Positions 1-64,000 of a stretch of DNA of 64,000 bases are shown piece by piece. Each line of letters starts with the position of its first letter. The stretch's first letter is position 1. The DNA lies in NCBI GenBank assembly GCA_028697145.1, contig JAQVFR010000004.1:3390-67389 (forward strand), written 5' to 3'. The notes under the pieces are model-generated. The model saw only the letters and a list, made by a program, of their open reading frames with translations, searched no databases and was not told where the DNA came from. The stretch is from Actinomycetota bacterium (GTDB lineage Bacteria; Actinomycetota; Geothermincolia; Geothermincolales; RBG-13-55-18). The translations under genes and the position numbers were made by a program.

Positions 1-442
1 CCCTCTCCTCCCCGGGGTTCTGCAGGCACAGCCACTCTTCGAAGCCCTCCCGGGTGGTGCCCTCGGCGAAGTGCCATTCGGTGCCTGCCGACGGCACCCC
101 GGTGACGCAGTGCCCCCCGGACCAGGCGCCGTGGTAGAGGAAGTACATGGGCCTCTCGGCGATCACGGGCGCACTGGCGCGGACGGACACCGAGACGTCC
201 CTGCCCGGGCCGACGACGTGGTTGACGTGGAGCGTGGAGCGGGAGTGGGGGGCCAGCTCCAGCGCGTAGGGTATGACCTCTCCCTCGCCGGTCATGAAGG
301 CGAGTTCGGCCGTGGCCCTCTCCTCCCCGGGGTTCTGCAGGCACAGCCACTCTTCGAAGCCCTCCCGGGTGGTGCCCTCGGCGAAGTGCCATTCGGTGCC
401 TGCCGACGGCACCCCGGTGACGCAGTGCCCCCCGGACCAGGC
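1..442. repeat. 127-bp identical direct repeat pair inside the DUF362 gene
   Basis: Positions 1-127 and 316-442 are identical base for base. The offset is 315 bp, exactly 105 codons, so the reading frame is kept. Both lie in the 3' part of the minus-strand DUF362 gene and encode the same repeat segment, which includes a TEWHFAEGTTREGFEEWL core. Identity at the DNA level, including third codon positions, points to recent duplication or gene conversion. More copies may lie beyond the left edge. Confidence 0.95.
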
Positions 443-2026
443 CAAGCCCTCCCGCAGGTCGCGCAGGTGCACGCCGATGCGCTCCGGGTCCGAGGTGACG
501 TCGCGCCCGGCCTGGACCAGGACGGAGGCGGTGGAGTCCAGCATGACGCGGAAGGCGTTGTAGGGGTATCCGGTATTCGGCGTACCGTCGTGGTAGGGAC
601 TGGTCCCCTCACCGAAAGGGGTGTCGGGATCGTGCCGGCCGTAGCCGCTAATGGGGTAGAGCACGTGCTTCCCGGCGTACCAGTCGAGGGCCACCGGATC
701 GGTGCCCGCGAGCAGGATGTCGGCCCGCACCGCCCGGGAATACGGACCGGCGGGCCCATCGGGGTGGGAGGGGCTCACCCAGACGGCGTCCACGATATTG
801 AGGTCGGGGTAGATGACCTCGTTCATCATCCGCCCCATGAAACCCCCGTAGATGAGGTCGTGATGCACGTCGCTGGTAGCGTGGATGGAGGGCACGCCCA
901 TGAAGTTCTTGAGGCTGGCGGTGATCCCGGCGGCGTTGTGGCTCTTGAGCACGGGGACGTTGATGAGCTTGATGCGGCTCTTGTCGTAGCCGGAGCCAGT
1001 CCATATGCCGTTGCGCAGGGACACGCAGGTCCCCCTGCCGGTGACGAACTTGGGGTAGGAGACGTTGCCGCCCAGCAGCACGTAGCCCTGGCGCATATCC
1101 CCCAGGTCGAACTCGTACACGTGGTCGTCGGTGAAGGACCACCAGCTGGAGCAGGACACCCTGGCGGGGTCGCCGAAGGAGTTCACCACCGCCCGGAAGG
1201 ACTGGGCGGGGTCCTCGGCGTTGTTATACACCTGGTCGTAATCGGGACCTCCCTCGCAGTTCTCCACCAGCACCACCTCCCCGCTGAAACCGTCGGGGTG
1301 ATCGAGGATGGCGGCGATCAACCCGCGCACGACGTCGGTGTTGGTCATGCCTCGCTGGTCCCAGGCCGCGTTCACCTTGATCAGCACCACGTCGTCGGCC
1401 GAGACGATGCCTTCCGGCCCCGCCCCGGGGAAATCGCTGCCGCTGCGATAAAGGGAGGTCCCGCTTTCGTCCATGAGGCGGACGAGGGCCCTTACCCCCT
1501 GGTGATACGCGCTTCCCGGCGCTGCTGCGGGCACGTGGGAGACGACGAAGACATCGTGGCTCGATCCCGGCGCGGAGGCCGTCCACGCCGCGGGGACCAG
1601 GGAGGCCGCGCGTGCCCTGGCCCCGTCGAGGTCGGGGACGCTCTCTCCCACCGCCTCCGCGACGGGACCTCCCCCTATCAGCAGGCAAAGTGAGGCCAGG
1701 AGCAGCGAGACGAGTACGGGAAGCAGGCGGCGACGCCTCGCGGGGCTCAGCGCGTGAGCCAGCACTGCAGCCGCGGCCGCCAGGGCCCAGGTGGAGTGCA
1801 CGGCCGCGGCCTGCTGGCAGGGATAGCGCAGCCGAGACGGCTTGCGCCCGCTGCGCAGCAGCAGCCAGGCCAGGCAGAGGGCGCTGAAGAGAGGATAGCC
1901 CCAACGCCAAATGGTGGCCGGGGCAGCCCTGTGCGACCGGGTTCGTTCCTCGATATCAACCGCCCGCCTGGAACGGAGCACGGGTTGACCGCACGGCTTA
2001 TCCGGCGGCTGGAGGCGGGCGGGCAT
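2..2026 (-). CDS. DUF362 domain protein with C-terminal 105-aa repeats (3' end beyond window)
   Basis: The frame is open from the ATG at 2026 to the left edge (675 codons visible), so the C-terminus is missing. Residues about 40-58, 73-90 and 98-118 are hydrophobic. An RYPCQQAA motif lies between the first two, as seen in other membrane-anchored DUF362 proteins. The DUF362 core follows; residues about 349-375 include KLINVPVLKSHNAAGITASL, a family hallmark. From about residue 530 the chain consists of 105-residue repeats with an AEGTTREGFEEWLCLQNPG signature, predicted extracellular beta-rich modules. The start codon overlaps the stop of the upstream HEAT gene as TGATG, so translation is probably coupled. 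DUF362 has no settled function. Surface exposure of the repeat region is inferred from the N-terminal hydrophobic segments. Confidence 0.85.
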   Translation of the reverse strand, partial: MPARLQPPDKPCGQPVLRSRRAVDIEERTRSHRAAPATIWRWGYPLFSALCLAWLLLRSGRKPSRLRYPCQQAAAVHSTWALAAAAAVLAHALSPARRRRLLPVLVSLLLASLCLLIGGGPVAEAVGESVPDLDGARARAASLVPAAWTASAPGSSHDVFVVSHVPAAAPGSAYHQGVRALVRLMDESGTSLYRSGSDFPGAGPEGIVSADDVVLIKVNAAWDQRGMTNTDVVRGLIAAILDHPDGFSGEVVLVENCEGGPDYDQVYNNAEDPAQSFRAVVNSFGDPARVSCSSWWSFTDDHVYEFDLGDMRQGYVLLGGNVSYPKFVTGRGTCVSLRNGIWTGSGYDKSRIKLINVPVLKSHNAAGITASLKNFMGVPSIHATSDVHHDLIYGGFMGRMMNEVIYPDLNIVDAVWVSPSHPDGPAGPYSRAVRADILLAGTDPVALDWYAGKHVLYPISGYGRHDPDTPFGEGTSPYHDGTPNTGYPYNAFRVMLDSTASVLVQAGRDVTSDPERIGVHLRDLREGLAWSGGHCVTGVPSAGTEWHFAEGTTREGFEEWLCLQNPGEERATAELAFMTGEGEVIPYALELAPHSRSTLHVNHVVGPGRDVSVSVRASAPVIAERPMYFLYHGAWSGGHCVTGVPSAGTEWHFAEGTTREGFEEWLCLQNPGEER

Positions 2027-2640
2027 CAGCTCCCGCTTCCGCCATCCGGCCGGGGCGCGTCCTCCCGGCCTCCCCGAGCGGCGGCCGCATCCCCCGCCCC
2101 TCGTTCTCCCCGCTCTTCACGTTCGCCCGCGACCGCCGCCAGGGCTTCGGAGGCGCCGATCGCCTCCAGCGCGGACAGAGCCGCCTCGCTCACCTCCCGC
2201 CTGGGATCCCGCAACAGCGCCGCTAGCTCGTCCGCCACCCCAGGGTCTCCTATCCTGCCCAGGCTGCGGGCGGCGCCCCTGCGCCTGGACCCGAGGCGGG
2301 AACGAAGCTGCCTCGTGCGGGCCTGCGTGAATCCGCTGAGCCGGTACAGCTCGGCGACCTCCTTCTTCATGTCATCCACACCCTCGTCCCCCATGCGCAG
2401 CAGGACCTCCTCCAGCGCCTTGCGGTCGGGGTCGGGAAGCAGCGTCTCCAGGATGTCATCGGGGCTCATTTTCGGCAGTGCCGCGTACAGGATGGTCTCG
2501 TATCCCCGCATCGTCTCCAGCCTGCGGGCCCTGGCATAGACCTGCAGTATACGCACGAGCATATATACCGCGAAGACGGTGAGGAGGACGACGATACACG
2601 CCAGGACGAGAAAAAGCACGGTTCCCATGGCCTCTCCCAT
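2026..2640 (-). CDS. Membrane-anchored HEAT-repeat protein
   Basis: 204 aa. Residues about 7-30 form one strong transmembrane segment; a basic segment follows (YARARRLETMRGYE). Residues about 110-170 look like HEAT/PBS-lyase repeats (GAARSLGRIGDPGVADELAALL, then ALSALEAIG). The last 30 residues are low-complexity and charged. A cytoplasmic protein-protein interaction scaffold tethered to the membrane is the simplest reading. It is the first gene of a two-gene unit with the DUF362 protein downstream (TGATG overlap). No catalytic motif is visible. An in-frame ATG at 2628 is an alternative start. Confidence 0.7.
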   Translation of the reverse strand: MGEAMGTVLFLVLACIVVLLTVFAVYMLVRILQVYARARRLETMRGYETILYAALPKMSPDDILETLLPDPDRKALEEVLLRMGDEGVDDMKKEVAELYRLSGFTQARTRQLRSRLGSRRRGAARSLGRIGDPGVADELAALLRDPRREVSEAALSALEAIGASEALAAVAGEREERGERGAGDAAAARGGREDAPRPDGGSGS

Positions 2641-2765
2641 GTTCCGTCTGTCCGGGGTCCTCGATCTTTTTGTTATTATAAATCCTGCCGATGGGGGTTT
2701 ACAGGACGGCCCCGGCCGCCATGGCGCGCGGCGCGCGTTCCGGAGCCGCCCGGGGAGGAAGACCG

Positions 2766-3635
2766 ATGTTCGTGATCGATGCCCATACCCACATGTTCCC
2801 GGCGGAGGTGCGGGAGCGGCCCGGGGAGGTGGAAGACGCCGAGGCCGCCTTCAAGCTGATGTTCGGGCAGGGAAAGTCCCGCATGACCGGCCCCGAGACC
2901 ATGCTCTCCGAGATGGATGCCGCCGGCGTGGATATGGCCGTGCTCTGCCCCTTTCCCTGGACGACCCTGGAGCGCTGCGCGGAGAACAACGACTACCTGC
3001 TCGACGTGGCCTCTTACCGGCCGGAACGCTTTCTCCCCTTCGCGGTGACCAGTCCCGCGCTGGGGAAGGGCGCCTTGAGGGAGGCGAGGCGCTGCCTGGA
3101 GGCGGGAGCACGCGGCCTGGGCGAACTGCACGCGCAGCCCCAGGGGTTCGACTTGAGCGACCGCGAGACCATGGCGCCCCTTATGGAGCTGGCCATGGAG
3201 TACGGGGTCCCGGTGATGATACACGTCAACGAGCCTGTGGGGCACGACTATCCGGGGAAGGGCCCGGTAACGCCGCAGGCGATATACGGCTTCGTGAGAG
3301 AATTCCCCGGGGTAGACCTCATACTCCCGCACTGGGGGGGCGGACTCCCCTTCTACGAGCTCATGCCCGAGGTGGCGGAGGCGTGCGCGCGCGTATATTA
3401 CGATTCCGCCGCCTCACCCTACCTCTACCGCGGAGAGGTATACCGGCTGGCCGCGGCAGCGGCCGGAACGGAGAAGATACTCTTCGCCACCGACTACCCC
3501 CTGCTCCCCTACGAACGCACCCTCGCCGACGCGCGCGGGGGCATGGCGGGATCCGCTTGCGAGCAGGCGGTACTGGGCGGGAACGCCGCGCGCCTCTTCC
3601 GCGTCGATATCTCCGGGAATCCGGAAAAGTTCTGA
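2766..3635 (+). CDS. Amidohydrolase 2 family metal-dependent hydrolase
   Basis: 289 aa, the usual size for PF04909 TIM-barrel hydrolases/decarboxylases. Visible metal-site motifs are DAHTHMF at residues 5-11 (HxH), PVMIHVNEP near 153 (His), LPHWGGGLPFY near 187 (His), and LFATDYPLLPYER near 241 (the barrel-end Asp). A GGGGAGGA ribosome-binding site 6 nt upstream fixes the start at MFVIDAHTH; a longer in-frame start at 2691 would add an unlikely Arg/Ala-rich tail. The gene is divergent from the HEAT/DUF362 pair and stands alone. The substrate cannot be told; related proteins act on aromatic or hydroxylated acids or on unknown amides. Confidence 0.85.
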   Translation: MFVIDAHTHMFPAEVRERPGEVEDAEAAFKLMFGQGKSRMTGPETMLSEMDAAGVDMAVLCPFPWTTLERCAENNDYLLDVASYRPERFLPFAVTSPALGKGALREARRCLEAGARGLGELHAQPQGFDLSDRETMAPLMELAMEYGVPVMIHVNEPVGHDYPGKGPVTPQAIYGFVREFPGVDLILPHWGGGLPFYELMPEVAEACARVYYDSAASPYLYRGEVYRLAAAAAGTEKILFATDYPLLPYERTLADARGGMAGSACEQAVLGGNAARLFRVDISGNPEKF

Positions 3636-3707
3636 GGCGGCGGGGAGGAATGCCGCCGCCCCGGAGTGAATAAAGAGAAAAAGCTCGCGGAAAGGAGCGC
3701 AAAGAAC

Positions 3708-4847
3708 ATGTCCTCGAAACGTGTCGCCCGCAGCCGCACGGCATCGACCCTCACGATCGTATCTCTGCTTGTTTTAACCCTATTGCTGCCCCTGGCCGGT
3801 TGCACCGCCACCAAGGCCTCTACGGACGGGGGAGGCGAGTCCGCGCCCGAGCCGGAAAAGCCCCCGGTCAACCCCCTCACGGGCGAGGAGGTAGCGTCGT
3901 GGGACCTGGTCACGCGGCGCCCCCTGGCGGTGAAGGTGGAGAACGACGCCGCAGCGCGGCCCCAGAGCGGCATCGTCGACGCGGACCTGGTCTACGAGGA
4001 ACTGGTAGAGGGGGGGATCACCCGTTTCATCTGCATCTACCTGTCGAAGGAAGCCTCGGCTATCGGCCCCACCCGCAGCGCGCGGCCCTCCGATATAGAC
4101 ATAACCTCTTTCCTGGACCCCCTGCTCATCTGCAGCGGCGGATCGAGCGCGGTCATGTCCATGGTCCAGGCATCCGGGATGAAGTACATCACCGAGGATT
4201 CCACGTACTTCTGGAGGGAACGCAGCCGTCGCGCGCCCCATAACCTCTACACCAGCACCGCCCTGCTGCGGCAGTTCCTGCTGGAAGGCGGCGATTCCTT
4301 CAACGCCCTTCCGGACAGCGGCCTTTACTTCGCGGAGCCCGGGGACGGTGAGGCGGAGGAAGAGGAGGCGGAGGAGGACGCGAGCGAAGGCGAGGAGGAA
4401 AGCGCCGGCGAGAGCGCCGCCCCCGAGAGCGCCATGGTGGGAAAGGCCACGGCGATCAACATCGCCTACAAAGCGGCGATGTGCGCCGCCTCCTACCAGT
4501 ACGATGCCGCGTCCGATAGGTACCTTCACTTCATCCAGGGGTCGCCGCACAACGACCTCACCACCGGGAAAAGTGTGGCGCCCCGCAACGTGATCGTCCA
4601 GTACGTGACGGTCACCAACAGCGGCCTGAGGGACGTGACCGGAGCCCCGGTCCCGGTCTCCCAGGTCACCGGGAGCGGGAGGTGCCTCGTGTTCACGGGC
4701 GGCGAGGTCCACCACGCCACCTGGAGGAAAAACAGCCGCTCCGACGCCACGACCTTCAGCGACGAGAACGGGAGCCCGGTGCCGCTGCGTCCAGGCCAGA
4801 CCTGGATCCACCTCATCCCGGAGGATATACCCGTCACCTACCAGTAG
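3708..4847 (+). CDS. DUF3048 (YerB-like) lipoprotein
   Basis: 379 aa. The N-terminus is a lipoprotein signal: basic start, hydrophobic stretch, and LAGC lipobox at about residues 26-30, so it is predicted to be anchored on the outer face of the membrane. Two DUF3048 domains follow: residues about 50-200 (RRPLAVKVENDAAARPQSG, EGGITRFICIY, GPTRSARPSDI) and about 245-379 (SPHNDLTTGKSVAPRNVIVQ, RPGQTWIHLIPEDIPVTY). Residues about 212-244 between them are an acidic Glu/Ala/Ser insertion. The ATG at 3708 has AAAGGAG 11 nt upstream; an in-frame GTG at 3666 is less likely. Bacillus YerB is the namesake; the biochemical role is unknown. Confidence 0.85.
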   Translation: MSSKRVARSRTASTLTIVSLLVLTLLLPLAGCTATKASTDGGGESAPEPEKPPVNPLTGEEVASWDLVTRRPLAVKVENDAAARPQSGIVDADLVYEELVEGGITRFICIYLSKEASAIGPTRSARPSDIDITSFLDPLLICSGGSSAVMSMVQASGMKYITEDSTYFWRERSRRAPHNLYTSTALLRQFLLEGGDSFNALPDSGLYFAEPGDGEAEEEEAEEDASEGEEESAGESAAPESAMVGKATAINIAYKAAMCAASYQYDAASDRYLHFIQGSPHNDLTTGKSVAPRNVIVQYVTVTNSGLRDVTGAPVPVSQVTGSGRCLVFTGGEVHHATWRKNSRSDATTFSDENGSPVPLRPGQTWIHLIPEDIPVTYQ

Positions 4848-4866
4848 GGCTCCGCCCGCCGGGCCA

Positions 4867-5592
4867 TCAGGGCTGGACGGCGCCGCTCCTCATCAGGCCG
4901 GGCAGCTCCCCCAGGGAGGTTATGACCGTGCAATCCGGGTCCGGGGACCATCCCCAACGGTCCAGGAGCACCGGCCGGATGCCCGCGGAGCGGGCCCCCA
5001 GCACGTCGGCATAGTAATGGTCCCCCACGTGCACGGCCTCGTCCGCGGCGACGCCGACCCTTCCCAGTGCGCTGTGGAAGATGGAGGCCTGCGGTTTGAT
5101 CTGGCCCAGGTTCGCGGAGCTGATCACGAACTCGAGGTAACGGCTCAGGCCGAGATGGTGGCAGAGGCCGGGAAGGCGCGCGTCCCAGTTGGACACGATG
5201 CCCATGCGCATTCCCATCCCGTGCAGCTCCCGCACGGCGGGAAGGACGTCCGGGAAAAGGGCCCAGCGGTCTCCCCTCCCGAACTCCTCGTAGAGCAGCC
5301 GTCCCACGTCCAGGTGGTCCTCCACTCCGACCTCGGCCACGGCAAGGGCGTACATCTCGCTCCACATCGCCGCGGCCTCCGCCTCCGAGGCCCAGAAGGT
5401 GTCGTCGCTCCAGTACCTCTCCTCGTAATAGCGCTCCGCTCTCTCCAGGCCGCGCTGCAGTTCCTCCGCGGGGGGATGGTGGCCGCGACCGGCCAGCACC
5501 TCCACGCATACCTCCTCCACGGAAGGATTGGGCAGGAGCAGGGTGTTGCCCGCATCGAAAAAGACCGCCTTTATAGCGCTCATCATGTCCAT
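4867..5592 (-). CDS. HAD-superfamily hydrolase (HAD-IA, REG-2/HDHD3-like)
   Basis: 241 aa. Motif I is FFDAGNTLL (nucleophile Asp in place; the second position of the usual DxD is Gly). Motif II is IVSNWD, motif III is the Lys of QIKPQASIF, and motif IV is HVGDHYYADVLGARSAG. A helical cap domain lies at residues about 18-100. Replacement of the general acid/base Asp by Gly occurs in the REG-2/HDHD3 branch and may mean weak or altered phosphatase activity. The neighbour on the same strand (5670-6338) is 77 bp away and could share a transcript. Substrate unknown. Confidence 0.8.
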   Translation of the reverse strand: MDMMSAIKAVFFDAGNTLLLPNPSVEEVCVEVLAGRGHHPPAEELQRGLERAERYYEERYWSDDTFWASEAEAAAMWSEMYALAVAEVGVEDHLDVGRLLYEEFGRGDRWALFPDVLPAVRELHGMGMRMGIVSNWDARLPGLCHHLGLSRYLEFVISSANLGQIKPQASIFHSALGRVGVAADEAVHVGDHYYADVLGARSAGIRPVLLDRWGWSPDPDCTVITSLGELPGLMRSGAVQP

Positions 5593-5669
5593 TCACCTCT
5601 CAGAAGGATTGTATCAAAGCGCGGAGACGGACTGGACACGGAGAACAACCGTCCCGGGGGATAACGACG

Positions 5670-6338
5670 TCAGTCCCCCTCTTCGGAAATCTCGCCGGCG
5701 GGTTTGTCTTCCTTCGCCCGCAAGTAGACAAAGAACAGGAAGCCGGCCAGCAGCGCCAGGAACACCAGGGTCCCCTGCCACCCGAGCAGGAAAGAGAAGG
5801 AGGTCGCCAGGGACACGACCAGCGCGGCGATCACCACACCGAAGAATATGAATGGCAAAGCCACCTTCGTGGGTATGCCGAAGAGAAATGCCGCGACCGC
5901 GCCCGTCCATGCGCCGGTTATGGGGAGGGGTATAGCCACGAAGATCATGAGCGCGACCTCCTTCCACCTCTCGAAGGACTTGGTATGCTTGCGGCGGGTG
6001 CGGGTGAAAAGCCAGTCGAAAAACCTATTCATGAGCCGGGAATGCTCGCTTAGCCAGCGCGAAACCGGCCCGAGAAACCACAGGATAAAGGGAATTGGTA
6101 TCATGTTTCCTATCACCGCGAACACCGCTGCCTTCCATACCGGCATGCCCAGGGCGGCACCCGCAGGGATGCCTCCCCTCAGCTCGAAGATGGGCAGCAT
6201 GGAGATGATCATCACCACCAGGAAGGAGGGGATGCCCTCCAGGGCCTCGCGAAAGCGGTCGGCCAGGCTGGCGTAAGGCATCAGCTTCAGCGCCAGGCGA
6301 TATATGAAACCGCTAAACGTGCTCAAGCTCTCTCCCAC
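5670..6338 (-). CDS. Small multidrug export protein family (COG2426) membrane protein
   Basis: 222 aa integral membrane protein with about five hydrophobic segments. The signature PIFELRGGIPAG (residues about 49-60) and a second matching half near LPITGAWTGAVAAFLFGIP identify the Sm_multidrug_ex family (PF06695), a distant relative of SNARE-associated/DedA proteins. Drug export is a family label without direct proof. The tail is polar and acidic. It is divergent from murT; the shared 164-bp gap must hold both promoters. Confidence 0.8.
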   Translation of the reverse strand: MGESLSTFSGFIYRLALKLMPYASLADRFREALEGIPSFLVVMIISMLPIFELRGGIPAGAALGMPVWKAAVFAVIGNMIPIPFILWFLGPVSRWLSEHSRLMNRFFDWLFTRTRRKHTKSFERWKEVALMIFVAIPLPITGAWTGAVAAFLFGIPTKVALPFIFFGVVIAALVVSLATSFSFLLGWQGTLVFLALLAGFLFFVYLRAKEDKPAGEISEEGD

Positions 6339-6502
6339 GATGTTCTGCGGAAGCCGGCATCTCGTTGCGTAGACGGGTCCTACACATTATCCACAATGCC
6401 CACCTGCCTTTCAACACGCCGAAGCCGTGCGTCCTCTCCGGCATACGCCCCGGGCTGCGGTCACGCTTGCGCGACGCGCTGACGGTGGCGTTCAATAGAC
6501 CC

Positions 6503-7909
6503 ATGACGGATAAAAGCAGGAGGACGAGGCTTGCCGCCTCGGTGGCGGCCGGAAAGGCGGTCACCCAGCTCTCGCGGCGCCTGGGCGCGGGGGCGGGCTC
6601 CAACTTCCCCGGGAGGGTTGTGCTGCGCCTCTACCCGGAAGCGCCCGAGGAGATGGCCGCCTCCCTCGCGGGAGGTTGCGTCCTGGTGAGCGGCACCAAC
6701 GGCAAGACCACCACCTCCAACCTGCTGGCGGGGATGATGCGGGCGGGCGGGATGCTGCCCGTGCACAACCGCGTGGGGGCTAACCTCATGACCGGCATCA
6801 CCGCCGCCCTGGCCCAGGCCTCAGACCGCAAGGGCATTCCCCGCGGCGACATCGGCCTCTTCGAAGTGGACGAGGCCACGCTTCCCGCCGCGGTGAGACG
6901 CCTGCGGCCCCGCCTGGTCATCGTCACCAACCTCTTCCGCGACCAGCTGGACCGCTACGGCGAACTGGAGTCCCTCGCGCGCAAGATGGACGCGGCCCTC
7001 AAGGACCTCGACGGAGAGGCGGTGGTGCTGCTCAATGCCGACGACCCACTGGTGGCCTCCCTGGGACGCGACTGTCCGGCCCGCATCTACTATTACGGCA
7101 TCGAGTACGCGGGGGTGGCCGAGGCGGGGCTGCGCCATGCCGCCGATTCCAAGCACTGCCGCGAGTGCGGGTCGCCCCTGGACTTCAAGGCGAATTACTT
7201 CGGCCATATGGGCAAATATTCCTGCCCGGGCTGCGGCGCCGCCCGCCCGCCGGTGGATTTCGCGGCCACACATATCGAGCTCTCGGGTACGCGGGGATCG
7301 CGGGTGAGGCTTTCCACCCCGCGCTGGCAGGGCGAGCTCTTCCTGGGCCTCCCCGGGCTGTATAACGTGCACAACCTCCTGGCCGCCTCCGGGTGCGCCC
7401 AGCTCCTGGGGCTGGACAGGGAAGCGGTGGAGCGGGGCGTGGAGGGGTACAGCACCGCTTTCGGGCGGGGCGAGCGCATCCCGGTGGGGGGACGAGACCT
7501 CTTCCTGGTGCTCTCGAAGAACCCCACCGGGTTCAACGAGGTCATCCGCACCCTGCGGGGCGAGGGGACGGGCCTGCCCCTGCTGGCCGCCCTCAACGAC
7601 CGCATCGCCGACGGTCGTGACGTCTCCTGGATATGGGACGTGGACTTCGAGGAACTGGCGCCGCTGGCGCGCTACCTGGTGGCGACGGGGACGCGCGCCC
7701 GCGACATGGCCCTGCGCATGAAGTACGCCGGCCTCCACCCCTCCGCCATACGGGTGGAGCCGGAGCTCAAGCGTGCCCTGCGCGCAGCCCTGGAGGGGGC
7801 GGATGAAGGAGAGACGGTATACGCGCTCACCACTTATACCGCCACCCTGGACCTGCGCCGCCTGCTCACGCGCATGAAGGCCGCCCCGGGGCTGTGGAAG
7901 GAGGCCTGA
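6503..7909 (+). CDS. murT: Lipid II isoglutaminyl synthase, Mur ligase-like subunit MurT
   Basis: 468 aa. Together with GatD it amidates the alpha-carboxyl of D-Glu in lipid II, using ATP and glutamine-derived ammonia, at the inner face of the membrane. Visible features are the Mur ligase P-loop VSGTNGKTTTSN at about residues 60-71, the TNLFRDQLDRYGELE motif, a four-cysteine zinc ribbon inserted at about 218-245 (CRECG...CPGCG), and the C-terminal DUF1727 domain. The start is placed at MTDKSRRTRL; an upstream ATG at 6365 is in frame but adds an atypical 46 residues. gatD begins 4 nt after the stop, the normal murT-gatD arrangement of Actinomycetota and Bacillota. Confidence 0.93.
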   Translation: MTDKSRRTRLAASVAAGKAVTQLSRRLGAGAGSNFPGRVVLRLYPEAPEEMAASLAGGCVLVSGTNGKTTTSNLLAGMMRAGGMLPVHNRVGANLMTGITAALAQASDRKGIPRGDIGLFEVDEATLPAAVRRLRPRLVIVTNLFRDQLDRYGELESLARKMDAALKDLDGEAVVLLNADDPLVASLGRDCPARIYYYGIEYAGVAEAGLRHAADSKHCRECGSPLDFKANYFGHMGKYSCPGCGAARPPVDFAATHIELSGTRGSRVRLSTPRWQGELFLGLPGLYNVHNLLAASGCAQLLGLDREAVERGVEGYSTAFGRGERIPVGGRDLFLVLSKNPTGFNEVIRTLRGEGTGLPLLAALNDRIADGRDVSWIWDVDFEELAPLARYLVATGTRARDMALRMKYAGLHPSAIRVEPELKRALRAALEGADEGETVYALTTYTATLDLRRLLTRMKAAPGLWKEA

Positions 7910-7913
7910 GCGC

Positions 7914-8681
7914 ATGGGCACGCCGGAGCTGCGCATCTGCCACCTCTACCCGGAGCTCATGAACATCTACGGCGACCGCGGCAACGTCATCGCCCTGGCA
8001 CAGCGCTGCCGCTGGCGGGGATACGGCGTACGCGTCACGCCCGTGAGCCTCGGCGACGGGCTGGACCCCACCGAACACGACCTCTATTTCATCGGCGGCG
8101 GCCAGGACCGCGAGCAGATCCTGGTGTGCGAGGACCTCGCCCGCGAGAAGGGAGATGCGCTGCGCCAGGCGGTCGAGGACGGCGCGGCCCTGCTGTCCAT
8201 CTGCGGGGGATTCCAGCTGCTGGGGGATCATTTCCTCACCTATACCGGGGAAGACCTGCCGGGCATATCCCTCTTCGACGCGAAGACGGCCGGGGGAGAT
8301 GCCCGTTTCATCGGCAACGTGGCGGTCGAGAGCGGGCTGGAGGGCGTGGAAGGGGTACTGGTCGGTTTCGAGAACCATTCCGGCCGCACCTATCTCGGCT
8401 CCGGATGCAGGCCGCTGGGCGGGGTGATCAGGGGATACGGCAACAACGGAGAGGACGGGCAGGAAGGCTGCGTCTACCGCAACGCCATAGGCACCTACCT
8501 GCACGGTTCGCTGCTGCCCAAGAACCCGCGCCTGGCGGACTGGCTCATCCTGCGCGCGCTGCGCCGCCGCCACGACCTCGATGAACTGCCCCGGCTCGAC
8601 GATTCCCTGGAGGAAGCGGCACACCGCGCCGCTCTGGAGCTGACCCTGCGGGAGAAGCGGCGGCGCGGGGTCAGCCCTTAA
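7914..8681 (+). CDS. gatD: Lipid II isoglutaminyl synthase, glutaminase subunit GatD
   Basis: 255 aa, class I glutamine amidotransferase fold. It supplies ammonia to MurT. The nucleophile is Cys97 in SICGGFQLLG; the catalytic His is His197 in YLHGSLLPKN. The N-terminal HLYPELMNIYGDRGN motif is characteristic of GatD/CobB-CobQ-like glutaminases. It is co-transcribed with murT (4-nt gap). This pair is a clear indicator of amidated, Gram-positive-type peptidoglycan precursors. Confidence 0.93.
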   Translation: MGTPELRICHLYPELMNIYGDRGNVIALAQRCRWRGYGVRVTPVSLGDGLDPTEHDLYFIGGGQDREQILVCEDLAREKGDALRQAVEDGAALLSICGGFQLLGDHFLTYTGEDLPGISLFDAKTAGGDARFIGNVAVESGLEGVEGVLVGFENHSGRTYLGSGCRPLGGVIRGYGNNGEDGQEGCVYRNAIGTYLHGSLLPKNPRLADWLILRALRRRHDLDELPRLDDSLEEAAHRAALELTLREKRRRGVSP

Positions 8682-8682
8682 C

Positions 8683-8904
8683 ATTCATCATTTCATTTGC
8701 ACTGCTAACGATATCGAGCTCATACGCGAGGACTGGGTCACCGGGGTGCTGGTCGGAGGGACCCTTATCGGGAGCACAGGCGAGGCTCAGGCCATCGAAT
8801 CCCCCATCAAGATGCGGGCCGACTTATCCCCCTGGCGCGGCCACCTCTTCGAGCCCGGCTTCGACGCCAAAAAAATCCCGAAGGGGCCTAGGCCGGAAGA
8901 CTAG
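8683..8904 (+). pseudogene. Possible 3' remnant of a protein-coding gene
   Basis: A frame open from at least 8683 to the TAG at 8902-8904 encodes a plausible protein end: NDIELIREDWVTGVLVGG, then IKMRADLSPWRGHLFEPG, then KKIPKGPRPED. It lacks a convincing start or ribosome-binding site and begins within a few bases of the gatD stop in another frame. It looks like the C-terminal piece of a gene whose 5' part is gone. The parent family is not recognised. It may instead be a chance open frame in GC-rich DNA. Confidence 0.3.
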
Positions 8905-8905
8905 C

Positions 8906-9043
8906 TCAAAGGCCCACGGGCATCTCGGCCTGGCTGATCATATTAATCAGCTCCGTCACCGAGATCCTGTCGGGATCGATGTCGCACTGATCGACGCATT
9001 TCCGGATGAGGTAGAGAAGAAAATCGAGCGTTGGATTCTCCAT
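8906..9043 (-). CDS. Small hypothetical protein (45 aa)
   Basis: ATG at 9043 with GGGGGT 6 nt upstream; the product begins MENPTLDFLLYLIRK and ends SQAEMPVGL. It is acidic and predicted helical, with two Cys (KCVDQCD). The composition is protein-like and the gene sits in an otherwise empty 510-bp gap. Its stop lies 1 nt from the end of the convergent remnant. No family is recognised; it may be a small regulatory or accessory protein or not be expressed. Confidence 0.4.
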   Translation of the reverse strand: MENPTLDFLLYLIRKCVDQCDIDPDRISVTELINMISQAEMPVGL

Positions 9044-9193
9044 GAGTTTACCCCCTGTCGCATTGAAGAAGCCGCCTGCTTGACTCGTGTTATTAGCATA
9101 TTCCCATTAATAGTAATACAATATGATCTAAGTCATGAGCGCGGATAACACCGATGTGGGATCCGGCCACTAGCGAGTCGAGAGGTGATTTCG

Positions 9194-9841
9194 ATGCGAA
9201 ACGGGTCTTTCGCGAATCTTTCCATCGTTTCATGCGGCACCCTGAGGATGGAGCTTAGTTCCCTCAAGGACAAGGGTTTCCTGGATGCCGAAAGGATATA
9301 CTTCACGACTCCCGGACTGCACGAGATACCCCGCGAACTCGAAAAGCAGCTCGTGAAGCAGATGGGCCGGGGCGGCGGGAACTCGCGCGGGCTCATCGTG
9401 CTCTACGGCGACAGGTGTTTCGTGGACTCGACGGATTACTCGCGCGGCATCGAGACGGTAATCGCCGAGCAAGGGATAGCGTCCTGCAGGGTCAAAGCAC
9501 ACAACTGTATAGACATGCTGGTTTCAGAGCAGGAGAGGGAAACGATCGCCGCAGGGCGGAGGGTGTATTGGCTAATTCCCGGCTGGATCGAATACAGAAA
9601 AAACGTCTTCCTGGATTGGGATCTCGGCAAAGCCAACGAGACCTTTCCCTCAAACGACCTGGCAATCCTCCTGGACCCCATCGAGTACTACGACAGGCTC
9701 GCGAACGAAGAGCCGGAAAAACTTCTGGAGTTCTCCGACTGGATGGGTATAAGTCTCGAGCCGTATCCGATCACCCTGGACCGCCTCAAGGAGCTTCTTC
9801 TGAACTGCCGCGAGAAGCTTCAGGTTACGGCACACGCCTGA
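9194..9841 (+). CDS. DUF1638 domain protein
   Basis: 215 aa. DUF1638 (PF07796) hallmarks are IVSCGTLRMEL at the N-terminus, LIVLYGDRC near the middle, AHNCIDMLVSEQE, and LIPGWIEYR. Members often lie beside corrinoid methyltransferase or methylamine genes; here a UROD/MetE-type methyltransferase is 1.6 kb downstream. ATG at 9194 has GAGAGGTG 6 nt upstream; an in-frame GTG at 9185 sits inside that site and is less likely. Function unknown. Several conserved Cys and acidic residues would suit metal or cofactor binding, but that is inference. Confidence 0.85.
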   Translation: MRNGSFANLSIVSCGTLRMELSSLKDKGFLDAERIYFTTPGLHEIPRELEKQLVKQMGRGGGNSRGLIVLYGDRCFVDSTDYSRGIETVIAEQGIASCRVKAHNCIDMLVSEQERETIAAGRRVYWLIPGWIEYRKNVFLDWDLGKANETFPSNDLAILLDPIEYYDRLANEEPEKLLEFSDWMGISLEPYPITLDRLKELLLNCREKLQVTAHA

Positions 9842-10025
9842 AGACTGGCAGCTTGCTCTCCTCAGCATGGTCTCGGGTACGCGGAATCGACGCTTTGAGC
9901 AGATCGAACGGGCCCGCAGCTTCCCGCTGTGATACCGGCATTGCCATGCACTTATCTCTGTGCTATAGATAGTTGGGGATTTCCGCAAATCCCGGAAAAC
10001 GTCAGGAAGAAAAGGAGGAATACGA

Positions 10026-10223
10026 ATGGGAGAGCCAAGCGACAAGAGGCCCGTGTTCGACGATGACGAGTGCACCGGCTGTGGTCTGTGCGTGGACGAG
10101 TGCCCCAACGACTGCATCGACCTTAACGACGACGACGTGGCCTTCCTTGCCAGGCCCGACGACTGCGATGGCTGCGGAACCTGCTCCGAGGAGTGCCCCT
10201 CCGAAGCCATCACCATGGAGTAA
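10026..10223 (+). CDS. 2[4Fe-4S] ferredoxin
   Basis: 65 aa, acidic. Two clusters of the CxxCxxCxxxCP type: CTGCGLCVDECP and CDGCGTCSEECP, arranged as in clostridial-type low-potential ferredoxins, though the inter-motif stretch is longer. A soluble electron carrier for anaerobic redox enzymes. AAAAGGAGG 8 nt upstream gives a strong ribosome-binding site. A perfect hairpin terminator follows 22 nt after the stop, so it is transcribed mainly alone. It lies just upstream of a Crp/Fnr regulator. Confidence 0.93.
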   Translation: MGEPSDKRPVFDDDECTGCGLCVDECPNDCIDLNDDDVAFLARPDDCDGCGTCSEECPSEAITME

Positions 10224-10245
10224 AGTCCGAGGGGATATTTTTCAG

Positions 10246-10267
10246 GGGAGCCCGGGCTCCCCTTTTC
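10246..10267 (+). terminator. Intrinsic terminator after the ferredoxin gene
   Basis: A perfect 18-nt palindrome, GGGGAGCCCGGGCTCCCC (10246-10263), is followed by TTTT. It sits 22 nt after the ferredoxin stop and 16 nt before the next start codon. Confidence 0.75.
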
Positions 10268-10282
10268 CTTCCGGGGGATGAA

Positions 10283-11002
10283 ATGCCAGAGAAAAAAGAC
10301 GATACCTCAAAGGTCAACATCTTCTGGAAGATCCCCATGTTCGAGTTCCTCGAAGCGGAGGAACTCGACCGCCTCCTTTCCCTCTGCACCACCGAGAAGA
10401 TCGCCAAGGGGGAGTATGTCTTCCTCGAATGCGACCAGCCCCGCAACCTCTACGTAGTGGTCAAGGGAGAGGTCAAGCTGCTCAAACAGACCGAGGACGG
10501 CCGCGAGACCATCGTGGAGATGGCCTACCCCGGCGAGATCTTCGGCGAGGAAGCCATCTTCGACGGCCAGCCCTACCCCTTGACGGCCCAGGCCCTGAGC
10601 GACGTGGAGCTCCTGGCCATAACCCGCACCGACTTCTTCACTTTCCTGCGCGACAACCCCGACCTCGCCCTGGAGATCATCACCGAGTTGGGGGCGAGGC
10701 TGCGCGAAGCCCAGAACACCATCCGTGCCCTGGCCATGGAGAGGGTGGAATGGCGCATCGCGAGGGTGCTGCTCATGCTCTCGCGCAAGGCGGGGATCGT
10801 GGAGGCCGACGGGGTGAGCATCGACCTCCCCCTGACGCGCCAGGACATCGCGGACATGGCCGCCACCACCGTCGAGACCACCATCCGCGTGCTGTCCAAC
10901 TTCAAGAAGATGGGCCTGGTGGAAACGGAGAAGGGAAAGATCATCCTGCGGGACAAGAAGCACCTGGAGGAGATGGTAAGCGAGGGCTGCTCGCAAGTGT
11001 GA
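10283..11002 (+). CDS. Crp/Fnr-family transcriptional regulator
   Basis: 239 aa. An N-terminal cyclic-nucleotide-binding-type barrel (residues about 15-130; PGEIFGEEAIFDGQPYPLTA) is followed by a dimerisation helix and a C-terminal winged helix (LPLTRQDIADMAATTVETTI, then LSNFKKMGLVE). There is no N-terminal Fe-S cysteine cluster like that of E. coli FNR; two cysteines (Cys near 33 and 49) lie in the barrel. The signal is therefore unknown; redox or small-molecule sensing are both possible. The start is placed at MPEKKDDTSK, after the ferredoxin terminator. Confidence 0.88.
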   Translation: MPEKKDDTSKVNIFWKIPMFEFLEAEELDRLLSLCTTEKIAKGEYVFLECDQPRNLYVVVKGEVKLLKQTEDGRETIVEMAYPGEIFGEEAIFDGQPYPLTAQALSDVELLAITRTDFFTFLRDNPDLALEIITELGARLREAQNTIRALAMERVEWRIARVLLMLSRKAGIVEADGVSIDLPLTRQDIADMAATTVETTIRVLSNFKKMGLVETEKGKIILRDKKHLEEMVSEGCSQV

Positions 11003-11155
11003 GCACGGGGCGGGTGCGGATCTTCCGCTCCGACCGCGCATGAGGGTGCCAACCTGATGGGAGTCATGGCGCCCGTGGGGCATGCGCTTATCATAATGTT
11101 TGATGTCACTTACAAGCTTGCTTCTGTTGCAGCGACTTTGGAGAGGAGGATCGAG

Positions 11156-11416
11156 ATGGCCGAGGTTAGACTTTATTCAACTCCAAGTTGTCCCTATTGC
11201 CGCATGGCGAAGGATTTCCTGACGGAAGAGGGAGTCGATTTCTCCGTGGTCGACGTCTCCGAGGATGAAAAGGCCGCGCAGGAGATGGTCGACAAGAGCG
11301 GCCAGTTGGGCGTGCCGGTCATGGAGGTGGACAGCCTGATCATCGTCGGTTTCGATCGCGACGCTTACCGCAAGGCCCTGGTAGATGCCGGGGCGGTCGC
11401 CAAAGCGTCGCAATAG
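11156..11416 (+). CDS. Glutaredoxin-like protein (NrdH/YruB type)
   Basis: 86 aa thioredoxin-fold protein. The active site CPYC is in STPSCPYCRMAK (residues about 8-19); the cis-Pro loop is GVPVMEVD and the C-terminal IIVGFDRDAYRKAL matches the YruB/glutaredoxin-like family. It probably reduces disulfides in cytoplasmic proteins; NrdJ elsewhere in the window is a possible client, which is inference. GAGAGGAGG 6 nt upstream fixes the start; a longer in-frame ATG at 11057 is unlikely. Confidence 0.88.
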   Translation: MAEVRLYSTPSCPYCRMAKDFLTEEGVDFSVVDVSEDEKAAQEMVDKSGQLGVPVMEVDSLIIVGFDRDAYRKALVDAGAVAKASQ

Positions 11417-11451
11417 GCCGGCGGGCACCGCGCTGCTGGGACCGATGCCTG

Positions 11452-12495
11452 ATGACCACAACCGCTAGCATCCTGGGGCTCGAACGGCCCTTGCTGACGA
11501 CGGCCATGGGCATCCTTCCTCACCGCGACCCGCATGCGGCGTTGGACCTTGCATTCTCCCTGGACATACCCTTCTGGCCCCAGCTCCCCAACCTCTCCTT
11601 CTCAGAGGACACCTACGTGCAGACCGTAAGGGGCATCCCCGGAGTGGAGGTGGACCACGAGGGCCTGAGGATCCTCTTCGACGAGGACGGCTTCTACGCC
11701 GGGCTGGAGGAATACCTCTCCCTGGACCCCCTGGACGACCTCTTCGCCGTGACCGTGGAGGAGTCCGCGACGTTCGGCGGCTTCCTGGAACGTGCCTCGG
11801 CCGACTACCCCGCGCTGCGCGGACAGTTCATGGGCCCAATCTCCCTCTGCCTCATGGTGAAGGACGCCGACAACAAGCCCGTCATCTACCGCGACGACGC
11901 CCGCGAGGTCGCAATCAGGCACGTGGCGGCCAAAGTGAACCGCCACCTCGCCGACCTGCGCGCCATCAACCCGCGCTCCTTCGTGTGGGTGGACGAACCC
12001 GGGCTGGAGTTCCTCTTCACCGGCATAACCGGTTACACCTCCGAGAGCGCCCGCTCCGACCTCGCCCTCTTCCTCTCGCTCCTGGAAGGGCCGCGAGGGG
12101 TGCATCTCTGCGGCAACCCGGACTGGGACTTCCTGCTGCAGTCGGAGGTCGACCTCATCTCTCTGGACGCATACAACAACCGCGACATACTCGTAGGCTA
12201 CCGCTCCGGCATCGCCCGCCTGCTGGAGCGCGGCGGGAACATAGCCTGGGGCGCGATCCCCACCCACACCCACCAGCTCGAGGCGGAGACCCCCCGCGGC
12301 CTCGCCGACCGCCTGCTCGACCTGTGGGACAGGCTGGGGGAGGAAGGCCTGTCGAGGGAAGACGTGACCGCCCATTCCCTCCTCACCCCCGCCACCTGCT
12401 GCCTGGTGAACCCCGACCTCACCGCCACCGTGGAGAATGCCTACGCCGTGGTGAGGGAGGTCCAGGAGGTTCTAGTGGCCCGGGCCTCAGGGTAA
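11452..12495 (+). CDS. UROD/MetE-superfamily methyltransferase-like protein
   Basis: 347 aa. Matches the uroporphyrinogen decarboxylase/cobalamin-independent methionine synthase fold: N-terminal TTAMGILPHRDPHAALDLAF, GQFMGPISL, FVWVDEPGLEF, and zinc-ligand-type motifs GVHLCGNPDWDFLL (His/Cys near residue 218) and LLTPATCCL (Cys near 313). Proteins of this class without the MetE N-terminal half commonly move methyl groups between corrinoid proteins and thiols. The partner is not in the window. The last codons lie in a copy of a dispersed repeat (see 12476-12510), so the C-terminal VARASG is probably repeat-derived. Confidence 0.78.
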   Translation: MTTTASILGLERPLLTTAMGILPHRDPHAALDLAFSLDIPFWPQLPNLSFSEDTYVQTVRGIPGVEVDHEGLRILFDEDGFYAGLEEYLSLDPLDDLFAVTVEESATFGGFLERASADYPALRGQFMGPISLCLMVKDADNKPVIYRDDAREVAIRHVAAKVNRHLADLRAINPRSFVWVDEPGLEFLFTGITGYTSESARSDLALFLSLLEGPRGVHLCGNPDWDFLLQSEVDLISLDAYNNRDILVGYRSGIARLLERGGNIAWGAIPTHTHQLEAETPRGLADRLLDLWDRLGEEGLSREDVTAHSLLTPATCCLVNPDLTATVENAYAVVREVQEVLVARASG

Positions 12496-12510
12496 CGGTC
12501 TCGCTTCGCT
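12476..12510 (-). repeat. Partial copy of the GTAACGGTCTCGCT dispersed repeat
   Basis: This stretch resembles the reverse complement of the two units at 55.5-55.8 kb: GGCCCGGGCC, then GGGTAACGGTCTCGCT, then CGCT and a CCCGGGC box. It covers the 3' end and stop codon of the preceding methyltransferase-like gene. Confidence 0.55.
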
Positions 12511-12579
12511 GCAGCCCGGGCACCTTCTTCCGAGGTGGCGTCAATTCGTCTATAGTATGTGCGGGAAGAGAAGGAGTTG

Positions 12580-14226
12580 ATGCGCGTGATCTCGGACGAA
12601 GCATACCAGGCCCTGCGGGATGCGGTGGGAGAGGAGAACGTCTCGCGCGAGCCGGCGGTGCTGGACGCCTATGCCTGGCAGCCCTTCCTCAACGAGGACC
12701 CCGGCCTGTGGACGGCCCGGCCGGAGGCGGTGGTCCTGCCCGGCTCCACGCAGGAGGTGCAGGCGGTGGTGAGGGCATGCAACCGCCAAGGCCTCAAGTT
12801 CAAGGCCTTATGCACGGGCTGGGGGGTGCACGCCGGGCCCACCGCGGAGGGCGTGGTCCAGGTGGACCTGCGGCGCATGGACCGCATCCTGGAGATAGAC
12901 GAGAAGAACATGATCGCCGTAGTGGAGCCATATGTCAGTGGGGCGCAACTGCAGGCGGAGGCCATGAGGCGGGGGCTCAACACCCACCTCATAGGGGCGG
13001 GACCGGTGTGCTCCCCCTTGGCCAGCGCCACCTCCATGCACGGCGTGGGTCACGACGGCATCTACATGAGCTACAGCCCCCGCAACGTGCTGGGGGTGGA
13101 ATGGGTCCTGCCCGACGGCGAACTGCTGCGCCTGGGAACCCCGGGCTCCGGGGAGGGATGGTTCTCGGGTGACGGTCCCGGCCCCTCCCTGCGCGGCATC
13201 ATGCGCGGCGCCTCGGGGGCATTCGGGGGCCTGGGGGTCTTCACCGCGTGCGCCCTCAAGCTCTTCAACTGGCCCGGTCCACCCGTCCTGAAGGCGGAGG
13301 GTGCGGTGATAGACTCCATGGTGGAACAGCCTCCCAACATGCGCTTCTACGGCTGCGTCTTCCACGAGGCCGGGGATTTCGCCGACGCCGTGTACGAGGT
13401 GGGCGAGGCCGAGATCGGATACCTCTGCGTGAGGATGACCATGGGCTCCTTCCCCATGGCCATGGCCCCCAAGCTCTACCGCGCGATCATGCGTACCCGC
13501 AACGTCCGCAGCATCGTGTACGATACGCTCAGGTATCCCTTGATCATCCTCCTGGCGGGGGATTCCATGGCCGAGCTCGAGTACCAGGAGGCGGTGCTCA
13601 GACTCATAGTAAACGCCCACGACGGGATCATCCTGGACATGCAGGCGCCGCCCCTGGGTCCCATGCTGCCCCTCAACCTCATCCGCGCCAGCCTTATCCC
13701 CATCGCCTTCCGCCTCGGGGGTACCTTCTGCACAAACCTGGACGAGAACGACGCCCTGGACTCCCAGATGCCCTGGGCGGACGCCATCGCCGAGGTGAAG
13801 AGGCCGTGGATAGAGCGGGGAGCCATCCTCGACGACGGTGCCGAGAATCCCTATTTCGTCCCCTACGAGAACAACACCTGGGCCCACTGCGAGGTGGTGC
13901 ACATGTACAGCGTCCATGAAGAGGAGAGCCTCGAGGCGCTGAAGCCCCTCTCTTTCCTCTCCACCCTGGAGGCCGTCGAGCGCTGCATGACCCCCCTCTC
14001 GGTACTCACCCCGGAGGTGCGCAAGGCCCTGAGCCCCCTGGCGGGCCACTTCAACCGCTGGCAGAAGCGCATCTCCGCGGACTTCGACCCCGGGCAGGCC
14101 GCCGACGCCGGCCTATACACGGCGGAGAGAGACTTCGAGACGGACAAGGTCGACGCGGAGAAGGCGAGGCGTTTCCGGGAGCTCGGCGAGAAGCTGCGCT
14201 GGACGGAGGAAGGGCCCCCGGAGTGA
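12580..14226 (+). CDS. FAD-binding (PCMH-type) oxidoreductase, GlcD-like
   Basis: 548 aa. The PCMH FAD domain occupies residues about 45-230: RPEAVVLPGSTQEVQAVVR, GWGVHAGPTAEG, VDLRRMDRILEIDEKNMIAVVEPYV, and a GGLGVFTACALKL region that ends the domain. It is in the family of glycolate oxidase GlcD and alkyldihydroxyacetonephosphate synthase; the long C-terminal half lacks Fe-S cysteines. Substrate unknown, probably a 2-hydroxy acid or similar. The start at MRVISDEAYQ has AAGGAG close upstream; GTG at 12559 is an alternative. A TATAGT box at 12551-12556 may be its -10. Confidence 0.85.
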   Translation: MRVISDEAYQALRDAVGEENVSREPAVLDAYAWQPFLNEDPGLWTARPEAVVLPGSTQEVQAVVRACNRQGLKFKALCTGWGVHAGPTAEGVVQVDLRRMDRILEIDEKNMIAVVEPYVSGAQLQAEAMRRGLNTHLIGAGPVCSPLASATSMHGVGHDGIYMSYSPRNVLGVEWVLPDGELLRLGTPGSGEGWFSGDGPGPSLRGIMRGASGAFGGLGVFTACALKLFNWPGPPVLKAEGAVIDSMVEQPPNMRFYGCVFHEAGDFADAVYEVGEAEIGYLCVRMTMGSFPMAMAPKLYRAIMRTRNVRSIVYDTLRYPLIILLAGDSMAELEYQEAVLRLIVNAHDGIILDMQAPPLGPMLPLNLIRASLIPIAFRLGGTFCTNLDENDALDSQMPWADAIAEVKRPWIERGAILDDGAENPYFVPYENNTWAHCEVVHMYSVHEEESLEALKPLSFLSTLEAVERCMTPLSVLTPEVRKALSPLAGHFNRWQKRISADFDPGQAADAGLYTAERDFETDKVDAEKARRFRELGEKLRWTEEGPPE

Positions 14227-14400
14227 TATGCTCCCGCGCGCATGCTTCCGGCTCCACGGCGAAAGATGCGGACGCGGGATATGGATGTCCCCGCACGCTC
14301 CCGCCGCCGGGAGAGTGCCCTTGAATGTCGGCCCCGGGAGCGATAATCAAGACGGGACTCCTGAAAGCCGGGGGAAGAATGTGGGGAAAGGAGACCGGTC

Positions 14401-14745
14401 ATGACCGATAAGAACCTGGCGGCGGCGTGCGGGCTGTATTGCGGCTCCTGCGAGTACCTGGGGGAGCAATGCTCCGGGTGCGGGCATATCGCGGGTAAAC
14501 CCTTCTGGACCGCGGAGTTCGGGGTCACGGTATGTCCCCTCTATGCCTGCTGTGTAGGCGAGAAAAACCTTGAGCACTGCGGCGAGTGCGAAAGGTTGCC
14601 CTGCAAACTGTTTCTCGAGTTCCACGACCCCGCCCTGAGCCCGGAGGAGGCGGAGGCGTCGGTCCGGGAGCGCCAGGCACAACTGCTCAAGCGTAAGGAG
14701 CAAGGCACGGAAGCTTGGGTGGAGTCCAAGGAGGGCGGCGGCTGA
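14401..14745 (+). CDS. DUF3795 cysteine-rich protein
   Basis: 114 aa with 12 cysteines, arranged as in DUF3795: AACGLYCGSCEYLG, QCSGCG, VCPLYACCVGEKNLEHCG, and CERLPCKLF. Likely binds zinc or an Fe-S cluster. Found widely in anaerobic bacteria and archaea; function unknown. AAAGGAG 9 nt upstream supports the start. A 174-bp gap separates it from the FAD oxidase, so it probably has its own promoter. Confidence 0.85.
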   Translation: MTDKNLAAACGLYCGSCEYLGEQCSGCGHIAGKPFWTAEFGVTVCPLYACCVGEKNLEHCGECERLPCKLFLEFHDPALSPEEAEASVRERQAQLLKRKEQGTEAWVESKEGGG

Positions 14746-14789
14746 AGCGCTTGCAGCGTTGCGGATCCCTTTGCTGAGACAGTCCGCGC

Positions 14790-15833
14790 TCAGTCGAGCG
14801 TATGGCTCCTCAGGACATCGGCTAAATTGTCCATAAACGAGACGAGCGCCTCCGTGTGCTCCGCGCCCTTGAGCTTTCCCGGGTCCGGAAACGGAATACG
14901 GGAGAGGGGTTCTCCCGCCCCCCTCAACATCGGGACTACTTCCGCGGCGAGGTCGCGCATCCTCTCGGCCGCGAGGAACTCGTTCTCGTATGCCTCCTGG
15001 TTGCCCCACCAATCGGAGACGACCATGTCGAAGGCGCGGAAGACATCTCCCCAGACGAAATAGGCCGGCAGTTTTTCCCCGAGCCCGAGTGAAGCCGCCA
15101 CCCTCGCCCGGTCGATCCAGTAATACGCTTTCCCGCGCCCTCCCTTCTTATGTGCTATCCCCGCGCCCACCAGATCCTCGAGAACGCCGTACACCCATCC
15201 CTGCTGATACTTGATCCTGGAGGCGATCCCGTTGGAGCTCCCGCCCTCGTTCGTCAGCAGGTATGTCATGACGTCCGCGCGAGCCCCGGAACCGTAGCAG
15301 TCCCTGAGGCGGAGCATCAGGTTGGCGGGATTGGCGAGGTCCGGCTTCCCCGCGTGGCGGCGTATCCTGGGGCTCCCCCGCAGCAGCTTCCATGCCAGGA
15401 ATATCTCGTCCGGCTGCCTGCGTCCTGCGTCATACCGTACCTTCTCGCGCCGGAACAACTCCTCCGCTTCCGCCCCCTGCAACGCCTTGCGGGCCTCCTG
15501 CCTGACGCCGGGAAAGATGTCTTTGCCGATGTCGCCCGCGGCATAATCCAGGACCGCGCCGAGCGCCCTGCGGGTACCGGCCTCGAAGGCGCGGGAGATC
15601 CTCTTGAGCCGCCATGCCTTCAGCAATCCATGGTTTGCGATCATCCAGTCCATCGCCTCGTCGAAGATCCTCGCGTCGTCTCTTCCGAATGCGGACGTCG
15701 CCACCAGAAGAGCCTCGGGATCGATCACCGATCCGCGGCACGGCTCCGCCGCCACGTAAGCCCCCAACGCGGCCCAGTGGCTCCATACGATCTCATCGAT
15801 CTTCTCAGCTAAGCTCTCTTGCCAGCTTTTCAT
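14790..15833 (-). CDS. Winged-helix protein partnered with a nucleotidyltransferase
   Basis: 347 aa. A winged-helix segment at residues about 195-255 (TNEGGSSNGIASRIKY, then VLEDLVGAGIAHKKGGRGKAYYWID) suggests DNA binding; the flanking regions are helical and unrecognised. The ATG at 15833 overlaps the upstream nucleotidyltransferase gene by 29 nt, so the two are one transcript and probably one system. An AbiE-like layout (nucleotidyltransferase plus wHTH partner) is the nearest known parallel, but the order here is nucleotidyltransferase first and the wHTH is central rather than N-terminal. A role as antitoxin/autorepressor is inferred. Confidence 0.6.
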   Translation of the reverse strand: MKSWQESLAEKIDEIVWSHWAALGAYVAAEPCRGSVIDPEALLVATSAFGRDDARIFDEAMDWMIANHGLLKAWRLKRISRAFEAGTRRALGAVLDYAAGDIGKDIFPGVRQEARKALQGAEAEELFRREKVRYDAGRRQPDEIFLAWKLLRGSPRIRRHAGKPDLANPANLMLRLRDCYGSGARADVMTYLLTNEGGSSNGIASRIKYQQGWVYGVLEDLVGAGIAHKKGGRGKAYYWIDRARVAASLGLGEKLPAYFVWGDVFRAFDMVVSDWWGNQEAYENEFLAAERMRDLAAEVVPMLRGAGEPLSRIPFPDPGKLKGAEHTEALVSFMDNLADVLRSHTLD

Positions 15834-16389
15834 GTCCCAGTTCCTCCAGCACCGCCAAGATCTCCGGCATCTTTTCCGCGTCCTGTTCAAGGCACCATTC
15901 GGCGGCGGTCCTCGCTTCCCTTTCAGATACCTTAATCCTGATGAGATCTCCTATGTCGGGCTCACCCCGGTCGATGGCCGCCCACATCTTGAGGCAGACC
16001 ATATGCTCGCGGGAGCAGAGGCGTACGGTGAGCCGTTCCCCGAAGTGCCTCACCTCCGCTCTCTCGACGATATCCGGGGGCAATTCCGTATCGTCATGCA
16101 GGATAGTGGCCGCAGTACTGAACCAATGTTTCCCCTCGCCGTAGAGGTTTCCGACCCTCTCGACCGCCGCGGCGAACTCATCCGGCATCAACGGCTTCCT
16201 GAGCACCAGGGAGCCTCCTTCCTCCACGACCATGCCGAGCCCGTCGATATCCCTCGTCGGTCTCGCGATGACCCCCTGCATGAGCAGGACCATGGCGCCG
16301 CAGATGACGACGTCCACAGGGTCCGCCTCCTGCTGTTCGAGGACGGTCCCCAACGCCGACAGCATGGTCTCCGCCTTGAGGTGATCCAT
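15805..16389 (-). CDS. AbiEii/DUF6036-like nucleotidyltransferase
   Basis: 194 aa. Nucleotidyltransferase signature VVICGAMVLLMQGVIARP followed by TRDIDGL (residues about 27-52), and a later KMWAAIDRGEPDIGDLIRI motif matching the K..A..DR..DI.DL signature of DUF6036/AbiEii-type enzymes. Such proteins are often the toxin of type IV-like toxin-antitoxin systems (modifying tRNA or other targets), though some are housekeeping. It is the first gene of a two-gene operon with the wHTH protein. The promoter region is strikingly AT-rich and palindromic (16402-16454). Confidence 0.7.
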   Translation of the reverse strand: MDHLKAETMLSALGTVLEQQEADPVDVVICGAMVLLMQGVIARPTRDIDGLGMVVEEGGSLVLRKPLMPDEFAAAVERVGNLYGEGKHWFSTAATILHDDTELPPDIVERAEVRHFGERLTVRLCSREHMVCLKMWAAIDRGEPDIGDLIRIKVSEREARTAAEWCLEQDAEKMPEILAVLEELGHEKLARELS

Positions 16390-16401
16390 CTCCGCCGCTC
16401 C

Positions 16402-16454
16402 TAATAGTTATTATTAATAATAGTAACTGTTATCATTAATATTGTTAACTATTA
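16402..16454 (-). promoter_or_regulatory. AT-rich palindromic operator/promoter of the nucleotidyltransferase operon
   Basis: Perfect 9-bp inverted arms TAATAGTTA (16402-16410) and TAACTATTA (16446-16454) enclose further AT-rich half-sites, including the perfect 14-bp palindrome TATTATTAATAATA (16409-16422). In a 65% GC genome a stretch of about 50 bp with almost no G/C is notable. It lies immediately upstream of the operon start at 16389, where an autoregulating toxin-antitoxin pair would bind. Confidence 0.6.
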
Positions 16455-16527
16455 CGCTCTTACGTGTCAAGCCATCATGAGAAGACCTCGTCCTTGCCGC
16501 GGTTACGGTTCAAACGAAAAGGTACCC

Positions 16528-16950
16528 TTACTTCTTCCCGGCTTTGCTCTCGTTCTCGGCGATACGCGCCTTGACGAACCTCTTGACCAGCGCCGCCGGC
16601 AGGGGGCGGTCGGCCGAGAAGTGGATGGTGGCGCCGCTGACATCGTAGCCCTTCAGGTCGGCGGCCCTGGCTTTCACCAGTTCCGGGCTCATGACGTAGA
16701 AGCTCAGAAAATCCTTCTGTGCAGCGAAGCCCACCAGGTCGCCGTGGTACTTAAGAACCGGGATCTGGTACTTGAGGCTTTCCTCAGCCCGCGGCGCGGC
16801 CGCCTTTATGGTCCCGCGCAGCTTCTCGAGCGCCGGCCGCGCTGCCTCCGGCACTCCGGCGAGGTAATCGTCGACGTCCCGCGGGGGCGTATCCCTGCCC
16901 GCTCTCATCCCTGTACGCGCTCTCTTACCGCCTTTCTCCCGCTTATCCAT
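16528..16950 (-). CDS. DUF1801 (YdhG-like) protein
   Basis: 140 aa. A basic N-terminal tail of about 24 residues precedes the DUF1801 domain: DVDDYLAGVPEAARPALEKL, EESLKYQIPVLKYHGDLVGF, QKDFLSFYVMSPEL, GATIHFSADRPLPAALVKRF. The fold is YdhG/frataxin-like. Bacillus YdhG (Fra) is reported as an iron chaperone, but most members are uncharacterised. Monocistronic, on the minus strand between the nucleotidyltransferase operon and nrdJ. Confidence 0.85.
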   Translation of the reverse strand: MDKREKGGKRARTGMRAGRDTPPRDVDDYLAGVPEAARPALEKLRGTIKAAAPRAEESLKYQIPVLKYHGDLVGFAAQKDFLSFYVMSPELVKARAADLKGYDVSGATIHFSADRPLPAALVKRFVKARIAENESKAGKK

Positions 16951-17086
16951 ATGCCCTCCTTTAAACCTGCCCCTACACTTCCCAATATCATGCTATACGT
17001 CGGTGGCGGTGGGTACAATGGACTGATAGGAAGGGGTGTCAGCGTTAAAAAACCCCCCCTGAAAAAACTATGGATGGAGGAAGATC

Positions 17087-19195
17087 ATGGCCCTGGACAA
17101 GATACGCAAGCGGGACGGGTCGGTGGTCCCTTTCGAGGCGGACAAGATAGCCGCCGCCATGCGCAAGGCCATCGAGGCCGTAGGCGAGGGTGAGCCCTCC
17201 CGGGCCGAGGAGATGACACGCGAGGTCACGGGCAAGCTCGAGGCGCGCTTCGTGGAGGAGATACCCACGGTCGAGGAGGTCCAGGACCTGGTGGAGGAGA
17301 CCCTCATCGAGTGGGGGCTCCCCCGCACCGCGAAGTCATACATACTCTACCGCGAGCGCCGCGCGGAGATACGCCGCACCAAGGACTTCATCGGGGTAAG
17401 GGACGAGCTCAAGCTCACCGTGAACGCCGTCAACGTGCTCAAGAAGCGCTACCTCCTCAAGGACTCACGCGGCCAGGTGGCCGAGACCCCCGACGCCATG
17501 TTCCGCCGCGTGGCCGGTGCTGTGGCCCGGGCGGACCTCGCCTACGACCCCGGCGCGGACGCCGCGGCCCTGGAGGAGGAGTTCTACCGCCTCATGGTCT
17601 CCCTGGACTTCCTGCCCAACTCCCCCACCCTGATGAACGCGGGCACGGACGTGGGGCAGCTGTCCGCCTGCTTCGTGCTCCCGGTGGACGACTCCATACC
17701 CGGCATCTTCGACGCCGTGAAGGACATGGCGCTGGTGCACAAATCCGGCGGGGGCACCGGCTTTTCCTTCTCGCGACTGCGCCCCCGCGGGGACGTGGTG
17801 CAGTCGACCATGGGCATCGCCTCCGGGCCCCTCTCCTTCATGCGCATCTTCGACGTCACCACCGAGGTCATCCGCCAGGGTGGGAGGCGGCGCGGCGCCA
17901 ACATGGGCATCCTGCGCTGCGATCACCCCGACATCCTGGAATTCATCACCGCCAAGGACCAGGACGGATTCCTCTCCAACTTCAACCTCTCCGTGGGCAT
18001 CACCGACGAGTTCATGGAGGCATTGGACAACGACGATGTTTATTATCTCCGCAACCCGCGCAGCGGCGCCGTCACCGGCAGCCTGCACGCGCGCGATGTC
18101 TTCAACCTCATCGTCACCCAGGCCTGGCGCACCGGCGACCCGGGGCTGCTCTTCCTGGACACCATCAACAGGAAGAATCCCACGCCGCACCTGGGGGACA
18201 TCGAGTCCACCAATCCCTGCGGGGAGCAGCCGCTGCTGCCGTGGGAGAGCTGCAACCTGGGCTCCATCAACCTCAAGAACATGGTCGTGGGCGGGCAGTG
18301 GGACTCAGGGAAGCTCTCGCGCACCATACGCGCAGCGGTGCACTTCCTCGACAACGTCATCGACATCAACCTCTGGCCCCTGCCGGAGACGGAGCGGGTG
18401 ACCCTGGGCAACCGCAAGATCGGCCTGGGAGTCATGGGCTTCGCGGACGCGCTGCTGCTCATGGGCATCCCTTACGATTCCGAGGAGGGCCTGCAGGCGG
18501 CGCGGGAGGTCGCCACCATCCTGGAGGAGGAGTCCCACCTCGCCAGCGGCGAGCTGGCTGCGCGGCGGGGCGTGTTCCCCAACTACGAGGGCTCGGTGTG
18601 GGAGAGCAGGGGCATGCCCATGCGCAACGCCACCACGGTGACCATCGCCCCCACCGGGACCATCAGCATCATCGCGGGTTGCTCGTCGGGCATCGAGCCC
18701 CTCTTCGCCATCTCCTTCGTGCGCAACGTCATCGAGGGAACCCGGCTCATGGAGATCAACCCCGTCTTCGAGGAGACGGCGCAGAGGCTCGGCTTCTACA
18801 GCAACGACCTCATGATGGACATCGCCCGCAGCGGCACCCTGCGGCACATCGAGGGCATGGACGAGGACGTGAAGCGGGTGTTCGTCACCGCCTTCGACAT
18901 CGCCCCCGCGTGGCACGTGCGCATGCAGGCCGCCTTCCAGGAGCATTGCGACAACGCCGTCTCCAAGACCATCAACTTCGCCTCCGACGCCTCCATCGAC
19001 GACATCGAGGAGGCCTACCGCCTGGCCTACGAACTGGGGTGCAAGGGCATCACCGTCTACCGCTACGGCAGCAAGCGGGAGCAGGTGCTCTACCTGGGCA
19101 GCGATTCCCTCATGCGCCTGCTGGAGAGGCCGGAATATACCATGGCCGAGGCGGAGTATGCCGGGGGATGCCCCACCCCCCTGTGCTTCTTCTGA
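17087..19195 (+). CDS. nrdJ: Adenosylcobalamin-dependent ribonucleotide reductase (class II)
   Basis: 702 aa. Reduces ribonucleotides to deoxyribonucleotides with a B12-derived thiyl radical, so it needs no oxygen. An N-terminal ATP-cone occupies residues about 3-95 (IRKRDGSVVPFEADKIAAAM). The catalytic barrel has QLSACFVLP (redox Cys near 194), STNPCGEQPLLPWESCNLG (radical Cys near 377), and NATTVTIAPTGTISIIAGC. The C-terminal GGCPTPLCFF holds the reductant-exchange Cys pair. No NrdB-like subunit is nearby. GGAGGAAGATC precedes the ATG, and TACAAT at 17014-17019 is a plausible -10. A DUF166 gene follows 21 nt later. Confidence 0.94.
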   Translation: MALDKIRKRDGSVVPFEADKIAAAMRKAIEAVGEGEPSRAEEMTREVTGKLEARFVEEIPTVEEVQDLVEETLIEWGLPRTAKSYILYRERRAEIRRTKDFIGVRDELKLTVNAVNVLKKRYLLKDSRGQVAETPDAMFRRVAGAVARADLAYDPGADAAALEEEFYRLMVSLDFLPNSPTLMNAGTDVGQLSACFVLPVDDSIPGIFDAVKDMALVHKSGGGTGFSFSRLRPRGDVVQSTMGIASGPLSFMRIFDVTTEVIRQGGRRRGANMGILRCDHPDILEFITAKDQDGFLSNFNLSVGITDEFMEALDNDDVYYLRNPRSGAVTGSLHARDVFNLIVTQAWRTGDPGLLFLDTINRKNPTPHLGDIESTNPCGEQPLLPWESCNLGSINLKNMVVGGQWDSGKLSRTIRAAVHFLDNVIDINLWPLPETERVTLGNRKIGLGVMGFADALLLMGIPYDSEEGLQAAREVATILEEESHLASGELAARRGVFPNYEGSVWESRGMPMRNATTVTIAPTGTISIIAGCSSGIEPLFAISFVRNVIEGTRLMEINPVFEETAQRLGFYSNDLMMDIARSGTLRHIEGMDEDVKRVFVTAFDIAPAWHVRMQAAFQEHCDNAVSKTINFASDASIDDIEEAYRLAYELGCKGITVYRYGSKREQVLYLGSDSLMRLLERPEYTMAEAEYAGGCPTPLCFF

Positions 19196-19216
19196 GCACG
19201 GGAAGGCAACTAAAAC

Positions 19217-20068
19217 GTGCGCCTGCTCATCGCCTACTGCGGAGGCCCGATCCCCATAAAGCGGGAGGACTTCACGGTGACCTTCGACGATGCCTTCGCC
19301 AAGCGTTTCCTGCGCCACATGGTGAACGACACGGACTACTGCAACGGATGCGGCGTGCTCTGCGACCACTGCCGCGACACCTACGGCATCGACTTCTCCG
19401 GCGACATCACCGGCATCCTGCAGTTCCCCTCCGTGCTTCCCTACTACCTCGACGACCCCCTGGACCTCATCGGGCGGGAACTGCCGCCCCACGACGCCAC
19501 CGTGGTCGTGGGCGCGCACCAGGAGATACTCCTGGCCATGCCGGCGGCGGCGGCGGCCGCGGGCTCGCGGGTGATCGTTGCCCCCGCCGAGGGCCCCAAC
19601 TGGGTGAGCCGCTGGTTGAGGGGGCAGGTGAAAAAGGCCTGCCGCGAGCTGGGCATGGGCTGCGCCTTCCCCAAGCCCTTCTGCTCCCTGACCCCGGGCA
19701 TCCACCCTGCGGTGGACGAGTTCATGGAATATTTCCGCATCGGTTATCCCAAGCTGAAGCTGGAGGTGGGCGACGGCTACATCAGGGACGCCAAGGTGGT
19801 GCGCAGCGCGCCCTGCGGCAACACTTACTACGTCGCCTTCAACCTCAAGGGCGCCCCCCTGGACGCCGCCGTGGCCGAGGTGGTGGCGAAGTACTGGCAC
19901 AGCTTCCCCTGCGTGGCCTCCATGGAGATGGACCGCGAGCTGGGGGAGACCATCCTGCACATGGGTGGCTTCATGCACTACCGGGCGGTGGAGGAGGCCC
20001 TGGCCGAAGTAGGGGTGCGGGTGGAGCTTCCCACCTCCCCCGCCTTGGCGCGCGTCTCCGCGAGATGA
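19217..20068 (+). CDS. DUF166 family protein (archaeal-type, thymidylate-synthase-annotated family)
   Basis: 283 aa. Cys-rich N-terminal YCNGCGVLCDHCRDTYG (residues about 41-57), central PFCSLTPGIHPAVDEF, and C-terminal VGDGYIRDAKVVRSAPCGNTYYVAF match PF02593, best known from methanogens, where members are often labelled dTMP synthase without firm proof. GTG start with GGGAAGG about 11 nt upstream. It lies 21 nt after nrdJ on the same strand, so it is probably co-transcribed. That pairing fits a role in deoxynucleotide metabolism, but the cysteines would equally suit Fe-S or zinc binding. Confidence 0.75.
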   Translation: MRLLIAYCGGPIPIKREDFTVTFDDAFAKRFLRHMVNDTDYCNGCGVLCDHCRDTYGIDFSGDITGILQFPSVLPYYLDDPLDLIGRELPPHDATVVVGAHQEILLAMPAAAAAAGSRVIVAPAEGPNWVSRWLRGQVKKACRELGMGCAFPKPFCSLTPGIHPAVDEFMEYFRIGYPKLKLEVGDGYIRDAKVVRSAPCGNTYYVAFNLKGAPLDAAVAEVVAKYWHSFPCVASMEMDRELGETILHMGGFMHYRAVEEALAEVGVRVELPTSPALARVSAR

Positions 20069-20168
20069 ACGCAAGCCCGCCCGGACGGCCAGACACGCGG
20101 GCTAAATAGGCCACCCGCGGCAACCGAGATATACTATTGAGTGCGCAAAGTAAGACGGGGGAATGAAA

Positions 20169-20858
20169 ATGGCCGAGAAGAGGATACTGGTCGCTGACGA
20201 CGACCCCCATATCCGCCGCCTCATCGCGGAGCTGCTCATGGCCGAGGGGTTCAAGGCGCTCATGGCCGAGGACGGCGAGGAGGCCATGCGCGTCTGCCGC
20301 GAGGAGCACCCCGACCTCATGATCCTGGACATCATCATGCCCAAGATGGACGGCATGGAGGTCTGCCGCCGCCTGCGCGACGAGACGGCCGCCCCCATCG
20401 TCTTCCTCACCGCCAAGGACGACATCACAGACCTGGTGAGCGGGCTGGCCATAGGAGGAGACGACTACATCACCAAGCCCTTCAAGGGGGCGGAGCTCAT
20501 CGCCCGCATAAAGGCGGCACTGCGCCGCGCGGACATGGTGCGCGATTCCACCGAGAAAGAGGAATACGTCTCCATCGGCGGCCTGGAGATCGACCGCAAG
20601 CGGCGGGAGATATCCCTGGACGGCAAGCCGGTGGATCTCACCCAGACGGAGTTCGACCTGCTGTGGCTGCTGGCGAGCCACCGCGGCACCGTCTTCTCGC
20701 GCAAGGACATCGTCAGGGAGTTGTGGGGTTACGAGGACCCCGGCATCTCGCGCACCATCGACACCCACGTGGCCCGCCTGCGCAAGAAGATCGAGACGGA
20801 CTCCTCCAGCCCCGAGTTCATCAAGACCGTAACCGGCGTGGGCTACAAGTTCTTCTGA
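20169..20858 (+). CDS. OmpR/PhoB-type response regulator
   Basis: 229 aa. Receiver domain at residues about 1-118: acidic pocket ADDD, phospho-acceptor Asp in MILDIIMPKMDG (near 51), Thr in FLTAKDD, Lys in YITKPFKGAEL. The C-terminal winged helix (about 130-228) has LTQTEFDLLWLLASHRG and TVTGVGYKF. The second ATG (20169) is spaced 7 nt from GGGGG, whereas the one at 20163 is too close. TATACT at 20131-20136 is a plausible -10. No histidine kinase is adjacent, so it is an orphan here; the only kinase in the window is 39 kb away. Confidence 0.92.
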   Translation: MAEKRILVADDDPHIRRLIAELLMAEGFKALMAEDGEEAMRVCREEHPDLMILDIIMPKMDGMEVCRRLRDETAAPIVFLTAKDDITDLVSGLAIGGDDYITKPFKGAELIARIKAALRRADMVRDSTEKEEYVSIGGLEIDRKRREISLDGKPVDLTQTEFDLLWLLASHRGTVFSRKDIVRELWGYEDPGISRTIDTHVARLRKKIETDSSSPEFIKTVTGVGYKFF

Positions 20859-20922
20859 CCGGCGCCGCGTTCCCGCGGGGTTTAAATGAGGTGGCCGTTT
20901 TGTTAATATTTCATATTGCGAC

Positions 20923-20997
20923 GGGCGTTTAGCTCAGCGGGAGAGCGCTGCCTTCACACGGCAGAGGTCATGGGTTCAAATCCCTTAACGCCCACCA
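20923..20997 (+). tRNA. tRNA-Val (anticodon CAC)
   Basis: 75 nt including an encoded CCA. Acceptor stem GGGCGTT/AACGCCC with discriminator A, D arm AGCTCAGCGGGAGAGC, anticodon stem CTGCC/GGCAG around loop TTCACAC (anticodon CAC), and T arm GGGTTCAAATCCC. The last 15 nt (20983-20997) recur at 23133-23147, marking the gene as an integration site. Confidence 0.96.
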
Positions 20998-21003
20998 ATT
21001 CTT

Positions 21004-21024
21004 AGGGCCTTTATGGCCCTTTTT
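21004..21024 (+). terminator. Terminator after tRNA-Val
   Basis: AGGGCC, loop TTTAT, GGCCCT, then TTTT. It begins 7 nt after the tRNA CCA, inside the inserted element. Confidence 0.75.
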
Positions 21025-21229
21025 CTTTGGATTGAATGGCTTGATATGGTTACATCATAGAAATGAGAAGGCATATCGTTAGGCTTGAAACGCTTCTTTT
21101 ACCTGCTGAGCGGTGCTCTGGTTGTCAGTTATGTGCTATAGACTTATCTTAAGGGCGAGGTCCATATTGGCTCGCAAAAGGGCATAAAGGAGACGAACAG
21201 ATTCAATAATTGAAAGATGGAGAGTCCGC

Positions 21230-22882
21230 ATGGATGAGATAACCCGCTGGTCGGGCATGGCAGAAGGCCAGTTCTTCGAGAGGAAGTCGGCCTACGACCG
21301 CTCTGGACCTAGGCCAAAGAGAAGAAACGCAAAGGATATCATCTCCGACATCGTCGAAACCCTTTCGGCCATGGCTAATGCCGATGGAGGAGAGTTGGTT
21401 CTGGGGATGGAGGACAATGGCACGGTAACCGGGGTGCCCCATCCGGAACGGACGGTTAAGGGATTTCTCGATGCTCCTCGAGATCCGAATCGTGTAAATC
21501 CTGGCCTTATCTACAGATACAGGGAAGCAATCGCGGACAGTGGCCACCTTCTACTGCATTTCAGGGTGGAGTGGAGCCCTCTTGTTCATCAATTGTCCGA
21601 CGGCAGGTATCTCTATAGGATGAGGGACTCGAACATGCCATTCGACGCACAAAAGATTTCGGCCCTAAAGTCCTCGAAAGCGCAAGGCCTGTTCGAGATG
21701 GTGTTTCCCCCGAGGGCCTTCATGAAGGACATAGACGCAGAGCTTGTCGATTCGCTTAATCTGGATCGCCTAAATCGGGAAACCACCATCGATCTCCTTG
21801 AGCGTTTTCGCCTGGTAGAGAGGCATAATGGTCACATCGCACCTAACCGTGCCTGCCTGCTTCTCTTCGGGAAAGACCCGACGAAATGGCATCCCCGCTG
21901 CGGTATCGACTTCGTGCGCTGGGGGGGAACGGAGAGGAAAGGTGGCGCTGAACTCAATATCGAGAAGCGTGTACGTATCGAAGCTCCGCTTGCCGTACTT
22001 CCCAAACAGGCCTTCGATACCATCAAGCCGTTCATCCGTGAAAGGCAGCAGCTCGTGGATCTATTCTTCACTGAGCGGCTCGAATATCCCACGTTCGCCT
22101 GGCAGGAAGCTCTCATAAACGCCATCGCGCACCGCGATTACAGTATACAGGGAGCCCCTATAGAGGTTTGGATGTTCGACGACAGGATGGAGATTAAAAG
22201 CATGGGGCCGCCCCCCGAACCGGTCACGGTTGAGGCCTTGAGCCGCGGTGAGCATTTACACCTTTCCAGGAACCCTATAATCGTGCGCGTTCTTGCGGAA
22301 CTCGGATACATGCGTGACCTGGGCGAGGGTATTCCACGCATGTTCTCGGAGATGGAAAGCCAGGGTTATTATCCTCCTGTTTTCGACCTGGTGGGCGGTG
22401 CCAACTTTCGCGTGATCCTCAGAAACCAACCTATATATGACCAAGAGACCGTGGAGTGGTTGAGAAGATATGCTGAGTTTGATTTAACTGGCGACCAGAA
22501 GAGGCTCCTCGCCTTTGCCCACGCTCACGGGGACCGGTTTACCAGCAAGGATTATCAGAAACTCACCGAATTGGACGTATACAAGGCCTCGCTTTCGATA
22601 AAGGCTATGGTCAGGAAAAACATAGTTCGTTCTACCAGCAAAGGAAGCAGGGTCTACGAACTCGTTGAAACGCCAGGTGAGCATGAGAAATCACCGGAAA
22701 CCCTCTTGTTGCTCCTGCCTTTGCTTAAGGAGAGGGACATCTCAAACCAGGACATAAGGGATGCCCTGGGGATATCCAGACCTACCGCGACACGTATCGC
22801 CGGAGAGTTGTGTGCCAAAGGTTGGCTTGAAAAGAGCGGCAGCGGGAGATGGACGCGGTATCGACTGGCGAGGGCACTATGA
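21230..22882 (+). CDS. AlbA_2/Schlafen-like domain ATP-binding protein (COG2865)
   Basis: 550 aa. The N-terminal AlbA_2 (Schlafen-type) domain has EGQFFERKSAYD (residues about 11-22) and SAMANADGGELVLGMEDNG (about 46-64). The middle holds an ATPase-like segment with ALINAIAHRDYS and LGEGIPRMFSEME. The C-terminus has one or two winged helices (LTGDQKRLLAFAH; SNQDIRDALGISRPTATRIA). These COG2865 proteins are often called RecG-like or transcriptional regulators and recur in defence and mobile islands. It is the sole gene of the tRNA-Val insertion, with lower GC than its neighbours. Its TGA stop lies inside the first 72-bp repeat. A defence or regulatory role is inference. Confidence 0.82.
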   Translation: MDEITRWSGMAEGQFFERKSAYDRSGPRPKRRNAKDIISDIVETLSAMANADGGELVLGMEDNGTVTGVPHPERTVKGFLDAPRDPNRVNPGLIYRYREAIADSGHLLLHFRVEWSPLVHQLSDGRYLYRMRDSNMPFDAQKISALKSSKAQGLFEMVFPPRAFMKDIDAELVDSLNLDRLNRETTIDLLERFRLVERHNGHIAPNRACLLLFGKDPTKWHPRCGIDFVRWGGTERKGGAELNIEKRVRIEAPLAVLPKQAFDTIKPFIRERQQLVDLFFTERLEYPTFAWQEALINAIAHRDYSIQGAPIEVWMFDDRMEIKSMGPPPEPVTVEALSRGEHLHLSRNPIIVRVLAELGYMRDLGEGIPRMFSEMESQGYYPPVFDLVGGANFRVILRNQPIYDQETVEWLRRYAEFDLTGDQKRLLAFAHAHGDRFTSKDYQKLTELDVYKASLSIKAMVRKNIVRSTSKGSRVYELVETPGEHEKSPETLLLLLPLLKERDISNQDIRDALGISRPTATRIAGELCAKGWLEKSGSGRWTRYRLARAL

Positions 22883-23069
22883 ATCAGCCTAGGCGTAGAA
22901 AATCCGTGCGGGAAGCTGATTCATAAAGCGGTTTGGGTGATTCATAGGAATACCAAGAACAGGCTGGGAAAACAGTAATTACAATTCAACGGAGTCGCTA
23001 TGAATCAGCCTAGGCGTAGAAAATCCGTGCGGGAAGCTGATTCATAAAGCGGTTTGGGTGATTCATAGG
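22877..23069. repeat. Two 72-bp perfect direct repeats with internal inverted repeats
   Basis: 22877-22948 and 22998-23069 are identical, separated by 49 bp. Each contains TATGAATCAGC near its start and the exact reverse complement GCTGATTCATA in the middle. A third element, TGATTCATAG near the end, is also complementary to the first 10 bases (CTATGAATCA), so two alternative hairpins are possible. The first copy includes the stop codon of the AlbA_2 gene. The location beside attR suits a recombination-accessory or replication site, or a structured transcript end. Confidence 0.9.
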
Positions 23070-23132
23070 GAGACACGGTAGTGCCTAGATTGCCTCCCGT
23101 AGGATGACAAGTGGGGTAAGGTCTTCCAAGGG

Positions 23133-23147
23133 CCTTAACGCCCACCA
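23133..23147. other. attR-like duplication of the tRNA-Val 3' end
   Basis: CCTTAACGCCCACCA repeats the last 15 nt of tRNA-Val (20983-20997) without the rest of the tRNA. A strong hairpin follows 10 nt later. Confidence 0.75.
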
Positions 23148-23157
23148 GGGCTATAGA

Positions 23158-23182
23158 AGCCGGGCCCCCGCCCGGCTTTCTC
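23158..23182. terminator. GC-rich hairpin terminator after attR
   Basis: AGCCGGGC, loop CCCC, GCCCGGCT, then TTCTCTT. It can end transcription from the left and lies against the stop of the minus-strand RelE-like gene. It may be the original terminator of tRNA-Val before insertion. Confidence 0.65.
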
Positions 23183-23437
23183 TTAGTCTCGATAAACGTC
23201 TCTCCTGTGGCCGATGCGCAGAACCAGTATCCCATCCACAGTCTTGGTATATATGACCCTGTAATCGCCGATCCTGTATCTGTATAGCCCCTGGAATGTT
23301 CCGCTCAGGGCGGAACCCTTATCGGGATCCTTCGCGAGATCCCCTTCTATTCTGCTCAGGATCTTCTTCGCCTCGGTCTTGTCTATCTTCTTCAGATCCT
23401 TCTCGACGGAGGCTTTGTATACTACCCTATAGACCAA
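23183..23437 (-). CDS. RelE/ParE-family toxin
   Basis: 84 aa. RelE fold features: VYRVVYKASVEKDLKKIDK at the N-terminus, LSGTFQGLYRYRIGDYRVIY, and LVLRIGHRRDVYRD at the C-terminus, with the basic/aromatic residues typical of ribosome-dependent mRNA interferases. Overlaps the upstream antitoxin gene by 11 nt (antitoxin first). Acts in the cytoplasm and is neutralised by the RHH partner. It lies just outside the attR copy of the tRNA element and is also of low GC. Confidence 0.88.
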   Translation of the reverse strand: MVYRVVYKASVEKDLKKIDKTEAKKILSRIEGDLAKDPDKGSALSGTFQGLYRYRIGDYRVIYTKTVDGILVLRIGHRRDVYRD

Positions 23438-23645
23438 GCCGGCTCCTTAGCTCCGAACTGCTTATCAGTTCATCATCCTTATCAAGGAGCCGGTCGAGAG
23501 CCACGCGGTAATCGCCATACTCCGCAATATAGGTCATTATGGCCTCATTGATAAGGAAGGTCCTGGATCGCTCCGTCGACTTGGACAGCTCTTCCAGGTC
23601 CCTCAATAATTGTTCATCCAGCCTGATGGAGATCGCCTTAGCCAT
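23427..23645 (-). CDS. Ribbon-helix-helix antitoxin (RelB/CopG type)
   Basis: 72 aa. The N-terminal RHH DNA-binding motif AKAISIRLDEQLLRDLEEL (residues about 2-20) is followed by RSRTFLINEAIMTYI, then a C-terminal toxin-binding tail (RLLDKDDELISSSELR). The start is preceded by GGAGG. It probably represses its own promoter through the TGTAT repeats at 23663-23700, assisted by the toxin. Confidence 0.87.
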   Translation of the reverse strand: MAKAISIRLDEQLLRDLEELSKSTERSRTFLINEAIMTYIAEYGDYRVALDRLLDKDDELISSSELRSRLGL

Positions 23646-23662
23646 CTTATACCTCCGATTTC

Positions 23663-23700
23663 TGTATGTATCCTATGTATGGTATTGTATCACATGTATG
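23663..23700 (-). promoter_or_regulatory. Putative RHH operator with phased TGTAT repeats
   Basis: On the plus strand TGTAT occurs at 23663, 23667, 23676, 23686 and 23695. The last four are spaced 9-10 bp, one helical turn, directly upstream of the antitoxin start. Such phasing is what stacked RHH dimers need. Confidence 0.5.
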
Positions 23701-23743
23701 CTAGTTCCATCCACTGACAACATTCTGCTCTCTAGCGGTGACA

Positions 23744-23950
23744 TCATTTAAATGAATCTAGCTGCTGCAGGTAAAGACCCCGGATGCCGTCCAGCATCTG
23801 CACGTAGTTCTTGTCCAGGTAGATGAAGGGGCCGGGTGATATACGGAAGTGGCCGCCGCCGGCCGCGATCGCCCTGCGGATGCTCTCCTCGAGCTGCGGT
23901 GGCATCTTCTTCCAGGCACCGCAGACGATCCGCGGCCTGCCCTCGCCCGC
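23744..23950 (-). pseudogene. C-terminal remnant of an unidentified protein gene
   Basis: A minus-strand frame ending at the TGA at 23744-23746 encodes a plausible protein end: RIVCGAWKKMPPQLEES, AAGGGHFRISPGPFIYLDKN, YVQMLDGIRGLYLQQLDSFK. The composition returns to genome-typical GC here. No start or upstream portion is present: the frame runs into the 3' end of plsC. Probably the tail of a gene lost when the neighbouring low-GC DNA was acquired. The family is not recognised. Confidence 0.35.
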
Positions 23951-23960
23951 GGTCCGCCGC

Positions 23961-24725
23961 CTAGAGCGTGAGCGGCTCGGCGACCGTCTCTTCAGCGTCC
24001 TCCCCGCAGAGACGGGCGATGGCCGCGCGCACCTCCTCCATGAGTTCTTCCTTGTTCTCGAGGGTGTAGCTCGAGGCCTCGATGGGGGCGCCCAGCTCTA
24101 TAGTCACCTCCTGGTCGAGGACGAAATCCAGCGTCTTGGGCGGCAGCACTTTCTCCGAGCCCCTTATACCCATGGGGATGATGGTGGCCCCGGACTCGAT
24201 GGCCATGACGAATCCGCCCTTCTTGAAGTGCCCCATGCGCCCGCTGCGCGAGCGCGTGCCCTCCGGCGCTATCCACAGCACGATGCCGTCCTCCATCTTG
24301 GCGCGGGCGGCGGCGAGATCCCTCTTGGCCTGCTCGAAATCGTGGCGGTCGATGGAGATGAACTCCCCGGCCGTCATCCCTTTCCCCCACAGGGGTACCT
24401 TGAAGAGCTCCTTCTTGGTGAGCATGCGCACGCTGCCTGGTATGGCGAGAACGCTCAAGGGGATGTCGTAGTGGCTGCGGTGGTTGCCCATGACGATGTA
24501 GCGCTTCCCCGGCTCGATCCTCGTGTGGTGGGGATCGATCACCATGTACCTGATGCGTACGGCGTCGACGAGTTCCCTGGCCCACCACCTGAGCCACTTG
24601 TCGCCGTACCAGCGCGGGTACCCGCCCCTGAAGTTGACCTTGTAGAGGACGATGAGGGTGATGCGCAGTGTGGCGTATACGGTCACGACGAAGATGCGGA
24701 TTTTCTGGAGCATGTTGGCGCGCAT
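23961..24725 (-). CDS. plsC: 1-acyl-sn-glycerol-3-phosphate acyltransferase (PlsC-like)
   Basis: 254 aa from the ATG at 24725. Transfers an acyl group to lysophosphatidic acid in phospholipid synthesis, at the membrane. Motif I NHRSHYD (HX4D), motif II region FISIDRHDFEQAKRDL, motif III APEGTRSRSG, motif IV IIPMGIRGSEKVLP. An N-terminal hydrophobic helix (VTVYATLRITLIVLY) provides membrane contact. GGGAGG 9 nt upstream supports this start; in-frame ATGs at 24746 and 24878 are less likely. Confidence 0.88.
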   Translation of the reverse strand: MRANMLQKIRIFVVTVYATLRITLIVLYKVNFRGGYPRWYGDKWLRWWARELVDAVRIRYMVIDPHHTRIEPGKRYIVMGNHRSHYDIPLSVLAIPGSVRMLTKKELFKVPLWGKGMTAGEFISIDRHDFEQAKRDLAAARAKMEDGIVLWIAPEGTRSRSGRMGHFKKGGFVMAIESGATIIPMGIRGSEKVLPPKTLDFVLDQEVTIELGAPIEASSYTLENKEELMEEVRAAIARLCGEDAEETVAEPLTL

Positions 24726-24829
24726 GAATATGGTCCTCCCCTGCATTATCTGACAGCCGGTACGGTCAATTCTGTATCCAAAGCGGCGCGGAATGCAACC
24801 ATTTCTCGTACAAACATCGGTGCCCCGGG

Positions 24830-26218
24830 TCAGCTCCCCCACAGAAGGGAGAGGACCGCCGCCTCGTCCAGGCGGCATCCCGCGAGGACGCGGGCCGCGG
24901 AACGGTTCAGCTCCCGGGGCAGGGAGAATGCGGCGCAGTTGACCCTCCCCTTGTCCAGGAGGACGTGGCAGCAGACCTCGCCGTCGGGACCCTCGCAGCG
25001 CCCGAAACCCTCGCCCTTGCCCCCGCGTCCCCTCTTCGTGAGCAGGGGCGCTTCAAGCGGCTCGGCGAGCACGCGCTGCGCCAATTCGAGCGACGACGCG
25101 GCCTCTCCCGCCCTGATGGCAAGAAGGCGGCGCAGCATTCCGGTGCCCTCCGGGGGCGCCGGGCTCTCCCAGCCCGCCGCCTCGTAAACGCCGGGCTCCT
25201 CTCTGCGCGCGTCCCGCTCCAGGCCGGCCGCGCGCGCCAGGGGTCCCACCCAGGCGGACCCCTCGGCCTCGACGCCCAATCCCCGCAGGCGCCTCTCCGC
25301 CCACCCCGGCGCGGTTAGGGAAGCGGCCCGGCGCGATAACTCTTTCCATGCCGCGGCGATGCCGGTGAGCTTGCGCATGACCGCCGCTTTTTCCCCCACA
25401 GGGAAGTCCTCCCTGATCCCGCCCGGCATTGCCCAGCCCGCTCCCGGGGGACGGCCCTGCCACTCCTCCAGTGCGGCCACCAGATCGAGGCGCAGGCCGT
25501 CGCATGCGGCGGCGGCGCGCCGTTTCCCCAGGATGGAGGCGAACTCGCTTATCCACGCCAGGTGAGCCTGCGCCCTCGCCAGCTCCAGGAGCGCCGTACG
25601 CAAGGCCACCGCGGCCTCCGGCACCTTCATCCCCCGCGCCTCCTCCAGGGCCTGCGCGAAGGAGAGGTGGAGGGCGGCCCCCTCGTCACCCGTTTCCCTC
25701 TCCAGGATGACGGAAGCCTGGCCGGCCCTGGCCCCCAGCAGGGCACCCTGAGGGCAATCCCTCCATGCATCGCGCACCCGCCGTATGTAGCCCCCTTCGA
25801 CCTCGAGGAGGAGCCCCGCGCGCACGAGCGAGTATGCGTGGCCAGGCGCATCCCACCGCTGGTCCTCCCCCCCGTACAGCAGCTCGACCCACCTGGAGGC
25901 GGCGGGGAAATACCTGGCCGCCTCCGGGAGCAGGCTCTTCCCTCCGCCCGCCCTGAGGTGCAGGGTCTCGTTATCCCTCGGATGCGAGAAATGCAGGGTT
26001 TCACCCCTGCCGGGACAGAGGTCCGCCATGACCAGGCGCAGCCCCTGGTCCGCCAGGAATTCGAGGCGGGCTCTGTGGTCCCCGCCCACGTCCTCAAGCC
26101 ACACCCGCCGGGCCGGCTCCAGCCGCGACCAGTCCATGCCCTCCCTCGGGAGGAGGTCCAGCTGACCTCTCGGCATCCGGCTGCCGCGGTCCCTCTCCAC
26201 GTTCTTTGCCGCCGCCAC
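24830..26218 (-). CDS. NuoD/HyfG-like large subunit without metal-binding cysteines
   Basis: 462 aa. The fold is recognisable from conserved blocks of complex I 49-kDa/group 4 hydrogenase large subunits: LHLSFAQALEEARGMKVPE, ALLELARAQAHLAWISEFAS, PGGIREDFPVGEKA, and VGPLARAAGLERDARREEP. Neither CxxC pair that binds NiFe in hydrogenases is present: none precedes ALHLSF, and the C-terminus ends SLLWGS without a DPCxxC motif. It therefore cannot be a NiFe hydrogenase, and no quinone-site motif can be assigned. GTG start directly after the stop of the antiporter-like gene; last gene of a three-gene set. Confidence 0.65.
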   Translation of the reverse strand: MAAAKNVERDRGSRMPRGQLDLLPREGMDWSRLEPARRVWLEDVGGDHRARLEFLADQGLRLVMADLCPGRGETLHFSHPRDNETLHLRAGGGKSLLPEAARYFPAASRWVELLYGGEDQRWDAPGHAYSLVRAGLLLEVEGGYIRRVRDAWRDCPQGALLGARAGQASVILERETGDEGAALHLSFAQALEEARGMKVPEAAVALRTALLELARAQAHLAWISEFASILGKRRAAAACDGLRLDLVAALEEWQGRPPGAGWAMPGGIREDFPVGEKAAVMRKLTGIAAAWKELSRRAASLTAPGWAERRLRGLGVEAEGSAWVGPLARAAGLERDARREEPGVYEAAGWESPAPPEGTGMLRRLLAIRAGEAASSLELAQRVLAEPLEAPLLTKRGRGGKGEGFGRCEGPDGEVCCHVLLDKGRVNCAAFSLPRELNRSAARVLAGCRLDEAAVLSLLWGS

Positions 26219-27832
26219 CTACAACACCCCCAGGTAGGCCATGATCCCCGTCCACGCCAGGAACAGCACGACCTCGCCGCATACGAGCGCCGCCCTGAAC
26301 CTCTTCCCCTGCAGCGGCGCAAGGGGGAACTTCCACCCCGCCCGCAGCAACGGCAGCGCGCGCTCCGTACGCGGCTCCATGCCTTCACATGCCCCCATCC
26401 TCCGCGACCATGCCATGAATGCGGCCAATACCAGCCCGGTGCATATGAGCGCCGCCCATCCCAGCGAAGTCCAGTAAGCGAAGGGCACGTTCAGCGACAG
26501 CCCGTACTCGCGCATGAAATAGTCCATGATGGCGCCGGGATAAAGGCCCACGGCCGCGCAGCACGCCGTCAGGAGCACGGCGGCGGGAGCCGCCAGCCCG
26601 AGCGCCGTCTTTCTCCCGCTGCGGGGAAGGAGCAGCGCGACGGTCCCGGCGATCATCGCCCCCGCGATGAGCAGGGGGACGGCCGCGAGGAAGATCACCG
26701 TCTCTCCTCCCGCGAACCCACCCGAAAGAGCCTCTATTCCCATCCACAGGGAGGCGAAACCCGCCAGCGGCGGCAGGCCCAGGAGAGACATGCCCCCCAC
26801 CACGCCGGACCACCCCGTCCCGCGAGGGCCCTCCCTTCCCAGCGCCACCAGGGCCAGGGCCGGCACCCCCGCCCACAGGGCGAGGCGCGACGACGCCGCT
26901 GCCGCCTGTCCGCCGGGGGACGCAACGAGGGCGATGGCGGCCCCGGTGGCGGCGCAGAGCAGGCCCCACGTCTCCACATCCCCGGAGGCATGGAGGAGCT
27001 CCCGCGCCACCTCGATGAGGGAGACCGCGGCCACCCCCATGCATATCCACACCCACGGTCCGTCCCAGGCGAAAAAGGCGCGCGTCACGGAGAAGAGCAG
27101 GAAAGTCCCGAGGGTGAGGTCCACGGCCAGGAGGTGGATCAGGCGCATCTCGCCGCTGCCCCGTGAGATGCCGCTCATCCAGCGGTGCAGCGGAAAGCAG
27201 CCCAGGCGCGACAGCGACGCCGCCAGCATGAGCGAGCACGATGCCGCGAGCATCCCGCTGGGCTTCAGGGCCGCCGCGGGAAAGGACAAACTCCGCGACG
27301 GGTCATCCAGGTAGAAAAGGAGGATACCGAGCGCCAGGCAGAGGTCCGCCAGCAGGAGCGGCGCAAGAAACGGCAGCAGGCGCGCGGCCTTCTTGCCCTC
27401 GAGCACCGCCGCGCCCGCCGTGTTCCACGTCGCCAGGGCGAACATGGCCGCCGCAAGAAACAGGTGCTGGCCGAGGACCGCCGCGAGGGCCGAGGCCAGG
27501 CCGAAACAGGCCAGCGCCGACGCGATGTTGCCGCGCCTGCCCGCGGCGCCTTTGACCTCCACCGCCCAGAGCAGCGGCGGGGACGCCAACGCCAGCGGTA
27601 TGAGGAAGGACAGGTTCGCGGGAGAGACGGCGAGCCACCACACGCCAAATTCCTCGGGCCCGACGTGATGGTCCCAGAAACGGTAGGTCAGCAGGGCCAG
27701 GGTGGGAATGGACAGGGTGTAAAGGGCGAGCGCGGCCCACCTCAGGCGGGGAAAGCGCGCGGCAGAGAGGTATACTAGGCCCACCGCGGCCGCGGTCAGG
27801 GGGAGGGCGGGAAGGATATATACCGCCCTCAT
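26219..27832 (-). CDS. Antiporter-like membrane subunit (NuoL/N, HyfB/Mrp type)
   Basis: 537 aa with about 13-14 hydrophobic segments. It resembles the proton-translocating subunits of complex I, hydrogenase-4 and Mrp antiporters: PLHRWMSGISRGSGEMRLIHLL corresponds to the conserved helix with H..S...M..+, and WSGVVGGMSLLGLPPLAGFASLW to the late LPP-G-F motif. Several buried Lys/His/Glu positions suit ion transfer, though the sequence is diverged. Middle gene of the set, 52 bp after the NuoH-like gene and abutting the NuoD-like gene. Confidence 0.68.
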   Translation of the reverse strand: MRAVYILPALPLTAAAVGLVYLSAARFPRLRWAALALYTLSIPTLALLTYRFWDHHVGPEEFGVWWLAVSPANLSFLIPLALASPPLLWAVEVKGAAGRRGNIASALACFGLASALAAVLGQHLFLAAAMFALATWNTAGAAVLEGKKAARLLPFLAPLLLADLCLALGILLFYLDDPSRSLSFPAAALKPSGMLAASCSLMLAASLSRLGCFPLHRWMSGISRGSGEMRLIHLLAVDLTLGTFLLFSVTRAFFAWDGPWVWICMGVAAVSLIEVARELLHASGDVETWGLLCAATGAAIALVASPGGQAAAASSRLALWAGVPALALVALGREGPRGTGWSGVVGGMSLLGLPPLAGFASLWMGIEALSGGFAGGETVIFLAAVPLLIAGAMIAGTVALLLPRSGRKTALGLAAPAAVLLTACCAAVGLYPGAIMDYFMREYGLSLNVPFAYWTSLGWAALICTGLVLAAFMAWSRRMGACEGMEPRTERALPLLRAGWKFPLAPLQGKRFRAALVCGEVVLFLAWTGIMAYLGVL

Positions 27833-27884
27833 GCGCCGCCGCCGCGTCTATTCGTTCCCCTGCCAGGCTCCCGCATCTCGAGCC

Positions 27885-28766
27885 TCACCGCCCGCTTAAG
27901 ATGACCGCGGCGAACGCAAGGCCCACGGAGAGCAGGGCGATGAGCGCAGCCACTCCCTGCAGCCTCCTGACCAGGACGCCGCCGCGCCCCTCCGCCCAGG
28001 CGCGCGCCGCGGTGACCAGCAACGCGAATCCCAGTACCGACCCCGCCCACAGCATCTTTCCCGTTCCCCCCTCCCATGGGTAGCCCAGAAAGACGACGAC
28101 GAAGAGCAGGAGGCCCGCCGCCCTTTGCGGCCCCTCGACGATGACGGCGCGAGGGTATGCCAGCGAATGGTCTTCCTTCCCGGCACGGCGTCCCGTACCG
28201 GCGGGGCGGCCCAGCAGGAAGAGGAGGAGCGACAGACCGGCGCACGCCACCGAGGCGGCTACCAAGGGGAACCCCGGGCCGTCCCAGAGCTGCACCGCCC
28301 AGGGAGCGCCCTCCCCCCGCAGGGTCTCGAGCCCCGAAGAGAAAGCGCCCGGGAAACGGAGGGAAAGGCTAAGCGCAACGCACGACAGGGCGACCACCCT
28401 GCACAAGGCCGTGCGGAAGCAGAGGGGGACGTAGGAGGCCCGGTCCTCCCCTCCCGCGGCCACCAGGTACAGGGAGGCCGCCTCCACCGACGAGAAGAGC
28501 AGGACAAGGGCGAAAAGGTCCCCCCTCGCTCCGACCAGCAGGACCCCGCAAATCCCCATCGCCAGCGGGGGCACGACCAACGACGCCAGCTCGCCCGGGG
28601 ATGGCGCCTCCCCCGCAGCCGCCAGGTCCCGAGGGCGAGGCCCTCTCCCCCCGAGAAAGGCCACCTGGAGCCAACCCTCCAGGAAAAGGAGAAGCACCCC
28701 GCAGGCGGCCAGAAAAAGGAGCCCGGGGAAGAACAACAGCTTGATCATGTCCATGCCCAGCTGCAT
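27885..28766 (-). CDS. NuoH/HyfC-like membrane subunit
   Basis: 293 aa from the ATG at 28766 (GTG at 28790 and ATG at 28754 are alternatives). About seven or eight hydrophobic segments. The N-terminus FFPGLLFLAACGVLLLFLEG, then VAFLGGRGPR, resembles the first helix and following RxGP loop of NuoH/HyfC, the subunit that couples the soluble arm to the membrane arm. Similarity is faint elsewhere. First gene of the three-gene unit; no NuoB, NuoI or ferredoxin-like subunit accompanies it. Confidence 0.5.
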   Translation of the reverse strand: MQLGMDMIKLLFFPGLLFLAACGVLLLFLEGWLQVAFLGGRGPRPRDLAAAGEAPSPGELASLVVPPLAMGICGVLLVGARGDLFALVLLFSSVEAASLYLVAAGGEDRASYVPLCFRTALCRVVALSCVALSLSLRFPGAFSSGLETLRGEGAPWAVQLWDGPGFPLVAASVACAGLSLLLFLLGRPAGTGRRAGKEDHSLAYPRAVIVEGPQRAAGLLLFVVVFLGYPWEGGTGKMLWAGSVLGFALLVTAARAWAEGRGGVLVRRLQGVAALIALLSVGLAFAAVILSGR

Positions 28767-28824
28767 CGTCACCACCCGTCCCACCTCCACCGACCTACGT
28801 TTTATAGACTAACATACGACAGTA

Positions 28825-29009
28825 TGTATCGCGTAAGCGATGACGACGCCCGCAGGGCGGCGGCACAGTGCCAGCGCATTTATTATTCAGCGGGTCAGCG
28901 CCTTAACGTTTCCGAACGTCAAGGCCTGACGCCTGACAAACATTCCTCCGAACGTGCAGGCCTGGCACGCGTGATCTGCGCATCAAGTGTATCGCGTAAG
29001 CGATGACGA
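28825..29009. repeat. Dispersed hairpin repeat element (GTGCCAG/GNRA family), copy 1
   Basis: Fills the gap between the NuoH-like gene and alkA. It is bounded by two identical 22-bp direct repeats (28825-28846 and 28988-29009) containing ATCGCGTAAGCGATGACGA, where ATCGC/GCGAT can pair around a GTAA tetraloop. Inside are GTGCCAGCGC and GGCCTGGCAC arms, and a nested GTCAGCGCCTTAACG hairpin. Related copies are at 33479-33560 and 49628-49826. Confidence 0.65.
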
Positions 29010-29016
29010 TATGTAA

Positions 29017-29022
29017 TATAAT
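29017..29022 (+). promoter_or_regulatory. -10 box of alkA, leaderless spacing
   Basis: TATAAT followed by CCCCCC and then the ATG of alkA. With 6 nt between the -10 and ATG, transcription would start at or next to the start codon. No ribosome-binding site is present. Confidence 0.6.
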
Positions 29023-29028
29023 CCCCCC

Positions 29029-29910
29029 ATGAGAATCGTGTGCGAAAGCCCGTACGATTTCCGGCTCTCGTGGCGCATGTTCTCCGAGTTCGCGGGGAAG
29101 AACGCGACACGCGAAGGTTCCCTCGCCCTGTGGTGGGAGGACAGGCCTACCTCCGTCTTCCTCAAGCAGACGGCCCGGGAACCGGCGGTCGTCGAGCTTA
29201 TCGCGGACCCCATGCCCAGGCAGACCAGGCTGTTCCAGCAGCGCATGCGCGCCGTGCTGGGCGCCGACCTGCAGTTGGAAACCTTCTACCGCCGGCTGCG
29301 CCGGGACAAGACGCTGCGCCCCGTGGTGAACGCGCTCGTGGGTCTGAAACCCGTACGGCCTCCCGATATCTTCCAGATGATCCTGATCGCCGTCAGCGAA
29401 CAGCAGATCTCGATGCGGGCGGCGCAGGGCATCAGGGAACGCATACTCTCGTCCTTCGGCGCCCCCGCCGGCAGGCTGATCGCTTACCCCCGCCCGCAGG
29501 ACATCGCCTCCCTCGGCGTGGATGAGCTGCGCAGATGCGGCCTGTCGCAACGCAAAGCGGAGTACCTCATCGCGCTGGCGGGAGGGATAGCCGCGGGAGA
29601 TATCGACACCGAGTCATGGGAGCACATGCCCGACGGCGAGCTCACGGACCTGCTGCGCGGATACCGCGGGGTCGGCGAGTGGACCGCCGAGTATATCCTG
29701 GTGCGGGGGCTGGGGCGGGAGGACGTAGTGCCATCCACGGACCTAGGCGTGCGCCGCGTGGTGAGCCATTACCTGGGGGGAGGTAGAGAGCTGTCGGCGA
29801 GTGACGTGAGGGAACTGCTGGAGCCATGGGCTCCCTGGCGCGGTCTTACCGTCTTCTACCTGCTGGCCCACTACCGCATGACCCAGATGGGGCTGGACCA
29901 GGCGCAGTGA
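29029..29910 (+). CDS. alkA: DNA-3-methyladenine glycosylase II (AlkA-type)
   Basis: 293 aa. Removes alkylated bases from DNA. The N-terminal AlkA_N-like domain (about 1-100) is followed by the HhH-GPD domain: RGYRGVGEWTAEYILVRGLG (helix-hairpin-helix plus GPD segment) and VPSTDLGVRRVVSHYLG with the catalytic Asp near residue 238. PFQMILIAVSEQQISMRAA-type motif (IFQMILIAVSEQQIS) matches AlkA. No Fe-S cysteines at the C-terminus, unlike Nth/MutY. It probably has a leaderless transcript. Its 3' end overlaps the convergent DUF3604 gene by 40 nt. Confidence 0.9.
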   Translation: MRIVCESPYDFRLSWRMFSEFAGKNATREGSLALWWEDRPTSVFLKQTAREPAVVELIADPMPRQTRLFQQRMRAVLGADLQLETFYRRLRRDKTLRPVVNALVGLKPVRPPDIFQMILIAVSEQQISMRAAQGIRERILSSFGAPAGRLIAYPRPQDIASLGVDELRRCGLSQRKAEYLIALAGGIAAGDIDTESWEHMPDGELTDLLRGYRGVGEWTAEYILVRGLGREDVVPSTDLGVRRVVSHYLGGGRELSASDVRELLEPWAPWRGLTVFYLLAHYRMTQMGLDQAQ

Positions 29911-32060
29911 CCGTCCTCCTGCTCTACCCGCAGGAAGTAGAACCCCTCCCCCTCCAGGTCTTCGTCCGTGAAATCGAAGGACGCCTCCGCGCTCCCGCCC
30001 GCCGACCACGCCGTGGTATACCCCCGCCCGTCATGGCGCAGCAACTCGGCGCGCTTAAGGGGAGCTGTGCCGATGACGCTGCCGCGCAGGCGCGGTGAGC
30101 CCGAACTCACGTACTCGCTGCCCATGGGCAGCCCGTCCGCGGAAAGCTCCAGCCAGATACGCTTTCCCGTGGTGCCGTAGACCCTGCGGTTCCACAGGGA
30201 CCTCCACAACGCGTGCGGCGTGAGCTCGTCGGCCATGATGGCGGTGAGGCCACGGGGATAGACGTCGATGGGGTGAAACCTCTCGTCCACCGCGTAATCG
30301 TGGCGGTCGCTGCCGGCGATTATACCCAGGCGCAGCCCCGAGGCCAGGGCCTCACGCACGTAATTACCGTGGCCGGGGGCGCTGCGGTCATCCCGCAGGC
30401 GGCGCGGGAACCATCCCCGGGGATCGCCATGGGTTATGGGAAAGGGCCCGCCGTGGCTCTCGGAGCTTCCGTGCATGCTGTATATCTCCACCAGGCGCTG
30501 CTGCCCGGCCTCCGGACCCCACCACGTATAGCCCTCGGGGATCTTCATGCGCAGGAACTTGAGCCAGTTGAGAAGGGGCATGAAGATGCGGCGCCAGGCG
30601 GTATGGTGCGGTATGACGATGGCCTCGTGCCCCCGCAACACCTCCTCCAGCTTATCCGTCGTATCGCTCTCCGGGTCCACGAAACTGTAGAGCTGTGGAT
30701 CCGGCTCGTCGGGGGCGTAAAAGACGCCGCGGTGGCCCTGCTTGTGATCGGACCATTCGTATCCCAGGAAAACCACGAAGCGGCCGGGCTCGTTGTATCT
30801 CTCCTGCAGGTCCCGCACCAGCCCCCATTCGTCATCGCGACCGGAGGGCTCCAGCAGGTCCATGGTGTCATGGGTGGTGATGGCCGCGAAGTCCAGGCCG
30901 AGCAGGTCACGGGCCTCCGGGTAGAAGCTCCCCGGGTCGAGACAGCCGTCGCAGAGGGCGGTGTGCACGTGGATGTCCCCCCAGAAGACACGGGGCCCCT
31001 CCCCGAAGAGCACCGGGTTGCTCTCGCCGGCGATGCCCCCGCCGGCGGCGCCCACACGGTACACGCCCGGCTCCGACGCCTGGCAGTCCACCCATATCAC
31101 GCCCCGGTCCTCGGGGCGAAACTCCACCGCGTAGGGGGCCTCCAACCCGGCTGCGGGGATGAGCTCCACCGGCCCCGTATAGGTGGGGTCGAGGTCGCCA
31201 AGGGTATCAACGGCCCTCAGCAGCAGGCGCCCGTCGCCCCGCGGAGAGAAAGACGAGAGGACGAGCTCCAGGGCCGCCGCCTCCCCGCCCACCACTTCCA
31301 GGACCGGGCACTCGGCGATGAGGCGGTGCCGCCCCGTGGCCCTTTCATCCACCTCCACCGAGACATCGGTGCGAGACGGATGGGCGGGCGACGCCCAGCC
31401 ACGGCCGCCGCCGCGGGTGTCGCCAAGGGTTACGATTATCTCGTCCCCCTCCTGCAGGCGGCCGTCCCTCACGCGGATACGGATCTTCCTCGTCTCCATG
31501 TAGAGGTAGAAGATGTCCAGGGGCTCCAGCCTTACCCCGCTGCGGCGCAGGAACTCTCTCCCCAGGAAGCGCAGCGCCCCGCGCAGCGGGAAGAATCCCT
31601 GGGGGGCGACCTCCAGCCTGGCGCCGCCGGAGCTCCTCAACTCGCAGCTGTAGAAGTTGGGAAGGCGCGGGTAGCGGTTCTGCTTCGGTCCCCAACCGTC
31701 GGCATACAGGTATGTAGGGCGCTTTCCCTTGGCCCCAAAATCGACCAGGCGGCAGAAGCCGACCTTGATGCCGCCGTCCTCCGATATCCCCCCCGGCCCG
31801 CAGCGGAAACGCAAGGTTACCGTCTGCCTGCCTTCACCGACCCTCAGCAGCGGCGGATCGACCTCGGCCTCGCCCGGCGCCGTATCGGGGGACGGGCGGG
31901 GCTTCTTGCCCGGACGGAAGAACTCGGGATCATAGAGGTAGTCCATGATGCCGTAAATCACCGTCCCCACCGCGGCGGCGGCGGCCGTCAGCAGCGCCGT
32001 CACAGCACCCGCGATGACCCTGCTCAGGCGGAGGGTTTTCTTATTATGCGTCTCCCGCAT
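29871..32060 (-). CDS. DUF3604/PHP-like metallohydrolase with membrane anchor
   Basis: 729 aa. A hydrophobic segment at residues about 14-37 (IAGAVTALLTAAAAAVGTV) anchors or exports the protein. After a beta-rich region, the catalytic part begins near residue 390: FWGDIHVHTALCDG, GLDFAAITTHDTMD, FLGYEWSDHKQGHRGVFY, IVIPHHTAW, and GIIAGSDRHDY, the metal-binding His/Asp set of the PHP/DUF3604 superfamily. Phosphoesterase-type chemistry is likely but the substrate is unknown. AAAGGA 7 nt upstream sets the start at MRETHNKKTL. It overlaps alkA tail to tail. Confidence 0.82.
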   Translation of the reverse strand: MRETHNKKTLRLSRVIAGAVTALLTAAAAAVGTVIYGIMDYLYDPEFFRPGKKPRPSPDTAPGEAEVDPPLLRVGEGRQTVTLRFRCGPGGISEDGGIKVGFCRLVDFGAKGKRPTYLYADGWGPKQNRYPRLPNFYSCELRSSGGARLEVAPQGFFPLRGALRFLGREFLRRSGVRLEPLDIFYLYMETRKIRIRVRDGRLQEGDEIIVTLGDTRGGGRGWASPAHPSRTDVSVEVDERATGRHRLIAECPVLEVVGGEAAALELVLSSFSPRGDGRLLLRAVDTLGDLDPTYTGPVELIPAAGLEAPYAVEFRPEDRGVIWVDCQASEPGVYRVGAAGGGIAGESNPVLFGEGPRVFWGDIHVHTALCDGCLDPGSFYPEARDLLGLDFAAITTHDTMDLLEPSGRDDEWGLVRDLQERYNEPGRFVVFLGYEWSDHKQGHRGVFYAPDEPDPQLYSFVDPESDTTDKLEEVLRGHEAIVIPHHTAWRRIFMPLLNWLKFLRMKIPEGYTWWGPEAGQQRLVEIYSMHGSSESHGGPFPITHGDPRGWFPRRLRDDRSAPGHGNYVREALASGLRLGIIAGSDRHDYAVDERFHPIDVYPRGLTAIMADELTPHALWRSLWNRRVYGTTGKRIWLELSADGLPMGSEYVSSGSPRLRGSVIGTAPLKRAELLRHDGRGYTTAWSAGGSAEASFDFTDEDLEGEGFYFLRVEQEDGHCAWSSPIWVMR

Positions 32061-32283
32061 TTGCGTTCCTTTCTCGACAGGGAACAATTGTATCATCAAA
32101 CCCCCGGGGAAACCGTCGTCCGCGCCTCCGTCCCGATGACATGATATCAACATCCCCGCCCCAGCGGGCATCCGAGCGAAGGCGCCGGAGCAGGGCGGGT
32201 GGATCCCGCGGTCGTCGCCGGGGAGGAAAGGGCTGGACGCGGGAAGCGTGGCTCTGTCCGAGCCTTGATTTTGTCTGTCGGTG

Positions 32284-32310
32284 TATAGTGAAATAGTCAC
32301 TTAGTAAGTG
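32284..32310 (+). promoter_or_regulatory. -10 box and palindromic operator upstream of the CxxC-duplication protein
   Basis: TATAGT (32284-32289) is followed 8 nt later by the palindrome CACTTA-G-TAAGTG (32298-32310), overlapping the expected transcription start. A repressor bound there would block initiation. The 279-bp gap 32061-32339 also holds the divergent DUF3604 promoter. Confidence 0.5.
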
Positions 32311-32339
32311 CTGGCTATGGGAATCCTGGAGGAGGCAAA

Positions 32340-33467
32340 ATGGTTGACATCGAATTGTGCGGGTCCTGCGGGGTCCCCAGGCTTATCAGCGGGGTTTTCA
32401 CGTGGGAGGACAGCGGCGTAATCTCCATATCCTATTCTCCCGGCGCGCGCATGGTCTTCTACGAATCGGGCAACATCGACAACATCTTCCGCGGCGTGGA
32501 GGAATTGATCGGGATGCCAATCGAGCACATCGTGACGGAGAGAAAACGCCGGGATACCAGAAGGTTCATGGAACGGGTCTTCGTGGCGGAGTCGAAAAGG
32601 CTGGCCTCCACGCTGGTCGGTGAACTCGGCGACAAGGTATCGGCCATCGAGCCGGGAAACAGGGGGGATATCCTCGAGCTCGGAGATGCAGTGAACGCCC
32701 AGGCCACCACCATCGGGATGGTCTATGGATACGGCGACATAAGGTTCAGCGAGTTGTGGGACCTGTGGGACACCTTCCCGTGGCGCACGCAGATCATCCG
32801 CAATCCCTACTCCATAGTCTTTTTCTCGGCGGACATGCTGGCCACGGTGGAGGCCTTCGAGCAACGGGACATGAGGGTGAAGTACGAGAGGATAGGGGGC
32901 GAGATCTATCTGCTCGCGGTGCACCCGGGAGAACACCCCGTAGAGCTCAAGGAGAGGCTGAAGAGGAAGAGGTACGACGTCAAACCCGGCGATGTCGCGC
33001 ACGAGAGCTGTCCCGACTGCGGCGTTCCCCTGGGCGTCTCGCGCTGCAGGTGGGACCCGGAAGAGGGAACGATCATCGACCCCATAACGCGCAGGAGGAT
33101 GGCTTTCTTCGATCCCGCCGCCATGGACACGGTGTTCGGGGACCTTGAGGCGGAGCTGGGAGAGTCGATACCCGAGGCGATCATCGAGGCCCAGAGGCGC
33201 TACGGCAAGCTGAGCATGGGCGCGGACAACTGGAGAAGAAGCGGATACGACTTCAAGAGCTGGGCGGCCCTGCGCGGCCTGGGCAACATCACCGGCTTCA
33301 AGGCTGACGAGAAGCACCTCTCACTCACGCTGGAGAACCCCAGTATGCACCTGGCGCTGGTGGGGATGGCCCAGGCCTTGTACGAACTGGCCTGGGGGGC
33401 GGAGAGCTCCACCGCGGAGTGGCAACGCACAGACGACGGCGATCTTGTCATTAATGTGACGCTGTAA
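32340..33467 (+). CDS. Unknown protein with internal duplication and two CxxC motifs
   Basis: 375 aa, not recognised. The two halves align. The N-terminal half has CGSCGVPRLISGVFTWED, then SYSPGARMVFYESGNIDNIF and EELIGMPIEHIVTERKRR. The C-terminal half has CPDCGVPLGVSRCRWDPEEG, then DPITRRRMAFFDPAAMDTVF and AELGESIPEAIIEAQRR. Each half starts with a CxxCGVP knuckle that could form half a zinc site. The region between the halves (about 95-215) includes a GDILELGDAVNAQATTIGM stretch. Soluble, no signal peptide. GGAGGAGG 6 nt upstream gives a strong start. Monocistronic behind a palindromic operator. Confidence 0.8.
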   Translation: MVDIELCGSCGVPRLISGVFTWEDSGVISISYSPGARMVFYESGNIDNIFRGVEELIGMPIEHIVTERKRRDTRRFMERVFVAESKRLASTLVGELGDKVSAIEPGNRGDILELGDAVNAQATTIGMVYGYGDIRFSELWDLWDTFPWRTQIIRNPYSIVFFSADMLATVEAFEQRDMRVKYERIGGEIYLLAVHPGEHPVELKERLKRKRYDVKPGDVAHESCPDCGVPLGVSRCRWDPEEGTIIDPITRRRMAFFDPAAMDTVFGDLEAELGESIPEAIIEAQRRYGKLSMGADNWRRSGYDFKSWAALRGLGNITGFKADEKHLSLTLENPSMHLALVGMAQALYELAWGAESSTAEWQRTDDGDLVINVTL

Positions 33468-33478
33468 AGATACGATGC

Positions 33479-33560
33479 GTGCCAGGCCGTAACGCTCAGA
33501 AGCGTTAAGGCGCTGGCACCGCCGCGTCACCCCCCGGGCGCCGCTGTCGCTTACGCGATG
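33479..33560. repeat. Dispersed hairpin repeat element, copy 2
   Basis: 33479-33519 folds into a long hairpin: GTGCCAGGCCGTAACGC pairs with GCGTTAAGGCGCTGGCAC around a TCAGAA loop (one bulge, one mismatch). Further on, CGCTTACGCGATGC is the reverse of the GCATCGCGTAAGCG tail seen in copy 1. Located between the stops of two convergent genes. Confidence 0.65.
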
Positions 33561-33631
33561 CAAACCACGAAGGTATATGCGCAGACCAGCGGGTTGAGGA
33601 GAGGGCGGGGGTGGGCAGACGGAGGGGTGAT

Positions 33632-34933
33632 CTAGCGGGCGAGGTTCATCCCCGAGACGGAGAAGTCCCCCAGGAGGGACGCCCTGGTCACCACCCCCTC
33701 GCCGTAACGGTCTCGCAGGGCATCCAGGGCCGCGGTGAGTTTTTCCTCGCGCGGGTCCAGGCAGTCCCAGATGGTCACCTGCTTCCCCTCTTCCCGGCGC
33801 CGCAGTTGCGACACGGAGACGCCCACCGTGGTCACGGGCTCCCTCCACAGCCCGGAGGCGGCCTCCCGGCGCAGCATCTCGCGCGCCGCCGCGTAGATGG
33901 GAGACGGGAGGTCGCTGTATTCCTCCAGCGTCCTGGCGCGGGCATAGCCCATGCCGTACCCCACGCGCAGGCGCAGGCTGACCGTCCTGCCCAGGTAGCC
34001 GTCCCGCCGCATGCGCCGGGTCACGGCATCGACCAGCCCCAGCAGGGTGTTCTCCAGGTACCCGAGGTCGTCCGTGCCCCCGCGCAGGGAGAGGCTGTGG
34101 CCGAAGGACTTCACCTCGTGAAGCTCGCCGCTGCGCACCACCGGGCTGTCGTCCTGCCCCCAGGCTGCCCCCCACAGCAGCCGCCCGACGACCCCGAATC
34201 TCCACTCCATGACCTCCCGCGGCGTGCGCGCCAGGTCGCCTATGGTCTCGATGCCCATGGCGCGGAAGTTGCGGCGCATGCGCCTCCCCACCCCCACCAG
34301 CTTGTCCACCTCCATGGGGGCGAGGATGTGCGGGAGCTGCTCGGGCGTGACCAGGGTCAGCCCGTCCGGCTTGTGGAACTCCGAGGCCATCTTGGCCACC
34401 AGCTTGTTGGGGCCTATGCCCACGGAGGCCGTGAGTCCCAACTCGCGCCGGATGTCCTCCTTCAATCCCCTTCCCGTCTCCAGCGCCGCCTCCCAGCGCT
34501 CCCGCCCCGGGGGATACGAGCGCAGGTTGGCGCTGAGATCCGCGAAGGCCTCGTCTATGGAGAAGACCTCCACGCGGTGGGAGCGCCGCTCGCAGATGCG
34601 CAGGATGCGCCGGGCGTTGTCCAGGTACTTGGGGATGTCGGCGTGGACGAAGCAGGCTTGCGGGCAGCGTTTGCGCGCCTCCCAAACCGACATGCCCGCC
34701 TTTATCCCCCACGGACGGGCCTCGTAGGAGGCGGTGGCCACCACGCCGTGGGAACAGAAGTCGCTGGAGGTATGGCAGACGACGAGGGGGCGGCCGCGGT
34801 AGAGCGGGACGTCCCTCTGCTCCACGGAGGCGAAATAGGCGTCCATGTCCAGGTGCAGCACGCAACGCCCCTCTTTCGCCGTCCTTCCCTGGTCGGCGGA
34901 GCGCAGCAGGCCGTGCATCACGTATTGGGTCAC
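33632..34933 (-). CDS. dinB: DNA polymerase IV (Y-family, DinB)
   Basis: 433 aa translesion polymerase. Catalytic carboxylates in LHLDMDAYFASVE (residues about 26-38) and FSIDEAFADLS; HhH/thumb region KLVGVGRRMRRNFRAMGIET; little-finger domain from about residue 270. An intact active site distinguishes it from ImuB. GTG start with GGGGAGG 9 nt upstream. Last gene of the apparent lexA, DUF6504-like, dinB unit; no separate LexA box is seen in front of it, so SOS control would come through the lexA promoter. Confidence 0.92.
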   Translation of the reverse strand: MTQYVMHGLLRSADQGRTAKEGRCVLHLDMDAYFASVEQRDVPLYRGRPLVVCHTSSDFCSHGVVATASYEARPWGIKAGMSVWEARKRCPQACFVHADIPKYLDNARRILRICERRSHRVEVFSIDEAFADLSANLRSYPPGRERWEAALETGRGLKEDIRRELGLTASVGIGPNKLVAKMASEFHKPDGLTLVTPEQLPHILAPMEVDKLVGVGRRMRRNFRAMGIETIGDLARTPREVMEWRFGVVGRLLWGAAWGQDDSPVVRSGELHEVKSFGHSLSLRGGTDDLGYLENTLLGLVDAVTRRMRRDGYLGRTVSLRLRVGYGMGYARARTLEEYSDLPSPIYAAAREMLRREAASGLWREPVTTVGVSVSQLRRREEGKQVTIWDCLDPREEKLTAALDALRDRYGEGVVTRASLLGDFSVSGMNLAR

Positions 34934-34965
34934 TTTCCATACCTCCCCGGCGGGCGCCGCGGGCG

Positions 34966-35217
34966 CTATCCCTCGCAGTGCACCCGCACCAGGCTCCAGT
35001 TCATGCCCTCGGTGGAGAAACGCAGCTCGTACACCTCGGGGTTATCGCTCATCACCGAATAATAGAGTTCGAGGTAGCGCCCCTTGGGGGCGCGGTACGT
35101 CCCCAACACCCGGCGGACGTCGTACCTGCGGCCGCGCCACAGGAAAGCGGTGGGGCGCAGCCTCCCGCCGCGAAAAACCGCCGAGACGTCCACCGGTTCC
35201 TCTATCGTGGTCACCAT
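34966..35217 (-). CDS. DUF6504-like small protein of the SOS unit
   Basis: 83 aa from ATG 35217 (a start at 35244 is possible). FRGGRLRPTAFLWRGRRYDV, VRRVLGTYRAPKGRYLEL and YELRFSTEGMNWSLVRVH match the small beta-rich protein often encoded beside dinB in Actinomycetota (DUF6504). Lies 32 nt before dinB and 129 nt after lexA. A role alongside Pol IV is suggested only by position. Confidence 0.65.
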   Translation of the reverse strand: MVTTIEEPVDVSAVFRGGRLRPTAFLWRGRRYDVRRVLGTYRAPKGRYLELYYSVMSDNPEVYELRFSTEGMNWSLVRVHCEG

Positions 35218-35346
35218 CTCTTCCGCCTTTCCACGCCACCACACCCGGAGGGACGCGAGGAGGGCTCGCGCCCTCCTTTCTCGGTCTCTATGTTTTTTCC
35301 AGGCCCCGAACGCCCCGGGTCCGCGCCCACCCCGCGGGGCGACGGC

Positions 35347-35952
35347 CTAAACCCTGTCCCTCAGGAGGGACACCACCTTCCCGGCCAGCCTGACCTCCGC
35401 CTCCCCCTTTTGCACCCGCAGGGTGGGATAAGCGGGATTGGAGGCCTCCAGTTCCAGCGCTCCCCGGCGCCGCCGCAGGCGCTTCACGGTGGCCTCCCCG
35501 TCCACCAGCGCCACCACTACCTCGCCGTCCCGCGCATCCGCGTCGGGATCCACCACGACCAGGTCCCCGTCGCGGATGCCGTCCCCTGTCATGCTGTCCC
35601 CCCGCACGCGCAGGAGGAAACGCCCTCCGCCGCCCCAGCGGGCGGGGACGGGCACCCATTCCTCCACCTCCTCCGAGGCGTGGCGCAGGGGGCCCGCCGG
35701 AACCTCTCCCACCAGGGGAAGGTAAGCGGCGGCGGCGCGCAGGGCATCCCTGACCTGGATGGCACGCGCCCCGGGAGCGCGGGTGATGAAACCCTTCTTC
35801 TCCAGGGCCTCCAGGTGGCGCAGGGCCCCCCGGGTGGAGGACAGCCCGAGGGCGTCGCATATCTCCCGGATGCTGGGCGGGTATCCCCGCCGTTCCAGCG
35901 ACGCCAGGACGAGATCGAGCACCTCCTCCTGCCTCGGCGTCAGACCCTCCAT
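35347..35952 (-). CDS. lexA: LexA repressor
   Basis: 201 aa. N-terminal winged helix (LTPRQEEVLDLVLASLERRG, then REICDALGLSSTRGALRHL). Self-cleavage at Ala86-Gly87 in VGEVPAGPL; catalytic Ser120 in RVRGDSMTGDGI and Lys157 in GEATVKRL. RecA-stimulated cleavage is expected. GGAGGTGA 8 nt upstream fixes the start. Two inverted-repeat operators overlap its own promoter, as expected for autoregulation. Confidence 0.95.
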   Translation of the reverse strand: MEGLTPRQEEVLDLVLASLERRGYPPSIREICDALGLSSTRGALRHLEALEKKGFITRAPGARAIQVRDALRAAAAYLPLVGEVPAGPLRHASEEVEEWVPVPARWGGGGRFLLRVRGDSMTGDGIRDGDLVVVDPDADARDGEVVVALVDGEATVKRLRRRRGALELEASNPAYPTLRVQKGEAEVRLAGKVVSLLRDRV

Positions 35953-35975
35953 GCTCTCGTCACCTCCATGAACCC

Positions 35976-36016
35976 ATTATAGTAAACATTTGTTTCCCAG
36001 TAAACACCCGTTTACT
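35976..36016 (-). promoter_or_regulatory. lexA promoter with two tandem LexA-type operators
   Basis: On the minus strand: -35 TTTACT (35999-36004), 17-nt spacer, -10 TATAAT (35976-35981). Operator 2, AGTAAAC-ACCC-GTTTACT (35999-36016), is a perfect inverted repeat over the -35; operator 1, AGTAAACATTTGTTT (35981-35995), is an imperfect one filling the spacer. The centres are about 18-20 bp apart. The sequence differs from the Gram-positive CGAAC-N4-GTTCG box. Confidence 0.75.
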
Positions 36017-36320
36017 ATACTGGGTATACTGGGGTCACCTTTATACTGGGGTCAGGTCTTGTTTTTTGCATACCCCGGTATGCTGCCTGTTGGCAGCAGG
36101 GGTTTTATAACTCGCATGCAAGATGTGACCCCAAGGCATTTCCGGCCTTGGGAGGCGGGTGGTTCGTGTTATTCCCGGCGTTGCCCTGGTAGGCATGTAG
36201 GTCTCGAACGGTTGGGGTGGCTATGTATCGATACGCCTGGTCTCGAGGTAATGGCGACTGTTGTCTGGTCTTGCGTTTCACGCCTCCGGCTCCGCCTGCG
36301 GCGCGAAACGCAAGACCAGA
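36016..36320. repeat. Intergenic region with tandem TATACTGGG repeats and a long hairpin
   Basis: The 467-bp gap 36017-36483 has no convincing gene. At its left end TATACTGGG occurs three times (36016, 36025, 36042), the last two as TATACTGGGGTCA. At 36264-36320 a long hairpin pairs TCTGGTCTTGCGTTTC with GAAACGCAAGACCAGA, extended by CGCC/GGCG. GGGGTCAGGTCTTG-type motifs of this kind often flank REP-associated or IS200-like transposase genes, but no transposase is present, so it may be a relic. Confidence 0.55.
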
Positions 36321-36483
36321 CCCCACCCTACGGGGAAAAGAACGAGCCGGGGTGGGCAGAAGGGCGAGTCCGTATCGAGATGGGGGTGGGAGGTTTTAAA
36401 GGTTTGCCATGGGGGTAAATAGTTGTTGGGCCTCATCGGGTTCGAGTAATGTTTATATCTCATTAAGTACCTGGAGGTGAAAA

Positions 36484-36642
36484 ATGGCGCGGGGACCTCA
36501 CGGCCATGAGAAGACGGGTATCGAAATCCTGAGGGTTCTGTGCCCGAAGTGCAGCAACCGCGTGACCATCGAGCCTGGAGAAGACAAGGCGAGATGCAGC
36601 AAGTGCGGGACAATCGTGAAGCGTCCCGTAAAGCCCTCATGA
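36484..36642 (+). CDS. Small zinc-ribbon protein (52 aa)
   Basis: Starts MARGPHGHEKTGIEILRVLC. Two CxxC pairs, CPKC and CSKC, about 18 residues apart form a rubredoxin/zinc-ribbon knuckle (LCPKCSNRVTIEPGED, then ARCSKCGTIVKRP). GGAGGTG 5 nt upstream of the ATG is a strong ribosome-binding site. It lies 48 bp before the RsbV-like gene on the same strand and may be part of that transcript. Function unknown. Confidence 0.75.
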   Translation: MARGPHGHEKTGIEILRVLCPKCSNRVTIEPGEDKARCSKCGTIVKRPVKPS

Positions 36643-36690
36643 TGGTTCTCGGCACCAGGAAGAATGAGCCTATTTCACGGTGGGACGGTC

Positions 36691-37062
36691 ATGGATAACA
36701 ATGAAAGAGAAGGCGCGGAACTGGACGTCGTTCTCGAGAGCGTGGGCAACTTCTCGCTCATCGGGTTATCCGGTGAGGTAGACGTCTACAGCGCCCCCAA
36801 GCTGCGCGAAACCATAAAAGACCTGGTGGACGAGGGCAAGTATAATATCGTCGTGGACCTGGAAAGGGTGGCCTTCCTGGACAGCACCGGCCTGGGAGTG
36901 CTGGTGGGTGGCTTGAAGAGGGTAAAGCATCACAGCGGCGAGCTCGGGATAATATGCGGTCAGGAAAAGATACTCCGCATCTTCCGCATCACCGGGCTAA
37001 CCAAGGTCTTTCCCGTATACCACTCCAGGGACGAGTTGCTCGCGCAGGCCGAGGAGGCATGA
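36691..37062 (+). CDS. Anti-anti-sigma factor (STAS domain, RsbV/SpoIIAA-like)
   Basis: 123 aa from ATG 36691 (ATG 36664 also possible). STAS domain: LIGLSGEVDVYSAPKLRETI, then VVDLERVAFLDSTGLGVLVG, where the Ser of DSTG is the phosphorylation site used in partner switching. The stop overlaps the start of the RsbW-like kinase as ATGA, so the two are made together. No sigma factor or phosphatase is adjacent. Confidence 0.9.
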   Translation: MDNNEREGAELDVVLESVGNFSLIGLSGEVDVYSAPKLRETIKDLVDEGKYNIVVDLERVAFLDSTGLGVLVGGLKRVKHHSGELGIICGQEKILRIFRITGLTKVFPVYHSRDELLAQAEEA

Positions 37063-37505
37063 TCTTGCCAGGCGACAAAAGCACTGCTTTCGAGTTGGAG
37101 ATGCCGGCAAAAGCGAAGTACGTGGGGCTGGCCCGGTTGATGGTCGGTTCCATAGCCCGCCGCATGCATTTCAGCGAGGAGAACATCGACGACCTCAAGA
37201 TCGCCGTTTCAGAGATGTGCACCAACGCCATCGTCCACACCGGAAACGGCAAAGAGGTCAAGGCTCCAATCCTCATACGCTTCCTTGCCGGCGACAAGCA
37301 CCTGACCATCGAGGTGAGAGACGAGGGCCCGGGCTTCGACACCGGCCTCGTCCTCGACAGGGAGCGGACAGACCTCCTGGGCAAGGGATTCGGGATCCCG
37401 CTGATCAGAAGCCTGGTGGACGTATTCGAATGCGATTCGCATCCTCACAGCGGCACCACCGTCAGCGTCACTAAATTCCTCGATGGCGATAACGTGGAAA
37501 CCTGA
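37059..37505 (+). CDS. Anti-sigma factor/serine kinase (RsbW/SpoIIAB-like)
   Basis: 148 aa HATPase_c protein. N-box KIAVSEMCTNAIVHTG, G1 VRDEGPGFD, G2 GKGFGIPLIRSLVD. It should bind a sigma factor or other target and phosphorylate the STAS partner encoded just before it (ATGA overlap). GAGGAG precedes the start. The target sigma factor is not in the window, so this is an orphan partner-switch module. Confidence 0.9.
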   Translation: MILPGDKSTAFELEMPAKAKYVGLARLMVGSIARRMHFSEENIDDLKIAVSEMCTNAIVHTGNGKEVKAPILIRFLAGDKHLTIEVRDEGPGFDTGLVLDRERTDLLGKGFGIPLIRSLVDVFECDSHPHSGTTVSVTKFLDGDNVET

Positions 37506-37543
37506 TCCCGCTCTGCGTGCCGCCCGGGACGAGAACCGTGATT

Positions 37544-38206
37544 ATGGAAGATGACTACTATAGCCGGTTGCGAAGCAACATGGTCAAGCACCAGATAGCC
37601 GCTCGCGGAGTGAAAGATCCGCGCGTGCTGGAGGCGATGTCCCGCGTTCCCAGGCATCTGTTCGTGCCCGAAAGCCTCGCCGAACGCGCCTACGACGACT
37701 CCCCTTTGCCCATCGGCGAAGGGCAGACCATCAGCCAGCCCTACATGGTGGCGTGGATGACCGAGCTCCTCGAGGTCGGCGAGGAAGACCGGGTGCTGGA
37801 GATCGGGACCGGTTCGGGGTATCAGGCCGCCATCCTGTGCGAACTCGCGGCCGAGGTGATCTCCATAGAGAAATTCCCCGACCTGGCGCGCCAGGCCGGC
37901 GAACGGCTGCGCTCACTGGGTTACGGCAATCTGGCCATCCATGTCGGTGACGGCACCCTGGGCTGGCCGCAGCAGGCCCCCTACGACGGCATCATCGTCA
38001 CCGCCGGTGCCCCCTCCGTCCCCCAGCCCCTGCTGGAACAGCTCGCTGACGGAGGGAGGCTGGTCATACCCGTGGGCCCATCCGGGATGCAGATGCTGAA
38101 CCTCATCCGGCGGAGCGGCGGCGAATACCAGGCGAGCGAGGAGGGAACCTGCGTCTTCGTTCCCCTGGTCGGGAAGCTCGGCTGGAAGCGCGGGAGGCCG
38201 GCATAG
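37544..38206 (+). CDS. pcm: Protein-L-isoaspartate O-methyltransferase
   Basis: 220 aa. Repairs isoaspartyl residues in aged proteins using S-adenosylmethionine. Motifs: VPRHLFVPESLAERAYDDSP, PIGEGQTISQPYMVAWMTE, SAM-binding VLEIGTGSGYQAA, and IIVTAGAPSVPQPLLEQL. Start chosen at MEDDYYSRL; a GTG at 37517 is in frame upstream. 38 bp after the RsbW-like gene and possibly in the same operon. Confidence 0.93.
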   Translation: MEDDYYSRLRSNMVKHQIAARGVKDPRVLEAMSRVPRHLFVPESLAERAYDDSPLPIGEGQTISQPYMVAWMTELLEVGEEDRVLEIGTGSGYQAAILCELAAEVISIEKFPDLARQAGERLRSLGYGNLAIHVGDGTLGWPQQAPYDGIIVTAGAPSVPQPLLEQLADGGRLVIPVGPSGMQMLNLIRRSGGEYQASEEGTCVFVPLVGKLGWKRGRPA

Positions 38207-38314
38207 GGATCGGCCCGGACACGCGACGTCCCCCGGCCGAGGATCCACCACAGCTGAGTCCGGCCTGAAAAACGTCCCGCCTCAGGGGATGACCCCACGG
38301 GGAAGCGCAAGTGA

Positions 38315-38320
38315 TATAAT
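38315..38320 (+). promoter_or_regulatory. -10 box of the glycosyltransferase gene, leaderless spacing
   Basis: TATAAT, then CTTCGC, then ATG at 38327. The 6-nt gap leaves no room for a ribosome-binding site. Confidence 0.6.
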
Positions 38321-38326
38321 CTTCGC

Positions 38327-39046
38327 ATGCGCGGCTTAACCGTAGTATTACCGACGTACAACGAACGCGAGAACATCGAGCGGATCGTGGAGTCCATACT
38401 CGATCAACCCCTGGACCTCTCCGTGCTCATTGTTGACGACAACTCCCCGGATGGTACCGGTGAGATCGCCGACCGTCTGGCCGCAGCGGACGATCGCATC
38501 GAGGTGCTGCACCGCCAGGGAAAGGAAGGCCTTGGCACCGCTTACCGGGCGGGATTCTGTTATGCCCTCGAACGCGGCGCCCAGTACTGTTTCGAGATCG
38601 ACGCCGATTTCTCCCACAATCCCGATGACCTCCCCCGCCTCTACGAGGCGGCGCGCGGCGCGGACGCCGCGGTGGGCTCCCGCTATGTGAAGGGGGGCGG
38701 CGCGCCCGACTGGAGTTTCCTGCGCTGGCTGATCAGCCGCGGAGGTAACCTGTATACCAAGATAGTGGCGCGCACCAGGACGGTGGATACCACTTCGGGC
38801 TTTCGCTGCTATTCCCGCCGCGTGCTGGAGTCCATCCCCCTGGACCGCGTCACCTCCCAGGGATACGCGTTCCAGATAGAGATGACCTTCGTCGCCGAGA
38901 CACTCGGATTCCGCATCGTGGAGGTCCCCATCATCTTCGTCGACCGCAAGGGCGGGGAATCAAAGATGAACTCCGCCATCTTCTGGGAGGGCTTGCGCGT
39001 GGTCTGGGGACTTCGCCGCAAATACGGGGACCTTCGCCGCGGGTAA
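38327..39046 (+). CDS. Polyprenol-phosphate mannosyltransferase (DPM1-like GT2)
   Basis: 239 aa. N-terminal LTVVLPTYNERENI, VLIVDDNSPDGTGEIADRL, EGLGTAYRAGFCYAL, DxD motif FEIDADFSHNPDDL, and VGSRYVKGGG are those of dolichol-phosphate mannose synthase-type GT2 enzymes (Ppm1 in actinobacteria). It makes the lipid-linked mannose donor for protein or lipoglycan mannosylation at the membrane. It lacks C-terminal transmembrane helices. Predicted leaderless mRNA. Ends at a strong terminator. Confidence 0.9.
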   Translation: MRGLTVVLPTYNERENIERIVESILDQPLDLSVLIVDDNSPDGTGEIADRLAAADDRIEVLHRQGKEGLGTAYRAGFCYALERGAQYCFEIDADFSHNPDDLPRLYEAARGADAAVGSRYVKGGGAPDWSFLRWLISRGGNLYTKIVARTRTVDTTSGFRCYSRRVLESIPLDRVTSQGYAFQIEMTFVAETLGFRIVEVPIIFVDRKGGESKMNSAIFWEGLRVVWGLRRKYGDLRRG

Positions 39047-39047
39047 G

Positions 39048-39078
39048 CCGGGGTGTCCTCTCTCCGCACCCCGGTTTT
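39048..39078 (+). terminator. Intrinsic terminator after the glycosyltransferase gene
   Basis: CCGGGGTG (39048-39055), 11-nt loop, CACCCCGG (39067-39074), then TTTT. It begins 2 nt after the stop codon; the T-tract touches the stop of the convergent GGDEF-like gene. Confidence 0.85.
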
Positions 39079-40436
39079 CAGACGCTCTCATTCTCCATAT
39101 TGTCCGAGTAGAGGCGCACGTTATTGGGGCCGGCCGCCTTTGCGGTGGTGAGGGCGGCCAGGGCTTTTTCCATTAGGTCCTGGTCGTTATCGGCGTTGGC
39201 AGGGAAGGAAGATACGCCCACGCAAGCGGTGAGGCTCTCCACCTCTTTTTTCTCGCGGGAGGGGAAGGGGTATTCCTCGATGACCTTGCGAATGCGCTCA
39301 GCCAGCCGCATGGCTCCCAGGCGCCTGGTCTCCGGCAGGAGGACCGCGAAGAGGTTCTCGCCGTAGCGCGCTGCGGTATCCACTTCCCGCGTGTTGCGCA
39401 AAACGATGTTGCCGATGTCGGAGAGGATGAAGTCTCCCATGTAGCGGCCATTGCGCTCCATGTATCTGTCGTAATCGTCTACCGCGAAGAAGAGCAGGCA
39501 TACGTTCAGGCTGTAGCGCCGGGCGCGGTTCACCTCCTGGCTCAACTGGTGCTGGAAATAATGCAGGTTGAAGAGCCCGCTCGCGGGGTCCCTCACCACG
39601 TTGGTCTCCAGCTCCGAATAGAGGCGGGAGATGAGCAACGCCAAACCGGCCTGGTCGGCCAGAAGGGTCAGGATGGGTACCCTGTGAACGTTGAACTCCT
39701 CTTCGCCCCGTCCCAGGGCGAAGACGCCGGTCACCCTTCCCTCCGCCCGCATGGGCATGGCCAGCAGCCTCTCGATGCCGCTTCCTCCGAGATACGTGCT
39801 TTCCTGCAATCCCTCTTCAAGTCCGGCCCGCATCAACACCCCGGTATCGAAAGCTCTGCCGCAAAGAGACTCCGCCGTGCCGAGCCCCCTTCCCACGAGC
39901 TCCTTCGCTCCCAGTCCCCGCGCCATGACCACGTCCAGCTCGTCCAGCACGTCTCCGGGCAGAAGGACCACTCCCAGCTCCGCTCCGCTCACGGCCATAG
40001 CCCTGTCCAGCAGCTGCGCCAGCTTGGGCATGGGATCCGAATAGGCCTCCACGATGTTGATGCTCGCGCATATGGCCGCTAACTCCCGCATGTCCTCTTC
40101 GCATGGGGGCGAGGGGGCGAGCGAGGCGGGGAGCGCCTGCAACAGCCGCGCCGCGGGAGAGCCATCGTGGGCGTGGACCACGTGGCACTTGGCCGGGATC
40201 CCCTTCAGCTCGCCGACCTCCTCGGCGATCAGCAGGAGATCCGGGTCCGCGGCACGGAAAAGCTCCCTGCGGGACGAGAAAAGCGGAGGCAGGGGCAGCG
40301 AGGAGGGCCAGTCGGCGGGAGATTCCCTGACCACCATCCCCGTGAACTCCGCCTGCGGAGAAGCGGAAAGGATGCGGGCCAGCCGGGCACAGGCGGGGTT
40401 GAATCCCATGAATGCGATGCGCGTACTCTTTTCCAT
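39078..40436 (-). CDS. GAF plus degenerate GGDEF domain protein
   Basis: 452 aa. An N-terminal Rossmann-like segment (residues 1-90: IAFMGFNPACARLARILSA, PDLLLIAEEVGEL) is followed by a GAF domain (about 125-270) and a GGDEF-fold domain (about 285-450: VVRDPASGLFNLHYFQHQLS, then TAARYGENLFAVLLPE, then ACVGVSSFPANADN). The signature loop is GENLF in place of GGDEF, so diguanylate cyclase activity is doubtful; it may bind GTP or c-di-GMP, or act as a scaffold. The mix of a nucleotide-binding-like N-terminus with GAF is unusual. Monocistronic. Confidence 0.8.
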   Translation of the reverse strand: MEKSTRIAFMGFNPACARLARILSASPQAEFTGMVVRESPADWPSSLPLPPLFSSRRELFRAADPDLLLIAEEVGELKGIPAKCHVVHAHDGSPAARLLQALPASLAPSPPCEEDMRELAAICASINIVEAYSDPMPKLAQLLDRAMAVSGAELGVVLLPGDVLDELDVVMARGLGAKELVGRGLGTAESLCGRAFDTGVLMRAGLEEGLQESTYLGGSGIERLLAMPMRAEGRVTGVFALGRGEEEFNVHRVPILTLLADQAGLALLISRLYSELETNVVRDPASGLFNLHYFQHQLSQEVNRARRYSLNVCLLFFAVDDYDRYMERNGRYMGDFILSDIGNIVLRNTREVDTAARYGENLFAVLLPETRRLGAMRLAERIRKVIEEYPFPSREKKEVESLTACVGVSSFPANADNDQDLMEKALAALTTAKAAGPNNVRLYSDNMENESV

Positions 40437-40534
40437 CTATCCCCCGAAGCCTGATCTGGGGCCGTAAAAGACTACAGTGATATTCTACGGTATAGTCCGC
40501 GCATTTGGAAAGAAATGCTTCCTCCGAGGGGACG

Positions 40535-41761
40535 TCACCGGCGCGCCGCGGCGTCGCGGTGTTCGCGGTCGACCAGGTCTATGGGGAAGGGCAGCTCCGC
40601 CCCGTCGGGGATCTTGTGAACGTACTTGCGCCGGAACTCGGGGTCCTGCATGCGGCAGGTCATGGTCTTGCGGTCGTACTCGGGGTGCACCTTCATGCGG
40701 TGCCAGATGTCCCACAGCGACTCCTCCTTGACGTTGCCGAAATGCAGCGGGTTGAAGTCACAGGGGGTCACGAAGCCGTTGTGGGTGATGTGTATCTGCC
40801 ACTTCACACCGAAACAGCCCATGATGTGCGGGTCGTTCACGTGACACATGAGGCACACGCGTGGTCCCTTGAGATCCTTCCACTGCTCCTCCTGGATAAC
40901 GCGGAAGACCTCGCGCTCCGAGTCGCTCAGGATGAGCTCGTCCTGCTTGATGCACCTGCCCGTGGGCACCAGGTCGAAGACGGTCAGCTCCCCCACCCCC
41001 AGTCCCCTGCATAGCTCCAGGAACCTGTGATGGTAGTCCTTCGCGATATTCTCACGGTTCATGTAGGTGGAGACGCCCACCGCCATGCCCCGGGAAACCG
41101 CTCTCTCTATACCCTCGATGACGCGGTCGTAGAGGCCGGGTACTCCCCTGAGCCTGTCGTGCTCCTCGGGAAACGGGCTGTCCAGGCTGACGAAGAGGGT
41201 ATCGCAGCCGGCCGCCTGCAGCTTGTCCAGGTTCTCCTCAGTGAGCAGGGAGCCGTTGGTGAAGATATCGGCCACGCAGTCGTTCTCCACGATCCTGCGG
41301 ATGAGCACGTCCAGGTCGGGGCGCATGAGGGGCTCCCCGCCGGTGATGATGATGTCGGTGATGCCCAGCTCCGCGCACTGGTCGATGACGTCACACCACT
41401 GCCCCGTGGTCAGCGTGCCCTCGCTGCTGCGCCGGAAGGCGCTGCAGTGGACGCAGTGGGCGTTGCAGTCGTGGGTCACGGCGATGGTCACGGCGTGCGG
41501 TCCCCACTCCCTTCCCAGCCCGCGGTCGATGATATTGCGGTAAAACCTCTCGTAGGCCCGCGACTTCACCGGAGGCAGGTGATAGGAGAAGCGGTCCGGC
41601 CGCGCGAACTTGATGAAGGGCGTGTGCGGCCCGATGGATTTGAGCAGCCATCCGCCCGCGACCATGAAGATGGGAAAGGTGGGCGGACCGAACGCCTGGT
41701 AGAAGTTACGCCTCGCCTTCCTGGTGAGCTTGACCCCGTTACCTTTTCCGTTCTGCGACAT
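40535..41761 (-). CDS. Radical SAM protein with SPASM-like C-terminus
   Basis: 408 aa. Radical SAM cluster motif CNAHCVHC in VTHDCNAHCVHCSAFRRSS (near residue 100), the GGEP motif IIITGGEPLMRPDL, and SLDSPFPEEHDRLRG. The C-terminal region has additional cysteines (CLMCHVNDPHIMGCFG, VTPCDFNPLHFG, MTCRMQDPEF) consistent with an auxiliary-cluster (SPASM/Twitch) domain. A hydrophobic N-terminal stretch (FPIFMVAGGWLL) is atypical and may touch the membrane. Family resembles MoaA/PqqE-like maturases; the target is unknown. Confidence 0.85.
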   Translation of the reverse strand: MSQNGKGNGVKLTRKARRNFYQAFGPPTFPIFMVAGGWLLKSIGPHTPFIKFARPDRFSYHLPPVKSRAYERFYRNIIDRGLGREWGPHAVTIAVTHDCNAHCVHCSAFRRSSEGTLTTGQWCDVIDQCAELGITDIIITGGEPLMRPDLDVLIRRIVENDCVADIFTNGSLLTEENLDKLQAAGCDTLFVSLDSPFPEEHDRLRGVPGLYDRVIEGIERAVSRGMAVGVSTYMNRENIAKDYHHRFLELCRGLGVGELTVFDLVPTGRCIKQDELILSDSEREVFRVIQEEQWKDLKGPRVCLMCHVNDPHIMGCFGVKWQIHITHNGFVTPCDFNPLHFGNVKEESLWDIWHRMKVHPEYDRKTMTCRMQDPEFRRKYVHKIPDGAELPFPIDLVDREHRDAAARR

Positions 41762-42004
41762 TTCCTCGTTACACCTCTCCCTGCAAAAGTTGCTGCGTGC
41801 GTTTCTCCATCACGGACAAGCTGATTTCTTACTCTCTTTCGGCAACTATATCAACACCCATGAACAGCGAGTGTCAATATACTATGAAGTCATTATATAT
41901 ATCCATTAATCGCGGCGTCCAGCCGCTCCACCACCAAGTTATCATCAAGTGACTTGCGAGGAAATGATGGGGCGCAGCCGGCAGGGGCGCCCGCCGCGAA
42001 ACGG
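41762..42004 (-). promoter_or_regulatory. Upstream region and candidate promoter of the radical SAM gene
   Basis: An AT-rich 243-bp gap. On the minus strand TTGACA (41872-41877) is followed 19 bp later by GATATA (41847-41852), a plausible if long-spaced promoter; a second TATAAT-like box lies further upstream. No gene is seen here. Confidence 0.35.
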
Positions 42005-43153
42005 TCACTCCTTCCCCGGACTTCCGCCCCCGATCTCCCCTACCTCAGCCTCCTCCTCTTTCTCGAGTTCCCTGCCACCGATGACGATACGCGGCAGCGT
42101 GGTGGCGAGGAAGACGAGGAAGCCGACAGCCAGGAGCAGGAGGACGACCGTCTTGGAGGCAACGAATTCGAGGGCAAGGGCGATACCCGTGAGCACCGCC
42201 GTCCACAGGTAGATTATCATCACGGCCTGGCGCTGCGAATGCCCGATGTAGAGAAGGCGGTGGTGTATATGCTCTTTGTCCGCGTAGTGGAACGGCCTCC
42301 CCTTCCTCGCCCTCCTGAGGATGGCCAGGCCGGTATCGATGATGGGAACGGCCAGGATGATGATAGGAGTGAACATGGTGGCCACCGCGGTGCGCTTGAG
42401 GATGCCCTGGATGCTTATGGCCCCCAGGATAAAGCCCAGGAACTGCGCCCCGGAATCCCCCATGAAGATGCTGGCGGGGTTGAAATTGTAGCGCAGGAAT
42501 CCCAGGCAGGCTCCTCCCACGGCGGCCGAGATGACCATGGCCTGCAAGGTATTGGGGTCGCCCCCGACGCGGGAGCCGTAGAAGAAGAAGGCGACCGCCG
42601 AGATAAAAGCTATCCCCGCCGCCAGCCCGTCCAGGCCGTCGATGAGGTTGATGATGTTGGTGAAAGCTACCATCCATATTATGGTAAGAAGGATGGAGAG
42701 GATCGGGCTCGCGGCGAGGTCCAGGACGTTCCCCCTCGGCAGAGCGATACTGCTTATCTCGACGCCGAAGGATACAAGCACCAGCGCCCCCATCACCTGG
42801 CCCGCCAGCTTCATCCAGGGCGAGAGGTGGCGCATGTCGTCCACCGCGCCCATCACGGCTATGAAAGTCGATGCGAGTATGATACCCAGCAACTGGTACG
42901 AGGAGAGCGCGTCAACCATGCCCTGTGGCCTGGCCAGGGTGGAGGAATAGCTGACCAGCACCTTGCACAGCAGCAGGGAGACGATGACGGAGAGCAGGAT
43001 CGCCACCCCGCCCAGGCTGGGAGTGGGGTTCTCGTGCACCTTGCGATCGTGTGGCATGTCCACCGCCCCGAGCCAAACCGCGAGCCGCCTGGCAAAGGGG
43101 GTGAAGACCAGCACCAGTACCAGGGAGACCGCGAAGGCCAGCAGGTAGATCAA
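42005..43153 (-). CDS. Undecaprenyl-phosphate GlcNAc-1-phosphate transferase (WecA/TagO-like)
   Basis: 382 aa, about 11 transmembrane segments. It transfers a sugar-1-phosphate from UDP-sugar to undecaprenyl phosphate, the first step in wall polymer synthesis. Motifs: [54 protein letters not shown], and [12 protein letters not shown], then [12 protein letters not shown]-type HIHHRL. These distinguish WecA/TagO from MraY. Start overlaps the dCMP deaminase stop (ATGA). The C-terminal tail is acidic. Confidence 0.9.
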
Positions 43154-43611
43154 GGTCCGGTCCCTTCGTCACCCAGGGATACGAGCTGCAAGCCGGCCTG
43201 GCGCGCCATCTCGTCCGCCATCTCGTCCTCGTATCCCTCGGTGTAATAGACGCGCTCCACGCCGGCGTTGATGAGCATTTTGGTGCAGAGGATGCACGGC
43301 TTATGAGTGCAGAACACCCTGCCGCCCAACACCGCGGTGCCGTGCATCGCCGCCTGGATGATGGCATTCTGTTCGGCGTGCAATCCCCGGCACAGCTCGT
43401 GCCTCTCCCCAGAGGCGACGCCCCGGGTCTCGCGTATGCAGCCCACTTCCTCGCAGTGGGGCAGACCGGAGGGCGCGCCGTTGTAGCCGGTGGATACGAT
43501 GCGTTTTCCTACGACGATGATGCATCCCACCTGCCTGCGCAGGCAGGTCGAGCGCGTGGCTACCTGCTCGGCGATGGACATGAAATATCTTTCCCAACTC
43601 GGCCTGGCCAT
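43150..43611 (-). CDS. dCMP deaminase (ComEB-like)
   Basis: 153 aa zinc deaminase. [20 protein letters not shown], zinc site [17 protein letters not shown] (HAE) and [16 protein letters not shown] (PCxxC). Converts dCMP to dUMP for dTMP synthesis. Start placed at [12 protein letters not shown]; the longer frame to 43704 lacks support. Translationally coupled to the WecA-like gene. Confidence 0.9.
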
Positions 43612-43645
43612 GGCGAATCTCCCGGGGTCTCGCCTTCCGGCAACC

Positions 43646-44896
43646 TCAAAGCTCCGGGTAGAGGGGAAAGCCGGCGACGAGCTCTTCCACTCTCCCCCGC
43701 ACACGGCTCATCACGTCCGGCGATCCCATGTTCCGCACCACCAGGGCGACGAGGTCGGCTATCTCCACCATCTCCTCCTCCCTCATCCCGCGCGTGGTCA
43801 CGGCCGGGGTGCCGAAACGGACGCCGCTGGTGACGGCGGGCGGTTTATCGTCAAATGGGACGTTATTCTTGTTGGCCGTGATCTTCACGTCGTCCAGGGC
43901 TTTCTCCACCTCGTCGCCCGTAAGCCCCAGCGGCCGCAGGTCGACGAGGAGAAGATGGGTATCCGTTCCCCCGGACACGATGCGCAGGCCCCTGTCCCGC
44001 AGGGCTTCGGCCAGCGCCCTAGAATTTCTCACTATCTGCCGTGCGTACTCGGCGAACTCCGGCCGGGAAGCTTCCAGCAGCGCCACCGCCTTGGCCGCTA
44101 TTATGTGCATGAGCGGCCCCCCTTGGGTGCCGGGAAAGACGGCGTGGTCCAGCTCTCGCGCAAAACGCTCACGGCACAGGATCATCCCCCCGCGCGGCCC
44201 GCGCAGCGTCTTGTGGGTGGTGGTGGTGACGAACTCGGCGTGGGGCACGGGATCCGAATGGACCTTGCCCGCCACGAGTCCCGCGAAATGCGCCATGTCC
44301 ACCATCAGCATGGCCCCCACCTCGTCGGCCACGGCCCGCAAGGCGGCGAAGTCAATATCGCGGGGATAGGAACTGCCCCCGGCTATGATCATCCTGGGGC
44401 GGCATTTCCTCGCGATCGCCGCTATCTCCTCGTAGTCGAGCATCTCCGTCTCCCGGTTGGGGCAGTAGAAATGCGCGTCGTAGAGAACGCCGCTGATGTT
44501 GGCGGGGGTGCCGTGGGTCAGGTGCCCCCCCGCGCTCTTGTCCATCCCCAGGATGGTATCGCCGGGCTCGAGGGCGCAGAAATAGGTGGCCAGGTTGGCC
44601 TGGGCCCCGGCATGGGGCTGCACGTTGGTATGCTCCGCGCCGAAGAGCGCCTTGGCGCGGGCTATGGCCAACTCCTCCGCCACGTCCACGTATTCGCAGC
44701 CTCCGTACCACCTGTGCCCCGGGTACCCCTCCGCGTACTTGTTGGTGAGAACGGTTCCCGCGGCCTCCAGGACCGCACGGGAGGGAAAGTTCTCCGAGGC
44801 GATGAGCTCGATCTTGTGGCGCAAACGGTTGAGTTCGTCCCGCACGACCTGCGCGATCTCGGGGTCCACCTTCGCTATCTCGTCCAGCCCGCTCAT
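43646..44896 (-). CDS. glyA: Serine hydroxymethyltransferase
   Basis: 416 aa PLP enzyme that interconverts serine and glycine and yields methylene-THF. [55 protein letters not shown]-Lys region [30 protein letters not shown], and the C-terminal [11 protein letters not shown] are all standard. ATG overlaps the rpiB stop (ATGA). Together with the adjacent dCMP deaminase it feeds thymidylate synthesis. Confidence 0.96.
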
Positions 44897-45351
44897 GCCC
44901 TGGCTCCTCCGTGTCGCCTCTCGATCTCCGTCAACTTGTCCAGCCTGCGGGAATGCCGTCCTCCCTCGAACGGCGTGTCCATCCAGGTGCGCACGATCTC
45001 CTCCGCCAGGCCCGGGCCGACGATCCTCGCGCCCAGGGCCAGCACGTTGGCGTCGTTGTGAAGGCGGCTGTAGCGCGCCGTGTAAAGGTCGTTGCAGAGG
45101 GCCGCCCTCACCCCGGGCAGCTTGTTTGCGGTCATGGACATCCCGATGCCGGTGCCGCAGATGGCGATCCCTCTCTCCGCCTCCCCCGAGGCCACGCGCC
45201 CCGCGACCCGCTCCCCGAAATCAGGCCAGTCACAGGAGGCATCCGAATCGGTCCCCTCGTCCAGCACCTCGTGTCCTTTCCGCGCCAGGTACGCCGCGAT
45301 CGCGTCCTTGAGGACGAAGCCGGCGTGATCACATCCAAGGGCTACTTTCAT
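44893..45351 (-). CDS. rpiB: Ribose-5-phosphate isomerase B
   Basis: 152 aa. [21 protein letters not shown] at the N-terminus, catalytic Cys in [20 protein letters not shown], and [20 protein letters not shown] are RpiB signatures. Interconverts ribose-5-P and ribulose-5-P. Start at [11 protein letters not shown]; an in-frame ATG at 45369 would add six residues. Lies 51 bp after the LMW phosphatase and overlaps glyA by 4 nt. Confidence 0.94.
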
Positions 45352-45402
45352 CCGTATACTCGCTTTCATGCAGGTTCCGAACGGCTCCCCCGCGCGCCAT
45401 CC

Positions 45403-46032
45403 TCATCCTTCGCTCACTGCTTCCGGACACCCGAAAAGGGCCAGCAGGATGTCGTCCAGGGAGCTTTCGATGTCCTCCGCAACTCCCAGGTAAACGCGCA
45501 GAGAACTCCCGATGGGGTCAATTATATCAGAGCCCCGCGACTGGATATCGGCCATGAAGCCGTCGGCCTTCGCCGACTCGCGCAGCAGTTCGAACAGACC
45601 GGCGATCCGGGCACGCGCAGCTTTTTCGCTACGCACCGTCGTTAAGCCCAGGCGCCCGGTTATGAGGCTGGACATGGCGGCGAGGTGTTTGAAGGTGGTG
45701 CTCCGCTCGAGGGCGCGCGGCTCCATGCGCTCGATGCTCAAGAGGTGCTCCCTGGCCATGGCCAGGATGACGTCAGCTTCGAGCAAGATGCCGGGGGTCA
45801 GCTCCGAGGCGCGATGCGGCTCGAGGTCGATGCCCCAGAGGTCCATGGCCTGCACGGCCGAAGACGTGGAGGGGTTGCCCTCTATGGCGGATATCCCCGC
45901 GGAATGCACCAGGGCGTCAGCGGCTATCTCCGGGTAATCCTTTATCAGCCTTGACTGAAAGAGGGCTTCCGCCATGGGGCTGCGGCAGATGTTCCCCGTG
46001 CAGACGAAGAGTATGTCCAGCAGTTGAACCAC
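45403..46032 (-). CDS. Low-molecular-weight protein-tyrosine-phosphatase-like protein
   Basis: 209 aa. P-loop CTGNICRS at residues about 11-18 and general-acid Asp in DIIDPIGSS near the C-terminal third. It is longer than the usual 150 aa because of an extended helical region (RSEKAARARIAGLFELLRES). In this conserved gene order (tsaC, phosphatase, rpiB, glyA) such proteins are annotated as arginine or tyrosine phosphatases; which residue is used here is unknown. 7 bp after tsaC. Confidence 0.88.
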   Translation of the reverse strand: MVQLLDILFVCTGNICRSPMAEALFQSRLIKDYPEIAADALVHSAGISAIEGNPSTSSAVQAMDLWGIDLEPHRASELTPGILLEADVILAMAREHLLSIERMEPRALERSTTFKHLAAMSSLITGRLGLTTVRSEKAARARIAGLFELLRESAKADGFMADIQSRGSDIIDPIGSSLRVYLGVAEDIESSLDDILLALFGCPEAVSEG

Positions 46033-46039
46033 TTTCCTT

Positions 46040-46711
46040 TCATCGTATGGGGGCGCGAGGCGCCTGCCCGCCGTCTACTTCGGGCTCAATCGCCCGCGCG
46101 AGTTCCTCCCCGGATATATCCCCCTGCCGCAGGACGGAGATCACGTCCCCCCGGATCTCGGCCACAGTAGAGGGCCTCCCCGATCCGCGTTCCCCCCCGT
46201 CCAGGGCAAGCGAGGCCATGCCCAGCAGGCCGGCGTCTAAATCCGCAAAGGCAGACGGGGCCTCCCCGCCAGCAGGGTTGGCGCTGGTTACCGCCAGGGG
46301 GCCGCTCGCGGCCAGCAGGCGCAGGAGAAACTCGTCGTCGGGCACTCGAAGGCCCAGTGACCCGGAATCGGGAGCGACGACCCGCCTCCATGCGACGTCC
46401 ACCGCGGCTGCCACGAGCGTCAACGGGCCGGGCCAGAAACGGGCAAGGCGCAAGAGGAACCCCCGCTGTCCCGGATCCACAAGCTCCAACGCCTCCTCGA
46501 CGCTCGATACCATCACCACCAGGGATTTCTCCGCATCCCTCCCCTTTGCCGAAAATACCGCTTCCACGGCGCTCCTGCTGTCAGCGCGCGCCGCCAGCCC
46601 GTAGACGGTGTCGGTGGGCAGGATGAGCAGCTCGCCCTCCGCGAGCGCCGCCTCACACCTGCGCAGCAGGGAAGCCTCGTCCGCGTCTTTCATGCGTATT
46701 ATATCGACCAT
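46040..46711 (-). CDS. tsaC: Threonylcarbamoyl-AMP synthase (TsaC/Sua5/YrdC)
   Basis: 223 aa. YrdC fold: LLILPTDTVYGLAARA, VFSAKGRDAEKSLVVMVSS (KxR motif), RFWPGPLTLV, LAVTSANPAGGEAP (SxN), and PSTVAEI. Makes threonylcarbamoyl-AMP for t6A in ANN-decoding tRNAs. Only the YrdC domain is present, without the Sua5 C-terminal domain. First gene of the operon. The mRNA is predicted leaderless (TATAAT 6 nt before ATG); a second TATAAT 6 nt before an internal in-frame ATG (46693) is an alternative start. Confidence 0.92.
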   Translation of the reverse strand: MVDIIRMKDADEASLLRRCEAALAEGELLILPTDTVYGLAARADSRSAVEAVFSAKGRDAEKSLVVMVSSVEEALELVDPGQRGFLLRLARFWPGPLTLVAAAVDVAWRRVVAPDSGSLGLRVPDDEFLLRLLAASGPLAVTSANPAGGEAPSAFADLDAGLLGMASLALDGGERGSGRPSTVAEIRGDVISVLRQGDISGEELARAIEPEVDGGQAPRAPIR

Positions 46712-46717
46712 GCTTAC

Positions 46718-46723
46718 ATTATA
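46718..46723 (-). promoter_or_regulatory. -10 box of tsaC, leaderless spacing
   Basis: On the minus strand TATAAT, then GTAAGC, then ATG at 46711. No ribosome-binding site fits between them. Confidence 0.6.
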
Positions 46724-47034
46724 GCGGGGTGGACGGGGTCGTTGCCCGGGGTCAGCTCTCCATTCTCCACATAGGGCCAGGCCTCCATATACGTGGCAGC
46801 GCAGACCACAGGGATTTCAGTGCAGACCGGCGGATTATGGGGCGGTAGGAAGGCGGGCAGATGGCTGCGTTACAGATCGAGCGGGAGTGGGCAGACGAAT
46901 GGATTGTAGACGGGGCGGGTGGGCACAGATGGAGGATTTGGCTTGGTGGGCGGTAAATAATCTAATGTCGGTGTTGGCCGCTGTCGATAAATAATATTCA
47001 GAGAGGCGATTCTTAAAAGCGGGCGGATCGAGGC
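46724..47034. other. Intergenic region, no gene seen
   Basis: About 310 bp between the divergent tsaC and HEAT-protein genes. It contains G-rich, imperfectly repeated segments (GTGGGCAGACGAATGG, then GGTGGGCACAGATGGAGG). A similar GGTGGGCAGACGGA occurs at about 33.61 kb and GGTGGGCAGAAGGG at 36.35 kb. The right end is AT-rich (GATAAATAATATTCAGAGAGG) and probably holds the promoter of the HEAT gene. No protein-like frame is evident. Confidence 0.5.
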
Positions 47035-49626
47035 ATGGACGAGGGAAAAGACCATCAGATCGAGGAGCCGGCTGGCGACGAGGCCGGGGAGGAGATCGCG
47101 CGCAAGGCGGTGGAGCTACTCATCGCCCTCAATGCCGCAACCATCAACATACACATGTATCCCCCCACCAGCGACATGATCGCCGCATCGGTGGACACCG
47201 CTTACGGGCGCATGGATCCGCTGCTGGCCCAGACCGGGAAGCTGACCCTGGGAGAGGCGGACAACCTGCTCCTGGTGAACGGGGAGAAGCTGCACGACCG
47301 CGACCAGGTCAGGCCGCCCGTCCTCTCCTTCCTCGACAGCCTGCGCCGCCGGGACATCTACAGCATCACCTTTTCGACGGGCATGGAACAAGAGGAATTC
47401 CTCAAGTTTCTCTACATCATGGCCAAGGAGCCCGAGGAACTGCGCCAGTTGGGCGGCATGGCCGCGGAGATGGAGAGGGAGGGCTGTCATCACATCCTGG
47501 TGAACGAGCGGCGCTTCGTCTCGGTCTCCGATGACGAGGTCATCACGACGGAAATCATCGAAGAGGACCACGAAGGGGAGATCCGCATCAAGGACGAGGA
47601 GCTCCTCCGGCTCAACGAGAAGCTCAAGGACGAGAGATTCGTCAACTTCATCACCGGCAAGGAAAGCCGGGAGAACACGGGGGAAGGCACTATCCGTGAC
47701 ATCATGGGCAACCCGCCGCGCCTCGGGCTGCTGCTGCGCCAGGCGGTGCGGGAGATCGTGGTGGAGGAGGAGGATCCAGAAGCAGCGCTGGACATGATCT
47801 GCGCCACGCTGGAAAGGACGGCCCTCCTGCTCGGTGAGATCACGGACGAAGAGCTGCGGCGCATGGACACCGAGGAGATCGCGAGGGCCGCCGCCTTCCT
47901 GGAGCCCTCGGAGCTCAAGGGGTTCCTGCTGCGCGAGAAACCCGAGGTCCTGCGGGAGTTGGAGCTGCGCAAGAAGATACTGGACATCCTGCGCGAGAAC
48001 AAGGTCCTCGACCTCCTGGAGAGCGCCATCCGCGAGCACGAGTCCCTACAGAGGATCGTAAACGACCCGGAGGCCGCTTTCTCCCCCGAACAGGAACTGC
48101 GCTTCGGGTCCCTCTCCGCCCTCATCGACGAGATCTACCAGGCATCGGTGGGGAAACCGTGGGAATCACGGGTCAGCGACCGTATCTTCCAGGCGGACAT
48201 GTGGAAGAAGATAGTCAACGGCACCAGCGAGAAGGGCGATGCCGGGTCCAGCACCCTCGTCTATCAGATCAGCCACATGCTGGTGAACGAGGGGCTGACC
48301 CTCGACATCGACGAGCTGACCGCCGACCTGACGATAGACGAAAACATCCCCCGCCTGCTGCAGAAACTCTACCGTGCCAGGCGCCACGAAACGGTGCTAA
48401 AGCTGGTGGAGAGCCTCCTGGACAACCTGGAGGACATGAGCCCCGAGATCCGCCTCAAGACGGCGGAGACCCTGCGCAACATCCCGGCGGCGCTGGAGAT
48501 GAGCCGCCGCCTGCAGGAGTTCCCGGTGGCCTACGAGATGAAAGACCGCCTGCTGGAGCGGCTGGAGCGGGAGAGGGAGCTGAGCGAGGTCTACACCCCC
48601 CTTTCGGCCTGCCTGGCCAGCCTGGCCTCCACCTTCATCCTTTCCCAGGACTACGAGGCCGCCATTCAGATCATCAACACCTTCTGGCGGCATAACAGCG
48701 CCGAGGACACCCGCAAGCCGGAACAGCGGCGCATCGCCCTGGAGGCGGTGGCCACGGTGGCCAACGACGAGGTGCTGGACAGCCTGGCCGACATACTCAG
48801 GGAAGGCGACATCCAGACCATAACCGCGGTGGCGGAGCTCCTCATCAAGTTCGAGGACAAGTCGGTGCAGCCCCTTATCCAGGTGCTCAAGGACAGCGAG
48901 GACCTCCTGGTGAAGCGGGTAACCTTCGAGGCCCTGGAGAACATCGGGAAGGACGCCATCCTTACCCTCATCAACGACCTCGAGAAGTACAATCCCTGGC
49001 ATATGTACCGCAATATCATCTCCATCCTCGCCGAGATCGGGAACCGTTCCATCATCCAGTCCCTGGCGCGCTTCATCAGGCACCAGAACCCCGAGGTGCG
49101 CCGGGAGACCATCAAAGCCCTGTCGAAGATTCGCACCGCCGAGACCATTTCCCTTCTCGTCGAAGCGCTGGACGACCGCGACGACCAGGTGCAGAGGGAG
49201 GCATGCATCGGGCTCGGCCGCATGCGCGACGTCTCCACCGCCCCCATTCTCCTGGGGGTGATAAAGCCGGCGCGGAGCTTCAGGAAGGAGCGTCACCGCA
49301 CCAAATCGGTCAAGGCCGCGGCGCTGTGGGCGCTGGGAGAGATAGGCGACCAGTCGGCCATACCTTACTTCCGTAATATCATGCAGAAACGCTCGCCGCT
49401 GCCGTTCATGGGCAAGGGAATGGGCAACCTGCGCGCCGCGGCGGCCTCAGCGCTGGGCAGAATAGGCAGTGACGAGTGCCGCGATATCCTCCAGCAGTTC
49501 AGCAAGGACAGGAACGACACGGTGCGGCGCGCCGTCCTCGATGCTCTCAGGAGCATCCAGCGGCGAAAGATCGTCGCAAGCGCCGAGGAAAAGCAGCTTA
49601 TGGTGGAAGAAGAGGTCCAGGGATAA
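47035..49626 (+). CDS. Large HEAT-repeat protein
   Basis: 863 aa, soluble, strongly acidic. The N-terminal 170 residues (KAVELLIALNAATINIHMYP, LLLVNGEKLHDRDQVRPPVL, FLDSLRRRDIYSITFSTGM) resemble modules found in HEAT proteins of anaerobic Actinomycetota and deltaproteobacteria. The middle is helical. The C-terminal 300 residues carry PBS-lyase HEAT repeats (LVKRVTFEALENIGKDAI, EVRRETIKALSKIRTAETI, AAASALGRIGSDECRDIL). No catalytic motif. A large protein-interaction scaffold is likely. Monocistronic, ending against a tandem repeat array. Confidence 0.8.
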   Translation: MDEGKDHQIEEPAGDEAGEEIARKAVELLIALNAATINIHMYPPTSDMIAASVDTAYGRMDPLLAQTGKLTLGEADNLLLVNGEKLHDRDQVRPPVLSFLDSLRRRDIYSITFSTGMEQEEFLKFLYIMAKEPEELRQLGGMAAEMEREGCHHILVNERRFVSVSDDEVITTEIIEEDHEGEIRIKDEELLRLNEKLKDERFVNFITGKESRENTGEGTIRDIMGNPPRLGLLLRQAVREIVVEEEDPEAALDMICATLERTALLLGEITDEELRRMDTEEIARAAAFLEPSELKGFLLREKPEVLRELELRKKILDILRENKVLDLLESAIREHESLQRIVNDPEAAFSPEQELRFGSLSALIDEIYQASVGKPWESRVSDRIFQADMWKKIVNGTSEKGDAGSSTLVYQISHMLVNEGLTLDIDELTADLTIDENIPRLLQKLYRARRHETVLKLVESLLDNLEDMSPEIRLKTAETLRNIPAALEMSRRLQEFPVAYEMKDRLLERLERERELSEVYTPLSACLASLASTFILSQDYEAAIQIINTFWRHNSAEDTRKPEQRRIALEAVATVANDEVLDSLADILREGDIQTITAVAELLIKFEDKSVQPLIQVLKDSEDLLVKRVTFEALENIGKDAILTLINDLEKYNPWHMYRNIISILAEIGNRSIIQSLARFIRHQNPEVRRETIKALSKIRTAETISLLVEALDDRDDQVQREACIGLGRMRDVSTAPILLGVIKPARSFRKERHRTKSVKAAALWALGEIGDQSAIPYFRNIMQKRSPLPFMGKGMGNLRAAAASALGRIGSDECRDILQQFSKDRNDTVRRAVLDALRSIQRRKIVASAEEKQLMVEEEVQG

Positions 49627-49627
49627 C

Positions 49628-49826
49628 GCCGCCCCGCGGACATACTATCGAGACGTATACGTGCCAGGCCCTGCCGCGCGGACGCGTCACGGCGCTGGAC
49701 ACTGTTGCGCCGCCCCGCGGACTACTATCGAGACGTATACGTGCCAGGCCCTGCCGCGCGGACGCGTCACGGCGCTGGACACTGTTGCGCCGCCCCGCGG
49801 GCGGCGCAATCGCTTTCGCGATGCAG
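49628..49826. repeat. Tandem 80-bp repeat, two full copies and a third partial, hairpin family copy 3
   Basis: Units start at 49628, 49709 and 49789 with GCCGCCCCGCGG. The first two are identical except for a one-base indel. Each has GTGCCAGGCC and GGCGCTGGACAC arms as in the elements at 28.9 and 33.5 kb. The third, partial unit forms a GCGCCGCCC/GGGCGGCGC hairpin, and is followed by CGCTTTCGCGATGC, the reverse of an ATCGC-GAAA-GCGAT mini-hairpin. Confidence 0.85.
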
Positions 49827-49827
49827 G

Positions 49828-51096
49828 CTATCGCAACGTTATCGCGCAACGTTTGGTGGTGGCTGGGATGCCGGTGTGGAGCCACCCGCCGCGCTTGGCC
49901 TCGAGGGTTCCCTCTATGTCGTTCCAATATCCAGGCGTCACGGCGGGGCCTCTTATGACCAGCTCGCCCGCATCGCCTCCCTCGACCGCCGCGCGGTTCG
50001 GAGGGACGATGAGACCCGGGCTGCCGTCCGGCCAGTGGAAGTGCCTGCAGGCGGGCTTGAGGGCCAGCAACGTAGCGGCCCCCCGCGCACCGTAGGCCTC
50101 CACGAAGGCGGGCAATCCCGGCGTGCGAGCCCGCGCAGGAGAAGAACCCCTGAACTCATCCGGCACATGGCGCGGCAGGGGATCGCCGTACGAAAACCAG
50201 AGCCGGAGGGAGGAGAGGTCGCGACGCGATATGCCGGCCTCTTTCATTCCCAGGTAAGTCTCGCGGGCGGCCATGAAGGCCTCGGGCCTTGTCTTTTCCA
50301 CTTCCTCCAGCATGGCCTCCGCATCTCCTCCGGGCATGAAACGCATGCGCAAGCCCATGCACAGCCCCATCGCCGCCGAGCTGATGCCTCCCAGCGATTC
50401 CAGGGCCATGGCGTGCAGGCAGGGGGCGCCGCGTCGTGACGGCATGAGGGGGGCAGCCCGGAGGTGCGGGCCCAGCAGTCCCTCGTTGGTGACCATGACC
50501 GCCTTGAGGGAACCGTCACCGGTACGGGCGTGGAACAGTCCCACCACGTTGCCCGGCTTCAGCGTGTAGGGGAGGAAAAACCCCGAGGAAGCGTCCATGG
50601 CCTCGTCCAGCGATGGGACTCCGGCCGGGGCGCGAGATCGCGGCCCCGTCGCCACCAGCCGCGTGACTTCTCCCATGCCCCGCGCGACATCGGCACGTTG
50701 CGAGAGCAATCCTCCATCCGCCACGGTCAATCTCGCGCCGCAGTCCAGCGCGCGCCGCCTCATCTCGCCGGCCCCAAGCCCCTGGTCCATGGGGACGATG
50801 ATGCCCCCGGCTTTTACCAGGGCCACGGCGACGAGGAGCAGCTCGGCAGGCTCGGGGATACAGAGTACGACGCGCTCTCCCTTCTTCAGGTCCGTCTCGC
50901 GAATGAAGGCCTCGGCGGCAAGGTTGGTGAAGTGAAGGGCATCCCGGCAGGTCACCACCGGTGATGGTAATTTACGGTAGCCCGTGGGCTCCGCCAGGTC
51001 CAGGACCTCGCGGTCGCCGTAAATGCCCGCCAGGTTCTCGAATAGGTTGGCCACGGTCAGGAGACCGTTCGCGGCCAGCCTCGCTCTTTCCAACAT
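49828..51096 (-). CDS. Acyl-CoA synthetase/AMP-ligase-like protein, C-terminally truncated
   Basis: 422 aa. ANL-superfamily N-terminal domain: GERVVLCIPEPAELLLVAVA, ALVKAGGIIVPMDQGLGAGE, LRLWFSYGDPLPRHVPDEF, GGDAGELVIRGPAVTPGYWN, then GWLHTG. The canonical P-loop (TSGTTGxPKG) is replaced by RTGDGSLKAVM, and the usual C-terminal lid domain of about 100 residues is absent: after GWLHTG the frame runs into unrelated residues (IPATTKRCAITLR) encoded at the edge of the 80-bp repeat array. It is probably inactive, disrupted by the repeat. Confidence 0.72.
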   Translation of the reverse strand: MLERARLAANGLLTVANLFENLAGIYGDREVLDLAEPTGYRKLPSPVVTCRDALHFTNLAAEAFIRETDLKKGERVVLCIPEPAELLLVAVALVKAGGIIVPMDQGLGAGEMRRRALDCGARLTVADGGLLSQRADVARGMGEVTRLVATGPRSRAPAGVPSLDEAMDASSGFFLPYTLKPGNVVGLFHARTGDGSLKAVMVTNEGLLGPHLRAAPLMPSRRGAPCLHAMALESLGGISSAAMGLCMGLRMRFMPGGDAEAMLEEVEKTRPEAFMAARETYLGMKEAGISRRDLSSLRLWFSYGDPLPRHVPDEFRGSSPARARTPGLPAFVEAYGARGAATLLALKPACRHFHWPDGSPGLIVPPNRAAVEGGDAGELVIRGPAVTPGYWNDIEGTLEAKRGGWLHTGIPATTKRCAITLR

Positions 51097-51287
51097 ACCC
51101 GCTATTCTGTTACCCGGGCGGGCTCAAGTCAATCGGCATCACGGCGTGCGAGCCGCCCCACCTCCACCTTCCGCCTGATGGCGCCGCCGGGGACCCGCCC
51201 ATGCTCCGTTCGGAGACAAATGCCTCGCGGCGGGGAATAATCCTTGTGAGGGCTGCTCATCCTGACGGTAAGAGGGAGGTAACAGAG

Positions 51288-52478
51288 ATGCGTTCAATGT
51301 TGGAGGGAATTCGGGTCATAGACTTCAGCAATACCGTGGCCGGGCCGGGTTGCTCGCTGTTCCTGGCCTGGATGGGGGCGGAAGTGATCAAGGTGGAGCG
51401 GCCGGGGCTTGGCGACGAAGCCCGCCTCTTCCCGCCCTATAAGGACGGGCTGTCGGCCTCCTTCGCCGTGCTCAACAACACCAAACGCGGCATAGTCCTG
51501 GACCTGAAGAAGCCAGAAGCGGTGGAGATATTCAAGGAGCTGGCAGCGGTCTCCGACGTCCTGGTGGAGAATTACCGGCCGGGGGTGATGAAGAACCTAG
51601 GCATCGACTACGAGACCCTCAAGGCGGTGAATCCCAGGCTGGTGATGTGCTCCATCTCGGGATACGGCCAGTACGGACCCCTTTCCGACCTGCCATCCTA
51701 CGATTCCGTCATCCAGGCCATGTGCGGCCTGATGAGCACCACCGGCTGGCCTGACGGACCTCCCACCCGCGCCGGTACCCTCATGGTGGACATCACCACC
51801 GCCTACTGCGCCGCCATGGCCGTCTGTGCCGCCCTCTTCGCACGGGAACGGACCGGAGAGGGGGAATTCCTGGACGTCGCCATGTACGACGTGGGCATCA
51901 CCATGCTGGAGGCCAAATTCGTCGACTACACCGTCTCCGGCAATATAGCCCGGCGTACCGGCAACCGCTTCCCATTCGTCACACCCTTCGACGCCTTCGC
52001 CACCAAGGACGGATACGTCATGCTCATCTGCATCGGCGACCAGCCCTTCCATAACCTGTGCAAGGCCATGGGCCGGCCGGAGCTGGCGGACGACGAGCGC
52101 TTCCGCGACCTCATGGCCCGCAACACCAATGAGCCCGAGCTGAAGCGGATCATCGAGGAATGGGCCTCCGCGTTCACAAACGACGAGATCTGGGAGCTGC
52201 TGAAGGAGCACAGCGTGCCCGGTGCTCCCGTAAAGGATGTCAAGTCCGTGGTAGAGAGCCCCCACACCGCCGCCAGGAACATGCTTGTGGACCTGGAGCA
52301 ACCCGGCGTGGGCACCATCCCCATCTTCGGCTCACCCATCAAGGCACAGGCGAGTGAGATAGGGCCGCGCGGTCCCGCCCCCGCCCCGGGGCAGGACAAC
52401 CACTGGCTCCTGGAGGAATTCCTGGGCAAGAGCGCGGAGCAGGCGGACGAGATCCTCGCCTCCGGGGCCATGGGTTGA
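51288..52478 (+). CDS. Class III CoA-transferase (CaiB/BaiF/Frc family)
   Basis: 396 aa. MLEGIRVIDFSNTVAGPGCS, LFLAWMGAEVIKVERPGLGD, NNTKRGIVLDLKKPEAVEIF, VLVENYRPGVMKNLGIDYE, GYGQYGPLSDLPSYDSVIQA and GEGEFLDVAMYD are hallmarks; the catalytic Asp is expected in the GTLMVDITTAY region. Moves CoA between acyl groups; substrate unknown. GAGGGAGG 8 nt upstream fixes the start. It is divergent from the truncated acyl-CoA ligase, suggesting a former acyl-CoA activation locus. Confidence 0.92.
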   Translation: MRSMLEGIRVIDFSNTVAGPGCSLFLAWMGAEVIKVERPGLGDEARLFPPYKDGLSASFAVLNNTKRGIVLDLKKPEAVEIFKELAAVSDVLVENYRPGVMKNLGIDYETLKAVNPRLVMCSISGYGQYGPLSDLPSYDSVIQAMCGLMSTTGWPDGPPTRAGTLMVDITTAYCAAMAVCAALFARERTGEGEFLDVAMYDVGITMLEAKFVDYTVSGNIARRTGNRFPFVTPFDAFATKDGYVMLICIGDQPFHNLCKAMGRPELADDERFRDLMARNTNEPELKRIIEEWASAFTNDEIWELLKEHSVPGAPVKDVKSVVESPHTAARNMLVDLEQPGVGTIPIFGSPIKAQASEIGPRGPAPAPGQDNHWLLEEFLGKSAEQADEILASGAMG

Positions 52479-52609
52479 ACCCATAAGGTCAGTCCTTGCT
52501 TTCCGCTGCCCACACGGGCCGATGAAAACCGACATTGCGTCGTAATATGTTCGCATGCTAGTATCCATACATAAAACCGAGGCTGTGTCGGAAAACAGGG
52601 GGTGTCAGC

Positions 52610-53425
52610 ATGCTGATCAGGCATAAGGGTAGGAGTAAGAGGAGCTTCGATTTTATCCTCAGCCTTTATAAGTATAAGAACCTGGTCGCCAAGCTCAGCA
52701 ACGTACCCGTCTTGAAGCACATAGGCTGGCGACACCTGGATATGGCCAACACGACCTTGACCTATGTCCCCGTCTACGAGAACCTCGAGCTGCCCGCGGG
52801 CACGGCCGCACCCGTCTCGGTCATCGAGCATTTCATCAATGAGGCGAGCCATCATCTCATCCTCTCGCGCTGCCCCTGCCGCAGCGAGAACGGCTGCCAG
52901 GACCATGACCCCGAGTTCGGCTGCACCTTCCTGGGCCCGGCGGTACGTTACGTCGATCCGGAAGTGGGCAGGCTGGTGAGCAAGGAGGAAGCCCTGGACC
53001 ACCTGCGCCAGGCCACGGAGGCGGGCCTCATCTCCTGCCTGGGCAAGTTCAAGTTCGACGCCGTCATGCTCGGCGTGCAGAGGGACCACCACGACCTCAT
53101 GACCATATGCCACTGCTGCCCCTGCTGCTGCCTCTCCACCGCCATACCGTATGCTTCCCGGGAAACGCGGGATACCGTGGTGAAGCTGGAGGGGGTTTCT
53201 ATCGAACTGGACGCGGAGAAATGCAACGGCTGCGGCAAGTGCGTGAAGGTATGCACGTTCAAACAGATCGAGGTCGTGGACAAGAAGGCGGTCATCGGCG
53301 AGGAGTGCAAGGGGTGCGGCCGCTGCGCCATGGCCTGCAAGCAGGAGGCCATCAGCGTCCGCATCGATGACCCGACCTATATCGAAGCCTGCGTCGACCG
53401 TATCGCCGCCAGGGTGAACATCTGA
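52610..53425 (+). CDS. Cysteine-rich 4Fe-4S protein with C-terminal 2[4Fe-4S] ferredoxin domain
   Basis: 271 aa. The N-terminal 200 residues carry unusual cysteine motifs: LSRCPCRSENGCQDHDPEFG and CTF near residue 85-105, and TICHCCPCCCLSTA near 165. The C-terminus is a classic bacterial ferredoxin domain: CNGCGKCVKVCTFKQIEVV and CKGCGRCAMACKQEAISV. The CHCCPCCC run is seen in uncharacterised Fe-S proteins of anaerobes and may bind a further cluster. Probably an electron-transfer component; the partner is unknown. It lies between the CoA-transferase and moeA. Confidence 0.82.
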   Translation: MLIRHKGRSKRSFDFILSLYKYKNLVAKLSNVPVLKHIGWRHLDMANTTLTYVPVYENLELPAGTAAPVSVIEHFINEASHHLILSRCPCRSENGCQDHDPEFGCTFLGPAVRYVDPEVGRLVSKEEALDHLRQATEAGLISCLGKFKFDAVMLGVQRDHHDLMTICHCCPCCCLSTAIPYASRETRDTVVKLEGVSIELDAEKCNGCGKCVKVCTFKQIEVVDKKAVIGEECKGCGRCAMACKQEAISVRIDDPTYIEACVDRIAARVNI

Positions 53426-53444
53426 GAGCCGGCGCTCACCGGGC

Positions 53445-54650
53445 TCAGCGCAGGAGCTGGATGGTGACCTCCGCGCCGGGCTCGAGGCGTCCCACGTCCT
53501 CCGGCAGGATGGCCAGGGCGTTTCCCAGCACCATGGACCTGAGGATGCCGCTCCCCTGGGGTCCGGTGGCCCGGACGTGATAGGCGCCGTCGTGCCACTG
53601 CGCCACCACGCGGATGTACTCAGCCCTGCCCGTCTTGCGGCCCAGGGGCGTATCGAGGACGGCGCTGACCTCGGGGCGGAACAGTTCCATGCATCCCATC
53701 ATCTTGCGCAGGGCCGGGCGCACGAACTGCTCGAAGGAGACCATCACCGATACGGGATTGCCGGGCAGCCCGAAGAGGGGCTTGCCTCCGATGTGGCCGA
53801 AGGCCTGGGGCTTTCCCGGACGCATGGCCACCTTCCAGAAGTTCATCTCGCCCAGCTTCCCCAGCACGTCCTTGACCATGTCGTAGTCGCCCACGGAGAC
53901 GCCCCCGCTGGTGACGAAGAGGTCCACGCGGTCGAGGTTGTCCAGTATGGTTCGCTCCAGCAGGGCGGCGTCGTCCCTCACCACCCCGAGGCGCAGGGGT
54001 TCCGCCCCCGCCTCCCGCACCATGCCGTAGGTGGTGTAGCTGTTGGAGTCCCGGATCTTGCCGGGGGCCAGCTCCTCGTCCACGCCCACCAGCTCGTCGC
54101 CGGTGGCGATGATCCCCGCCACCGCGCGCCGGAAGCAGCGCACGCGGGCGCAGCCCAGGCTGGCGAGCATGCCGAGCTCCGCGGGGCCCACGGGAGTTCC
54201 CGCCACCATGACCGTCTCCCCCGCCTTTACGTCCTCCCCGGCCTTGCGCACGTGGGAACCGGCGGGCAGCCCTTCCAGGATGAGGACCTTTCCCCCCGCC
54301 GCGCGCGTGGACTCCACCGGGATCACGGTATCGGCTCCGTCCGGCAGCGGCGCCCCGGTCATGATGCGCAGGGCCTGCCCTTCTCCCACCTCGGCATCGG
54401 CCGTATATCCGGCCGGCAGGTCGCCGAGCACCTCCAGCTCCACCGCTTTTTCCGCGGAGGCGCCGGCGATGTCGCCCGCCTGCACCGCGTATCCGTCCAT
54501 GGCGGAGTTGTCGAAGGGCGGGATATGGTTGGACGCGACACTATCCTGCGCCAGGCTCAGCCCCAGCGCCTCCAGGAGCGGCAGCTCGACCTCCTCCAGC
54601 CTGGATATGGAGTCGAGCACCAGCTTTCTTGCCTCTTCCACCGACAGCAT
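53445..54650 (-). CDS. moeA: Molybdopterin molybdenumtransferase (MoeA)
   Basis: 401 aa. Inserts molybdenum or tungsten into adenylylated molybdopterin. IPPFDNSAMDGYAVQAGD, IMTGAPLPDGADTVIPVE, GIIATGDELV, TSGGVSVGDYDMVKDVL, and FGLPGNPVSVMVSFEQF are MoeA signatures; MoeA_C follows. GGAGG 9 nt upstream places the start at MLSVEEARKL. 31 bp after the second TupA-like gene, so probably co-transcribed; given the tungstate transporter nearby, the metal may be tungsten. Confidence 0.93.
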   Translation of the reverse strand: MLSVEEARKLVLDSISRLEEVELPLLEALGLSLAQDSVASNHIPPFDNSAMDGYAVQAGDIAGASAEKAVELEVLGDLPAGYTADAEVGEGQALRIMTGAPLPDGADTVIPVESTRAAGGKVLILEGLPAGSHVRKAGEDVKAGETVMVAGTPVGPAELGMLASLGCARVRCFRRAVAGIIATGDELVGVDEELAPGKIRDSNSYTTYGMVREAGAEPLRLGVVRDDAALLERTILDNLDRVDLFVTSGGVSVGDYDMVKDVLGKLGEMNFWKVAMRPGKPQAFGHIGGKPLFGLPGNPVSVMVSFEQFVRPALRKMMGCMELFRPEVSAVLDTPLGRKTGRAEYIRVVAQWHDGAYHVRATGPQGSGILRSMVLGNALAILPEDVGRLEPGAEVTIQLLR

Positions 54651-54681
54651 CTTCAAAACCTCCAGGAGTCCTATTCCACCA

Positions 54682-55485
54682 TTATTCCCCGGACGGGGTC
54701 CACGCCCCCAGGCCCATGACGGACCGGGCATTCTCCGAGAGCAGGTATTCTATTAGTTCCAGCGCCCCGTCCTGATCGGTATCGGGGTAGGTCATGACGC
54801 TCACCGCCGCGGCGTGGTAGATATCGACGAGCTCCTCGTCTCCCTGCAGTAATATCTCCAGCTCGAGCTCGCTCGCCAGCCTCTCGTAGCTGCCGCGGCC
54901 GGCAAGCGTGTACGCGCCCTCCCGCGACGCCTCCCGCAGAGACTCCTCCGCGTCTCCCTGCGTCGGCAGCAGCCACTCTCCCGTCGTTCCGGCCCCGGAG
55001 AGGCTCCAGATGAGGTTCTGCCTGCTGGCCGTCCCCGAGCCGTCGAAACGCAGGATGAAGGTCTGCCCCGCCTCGGCTATCTTTTTGAACGCATCCGTGG
55101 CGCTCCCGGCCTCCCTCACGCCCGCGGGGTCTTCGGGGGGCCCCAGCACCACGAAATCGCCGCGCATCACCTCCCGGCTTCCCTCCAGGTATCCCGATCG
55201 CTCCAGTTCCTCTTTCAAGTCAGCGATATGGGTGAGGATGAGGTCGCACTCACCGTGCCGCGCCATAGCAAAAGCCTCTTCGTCGGGGACCACTATCAGC
55301 TCTACCCGCCTTCCCGACCTGGCCTGGAAATCCTTTACCCATACCTGCAGGATGCCGCTTCCCTCCAGGTCGTTGGCGGCGGCGATAACAAGCGTCCCAT
55401 CGCCGCCACCACAGCCCGACAGCAACGCAGGCAACACGATAAAGGCAAGAAGAAGCGCCGGCACAGGTAACAATATCCTTTTCAT
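54682..55485 (-). CDS. TupA-like oxyanion-binding lipoprotein (second copy)
   Basis: 267 aa. Lipoprotein signal with LLSGCGGG lipobox (residues about 19-28). The mature part resembles tungstate/phosphate-type binding proteins: IAAANDLEGSGILQVWVKDF, ARHGECDLILTHI, FVVLGPPEDPAGV, RFDGSGTASRQNLIWSL, SREGAYTLAGRGSYERL. It diverges from the tupA at 58.6 kb in the ligand loop (NDLEGSG instead of TTTSTQDSG), so specificity may differ. No permease or ATPase of its own; it may feed the TupBC transporter. Confidence 0.82.
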   Translation of the reverse strand: MKRILLPVPALLLAFIVLPALLSGCGGGDGTLVIAAANDLEGSGILQVWVKDFQARSGRRVELIVVPDEEAFAMARHGECDLILTHIADLKEELERSGYLEGSREVMRGDFVVLGPPEDPAGVREAGSATDAFKKIAEAGQTFILRFDGSGTASRQNLIWSLSGAGTTGEWLLPTQGDAEESLREASREGAYTLAGRGSYERLASELELEILLQGDEELVDIYHAAAVSVMTYPDTDQDGALELIEYLLSENARSVMGLGAWTPSGE

Positions 55486-55513
55486 GGTGATATTCTACAC
55501 CAGCCCGGGACGG

Positions 55514-55789
55514 GAGGCGCTCGGGCGATCCCATCTTCGCTGCCACCAGCCCGGGCTCGACTGGGTCGGTCGGAGCGGAGCGTATAGAGCGGAGCGAGAC
55601 CGTTACCCAGCGGTCCGGGCCGCAAAAGAAGCCCGTGCATCGAACAGGCTGATGCCGGATGTCCGTCCGGGTGTCGCTCGCCGGGTATGAGGCGCTCGGG
55701 CGATCCCATCTTCGCTGCCACCAGCCCGGGCTCGACTGGGTCGGTCGGAGCGGAGCGAGACCGTTACCCAGCGGCCCGGGCCGCAAAAG
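55514..55789. repeat. Pair of about 101-bp direct repeats (GTAACGGTCTCGCT family)
   Basis: 55514-55628 and 55689-55789 match over 101 bp (one substitution), except that the first has a 14-bp internal duplication around GCGGAGCG. The core on the minus strand is GGGTAACGGTCTCGCTCCGC. A third, partial copy is at 12476-12510. They fill the 321-bp gap between tupC and the second tupA-like gene; no gene is seen there. Confidence 0.85.
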
Positions 55790-55806
55790 CACCTGAACCA
55801 GGGCGT

Positions 55807-56910
55807 CTATCTCCCGGACCCCACGTAAGGCATGACATGGATCGAGGTGGCCTTGACCACCGCCGTCACCACGCGGCCGGGTTCTATGTCCATCTCCTCC
55901 CGCGAGGCCAGGGTTATGTAGGCCACGAGGGGGAACCCGCAGTCGAGGCTGACCTTCACCAGCGCACCGAGGGCCTTGACGTCTTTCACGCGCGCGGGCA
56001 GGCGGTTGCGCGCCGAGCCTGCATCCCCGGAGTCGGCCAGCAGCACCACCTCCTCGGGATGGATGAGCACCTTAACGGGCGAGCCCGGCGGTTGTACGCA
56101 CAGGGCTTCCATCCTGGTACCGCCTATGTCGATCTCGGCCATGCCCTCGCGGCAGGACATCACAGAGCCCTCGAACAGGTTCTCCGCCCCCAGGAACTCC
56201 GCCACCGCCTCGTTCGCCGGCTGCCCGAAAACCTCCGTCGGCTTTCCCACCTGCTGCAGCCTCCCGTCGAGCAGCACCGCCAGCTTGTCGGCGATCTCCA
56301 ACACCTCGTGGTAATCGTGGGTCACGTAGACGGCGGTGACCCCCATCTCCTTCACCAGGCGCGATATATCCTCGCGCAATGACTTGCGGGTCGGCACGTC
56401 CAGGGAAGCGAGGGGTTCGTCCATGAGCAGCAGGCGCGGCTGCAGCACCATGGCCCTCCCCAGGGTGACCTTCTGGGCTTCCCCGCCGGAGAGGGTCATG
56501 GCGTCCCGCTCCGCCATTTCCTCCAGGCCCAGCATCCGCAGCATCTCATGCACCTTTCCGCCCCTCTCCTCCTTGCACACGCGGTGCATCCTGAGGCCGT
56601 ACGAGATGTTCGCTCGCACCGTGCGCTTGAAGAGCAGGGGCTCCTGGAAGATCATGGCCATCTGCCACGAGAGCTCGCGCTTCTCTTTCCTGCTCATGGC
56701 GGAAAGGCGAGCCCCGTTCCAGAAGGCTATCTCGCCGGCGACGGGTTCCTCGAGAAGGTTGATGATCCTGAGCAGCGTGCTCTTGCCCGAGCCGTTGGGC
56801 CCTATCACCGCGAGTATCTCGCCCTCGATGAGCTCGAGGCTGTCGACTTCCAGGACCTGCCTCCCATCGTAGGAGTGCTTCAATCCCTCGATGCTGAGAA
56901 AGACGCTCAA
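55807..56910 (-). CDS. tupC: Tungstate ABC transporter ATP-binding protein (TupC)
   Basis: 367 aa. Walker A GPNGSGKST, Q-loop MIFQEPLLFKR, signature TLSGGEAQKVTLGRAM, Walker B LLLMDEPLASLD, switch His YVTHDYHEV. The C-terminal third is a TOBE/MOP-like oxyanion regulatory region (VKALGALVKVSLDCGFPLVA). The start is taken as TTG 56910, which overlaps the tupB stop as TTGA and has AAGGAGG 8 nt upstream; the longer frame to 57006 would lie inside tupB. Confidence 0.88.
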   Translation of the reverse strand: MSVFLSIEGLKHSYDGRQVLEVDSLELIEGEILAVIGPNGSGKSTLLRIINLLEEPVAGEIAFWNGARLSAMSRKEKRELSWQMAMIFQEPLLFKRTVRANISYGLRMHRVCKEERGGKVHEMLRMLGLEEMAERDAMTLSGGEAQKVTLGRAMVLQPRLLLMDEPLASLDVPTRKSLREDISRLVKEMGVTAVYVTHDYHEVLEIADKLAVLLDGRLQQVGKPTEVFGQPANEAVAEFLGAENLFEGSVMSCREGMAEIDIGGTRMEALCVQPPGSPVKVLIHPEEVVLLADSGDAGSARNRLPARVKDVKALGALVKVSLDCGFPLVAYITLASREEMDIEPGRVVTAVVKATSIHVMPYVGSGR

Positions 56911-57674
56911 GACGGCGCCTCCTTGCGGCGGCGTGATATAAGGTTTCGGGCCATCCGCGCCGGCTGGCTCAGCAGGGTGCCCTGCTGGATCAGGGTCATA
57001 AGCCACACCAGGAGGACGGTGATGCCCAGAAGGATGATGCCCAGCGCGATGGCCGCGGTGCTGTTGCCCTTGCTGACCTCCAGCACGGTTGCCGTGGTCA
57101 GGGTCCGCGTATATGGCTCTCCGCCCAGCAGGAGGTTGCCTCCCACCATCATCGCCGCCCCCACCTCAGAGATGATGCCCCCGAAACCGGCGATGACCGC
57201 CGCCACCAGGGAGAGGCGGTTCTCCCGCAGCAGGGTCATGGTCGAGCGTATCTCCCCGGCGCCCAGGGACTTGGACTGCAGCCTCAACTTGGGGTTGACG
57301 TTCTGCATGGCGGCCATGGTTATGCCCGCGATCAGGGGCATGGCCAGCACGATCTCGGCCACGATGATCGCCTTGGGGGTATACAGCCAGTTCAGGAAAC
57401 CCAGTGGACCCCTTCTCTTGAGGAAGAGATAGACGAAAAGTCCGACCACGACGGGCGGCAGGCCCATGCCGGCGTTGACCAGGGTAACAACGAATTTGCG
57501 GCCGCGGAAGCGGTAGAGGGCAAGCGCCGAGCCCAGGGGAACGCCGATGATCATGCCGAAGAAGGTGGCGATGGCGCAGATATACAGGGTGAAGAGGGTG
57601 ATCCTCATCACGTAGGGATCGAGACTGAATATCATTTTTATGGCTTCGACGAAGCCTTCCCAGATGTCTCCCAT
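56907..57674 (-). CDS. tupB: Tungstate ABC transporter permease (TupB)
   Basis: 255 aa, about six transmembrane helices. The EAA loop region is KSLGAGEIRSTMTLLRENR, and the family motif GFGGIISEVGAAMMVGGNL is characteristic of TupB/WtpB-type permeases. Forms the membrane channel with TupC and receives tungstate from TupA. 95 bp after tupA with a strong hairpin in the gap. Confidence 0.92.
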   Translation of the reverse strand: MGDIWEGFVEAIKMIFSLDPYVMRITLFTLYICAIATFFGMIIGVPLGSALALYRFRGRKFVVTLVNAGMGLPPVVVGLFVYLFLKRRGPLGFLNWLYTPKAIIVAEIVLAMPLIAGITMAAMQNVNPKLRLQSKSLGAGEIRSTMTLLRENRLSLVAAVIAGFGGIISEVGAAMMVGGNLLLGGEPYTRTLTTATVLEVSKGNSTAAIALGIILLGITVLLVWLMTLIQQGTLLSQPARMARNLISRRRKEAPS

Positions 57675-57720
57675 CTCCTATGCCACCTCCCGACGAAAAA
57701 CGCGCATGCTATCGGAATGC

Positions 57721-57744
57721 GGCCCCGGCGTCTCCGCCGGGGCC
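57721..57744 (-). terminator. Intercistronic hairpin between tupA and tupB
   Basis: Ten-bp perfect stem GGCCCCGGCG/CGCCGGGGCC with a GAGA loop (GNRA type) on the minus strand. No immediate T-tract follows. Such hairpins after binding-protein genes usually stabilise upstream mRNA or reduce readthrough into the permease gene. Confidence 0.6.
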
Positions 57745-57769
57745 TTGTCATTCCCTATGATAACCCGGA

Positions 57770-58621
57770 TCAGAGGGCGTCGGGGTAGAACAGCGGCTGC
57801 CCGTACTCCTCCACGCCGAACTCGTCGAGAAACTCCTGCGCCTGCGGTGAGACGCAGAATTGGTTGAAGGCCTTGGCTCCCTCGTGGTTCACGTCTGGCC
57901 ACTTCTCCGGGTTTACGTTCATGACGTGATAGTTGTTGAAAAGGATGGGGTCGCCTTCGGACAGGATCTCCAGCTCCAGTTCGTCTTTCATGCTGAGGTA
58001 GGTTCCGCGGTCGGAAAGGGTGTACGCCCCTTCCTCCGACGCGATGCGCAGGGTATCCCCCATGCCCTTGCCGCTCTCGACGTACCATGCGCCCTCGGGG
58101 GAGATGCCGGCCGCTTTCCAGACATTCAGCTCCTTGGTGTGGGTGCCGGACTCGTCCGCGCGGGAGATGAACTTGGATTGGGAAGTCGAGATGGCCGCGA
58201 AGGCATCCTTCGCCTCCATGTCATCCGCGATATTGGCCGGGTTGGAGGCCGGCCCGACGATAATGAAATCGTTGTGCATGACCGCGTTGCGGTCGACGGC
58301 ATATCCCTCCTCCACCAGCTCCTCCTCGGCGGCGGGACTGTGCACCAGCATGACGTCGCATTCCCCGTTGCGCCCCATCTCCATGGCCGCGCCGCTGCCC
58401 ACGGCGATGACCTTCACCACGTAGGGATTTTCCTCCTCGAACATCGGCACCCATTCGTCGAGCAGGCCCGAATCCTGGGTGCTGGTCGTGGTGGCGAGGA
58501 TAAGCTCCGTCCTTTCCTCGGGTTTCGTCTCCTCCTCGCCGCACCCCGTGATCGCGGCCACCAGGGAAAGGGCGACGATTAGACCTGTTATAAAGACTAT
58601 CCATTTCTTCATCTTCAACAA
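57770..58621 (-). CDS. tupA: Tungstate-binding lipoprotein (TupA)
   Basis: 283 aa. Lipoprotein signal with AAITGCGEE lipobox (residues about 22-30). The ligand motif LATTTSTQDSGLLDEWVP is the TupA hallmark; GRNGECDVMLVHSPAAEEE, MHNDFIIVGPASNPANI, FISRADESGTHTKEL, GKGMGDTLRIASEEGAYTL and SDRGTYLSM complete the family pattern. Captures tungstate outside the membrane for TupBC. Start at MLKMKKWIVF, or the ATG three codons on. Confidence 0.94.
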   Translation of the reverse strand: MLKMKKWIVFITGLIVALSLVAAITGCGEEETKPEERTELILATTTSTQDSGLLDEWVPMFEEENPYVVKVIAVGSGAAMEMGRNGECDVMLVHSPAAEEELVEEGYAVDRNAVMHNDFIIVGPASNPANIADDMEAKDAFAAISTSQSKFISRADESGTHTKELNVWKAAGISPEGAWYVESGKGMGDTLRIASEEGAYTLSDRGTYLSMKDELELEILSEGDPILFNNYHVMNVNPEKWPDVNHEGAKAFNQFCVSPQAQEFLDEFGVEEYGQPLFYPDAL

Positions 58622-58801
58622 GCTTCCTTTCTTGATCCGATGCCGTCATTTCCGGCATGAACTGCAGCAGCCCTCTCTCGACGACACCCGCAAGGCGTTC
58701 GCGCGAGCATTCAAACAGGGCCGCCCCCTGCAAGAGGGCGCATCGCCTCGATCAGCCACCTCCTTTCCGGACACGGGAGGGCATGGGGATTCTTCCCATA
58801 C
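58622..58801 (-). promoter_or_regulatory. Leader region of tupA with hairpins
   Basis: The 180-bp gap before tupA contains, on the minus strand, a GC-rich hairpin (CGCCCTC, TTGC loop, AGGGGGCG) and a TGCCG/CGGCA hairpin about 20 nt before tupA. It could hold attenuation or metal-cofactor control, but no riboswitch consensus is recognisable. Confidence 0.3.
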
Positions 58802-59665
58802 CTAGAAGCAGCCGAGGGAGCATTTCACGATCTTGATATCAAGCGCGTTGGCCGCTTTTCCGACCTCCGCGGCCGGGACCCCCATCTCCTCGGCCAGCTT
58901 GAGCGCCACCGCGCAGGATATGCGCCCCTCCTCGGCCTTGGCCTTCACGGCCTCCATCACTTTCTCGTCCATCTCGCTCGACATGAATCCACCTCCTATC
59001 CTGCCGGCGGCGCGGGAGAGCACGATCTCCCATGCCCTGTTCCGGCCCAATTCCGACACGACCACGATCTTCGCGCCGGGGTTCATCTTCTTTATCTCCC
59101 GCTCCAGCGAGAGTATCTCCCCGCCGGAGAGCGACTCTTCGCCGTTAACTACTACGGTGTGGGCTTTGCGTATGGCGTCGAACGCGGAAGGCTTGAAGTC
59201 ACCGAAACCGCGCCCCATGATGAACACGGCGAAATCGGGTTCCAGGTGCGCGAGAACGCTGTTGCCCTCCACGACCACCACGGGGGCGTCAATGCGGGCC
59301 AAGGCCTTCCCCAGGTCCTCGGGCAGGTCGCGCGCGGTCGTCCGTATCCAGAACACCGGGAAAGCCCCGGCTTCCAGCATCCTGGCGGTGTCCGTCCCCT
59401 TCTTTTCCACGGGTTCCCGCTCCTCGACCACCGCCTCGCCGTCAGGACGCTCTTCGTGGAGGGTGACCTTCATGGCAGCGCATTCACGACAGTGCTCCAC
59501 GAGGTATGCGACCAGTGAACTCTTGCCGATGTCCTTGTTCGCTCCCGAGATGGTGATTATCCCGGGCAGCCCATGGACCGAAAAAAGCCCGTCCGGAGAG
59601 GACGAGCGTGCATTTTCCACCTGACTCCTCTCCTTTCCAATCGCGGGAGGCACAGGCGTTTCCAT
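58802..59665 (-). CDS. MobB-like P-loop NTPase with conserved C-terminal Cys tail
   Basis: 287 aa. Walker A GIITISGANKDIGKSSLVAY (residues about 35-54); IDAPVVVVEGNSVLAHLEPD resembles the DExx/GNS region of MobB/Dtb-type proteins; VVSELGRNRAWEIVLSRA follows. The last 60 residues (ISCAVALKLAEEMGVP, AEVGKAANALDIKIVKCSLG, CF end) form a separate helical tail ending in Cys-x4-Cys. Position upstream of tupABC suggests a job in tungsto- or molybdo-pterin cofactor processing. Not a confident MobB; could be a cofactor insertion or sensing ATPase. Confidence 0.68.
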   Translation of the reverse strand: METPVPPAIGKERSQVENARSSSPDGLFSVHGLPGIITISGANKDIGKSSLVAYLVEHCRECAAMKVTLHEERPDGEAVVEEREPVEKKGTDTARMLEAGAFPVFWIRTTARDLPEDLGKALARIDAPVVVVEGNSVLAHLEPDFAVFIMGRGFGDFKPSAFDAIRKAHTVVVNGEESLSGGEILSLEREIKKMNPGAKIVVVSELGRNRAWEIVLSRAAGRIGGGFMSSEMDEKVMEAVKAKAEEGRISCAVALKLAEEMGVPAAEVGKAANALDIKIVKCSLGCF

Positions 59666-59944
59666 CTGTACCCTATCGGTCAGGCGCCCTAGCCGCCGCC
59701 TTAGGCGACCTGACTCGGAGAGCTGCGTCCGCCATTTTCGATTGCGGTGAAATTGTAACCCCCAACCGTTGCCATTTCAAGGACGGGGGACAGGTCGGGG
59801 GAGGGCTACGGGGATCGCGAGATGCGGTTACAATAACGGGAGGGATACGATGCGGGGCAATGGGCCGGCCGCGTGCCTGCAGGCCACACGCGCCGCGGCC
59901 GGATGGTATCAACGGAGGAACCGCCCCGAGACGCGGAGGACAGG

Positions 59945-61498
59945 ATGGAAAAAGATGACGGGACGGGGGAGCGGCTCGACGAGGAAGTGGAGGGCCTGCG
60001 CCGGCGCGTGAGCGAGCTGGAGCAGGCGGAAAAAGAGATGCTGAGGGTGAGGAAAGCCCTCGAGCAGGGCATGGAAGCGCTCAACATCGTCCTCGAGAAC
60101 TCACACGATATCCTGGCCATCCTGGGCAAGGACGGCATCATAAGCTACATAAGCCCCTCCGTGGAGAGGATAACCGGATACAACCGCGACAGGTTAATCG
60201 GGACCAACGCCCTGGAGACCATCCATCCCGAAGACATGGAACGGTTTCTCGTGGCCTTTACCGCGGGGATGGTAAAACCGGGGAAGGCCATCAACATGGA
60301 AGCGCGTTACCGTCATGTGGACGGGACATGGCATTTCATGGAGGCGCAGGGGATAAACCTCACAGACAACCCCGTGGTCGGCGGCATGGTGGTCACCGCG
60401 AGGGACATAACCGACCGCAAGGCCGTGGAAGAGGAGCTCAAGCGCAGCGAGAGTTATTACCGCTCCCTTATCCGCAATGCCGCGGACATGATCTCCATCC
60501 TCGACTCCGACCTGAAGTTCCGCTGGGGCAGCCGTTCCTCGGCGAAGGTAACCGGTTACACGGCCGAGACCATATATGGAAGGAGTTTCCTCGAGTTCAT
60601 TCATCCCGACGAATACGGGCGTGTCAGGGAAGCCCTCGACCATGTCGTAAGGAATCCCGGGGTCCCGAAATATATCGAGTGCTTCTTCCGCCACGCCGAC
60701 GGCTCCTACCATTTTCACTCCATCGTCCTCACCAGCCTCCTGGAGGATCCTTCCGTACTGGGCATCATCATCAACTCCCGCGATATCAGCGAACGCAGGT
60801 TGATGGAGGAGGAGCTGCTCGCCACCAACCGTGAACTGGACTCCTTCGCCTCGACCGTGGCGCACGACCTTCGCACCCCCCTCGCCCTCATCGAGGGATA
60901 CGCCCAGCTTATGCGCGCCGAGGGCAACACCCGGGAGGAGAACGAAGCCTACCTGAAGAGCATCATCGCCGCCGCCAGGCGCATGGACGGGCTCACGGAG
61001 TCGCTGCTGGAATACGCGCAGGCGGGACAGGCGGCAGGCGCGGCGGTGACCGTCGAGCCCCTGGACGTCCTGAGCGATATACTCTTCGAGCATTCGGGGG
61101 AGATCGAGGACCGGGGCATAGAAGTCGTCCTGGGCGAGTCGTTCCCGGCCATCAAGGTCGACCACTTCAAGTTGCGCCAGGTCTTCACCAACCTGGTGAA
61201 CAACGCGGTCAAATATCTCGCCGGAGTCACCGCGCCGCGCATCGAGGTATCCTCCCGCGAGGACGGGGACACGGCCGTCTTCTGCGTGCGCGACAACGGT
61301 CCAGGCCTCGACCCCGAGTTCAAGGACGAGGTATTCCTCCCCTTCAAGCGCTTCGGCTCCAAGTCTTCGCCGGGATTGGGCATAGGCCTTTCCACCGTGA
61401 AAAGGGCTGTGGAGGGGTGGGGGGGCCGGGTGTGGGTCGAGTCCGAGCCGGGAAAGGGAGCGGCTTTCTTCTTCACCGCGCCGCTGGCCTCGGCTTGA
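59945..61498 (+). CDS. PAS-domain sensor histidine kinase (orphan)
   Basis: 517 aa, cytoplasmic, no transmembrane segment. A short N-terminal coiled coil (GLRRRVSELEQAEKEML) precedes two PAS domains (about 48-165: ILAILGKDGIISYISPSVER; about 178-290: MISILDSDLKFRWGSRSSAK). HisKA with phospho-His near 307 in STVAHDLRTPLALIEGYAQL, then HATPase_c: N-box VFTNLVNNAVKYL, G1 VRDNGPGLD, G2 GLGIGLSTVKRAV. GGAGG 7 nt upstream supports the start. No response regulator is adjacent; the OmpR-type regulator at 20.2 kb is the only one in view. Confidence 0.9.
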   Translation: MEKDDGTGERLDEEVEGLRRRVSELEQAEKEMLRVRKALEQGMEALNIVLENSHDILAILGKDGIISYISPSVERITGYNRDRLIGTNALETIHPEDMERFLVAFTAGMVKPGKAINMEARYRHVDGTWHFMEAQGINLTDNPVVGGMVVTARDITDRKAVEEELKRSESYYRSLIRNAADMISILDSDLKFRWGSRSSAKVTGYTAETIYGRSFLEFIHPDEYGRVREALDHVVRNPGVPKYIECFFRHADGSYHFHSIVLTSLLEDPSVLGIIINSRDISERRLMEEELLATNRELDSFASTVAHDLRTPLALIEGYAQLMRAEGNTREENEAYLKSIIAAARRMDGLTESLLEYAQAGQAAGAAVTVEPLDVLSDILFEHSGEIEDRGIEVVLGESFPAIKVDHFKLRQVFTNLVNNAVKYLAGVTAPRIEVSSREDGDTAVFCVRDNGPGLDPEFKDEVFLPFKRFGSKSSPGLGIGLSTVKRAVEGWGGRVWVESEPGKGAAFFFTAPLASA

Positions 61499-61549
61499 TT
61501 GCACCGCCGGCGTTCCCGCATGCCCCCGACTATGTCTTCGTATCGCGGA

Positions 61550-61723
61550 TCAACCGCGGGCGGTGAAATTGCGAATAAGCATGACGATGAGCACGATCAC
61601 GAGCACAATGAAGAGTATTCTCAGCACCCACGCGGCCACGCCCGCGAGCGCCCAGAAACCGAGGGCGGCAAATATCACGACCAGTATCGCGATCACTATG
61701 ATCCACCACAACAGGTTCGTCAT
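61550..61723 (-). CDS. DUF1328 small membrane protein
   Basis: 57 aa with two hydrophobic helices separated by a Gly/Ala-rich turn (LLWWIIVIAILVVIFAALGF, then GVAAWVLRILFIVLVIVLIV), matching PF07043. GAGAGGAGG precedes the ATG. Members are annotated only as membrane proteins, sometimes stress-induced. The 282-bp gap to the left gene end at 62006 contains nothing recognised beyond a short imperfect hairpin near 61870-61905. Confidence 0.75.
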   Translation of the reverse strand: MTNLLWWIIVIAILVVIFAALGFWALAGVAAWVLRILFIVLVIVLIVMLIRNFTARG

Positions 61724-62005
61724 CACGCCTCCTCTCACCCGGCGTTCTCGCCTGTCCCCCTCATCGGCACAGGTTACCAGATATATCCTTCCCCCGCCGC
61801 CGGGGACTAAACGGCCGATCCAGGGTGAACACCACGACCCGATAACCGGGAGCCGGTCCGAAGTAAGCTTCGCGAGCAGTACGTGCGAGAGAAGCGAAGG
61901 GTCTCTGGGTGACTGGCCATGTGCGATCAGTATCCTGAGAGCGCGGAGCGAGGACGGTTTACACCATGCTTGGGCCGAGGCAAGCGGGCCGGGCCGGCAG
62001 GAATC

Positions 62006-64000
62006 TCAGACGGAGTGAACGGTGCGGGAGATTATCTCGTCCTTAGCCGCCGCTGGAAGGTCATCGAAGTAGGCGCAATAACCGGCCACCCTCACCACCA
62101 GCCCCGGGTACTTGCCGGGGTGGCGCCGCGCGTCCTCCAGGACCTCCGGGTCGATGATGTTGAACTGCACCTGCATGCCACCCTGCTCGAAGTATCCCCG
62201 CATCAGCGCCGCCAGGTTGGCCGGCCCTTCCTCCCCCGCGAGGTTGCGGGGATCGAAGCGGAGGTTCACGGCGCAGCCGTTGGGCATGAGCCTCGAATCC
62301 ACCCTGGTCACGGAGCGCAGCAGCGCCGTGGGGCCGAGGCGGTCGCAGCCGTTCGCCGGACTCAGGCTGGACGCCAGGGGCCTCCCCGCGTTCCTGCCGC
62401 TGGGGAGCGCTCCCACACGCCGCCCGAACGCGACGTGGCAGGTCACGGAGTAGAAACCGGGGACATAGGGGCCGCCCCTGGTGTTGCGGTGACGGGAGAG
62501 GGCGTCGTGGAAGATATGGGCGACCAGGTCCGCATACCCGTCCACCGCGGGGTCGTCATTTCCGTACTTGGGGCAATTGAGCAGTTCGGCCTGGAGACGC
62601 TCGTGCCCGGCGAAGTCCGCCTTCAAGGCCGCTACGACCTCCTCCAGGCTGTATTTTCCCCGCGAGAACACCAGCTGCTCCAGGGAGTACAGGGAATCCG
62701 CGACATCGGCTATCCCGACCCCCTGGATGCCGCTGGAGTTGAACCTCGCGCCGCCGGCGGTGAGGTCGAGGCCGGTTTCCAGGCACCCCTCCACGAGCAT
62801 GGAGGAAAAAGGCGTGGGGTGGTAGTCGCGGTTTCCGGTCTCCACCACGCGGAAGTCACGGATCATCCTGTCAACCATGTGCACCACCTGCTCGCGGAAC
62901 GCGCCGACCAGGGCGACCATGTCCCGGAAAGCGGCGGAATCCGCGGTTTCAGCTCCGACCCTGAGGCATCCCCCGAAACGCCGGCCCCGGTTCAAGGCCA
63001 GTTCCAGGCACAAGGGCAGGTTGAACAAGCCCGCATCGGTGGAGAAGAAGCTGACGCCCGGCAAGGCCAGTTCGACGCAGCCCACCACGCCGTAGTTGCG
63101 CGCCTCCTCCACCGGGTAACCGTGGAATACGAGTGAGGCGACAGCCGACTCGTCCCCGAAGACCGCCGGCATACCGTTACCCGCGCGGGCTACGTCCGCC
63201 ACCTTGAGGAGGTAGGCGTCGGGGGAGCCGGCATGCACCCGCGCCTGGTAGTTGGGATCCCTCAGCCCCGCTTCCTCCATGACGTCCAGGAAGAGGTAGG
63301 TGAGGTCGTTGGTGGCGTCCCCGCCCTCGCGGTCGGTGCCGCCGACGATGGCGGCCTGCACTACCAGGTACCCTCCGTGATACTGGCTAATCCTCTCCGA
63401 GAGTAGGAAGACGTGCTCGGTGGCCTTGGCGCTGAAGGACAGGAGGAGGTCCTTCGCCTCCTCGCGCGTCAGCCGTCCCGCCTCCAGGTCCGCCTTGAAG
63501 TAAGGATAGAGGTACTGGTCGACGCGTCCGAACGACACCGCCGAGTTGAGGCTCTCCAGGTTCACCGCCATGTGGGTCAACCACAGCGACTGCAAGGCTT
63601 CGTGCAGGGTCTCCGCGGGCCCGGCGGGGACCTTGCGGCATATCGCGGCTATGGTCTCCAGTTCGGCCTTGCGGGCTGCGTCCTTCTCGCCGCGCGCCAG
63701 ACTTTCGGCCTCCTCCGCGAGGCGTCCGGCATAGGCGAGCAGCCCTTCGCAGGCGATACGCGCGGCGTCATAGAGCGGTCCCTCCTTGTCCCTCATGTGC
63801 AGCAGATATCCCTCGATCCCCCAGCGCAACATCCTGTCGTAAGCGGGCAGGAAATGCCCGATGCCCCCGGCCTCGTTGATGAGGTAATGGGCCGGCCGGA
63901 GCTGCTCCCGGATATAGCGCAGGAGGTGCCTGCGGTCCTTGAAGGCCTGGAAGTTCATGTTGCGCGTGAGCCAGTACGGCATCACCCTCAGCAGCAGCCT
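62006..64000 (-). CDS. Glycyl radical enzyme, PFL-like (5' end beyond window)
   Basis: The frame is open to the right edge; 664 codons are visible of an expected 780-850, so the N-terminus is missing. The active-site Cys is in NYGVVGCVELALPG (codon 63077-63079), and the glycyl radical loop is VVRVAGYCAYFDDLP (Gly codon 62081-62083). GCVE rather than the Cys-Cys of true pyruvate formate-lyase places it among the dehydratase/lyase/decarboxylase-type glycyl radical enzymes, and the ELALPGVSFFSTDAGLF that follows does not match the glycerol, diol, choline or hydroxyproline signatures I know. Oxygen-sensitive; it needs a radical SAM activase, not present downstream. Confidence 0.88.
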   Translation of the reverse strand, partial: RLLLRVMPYWLTRNMNFQAFKDRRHLLRYIREQLRPAHYLINEAGGIGHFLPAYDRMLRWGIEGYLLHMRDKEGPLYDAARIACEGLLAYAGRLAEEAESLARGEKDAARKAELETIAAICRKVPAGPAETLHEALQSLWLTHMAVNLESLNSAVSFGRVDQYLYPYFKADLEAGRLTREEAKDLLLSFSAKATEHVFLLSERISQYHGGYLVVQAAIVGGTDREGGDATNDLTYLFLDVMEEAGLRDPNYQARVHAGSPDAYLLKVADVARAGNGMPAVFGDESAVASLVFHGYPVEEARNYGVVGCVELALPGVSFFSTDAGLFNLPLCLELALNRGRRFGGCLRVGAETADSAAFRDMVALVGAFREQVVHMVDRMIRDFRVVETGNRDYHPTPFSSMLVEGCLETGLDLTAGGARFNSSGIQGVGIADVADSLYSLEQLVFSRGKYSLEEVVAALKADFAGHERLQAELLNCPKYGNDDPAVDGYADLVAHIFHDALSRHRNTRGGPYVPGFYSVTCHVAFGRRVGALPSGRNAGRPLASSLSPANGCDRLGPTALLRSVTRVDSRLMPNGCAVNLRFDPRNLAGEEGPANLAALMRGYFEQGGMQVQFNIIDPEVLEDARRHPGKYPGLVVRVAGYCAYFDDLPAAAKDEIISRTVHSV

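Follow-up and report, generated by a model that had tools for sequence, protein, structure and literature searches.

A probable array of integrase-less cassettes behind tRNA-Val in Geothermincolia

Integron cassettes and CALIN arrays are made of short gene modules, many of them toxin-antitoxin genes, that are shuffled between genomes and of which some carry no ORF. The pdif modules of Acinetobacter and IMEX are also rich in toxin-antitoxin genes, and are moved without a recombinase of their own. CIMEs and accretion arrays consist of att-flanked units without genes for integration or transfer, stacked behind the 3' end of a gene (PMC5704250). The ssrA islands of Dehalococcoides stand in tandem and are delimited by a 20-bp repeat of the 3' end of the RNA gene, which is preceded by a conserved motif; an integration module is absent from some of them, 16 have a module with the serine recombinase DsiB, and their cargo is rdhA (PMC3146451).

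The locus described here lies in a window of 64,000 nucleotides (contig JAQVFR010000004.1, positions 3,390 to 67,389) from a member of the class Geothermincolia, in which an insert follows a tRNA-Val gene. This insert is quite probably a non-autonomous cassette in a tRNA-Val array, and the existence of a cassette array is well supported. The arrays share with CIMEs the attL/attR flanks at a gene 3' end and the absence of an integrase from the array contigs, but no related ICE or IME using the arm of the array site was found here, and the units are modules of 0.09-4 kb whose ends are conserved and whose homologues occur in several genera, which makes their interpretation as remnants of larger elements less natural. 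The tandem arrangement, the repeat of an RNA-gene 3' end, the motif upstream of it and the lack of an integrase in some islands are found in the ssrA islands as well, whereas the arrays target tRNA-Val and carry toxin-antitoxin-like cargo, and no integrase was seen in any unit. As in integrons and CALIN arrays, the modules are short, include many toxin-antitoxin genes, are shuffled, and in some cases have no ORF; unlike there, the site consists of a tRNA 3' end plus a linear arm and gives no attC-like folding signal, no IntI was found, and the array starts at a tRNA gene and not at attI. The resemblance to pdif modules and IMEX lies in toxin-antitoxin-rich modules that lack their own recombinase, but the site is unlike the dif-like sequence of the genome. 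The arrays are a variant of the integrase-less att-flanked arrays represented by CIMEs and ssrA islands, with an integron-like working that goes without those defining features of integrons that were tested. No description of such a tRNA-Val cassette system was found in the literature.

Two units behind tRNA-Val(CAC)

The target gene, tRNA-Val(CAC), lies at 20923-20997 (+; ARAGORN and Rfam RF00005), and Rfam at gathering level matched only the tRNA and nothing else. Its last 15 nt, here called the core (CCTTAACGCCCACCA; 20983-20997, +), recur exactly at 23133-23147 (+), at a spacing of 2150 bp, in agreement with the 2.15 kb given by an earlier sequence-only reading of this DNA. A pattern scan of the genome to which the window belongs (G000) gave seven exact copies of the 15-mer, two of them inside tRNA genes, and no match for the reversed control pattern. 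The same reading had described a terminator proper to the insert after the tRNA and a single gene between the two copies, and both were recovered: the terminator scan placed the former at 21004-21025 (+), in a left end of A-like type (AGGGCC..GGCCCTTTTT) that resembles those at tRNA-Val(CAC) of G003 and tRNA-Val(TAC) of G009, and the latter occupies 21230-22882 (+). The second strong terminator which it had placed after the right copy is present as a GC-rich hairpin (GAAGCCGGGC..GCCCGGCTTTCTC) just 3' of that copy, but is absent from the terminator-scan list. The lower GC attributed to the insert is also seen, with approximately 0.50-0.56 inside, and a value near 0.52 for the insert between the two copies, against 0.62-0.68 in the left flank, but values of at least 0.64 are reached only from approximately 23750 rightward, so that the low-GC stretch extends beyond the right end of the insert at 23147. 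The proposal of a lone mini-island proved too narrow, since the insert is one unit of an array and the genome has another such array. Two units lie within the window, the AlbA_2 unit (20998-23147) and, immediately to the right of it, a truncated ParE/RHH unit (23148 to approximately 23772).

The 550-aa product of the gene in unit 1 has domain matches to SLFN_AlbA_2, HATPase_c_4 and MarR_2 (a MarR-type winged helix), which is the architecture of the COG2865-type AlbA_2 regulators and confirms the AlbA_2/ATPase-like/winged-helix assignment made earlier. Its phage and plasmid homologues are 24-33% identical among the matches listed, and it has one relative in the PDB, 3lmm. This protein is the cargo of unit 1, and is most likely a DNA-binding regulator or a module for stability or defence. 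Its company in the arrays consists of toxin-antitoxin-like genes, and a putative defence role is possible. A remnant of 50 aa with 84% identity lies on contig C1 of the same genome (C1:42645-42791). A decayed second copy on C1 (L044:2674-2792; 122 nt, 90% nucleotide identity) lies near the position that corresponds to an arm-plus-core site of G001. The repeat first given as 72 bp is a real repeat pair, but its length is 77 nt (22877-22953 and 22998-23074, spanning 22877-23074, +; repeat comparison). It recurs elsewhere as part of a right-end block of approximately 300 bp that is common to the PIN-like cassettes of G002 and G012, and the AlbA_2 unit therefore looks chimeric.

Unit 2 begins with a left end of type B (GRGCnATAGAAGCCGGGC..GCCCGGCTTT; 23148-23180, +; site alignment), followed by a ParE-type toxin gene (23183-23437, -; Pfam PF05016) and a ribbon-helix-helix antitoxin-like gene (23427-23645, -; an ORF whose homologue in G009 matches RHH_1 by Pfam). 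The remainder of the unit (23646-23772) lacks the right-hand site, which is present in G012, G009 and G007. Over 643 aligned bp, unit 2 is 91% identical at the nucleotide level to G012:C73, while the ribonucleotide reductase genes of the window and of G009, which belongs to the same genus as G012, reach the lower value of 84%. At the broken right end, a 53-aa remnant (23744-23905, -) resembles by eye part of a 294-aa protein in unit 2 of G001 (L093).

The second array of the genome probably lies at tRNA-Val(TAC), with the 15-mer at C1:50801, 50890, 53418 and 53508 and a fifth copy with one mismatch. The copies run toward the end of the contig, which terminates in the core, and contig C25 starts with the second tRNA-Val (TAC). 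From these matching contig ends of the assembly, C1 presumably continues C25.

The compound site and the units that it delimits

The right core copy is preceded by a conserved arm of approximately 45 bp (23087-23132, +; consensus ..AGGACGACAAGTGGGG..AGGTCTTCCAaGgg from the alignment), which the earlier reading had overlooked, and arm and core make up a compound site of approximately 60 bp that is followed by a conserved terminator. In a site alignment of approximately 30 places, two types of conserved left end, each bearing a terminator, account for most of what follows the core: A (AATAACATAGGGCC..GGCCCTTTTT) and B (GAGCAATAGAAGCCGGGC..GCCCGGCTTT). Arm plus core is present in nine of the 31 genomes of the class, with E-values as low as 1e-21 in genomes other than G000; all nine are among the 15 genomes of the window's family, belong to four genera, and bear arrays. 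The sites usually lie downstream of tRNA-Val, some are away from any tRNA (G007:C8, G012:C73), several are degenerate, and several units are truncated, including unit 2 of the window and the AlbA_2 remnant on C1. Scanning a genome collection with the site pattern returned Ca. Solincola daggyaiensis and several actinobacterial MAGs, with matches that include contigs of G001, G002, G009, G011 and G012; six further matches in other phyla or orders, without arm context, were read as chance. Ca. Solincola is assigned to Ca. Geothermincolaceae, probably the family of the window. No viral contig matched the site pattern, and searching phage and plasmid records with the site gave no match.

The sites delimit units of 0.09-4 kb and some longer ones; certain large ones (6.5 kb in G001) resemble chromosomal blocks placed between sites by chance. 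Units with homologues are of AbiE-like, ParE/RHH, Fic, Doc and PIN-like types, and homologous units have sharp ends at the site, yet are found behind different tRNA genes or at different array positions between genomes. An AbiE-like pair of 2189, 2189 and 2191 bp occupies positions 4, 2 and 1 in the arrays of G009, G012 and G003, respectively, which represent two genera. A Doc-type unit, so labelled from reading its sequence given that the Doc profile match came from a G012 unit, is first behind tRNA-Val(TAC) in G009 (966 bp) and first behind tRNA-Val(CAC) in G003 (971 bp), with 78% identity between the two. The ParE/RHH units of G009 and G007 measure 792 and 799 bp, Fic units occur in G000 and G001, and PIN-like units, recognized by eye and with no match in Pfam or NCBIfam, in G012 and G002. 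Several units are 84-92 bp long and lack an ORF. Strong terminators are found in the units, and the genes are often oriented against the array. In G002, the first unit after tRNA-Val(CAC) (L094) contains an ORF that, judging by its sequence, resembles a group II intron reverse transcriptase and lies downstream of the tRNA and ahead of the AbiE-like pair.

Empty tRNA-Val(CAC) sites with a single core, the state predicted for relatives, were found in G005, G009 and G012, where the orthologue of the window gene at 24830-26218 lies only 190-290 bp from the tRNA; in G003, the 971-bp unit sits in the space between tRNA-Val(CAC) and that orthologue. With empty sites and variable contents at one locus, the idea of an integrated element that lacks its own recombinase and is delimited by the 3' end of the tRNA and the copy of that end is supported. 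The two outcomes named in advance as speaking against it, an AlbA_2 gene fixed in all relatives and a second 15-mer kept without the insertion, were not seen. Comparison of 13 CAC loci of the family showed that all four with units have a tRNA that ends in CCYTARCG, and that all nine without units have other sequences. This association, which is confounded with phylogeny, may reflect target specificity or an element that supplies the tRNA end.

The search for a recombinase and the possibility of decay

No tyrosine recombinase (PF00589) was matched on any array contig in the family, and no transfer genes were seen among the unit ORFs. Given that no candidate was found in the arrays, the recombinase presumably works in trans, was lost, or is of a family beyond those searched. 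A serine recombinase was rejected as the common enzyme, with PF00239 matched in one of 12 genomes; this sole match is a 513-aa large serine recombinase (L154:557-2098, G001:C41) that ends beside a tRNA-Asn. The occurrence of IS200/605-type (PF01797) and IS110-type (PF01548) transposases does not track the arrays. The proposal of a satellite mobilised in trans is largely supported as regards an integrase-free element moved in trans, but its phage-satellite part found no support: no gene for packaging or helper dependence was seen in the units examined, and the AlbA_2 gene is the only one in unit 1.

It is possible, although we regard it as doubtful, that the units are decayed, CIME-like remains of integrative elements with a tRNA-Val integrase, and that the arrays accreted and are now immobile. 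The absence of a recombinase from the arrays, the degenerate sites and the truncated units (unit 2 and the AlbA_2 remnant on C1) all speak for such decay, and there is precedent in islands without an integration module (PMC3146451) and in the definition of CIMEs (PMC5704250). A 365-aa tyrosine integrase directly adjoins tRNA-Val(TAC) in G012 (G012:C16, L106:1497-2754), and an integrase fragment lies beside the same tRNA in G006. However, the arm profile has no match at either integrase locus; the G012 enzyme was rejected as the mover of the units, and belongs to another element that also uses this tRNA gene. The near-identical lengths and intact ends of homologous units in several genera also suggest that the units move as such.

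Strand exchange at the core

In G011, a segment of approximately 6.1 kb is inverted with reciprocal junctions (L096:5538 and 11625) between two cores. At one junction, the left part of the tRNA runs through TTAA into the arm in reverse complement; the other forms a perfect 22-bp palindrome, TGGTGGGCG-TTAA-CGCCCACCA. Computed re-inversion restores the normal order of sites. Given that the flanks differ on both sides, the stretch in common is TTAA only, which is evidence against recombination by homology and locates the strand exchange in the core. The inversion, a single case from one metagenome assembly, is best explained by conservative site-specific recombination. Site-specific recombination at TTAA is likely, and the TTAA of the core (left copy of the window, 20983-20997) would be the strand-exchange region.

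This bears on the view that nothing here is mobile, and that tandem duplication of the tRNA end followed by homologous recombination between the repeats shuffles the flanking genes. The length of the sites would permit some homologous recombination, most of them are in direct orientation, and allelic or homologous exchange between the sites of approximately 60 bp could shuffle units. As a full account it is improbable, since the homology at the G011 junctions is confined to TTAA, a duplicated tRNA end would not bring the same arm in four genera, and there are empty sites as well as different units at one locus.

In the cassette mechanism that we favour, a circular unit ending in arm and core would have entered by recombination at the 3' end of tRNA-Val, with a site-specific recombinase exchanging strands within the TTAA of the core. 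Such an insertion would not disrupt the tRNA, but would give it a new terminator and place a second copy of its last 15 nt at the distal end of the unit. As every distal end brings a core of its own, more units could insert behind the same tRNA, and their stacking would produce an array of short units whose cargo would be mainly toxin-antitoxin-like or regulatory genes.

Whether the host enzymes XerC/XerD could move the units via a dif-like site, as for pdif modules and IMEX, was also considered. Every array-bearing genome has at least two tyrosine recombinases (exactly two, XerC/XerD-like, in G002, G005 and G011), and the modules resemble pdif modules in being rich in toxin-antitoxin genes. 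Two of the enzymes of G000 match best XerD (slightly above the equivalog cut-off) and XerC (slightly below it), and this genome also has an integrase adjoining tRNA-Tyr. Nonetheless, nearly all array-free relatives have such recombinases too, and the similarity of the sites to the dif-like sequence of the genome (ACCGCCGATAATGTATCTTATGTAAAGT) averages 12.3 of 28, versus 12.5 for shuffled dif, which leaves this explanation quite unlikely. Even less credible are integron-like arrays, that is, cassette clusters without integrase whose site is an attC-type folded single strand: the short one- or two-gene units, the toxin-antitoxin-rich cargo, the array arrangement, the ORF-less units of 89-92 bp and the inverted segments GTGGGG..TAAGG / CCTTAACGCCCAC in many sites recall them, but 28 sites, folded as DNA, do not exceed their shuffles (mean z -0.5), four tyrosine recombinases that were scanned (three of the own genome and one of G012) are all far below the integron-integrase cut-offs, and the units have strong terminators and genes that often run against the array direction.

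If the units of the cassette array move singly, they would constitute a second architecture besides integrons for stockpiling genes of toxin-antitoxin and defence-like kinds behind a single fixed site, one that would work without a visible recombinase. The defined site of approximately 60 bp and the predicted crossover make testable the question of who moves integrase-less islands. Tentatively, and with the odds rather against it, one may go further and envisage a cassette-capture system distinct from integrons, with a core from the tRNA 3' end and a dedicated arm, in which exchange at the palindromic TTAA would be carried out by a recombinase encoded outside the arrays that either falls outside the expected integrase families or is a host enzyme at a non-dif site; such a system would spread toxin-antitoxin-like modules among Geothermincolia, and the analogous GTGGGG..T-arm..core repeats seen behind tRNA-Val in G019, G020, G023 and G024 would be its empty cassettes.

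These four genomes belong to other families of the class. Downstream of their tRNA-Val(CAC) lie repeats of 99-230 bp in which no genes are evident; each repeat closes with the 3' end of the local tRNA itself, mostly with GTGGGG before it. The repeats may represent empty units from a related system. In G023 (L116:2754-3464), three near-tandem units of 196-220 bp without evident genes follow tRNA-Val(CAC), and each of them ends in GTGGGGTGGTTCAAATCCCCCAACGCCCACCA and contains an inverted T-arm-like stretch.
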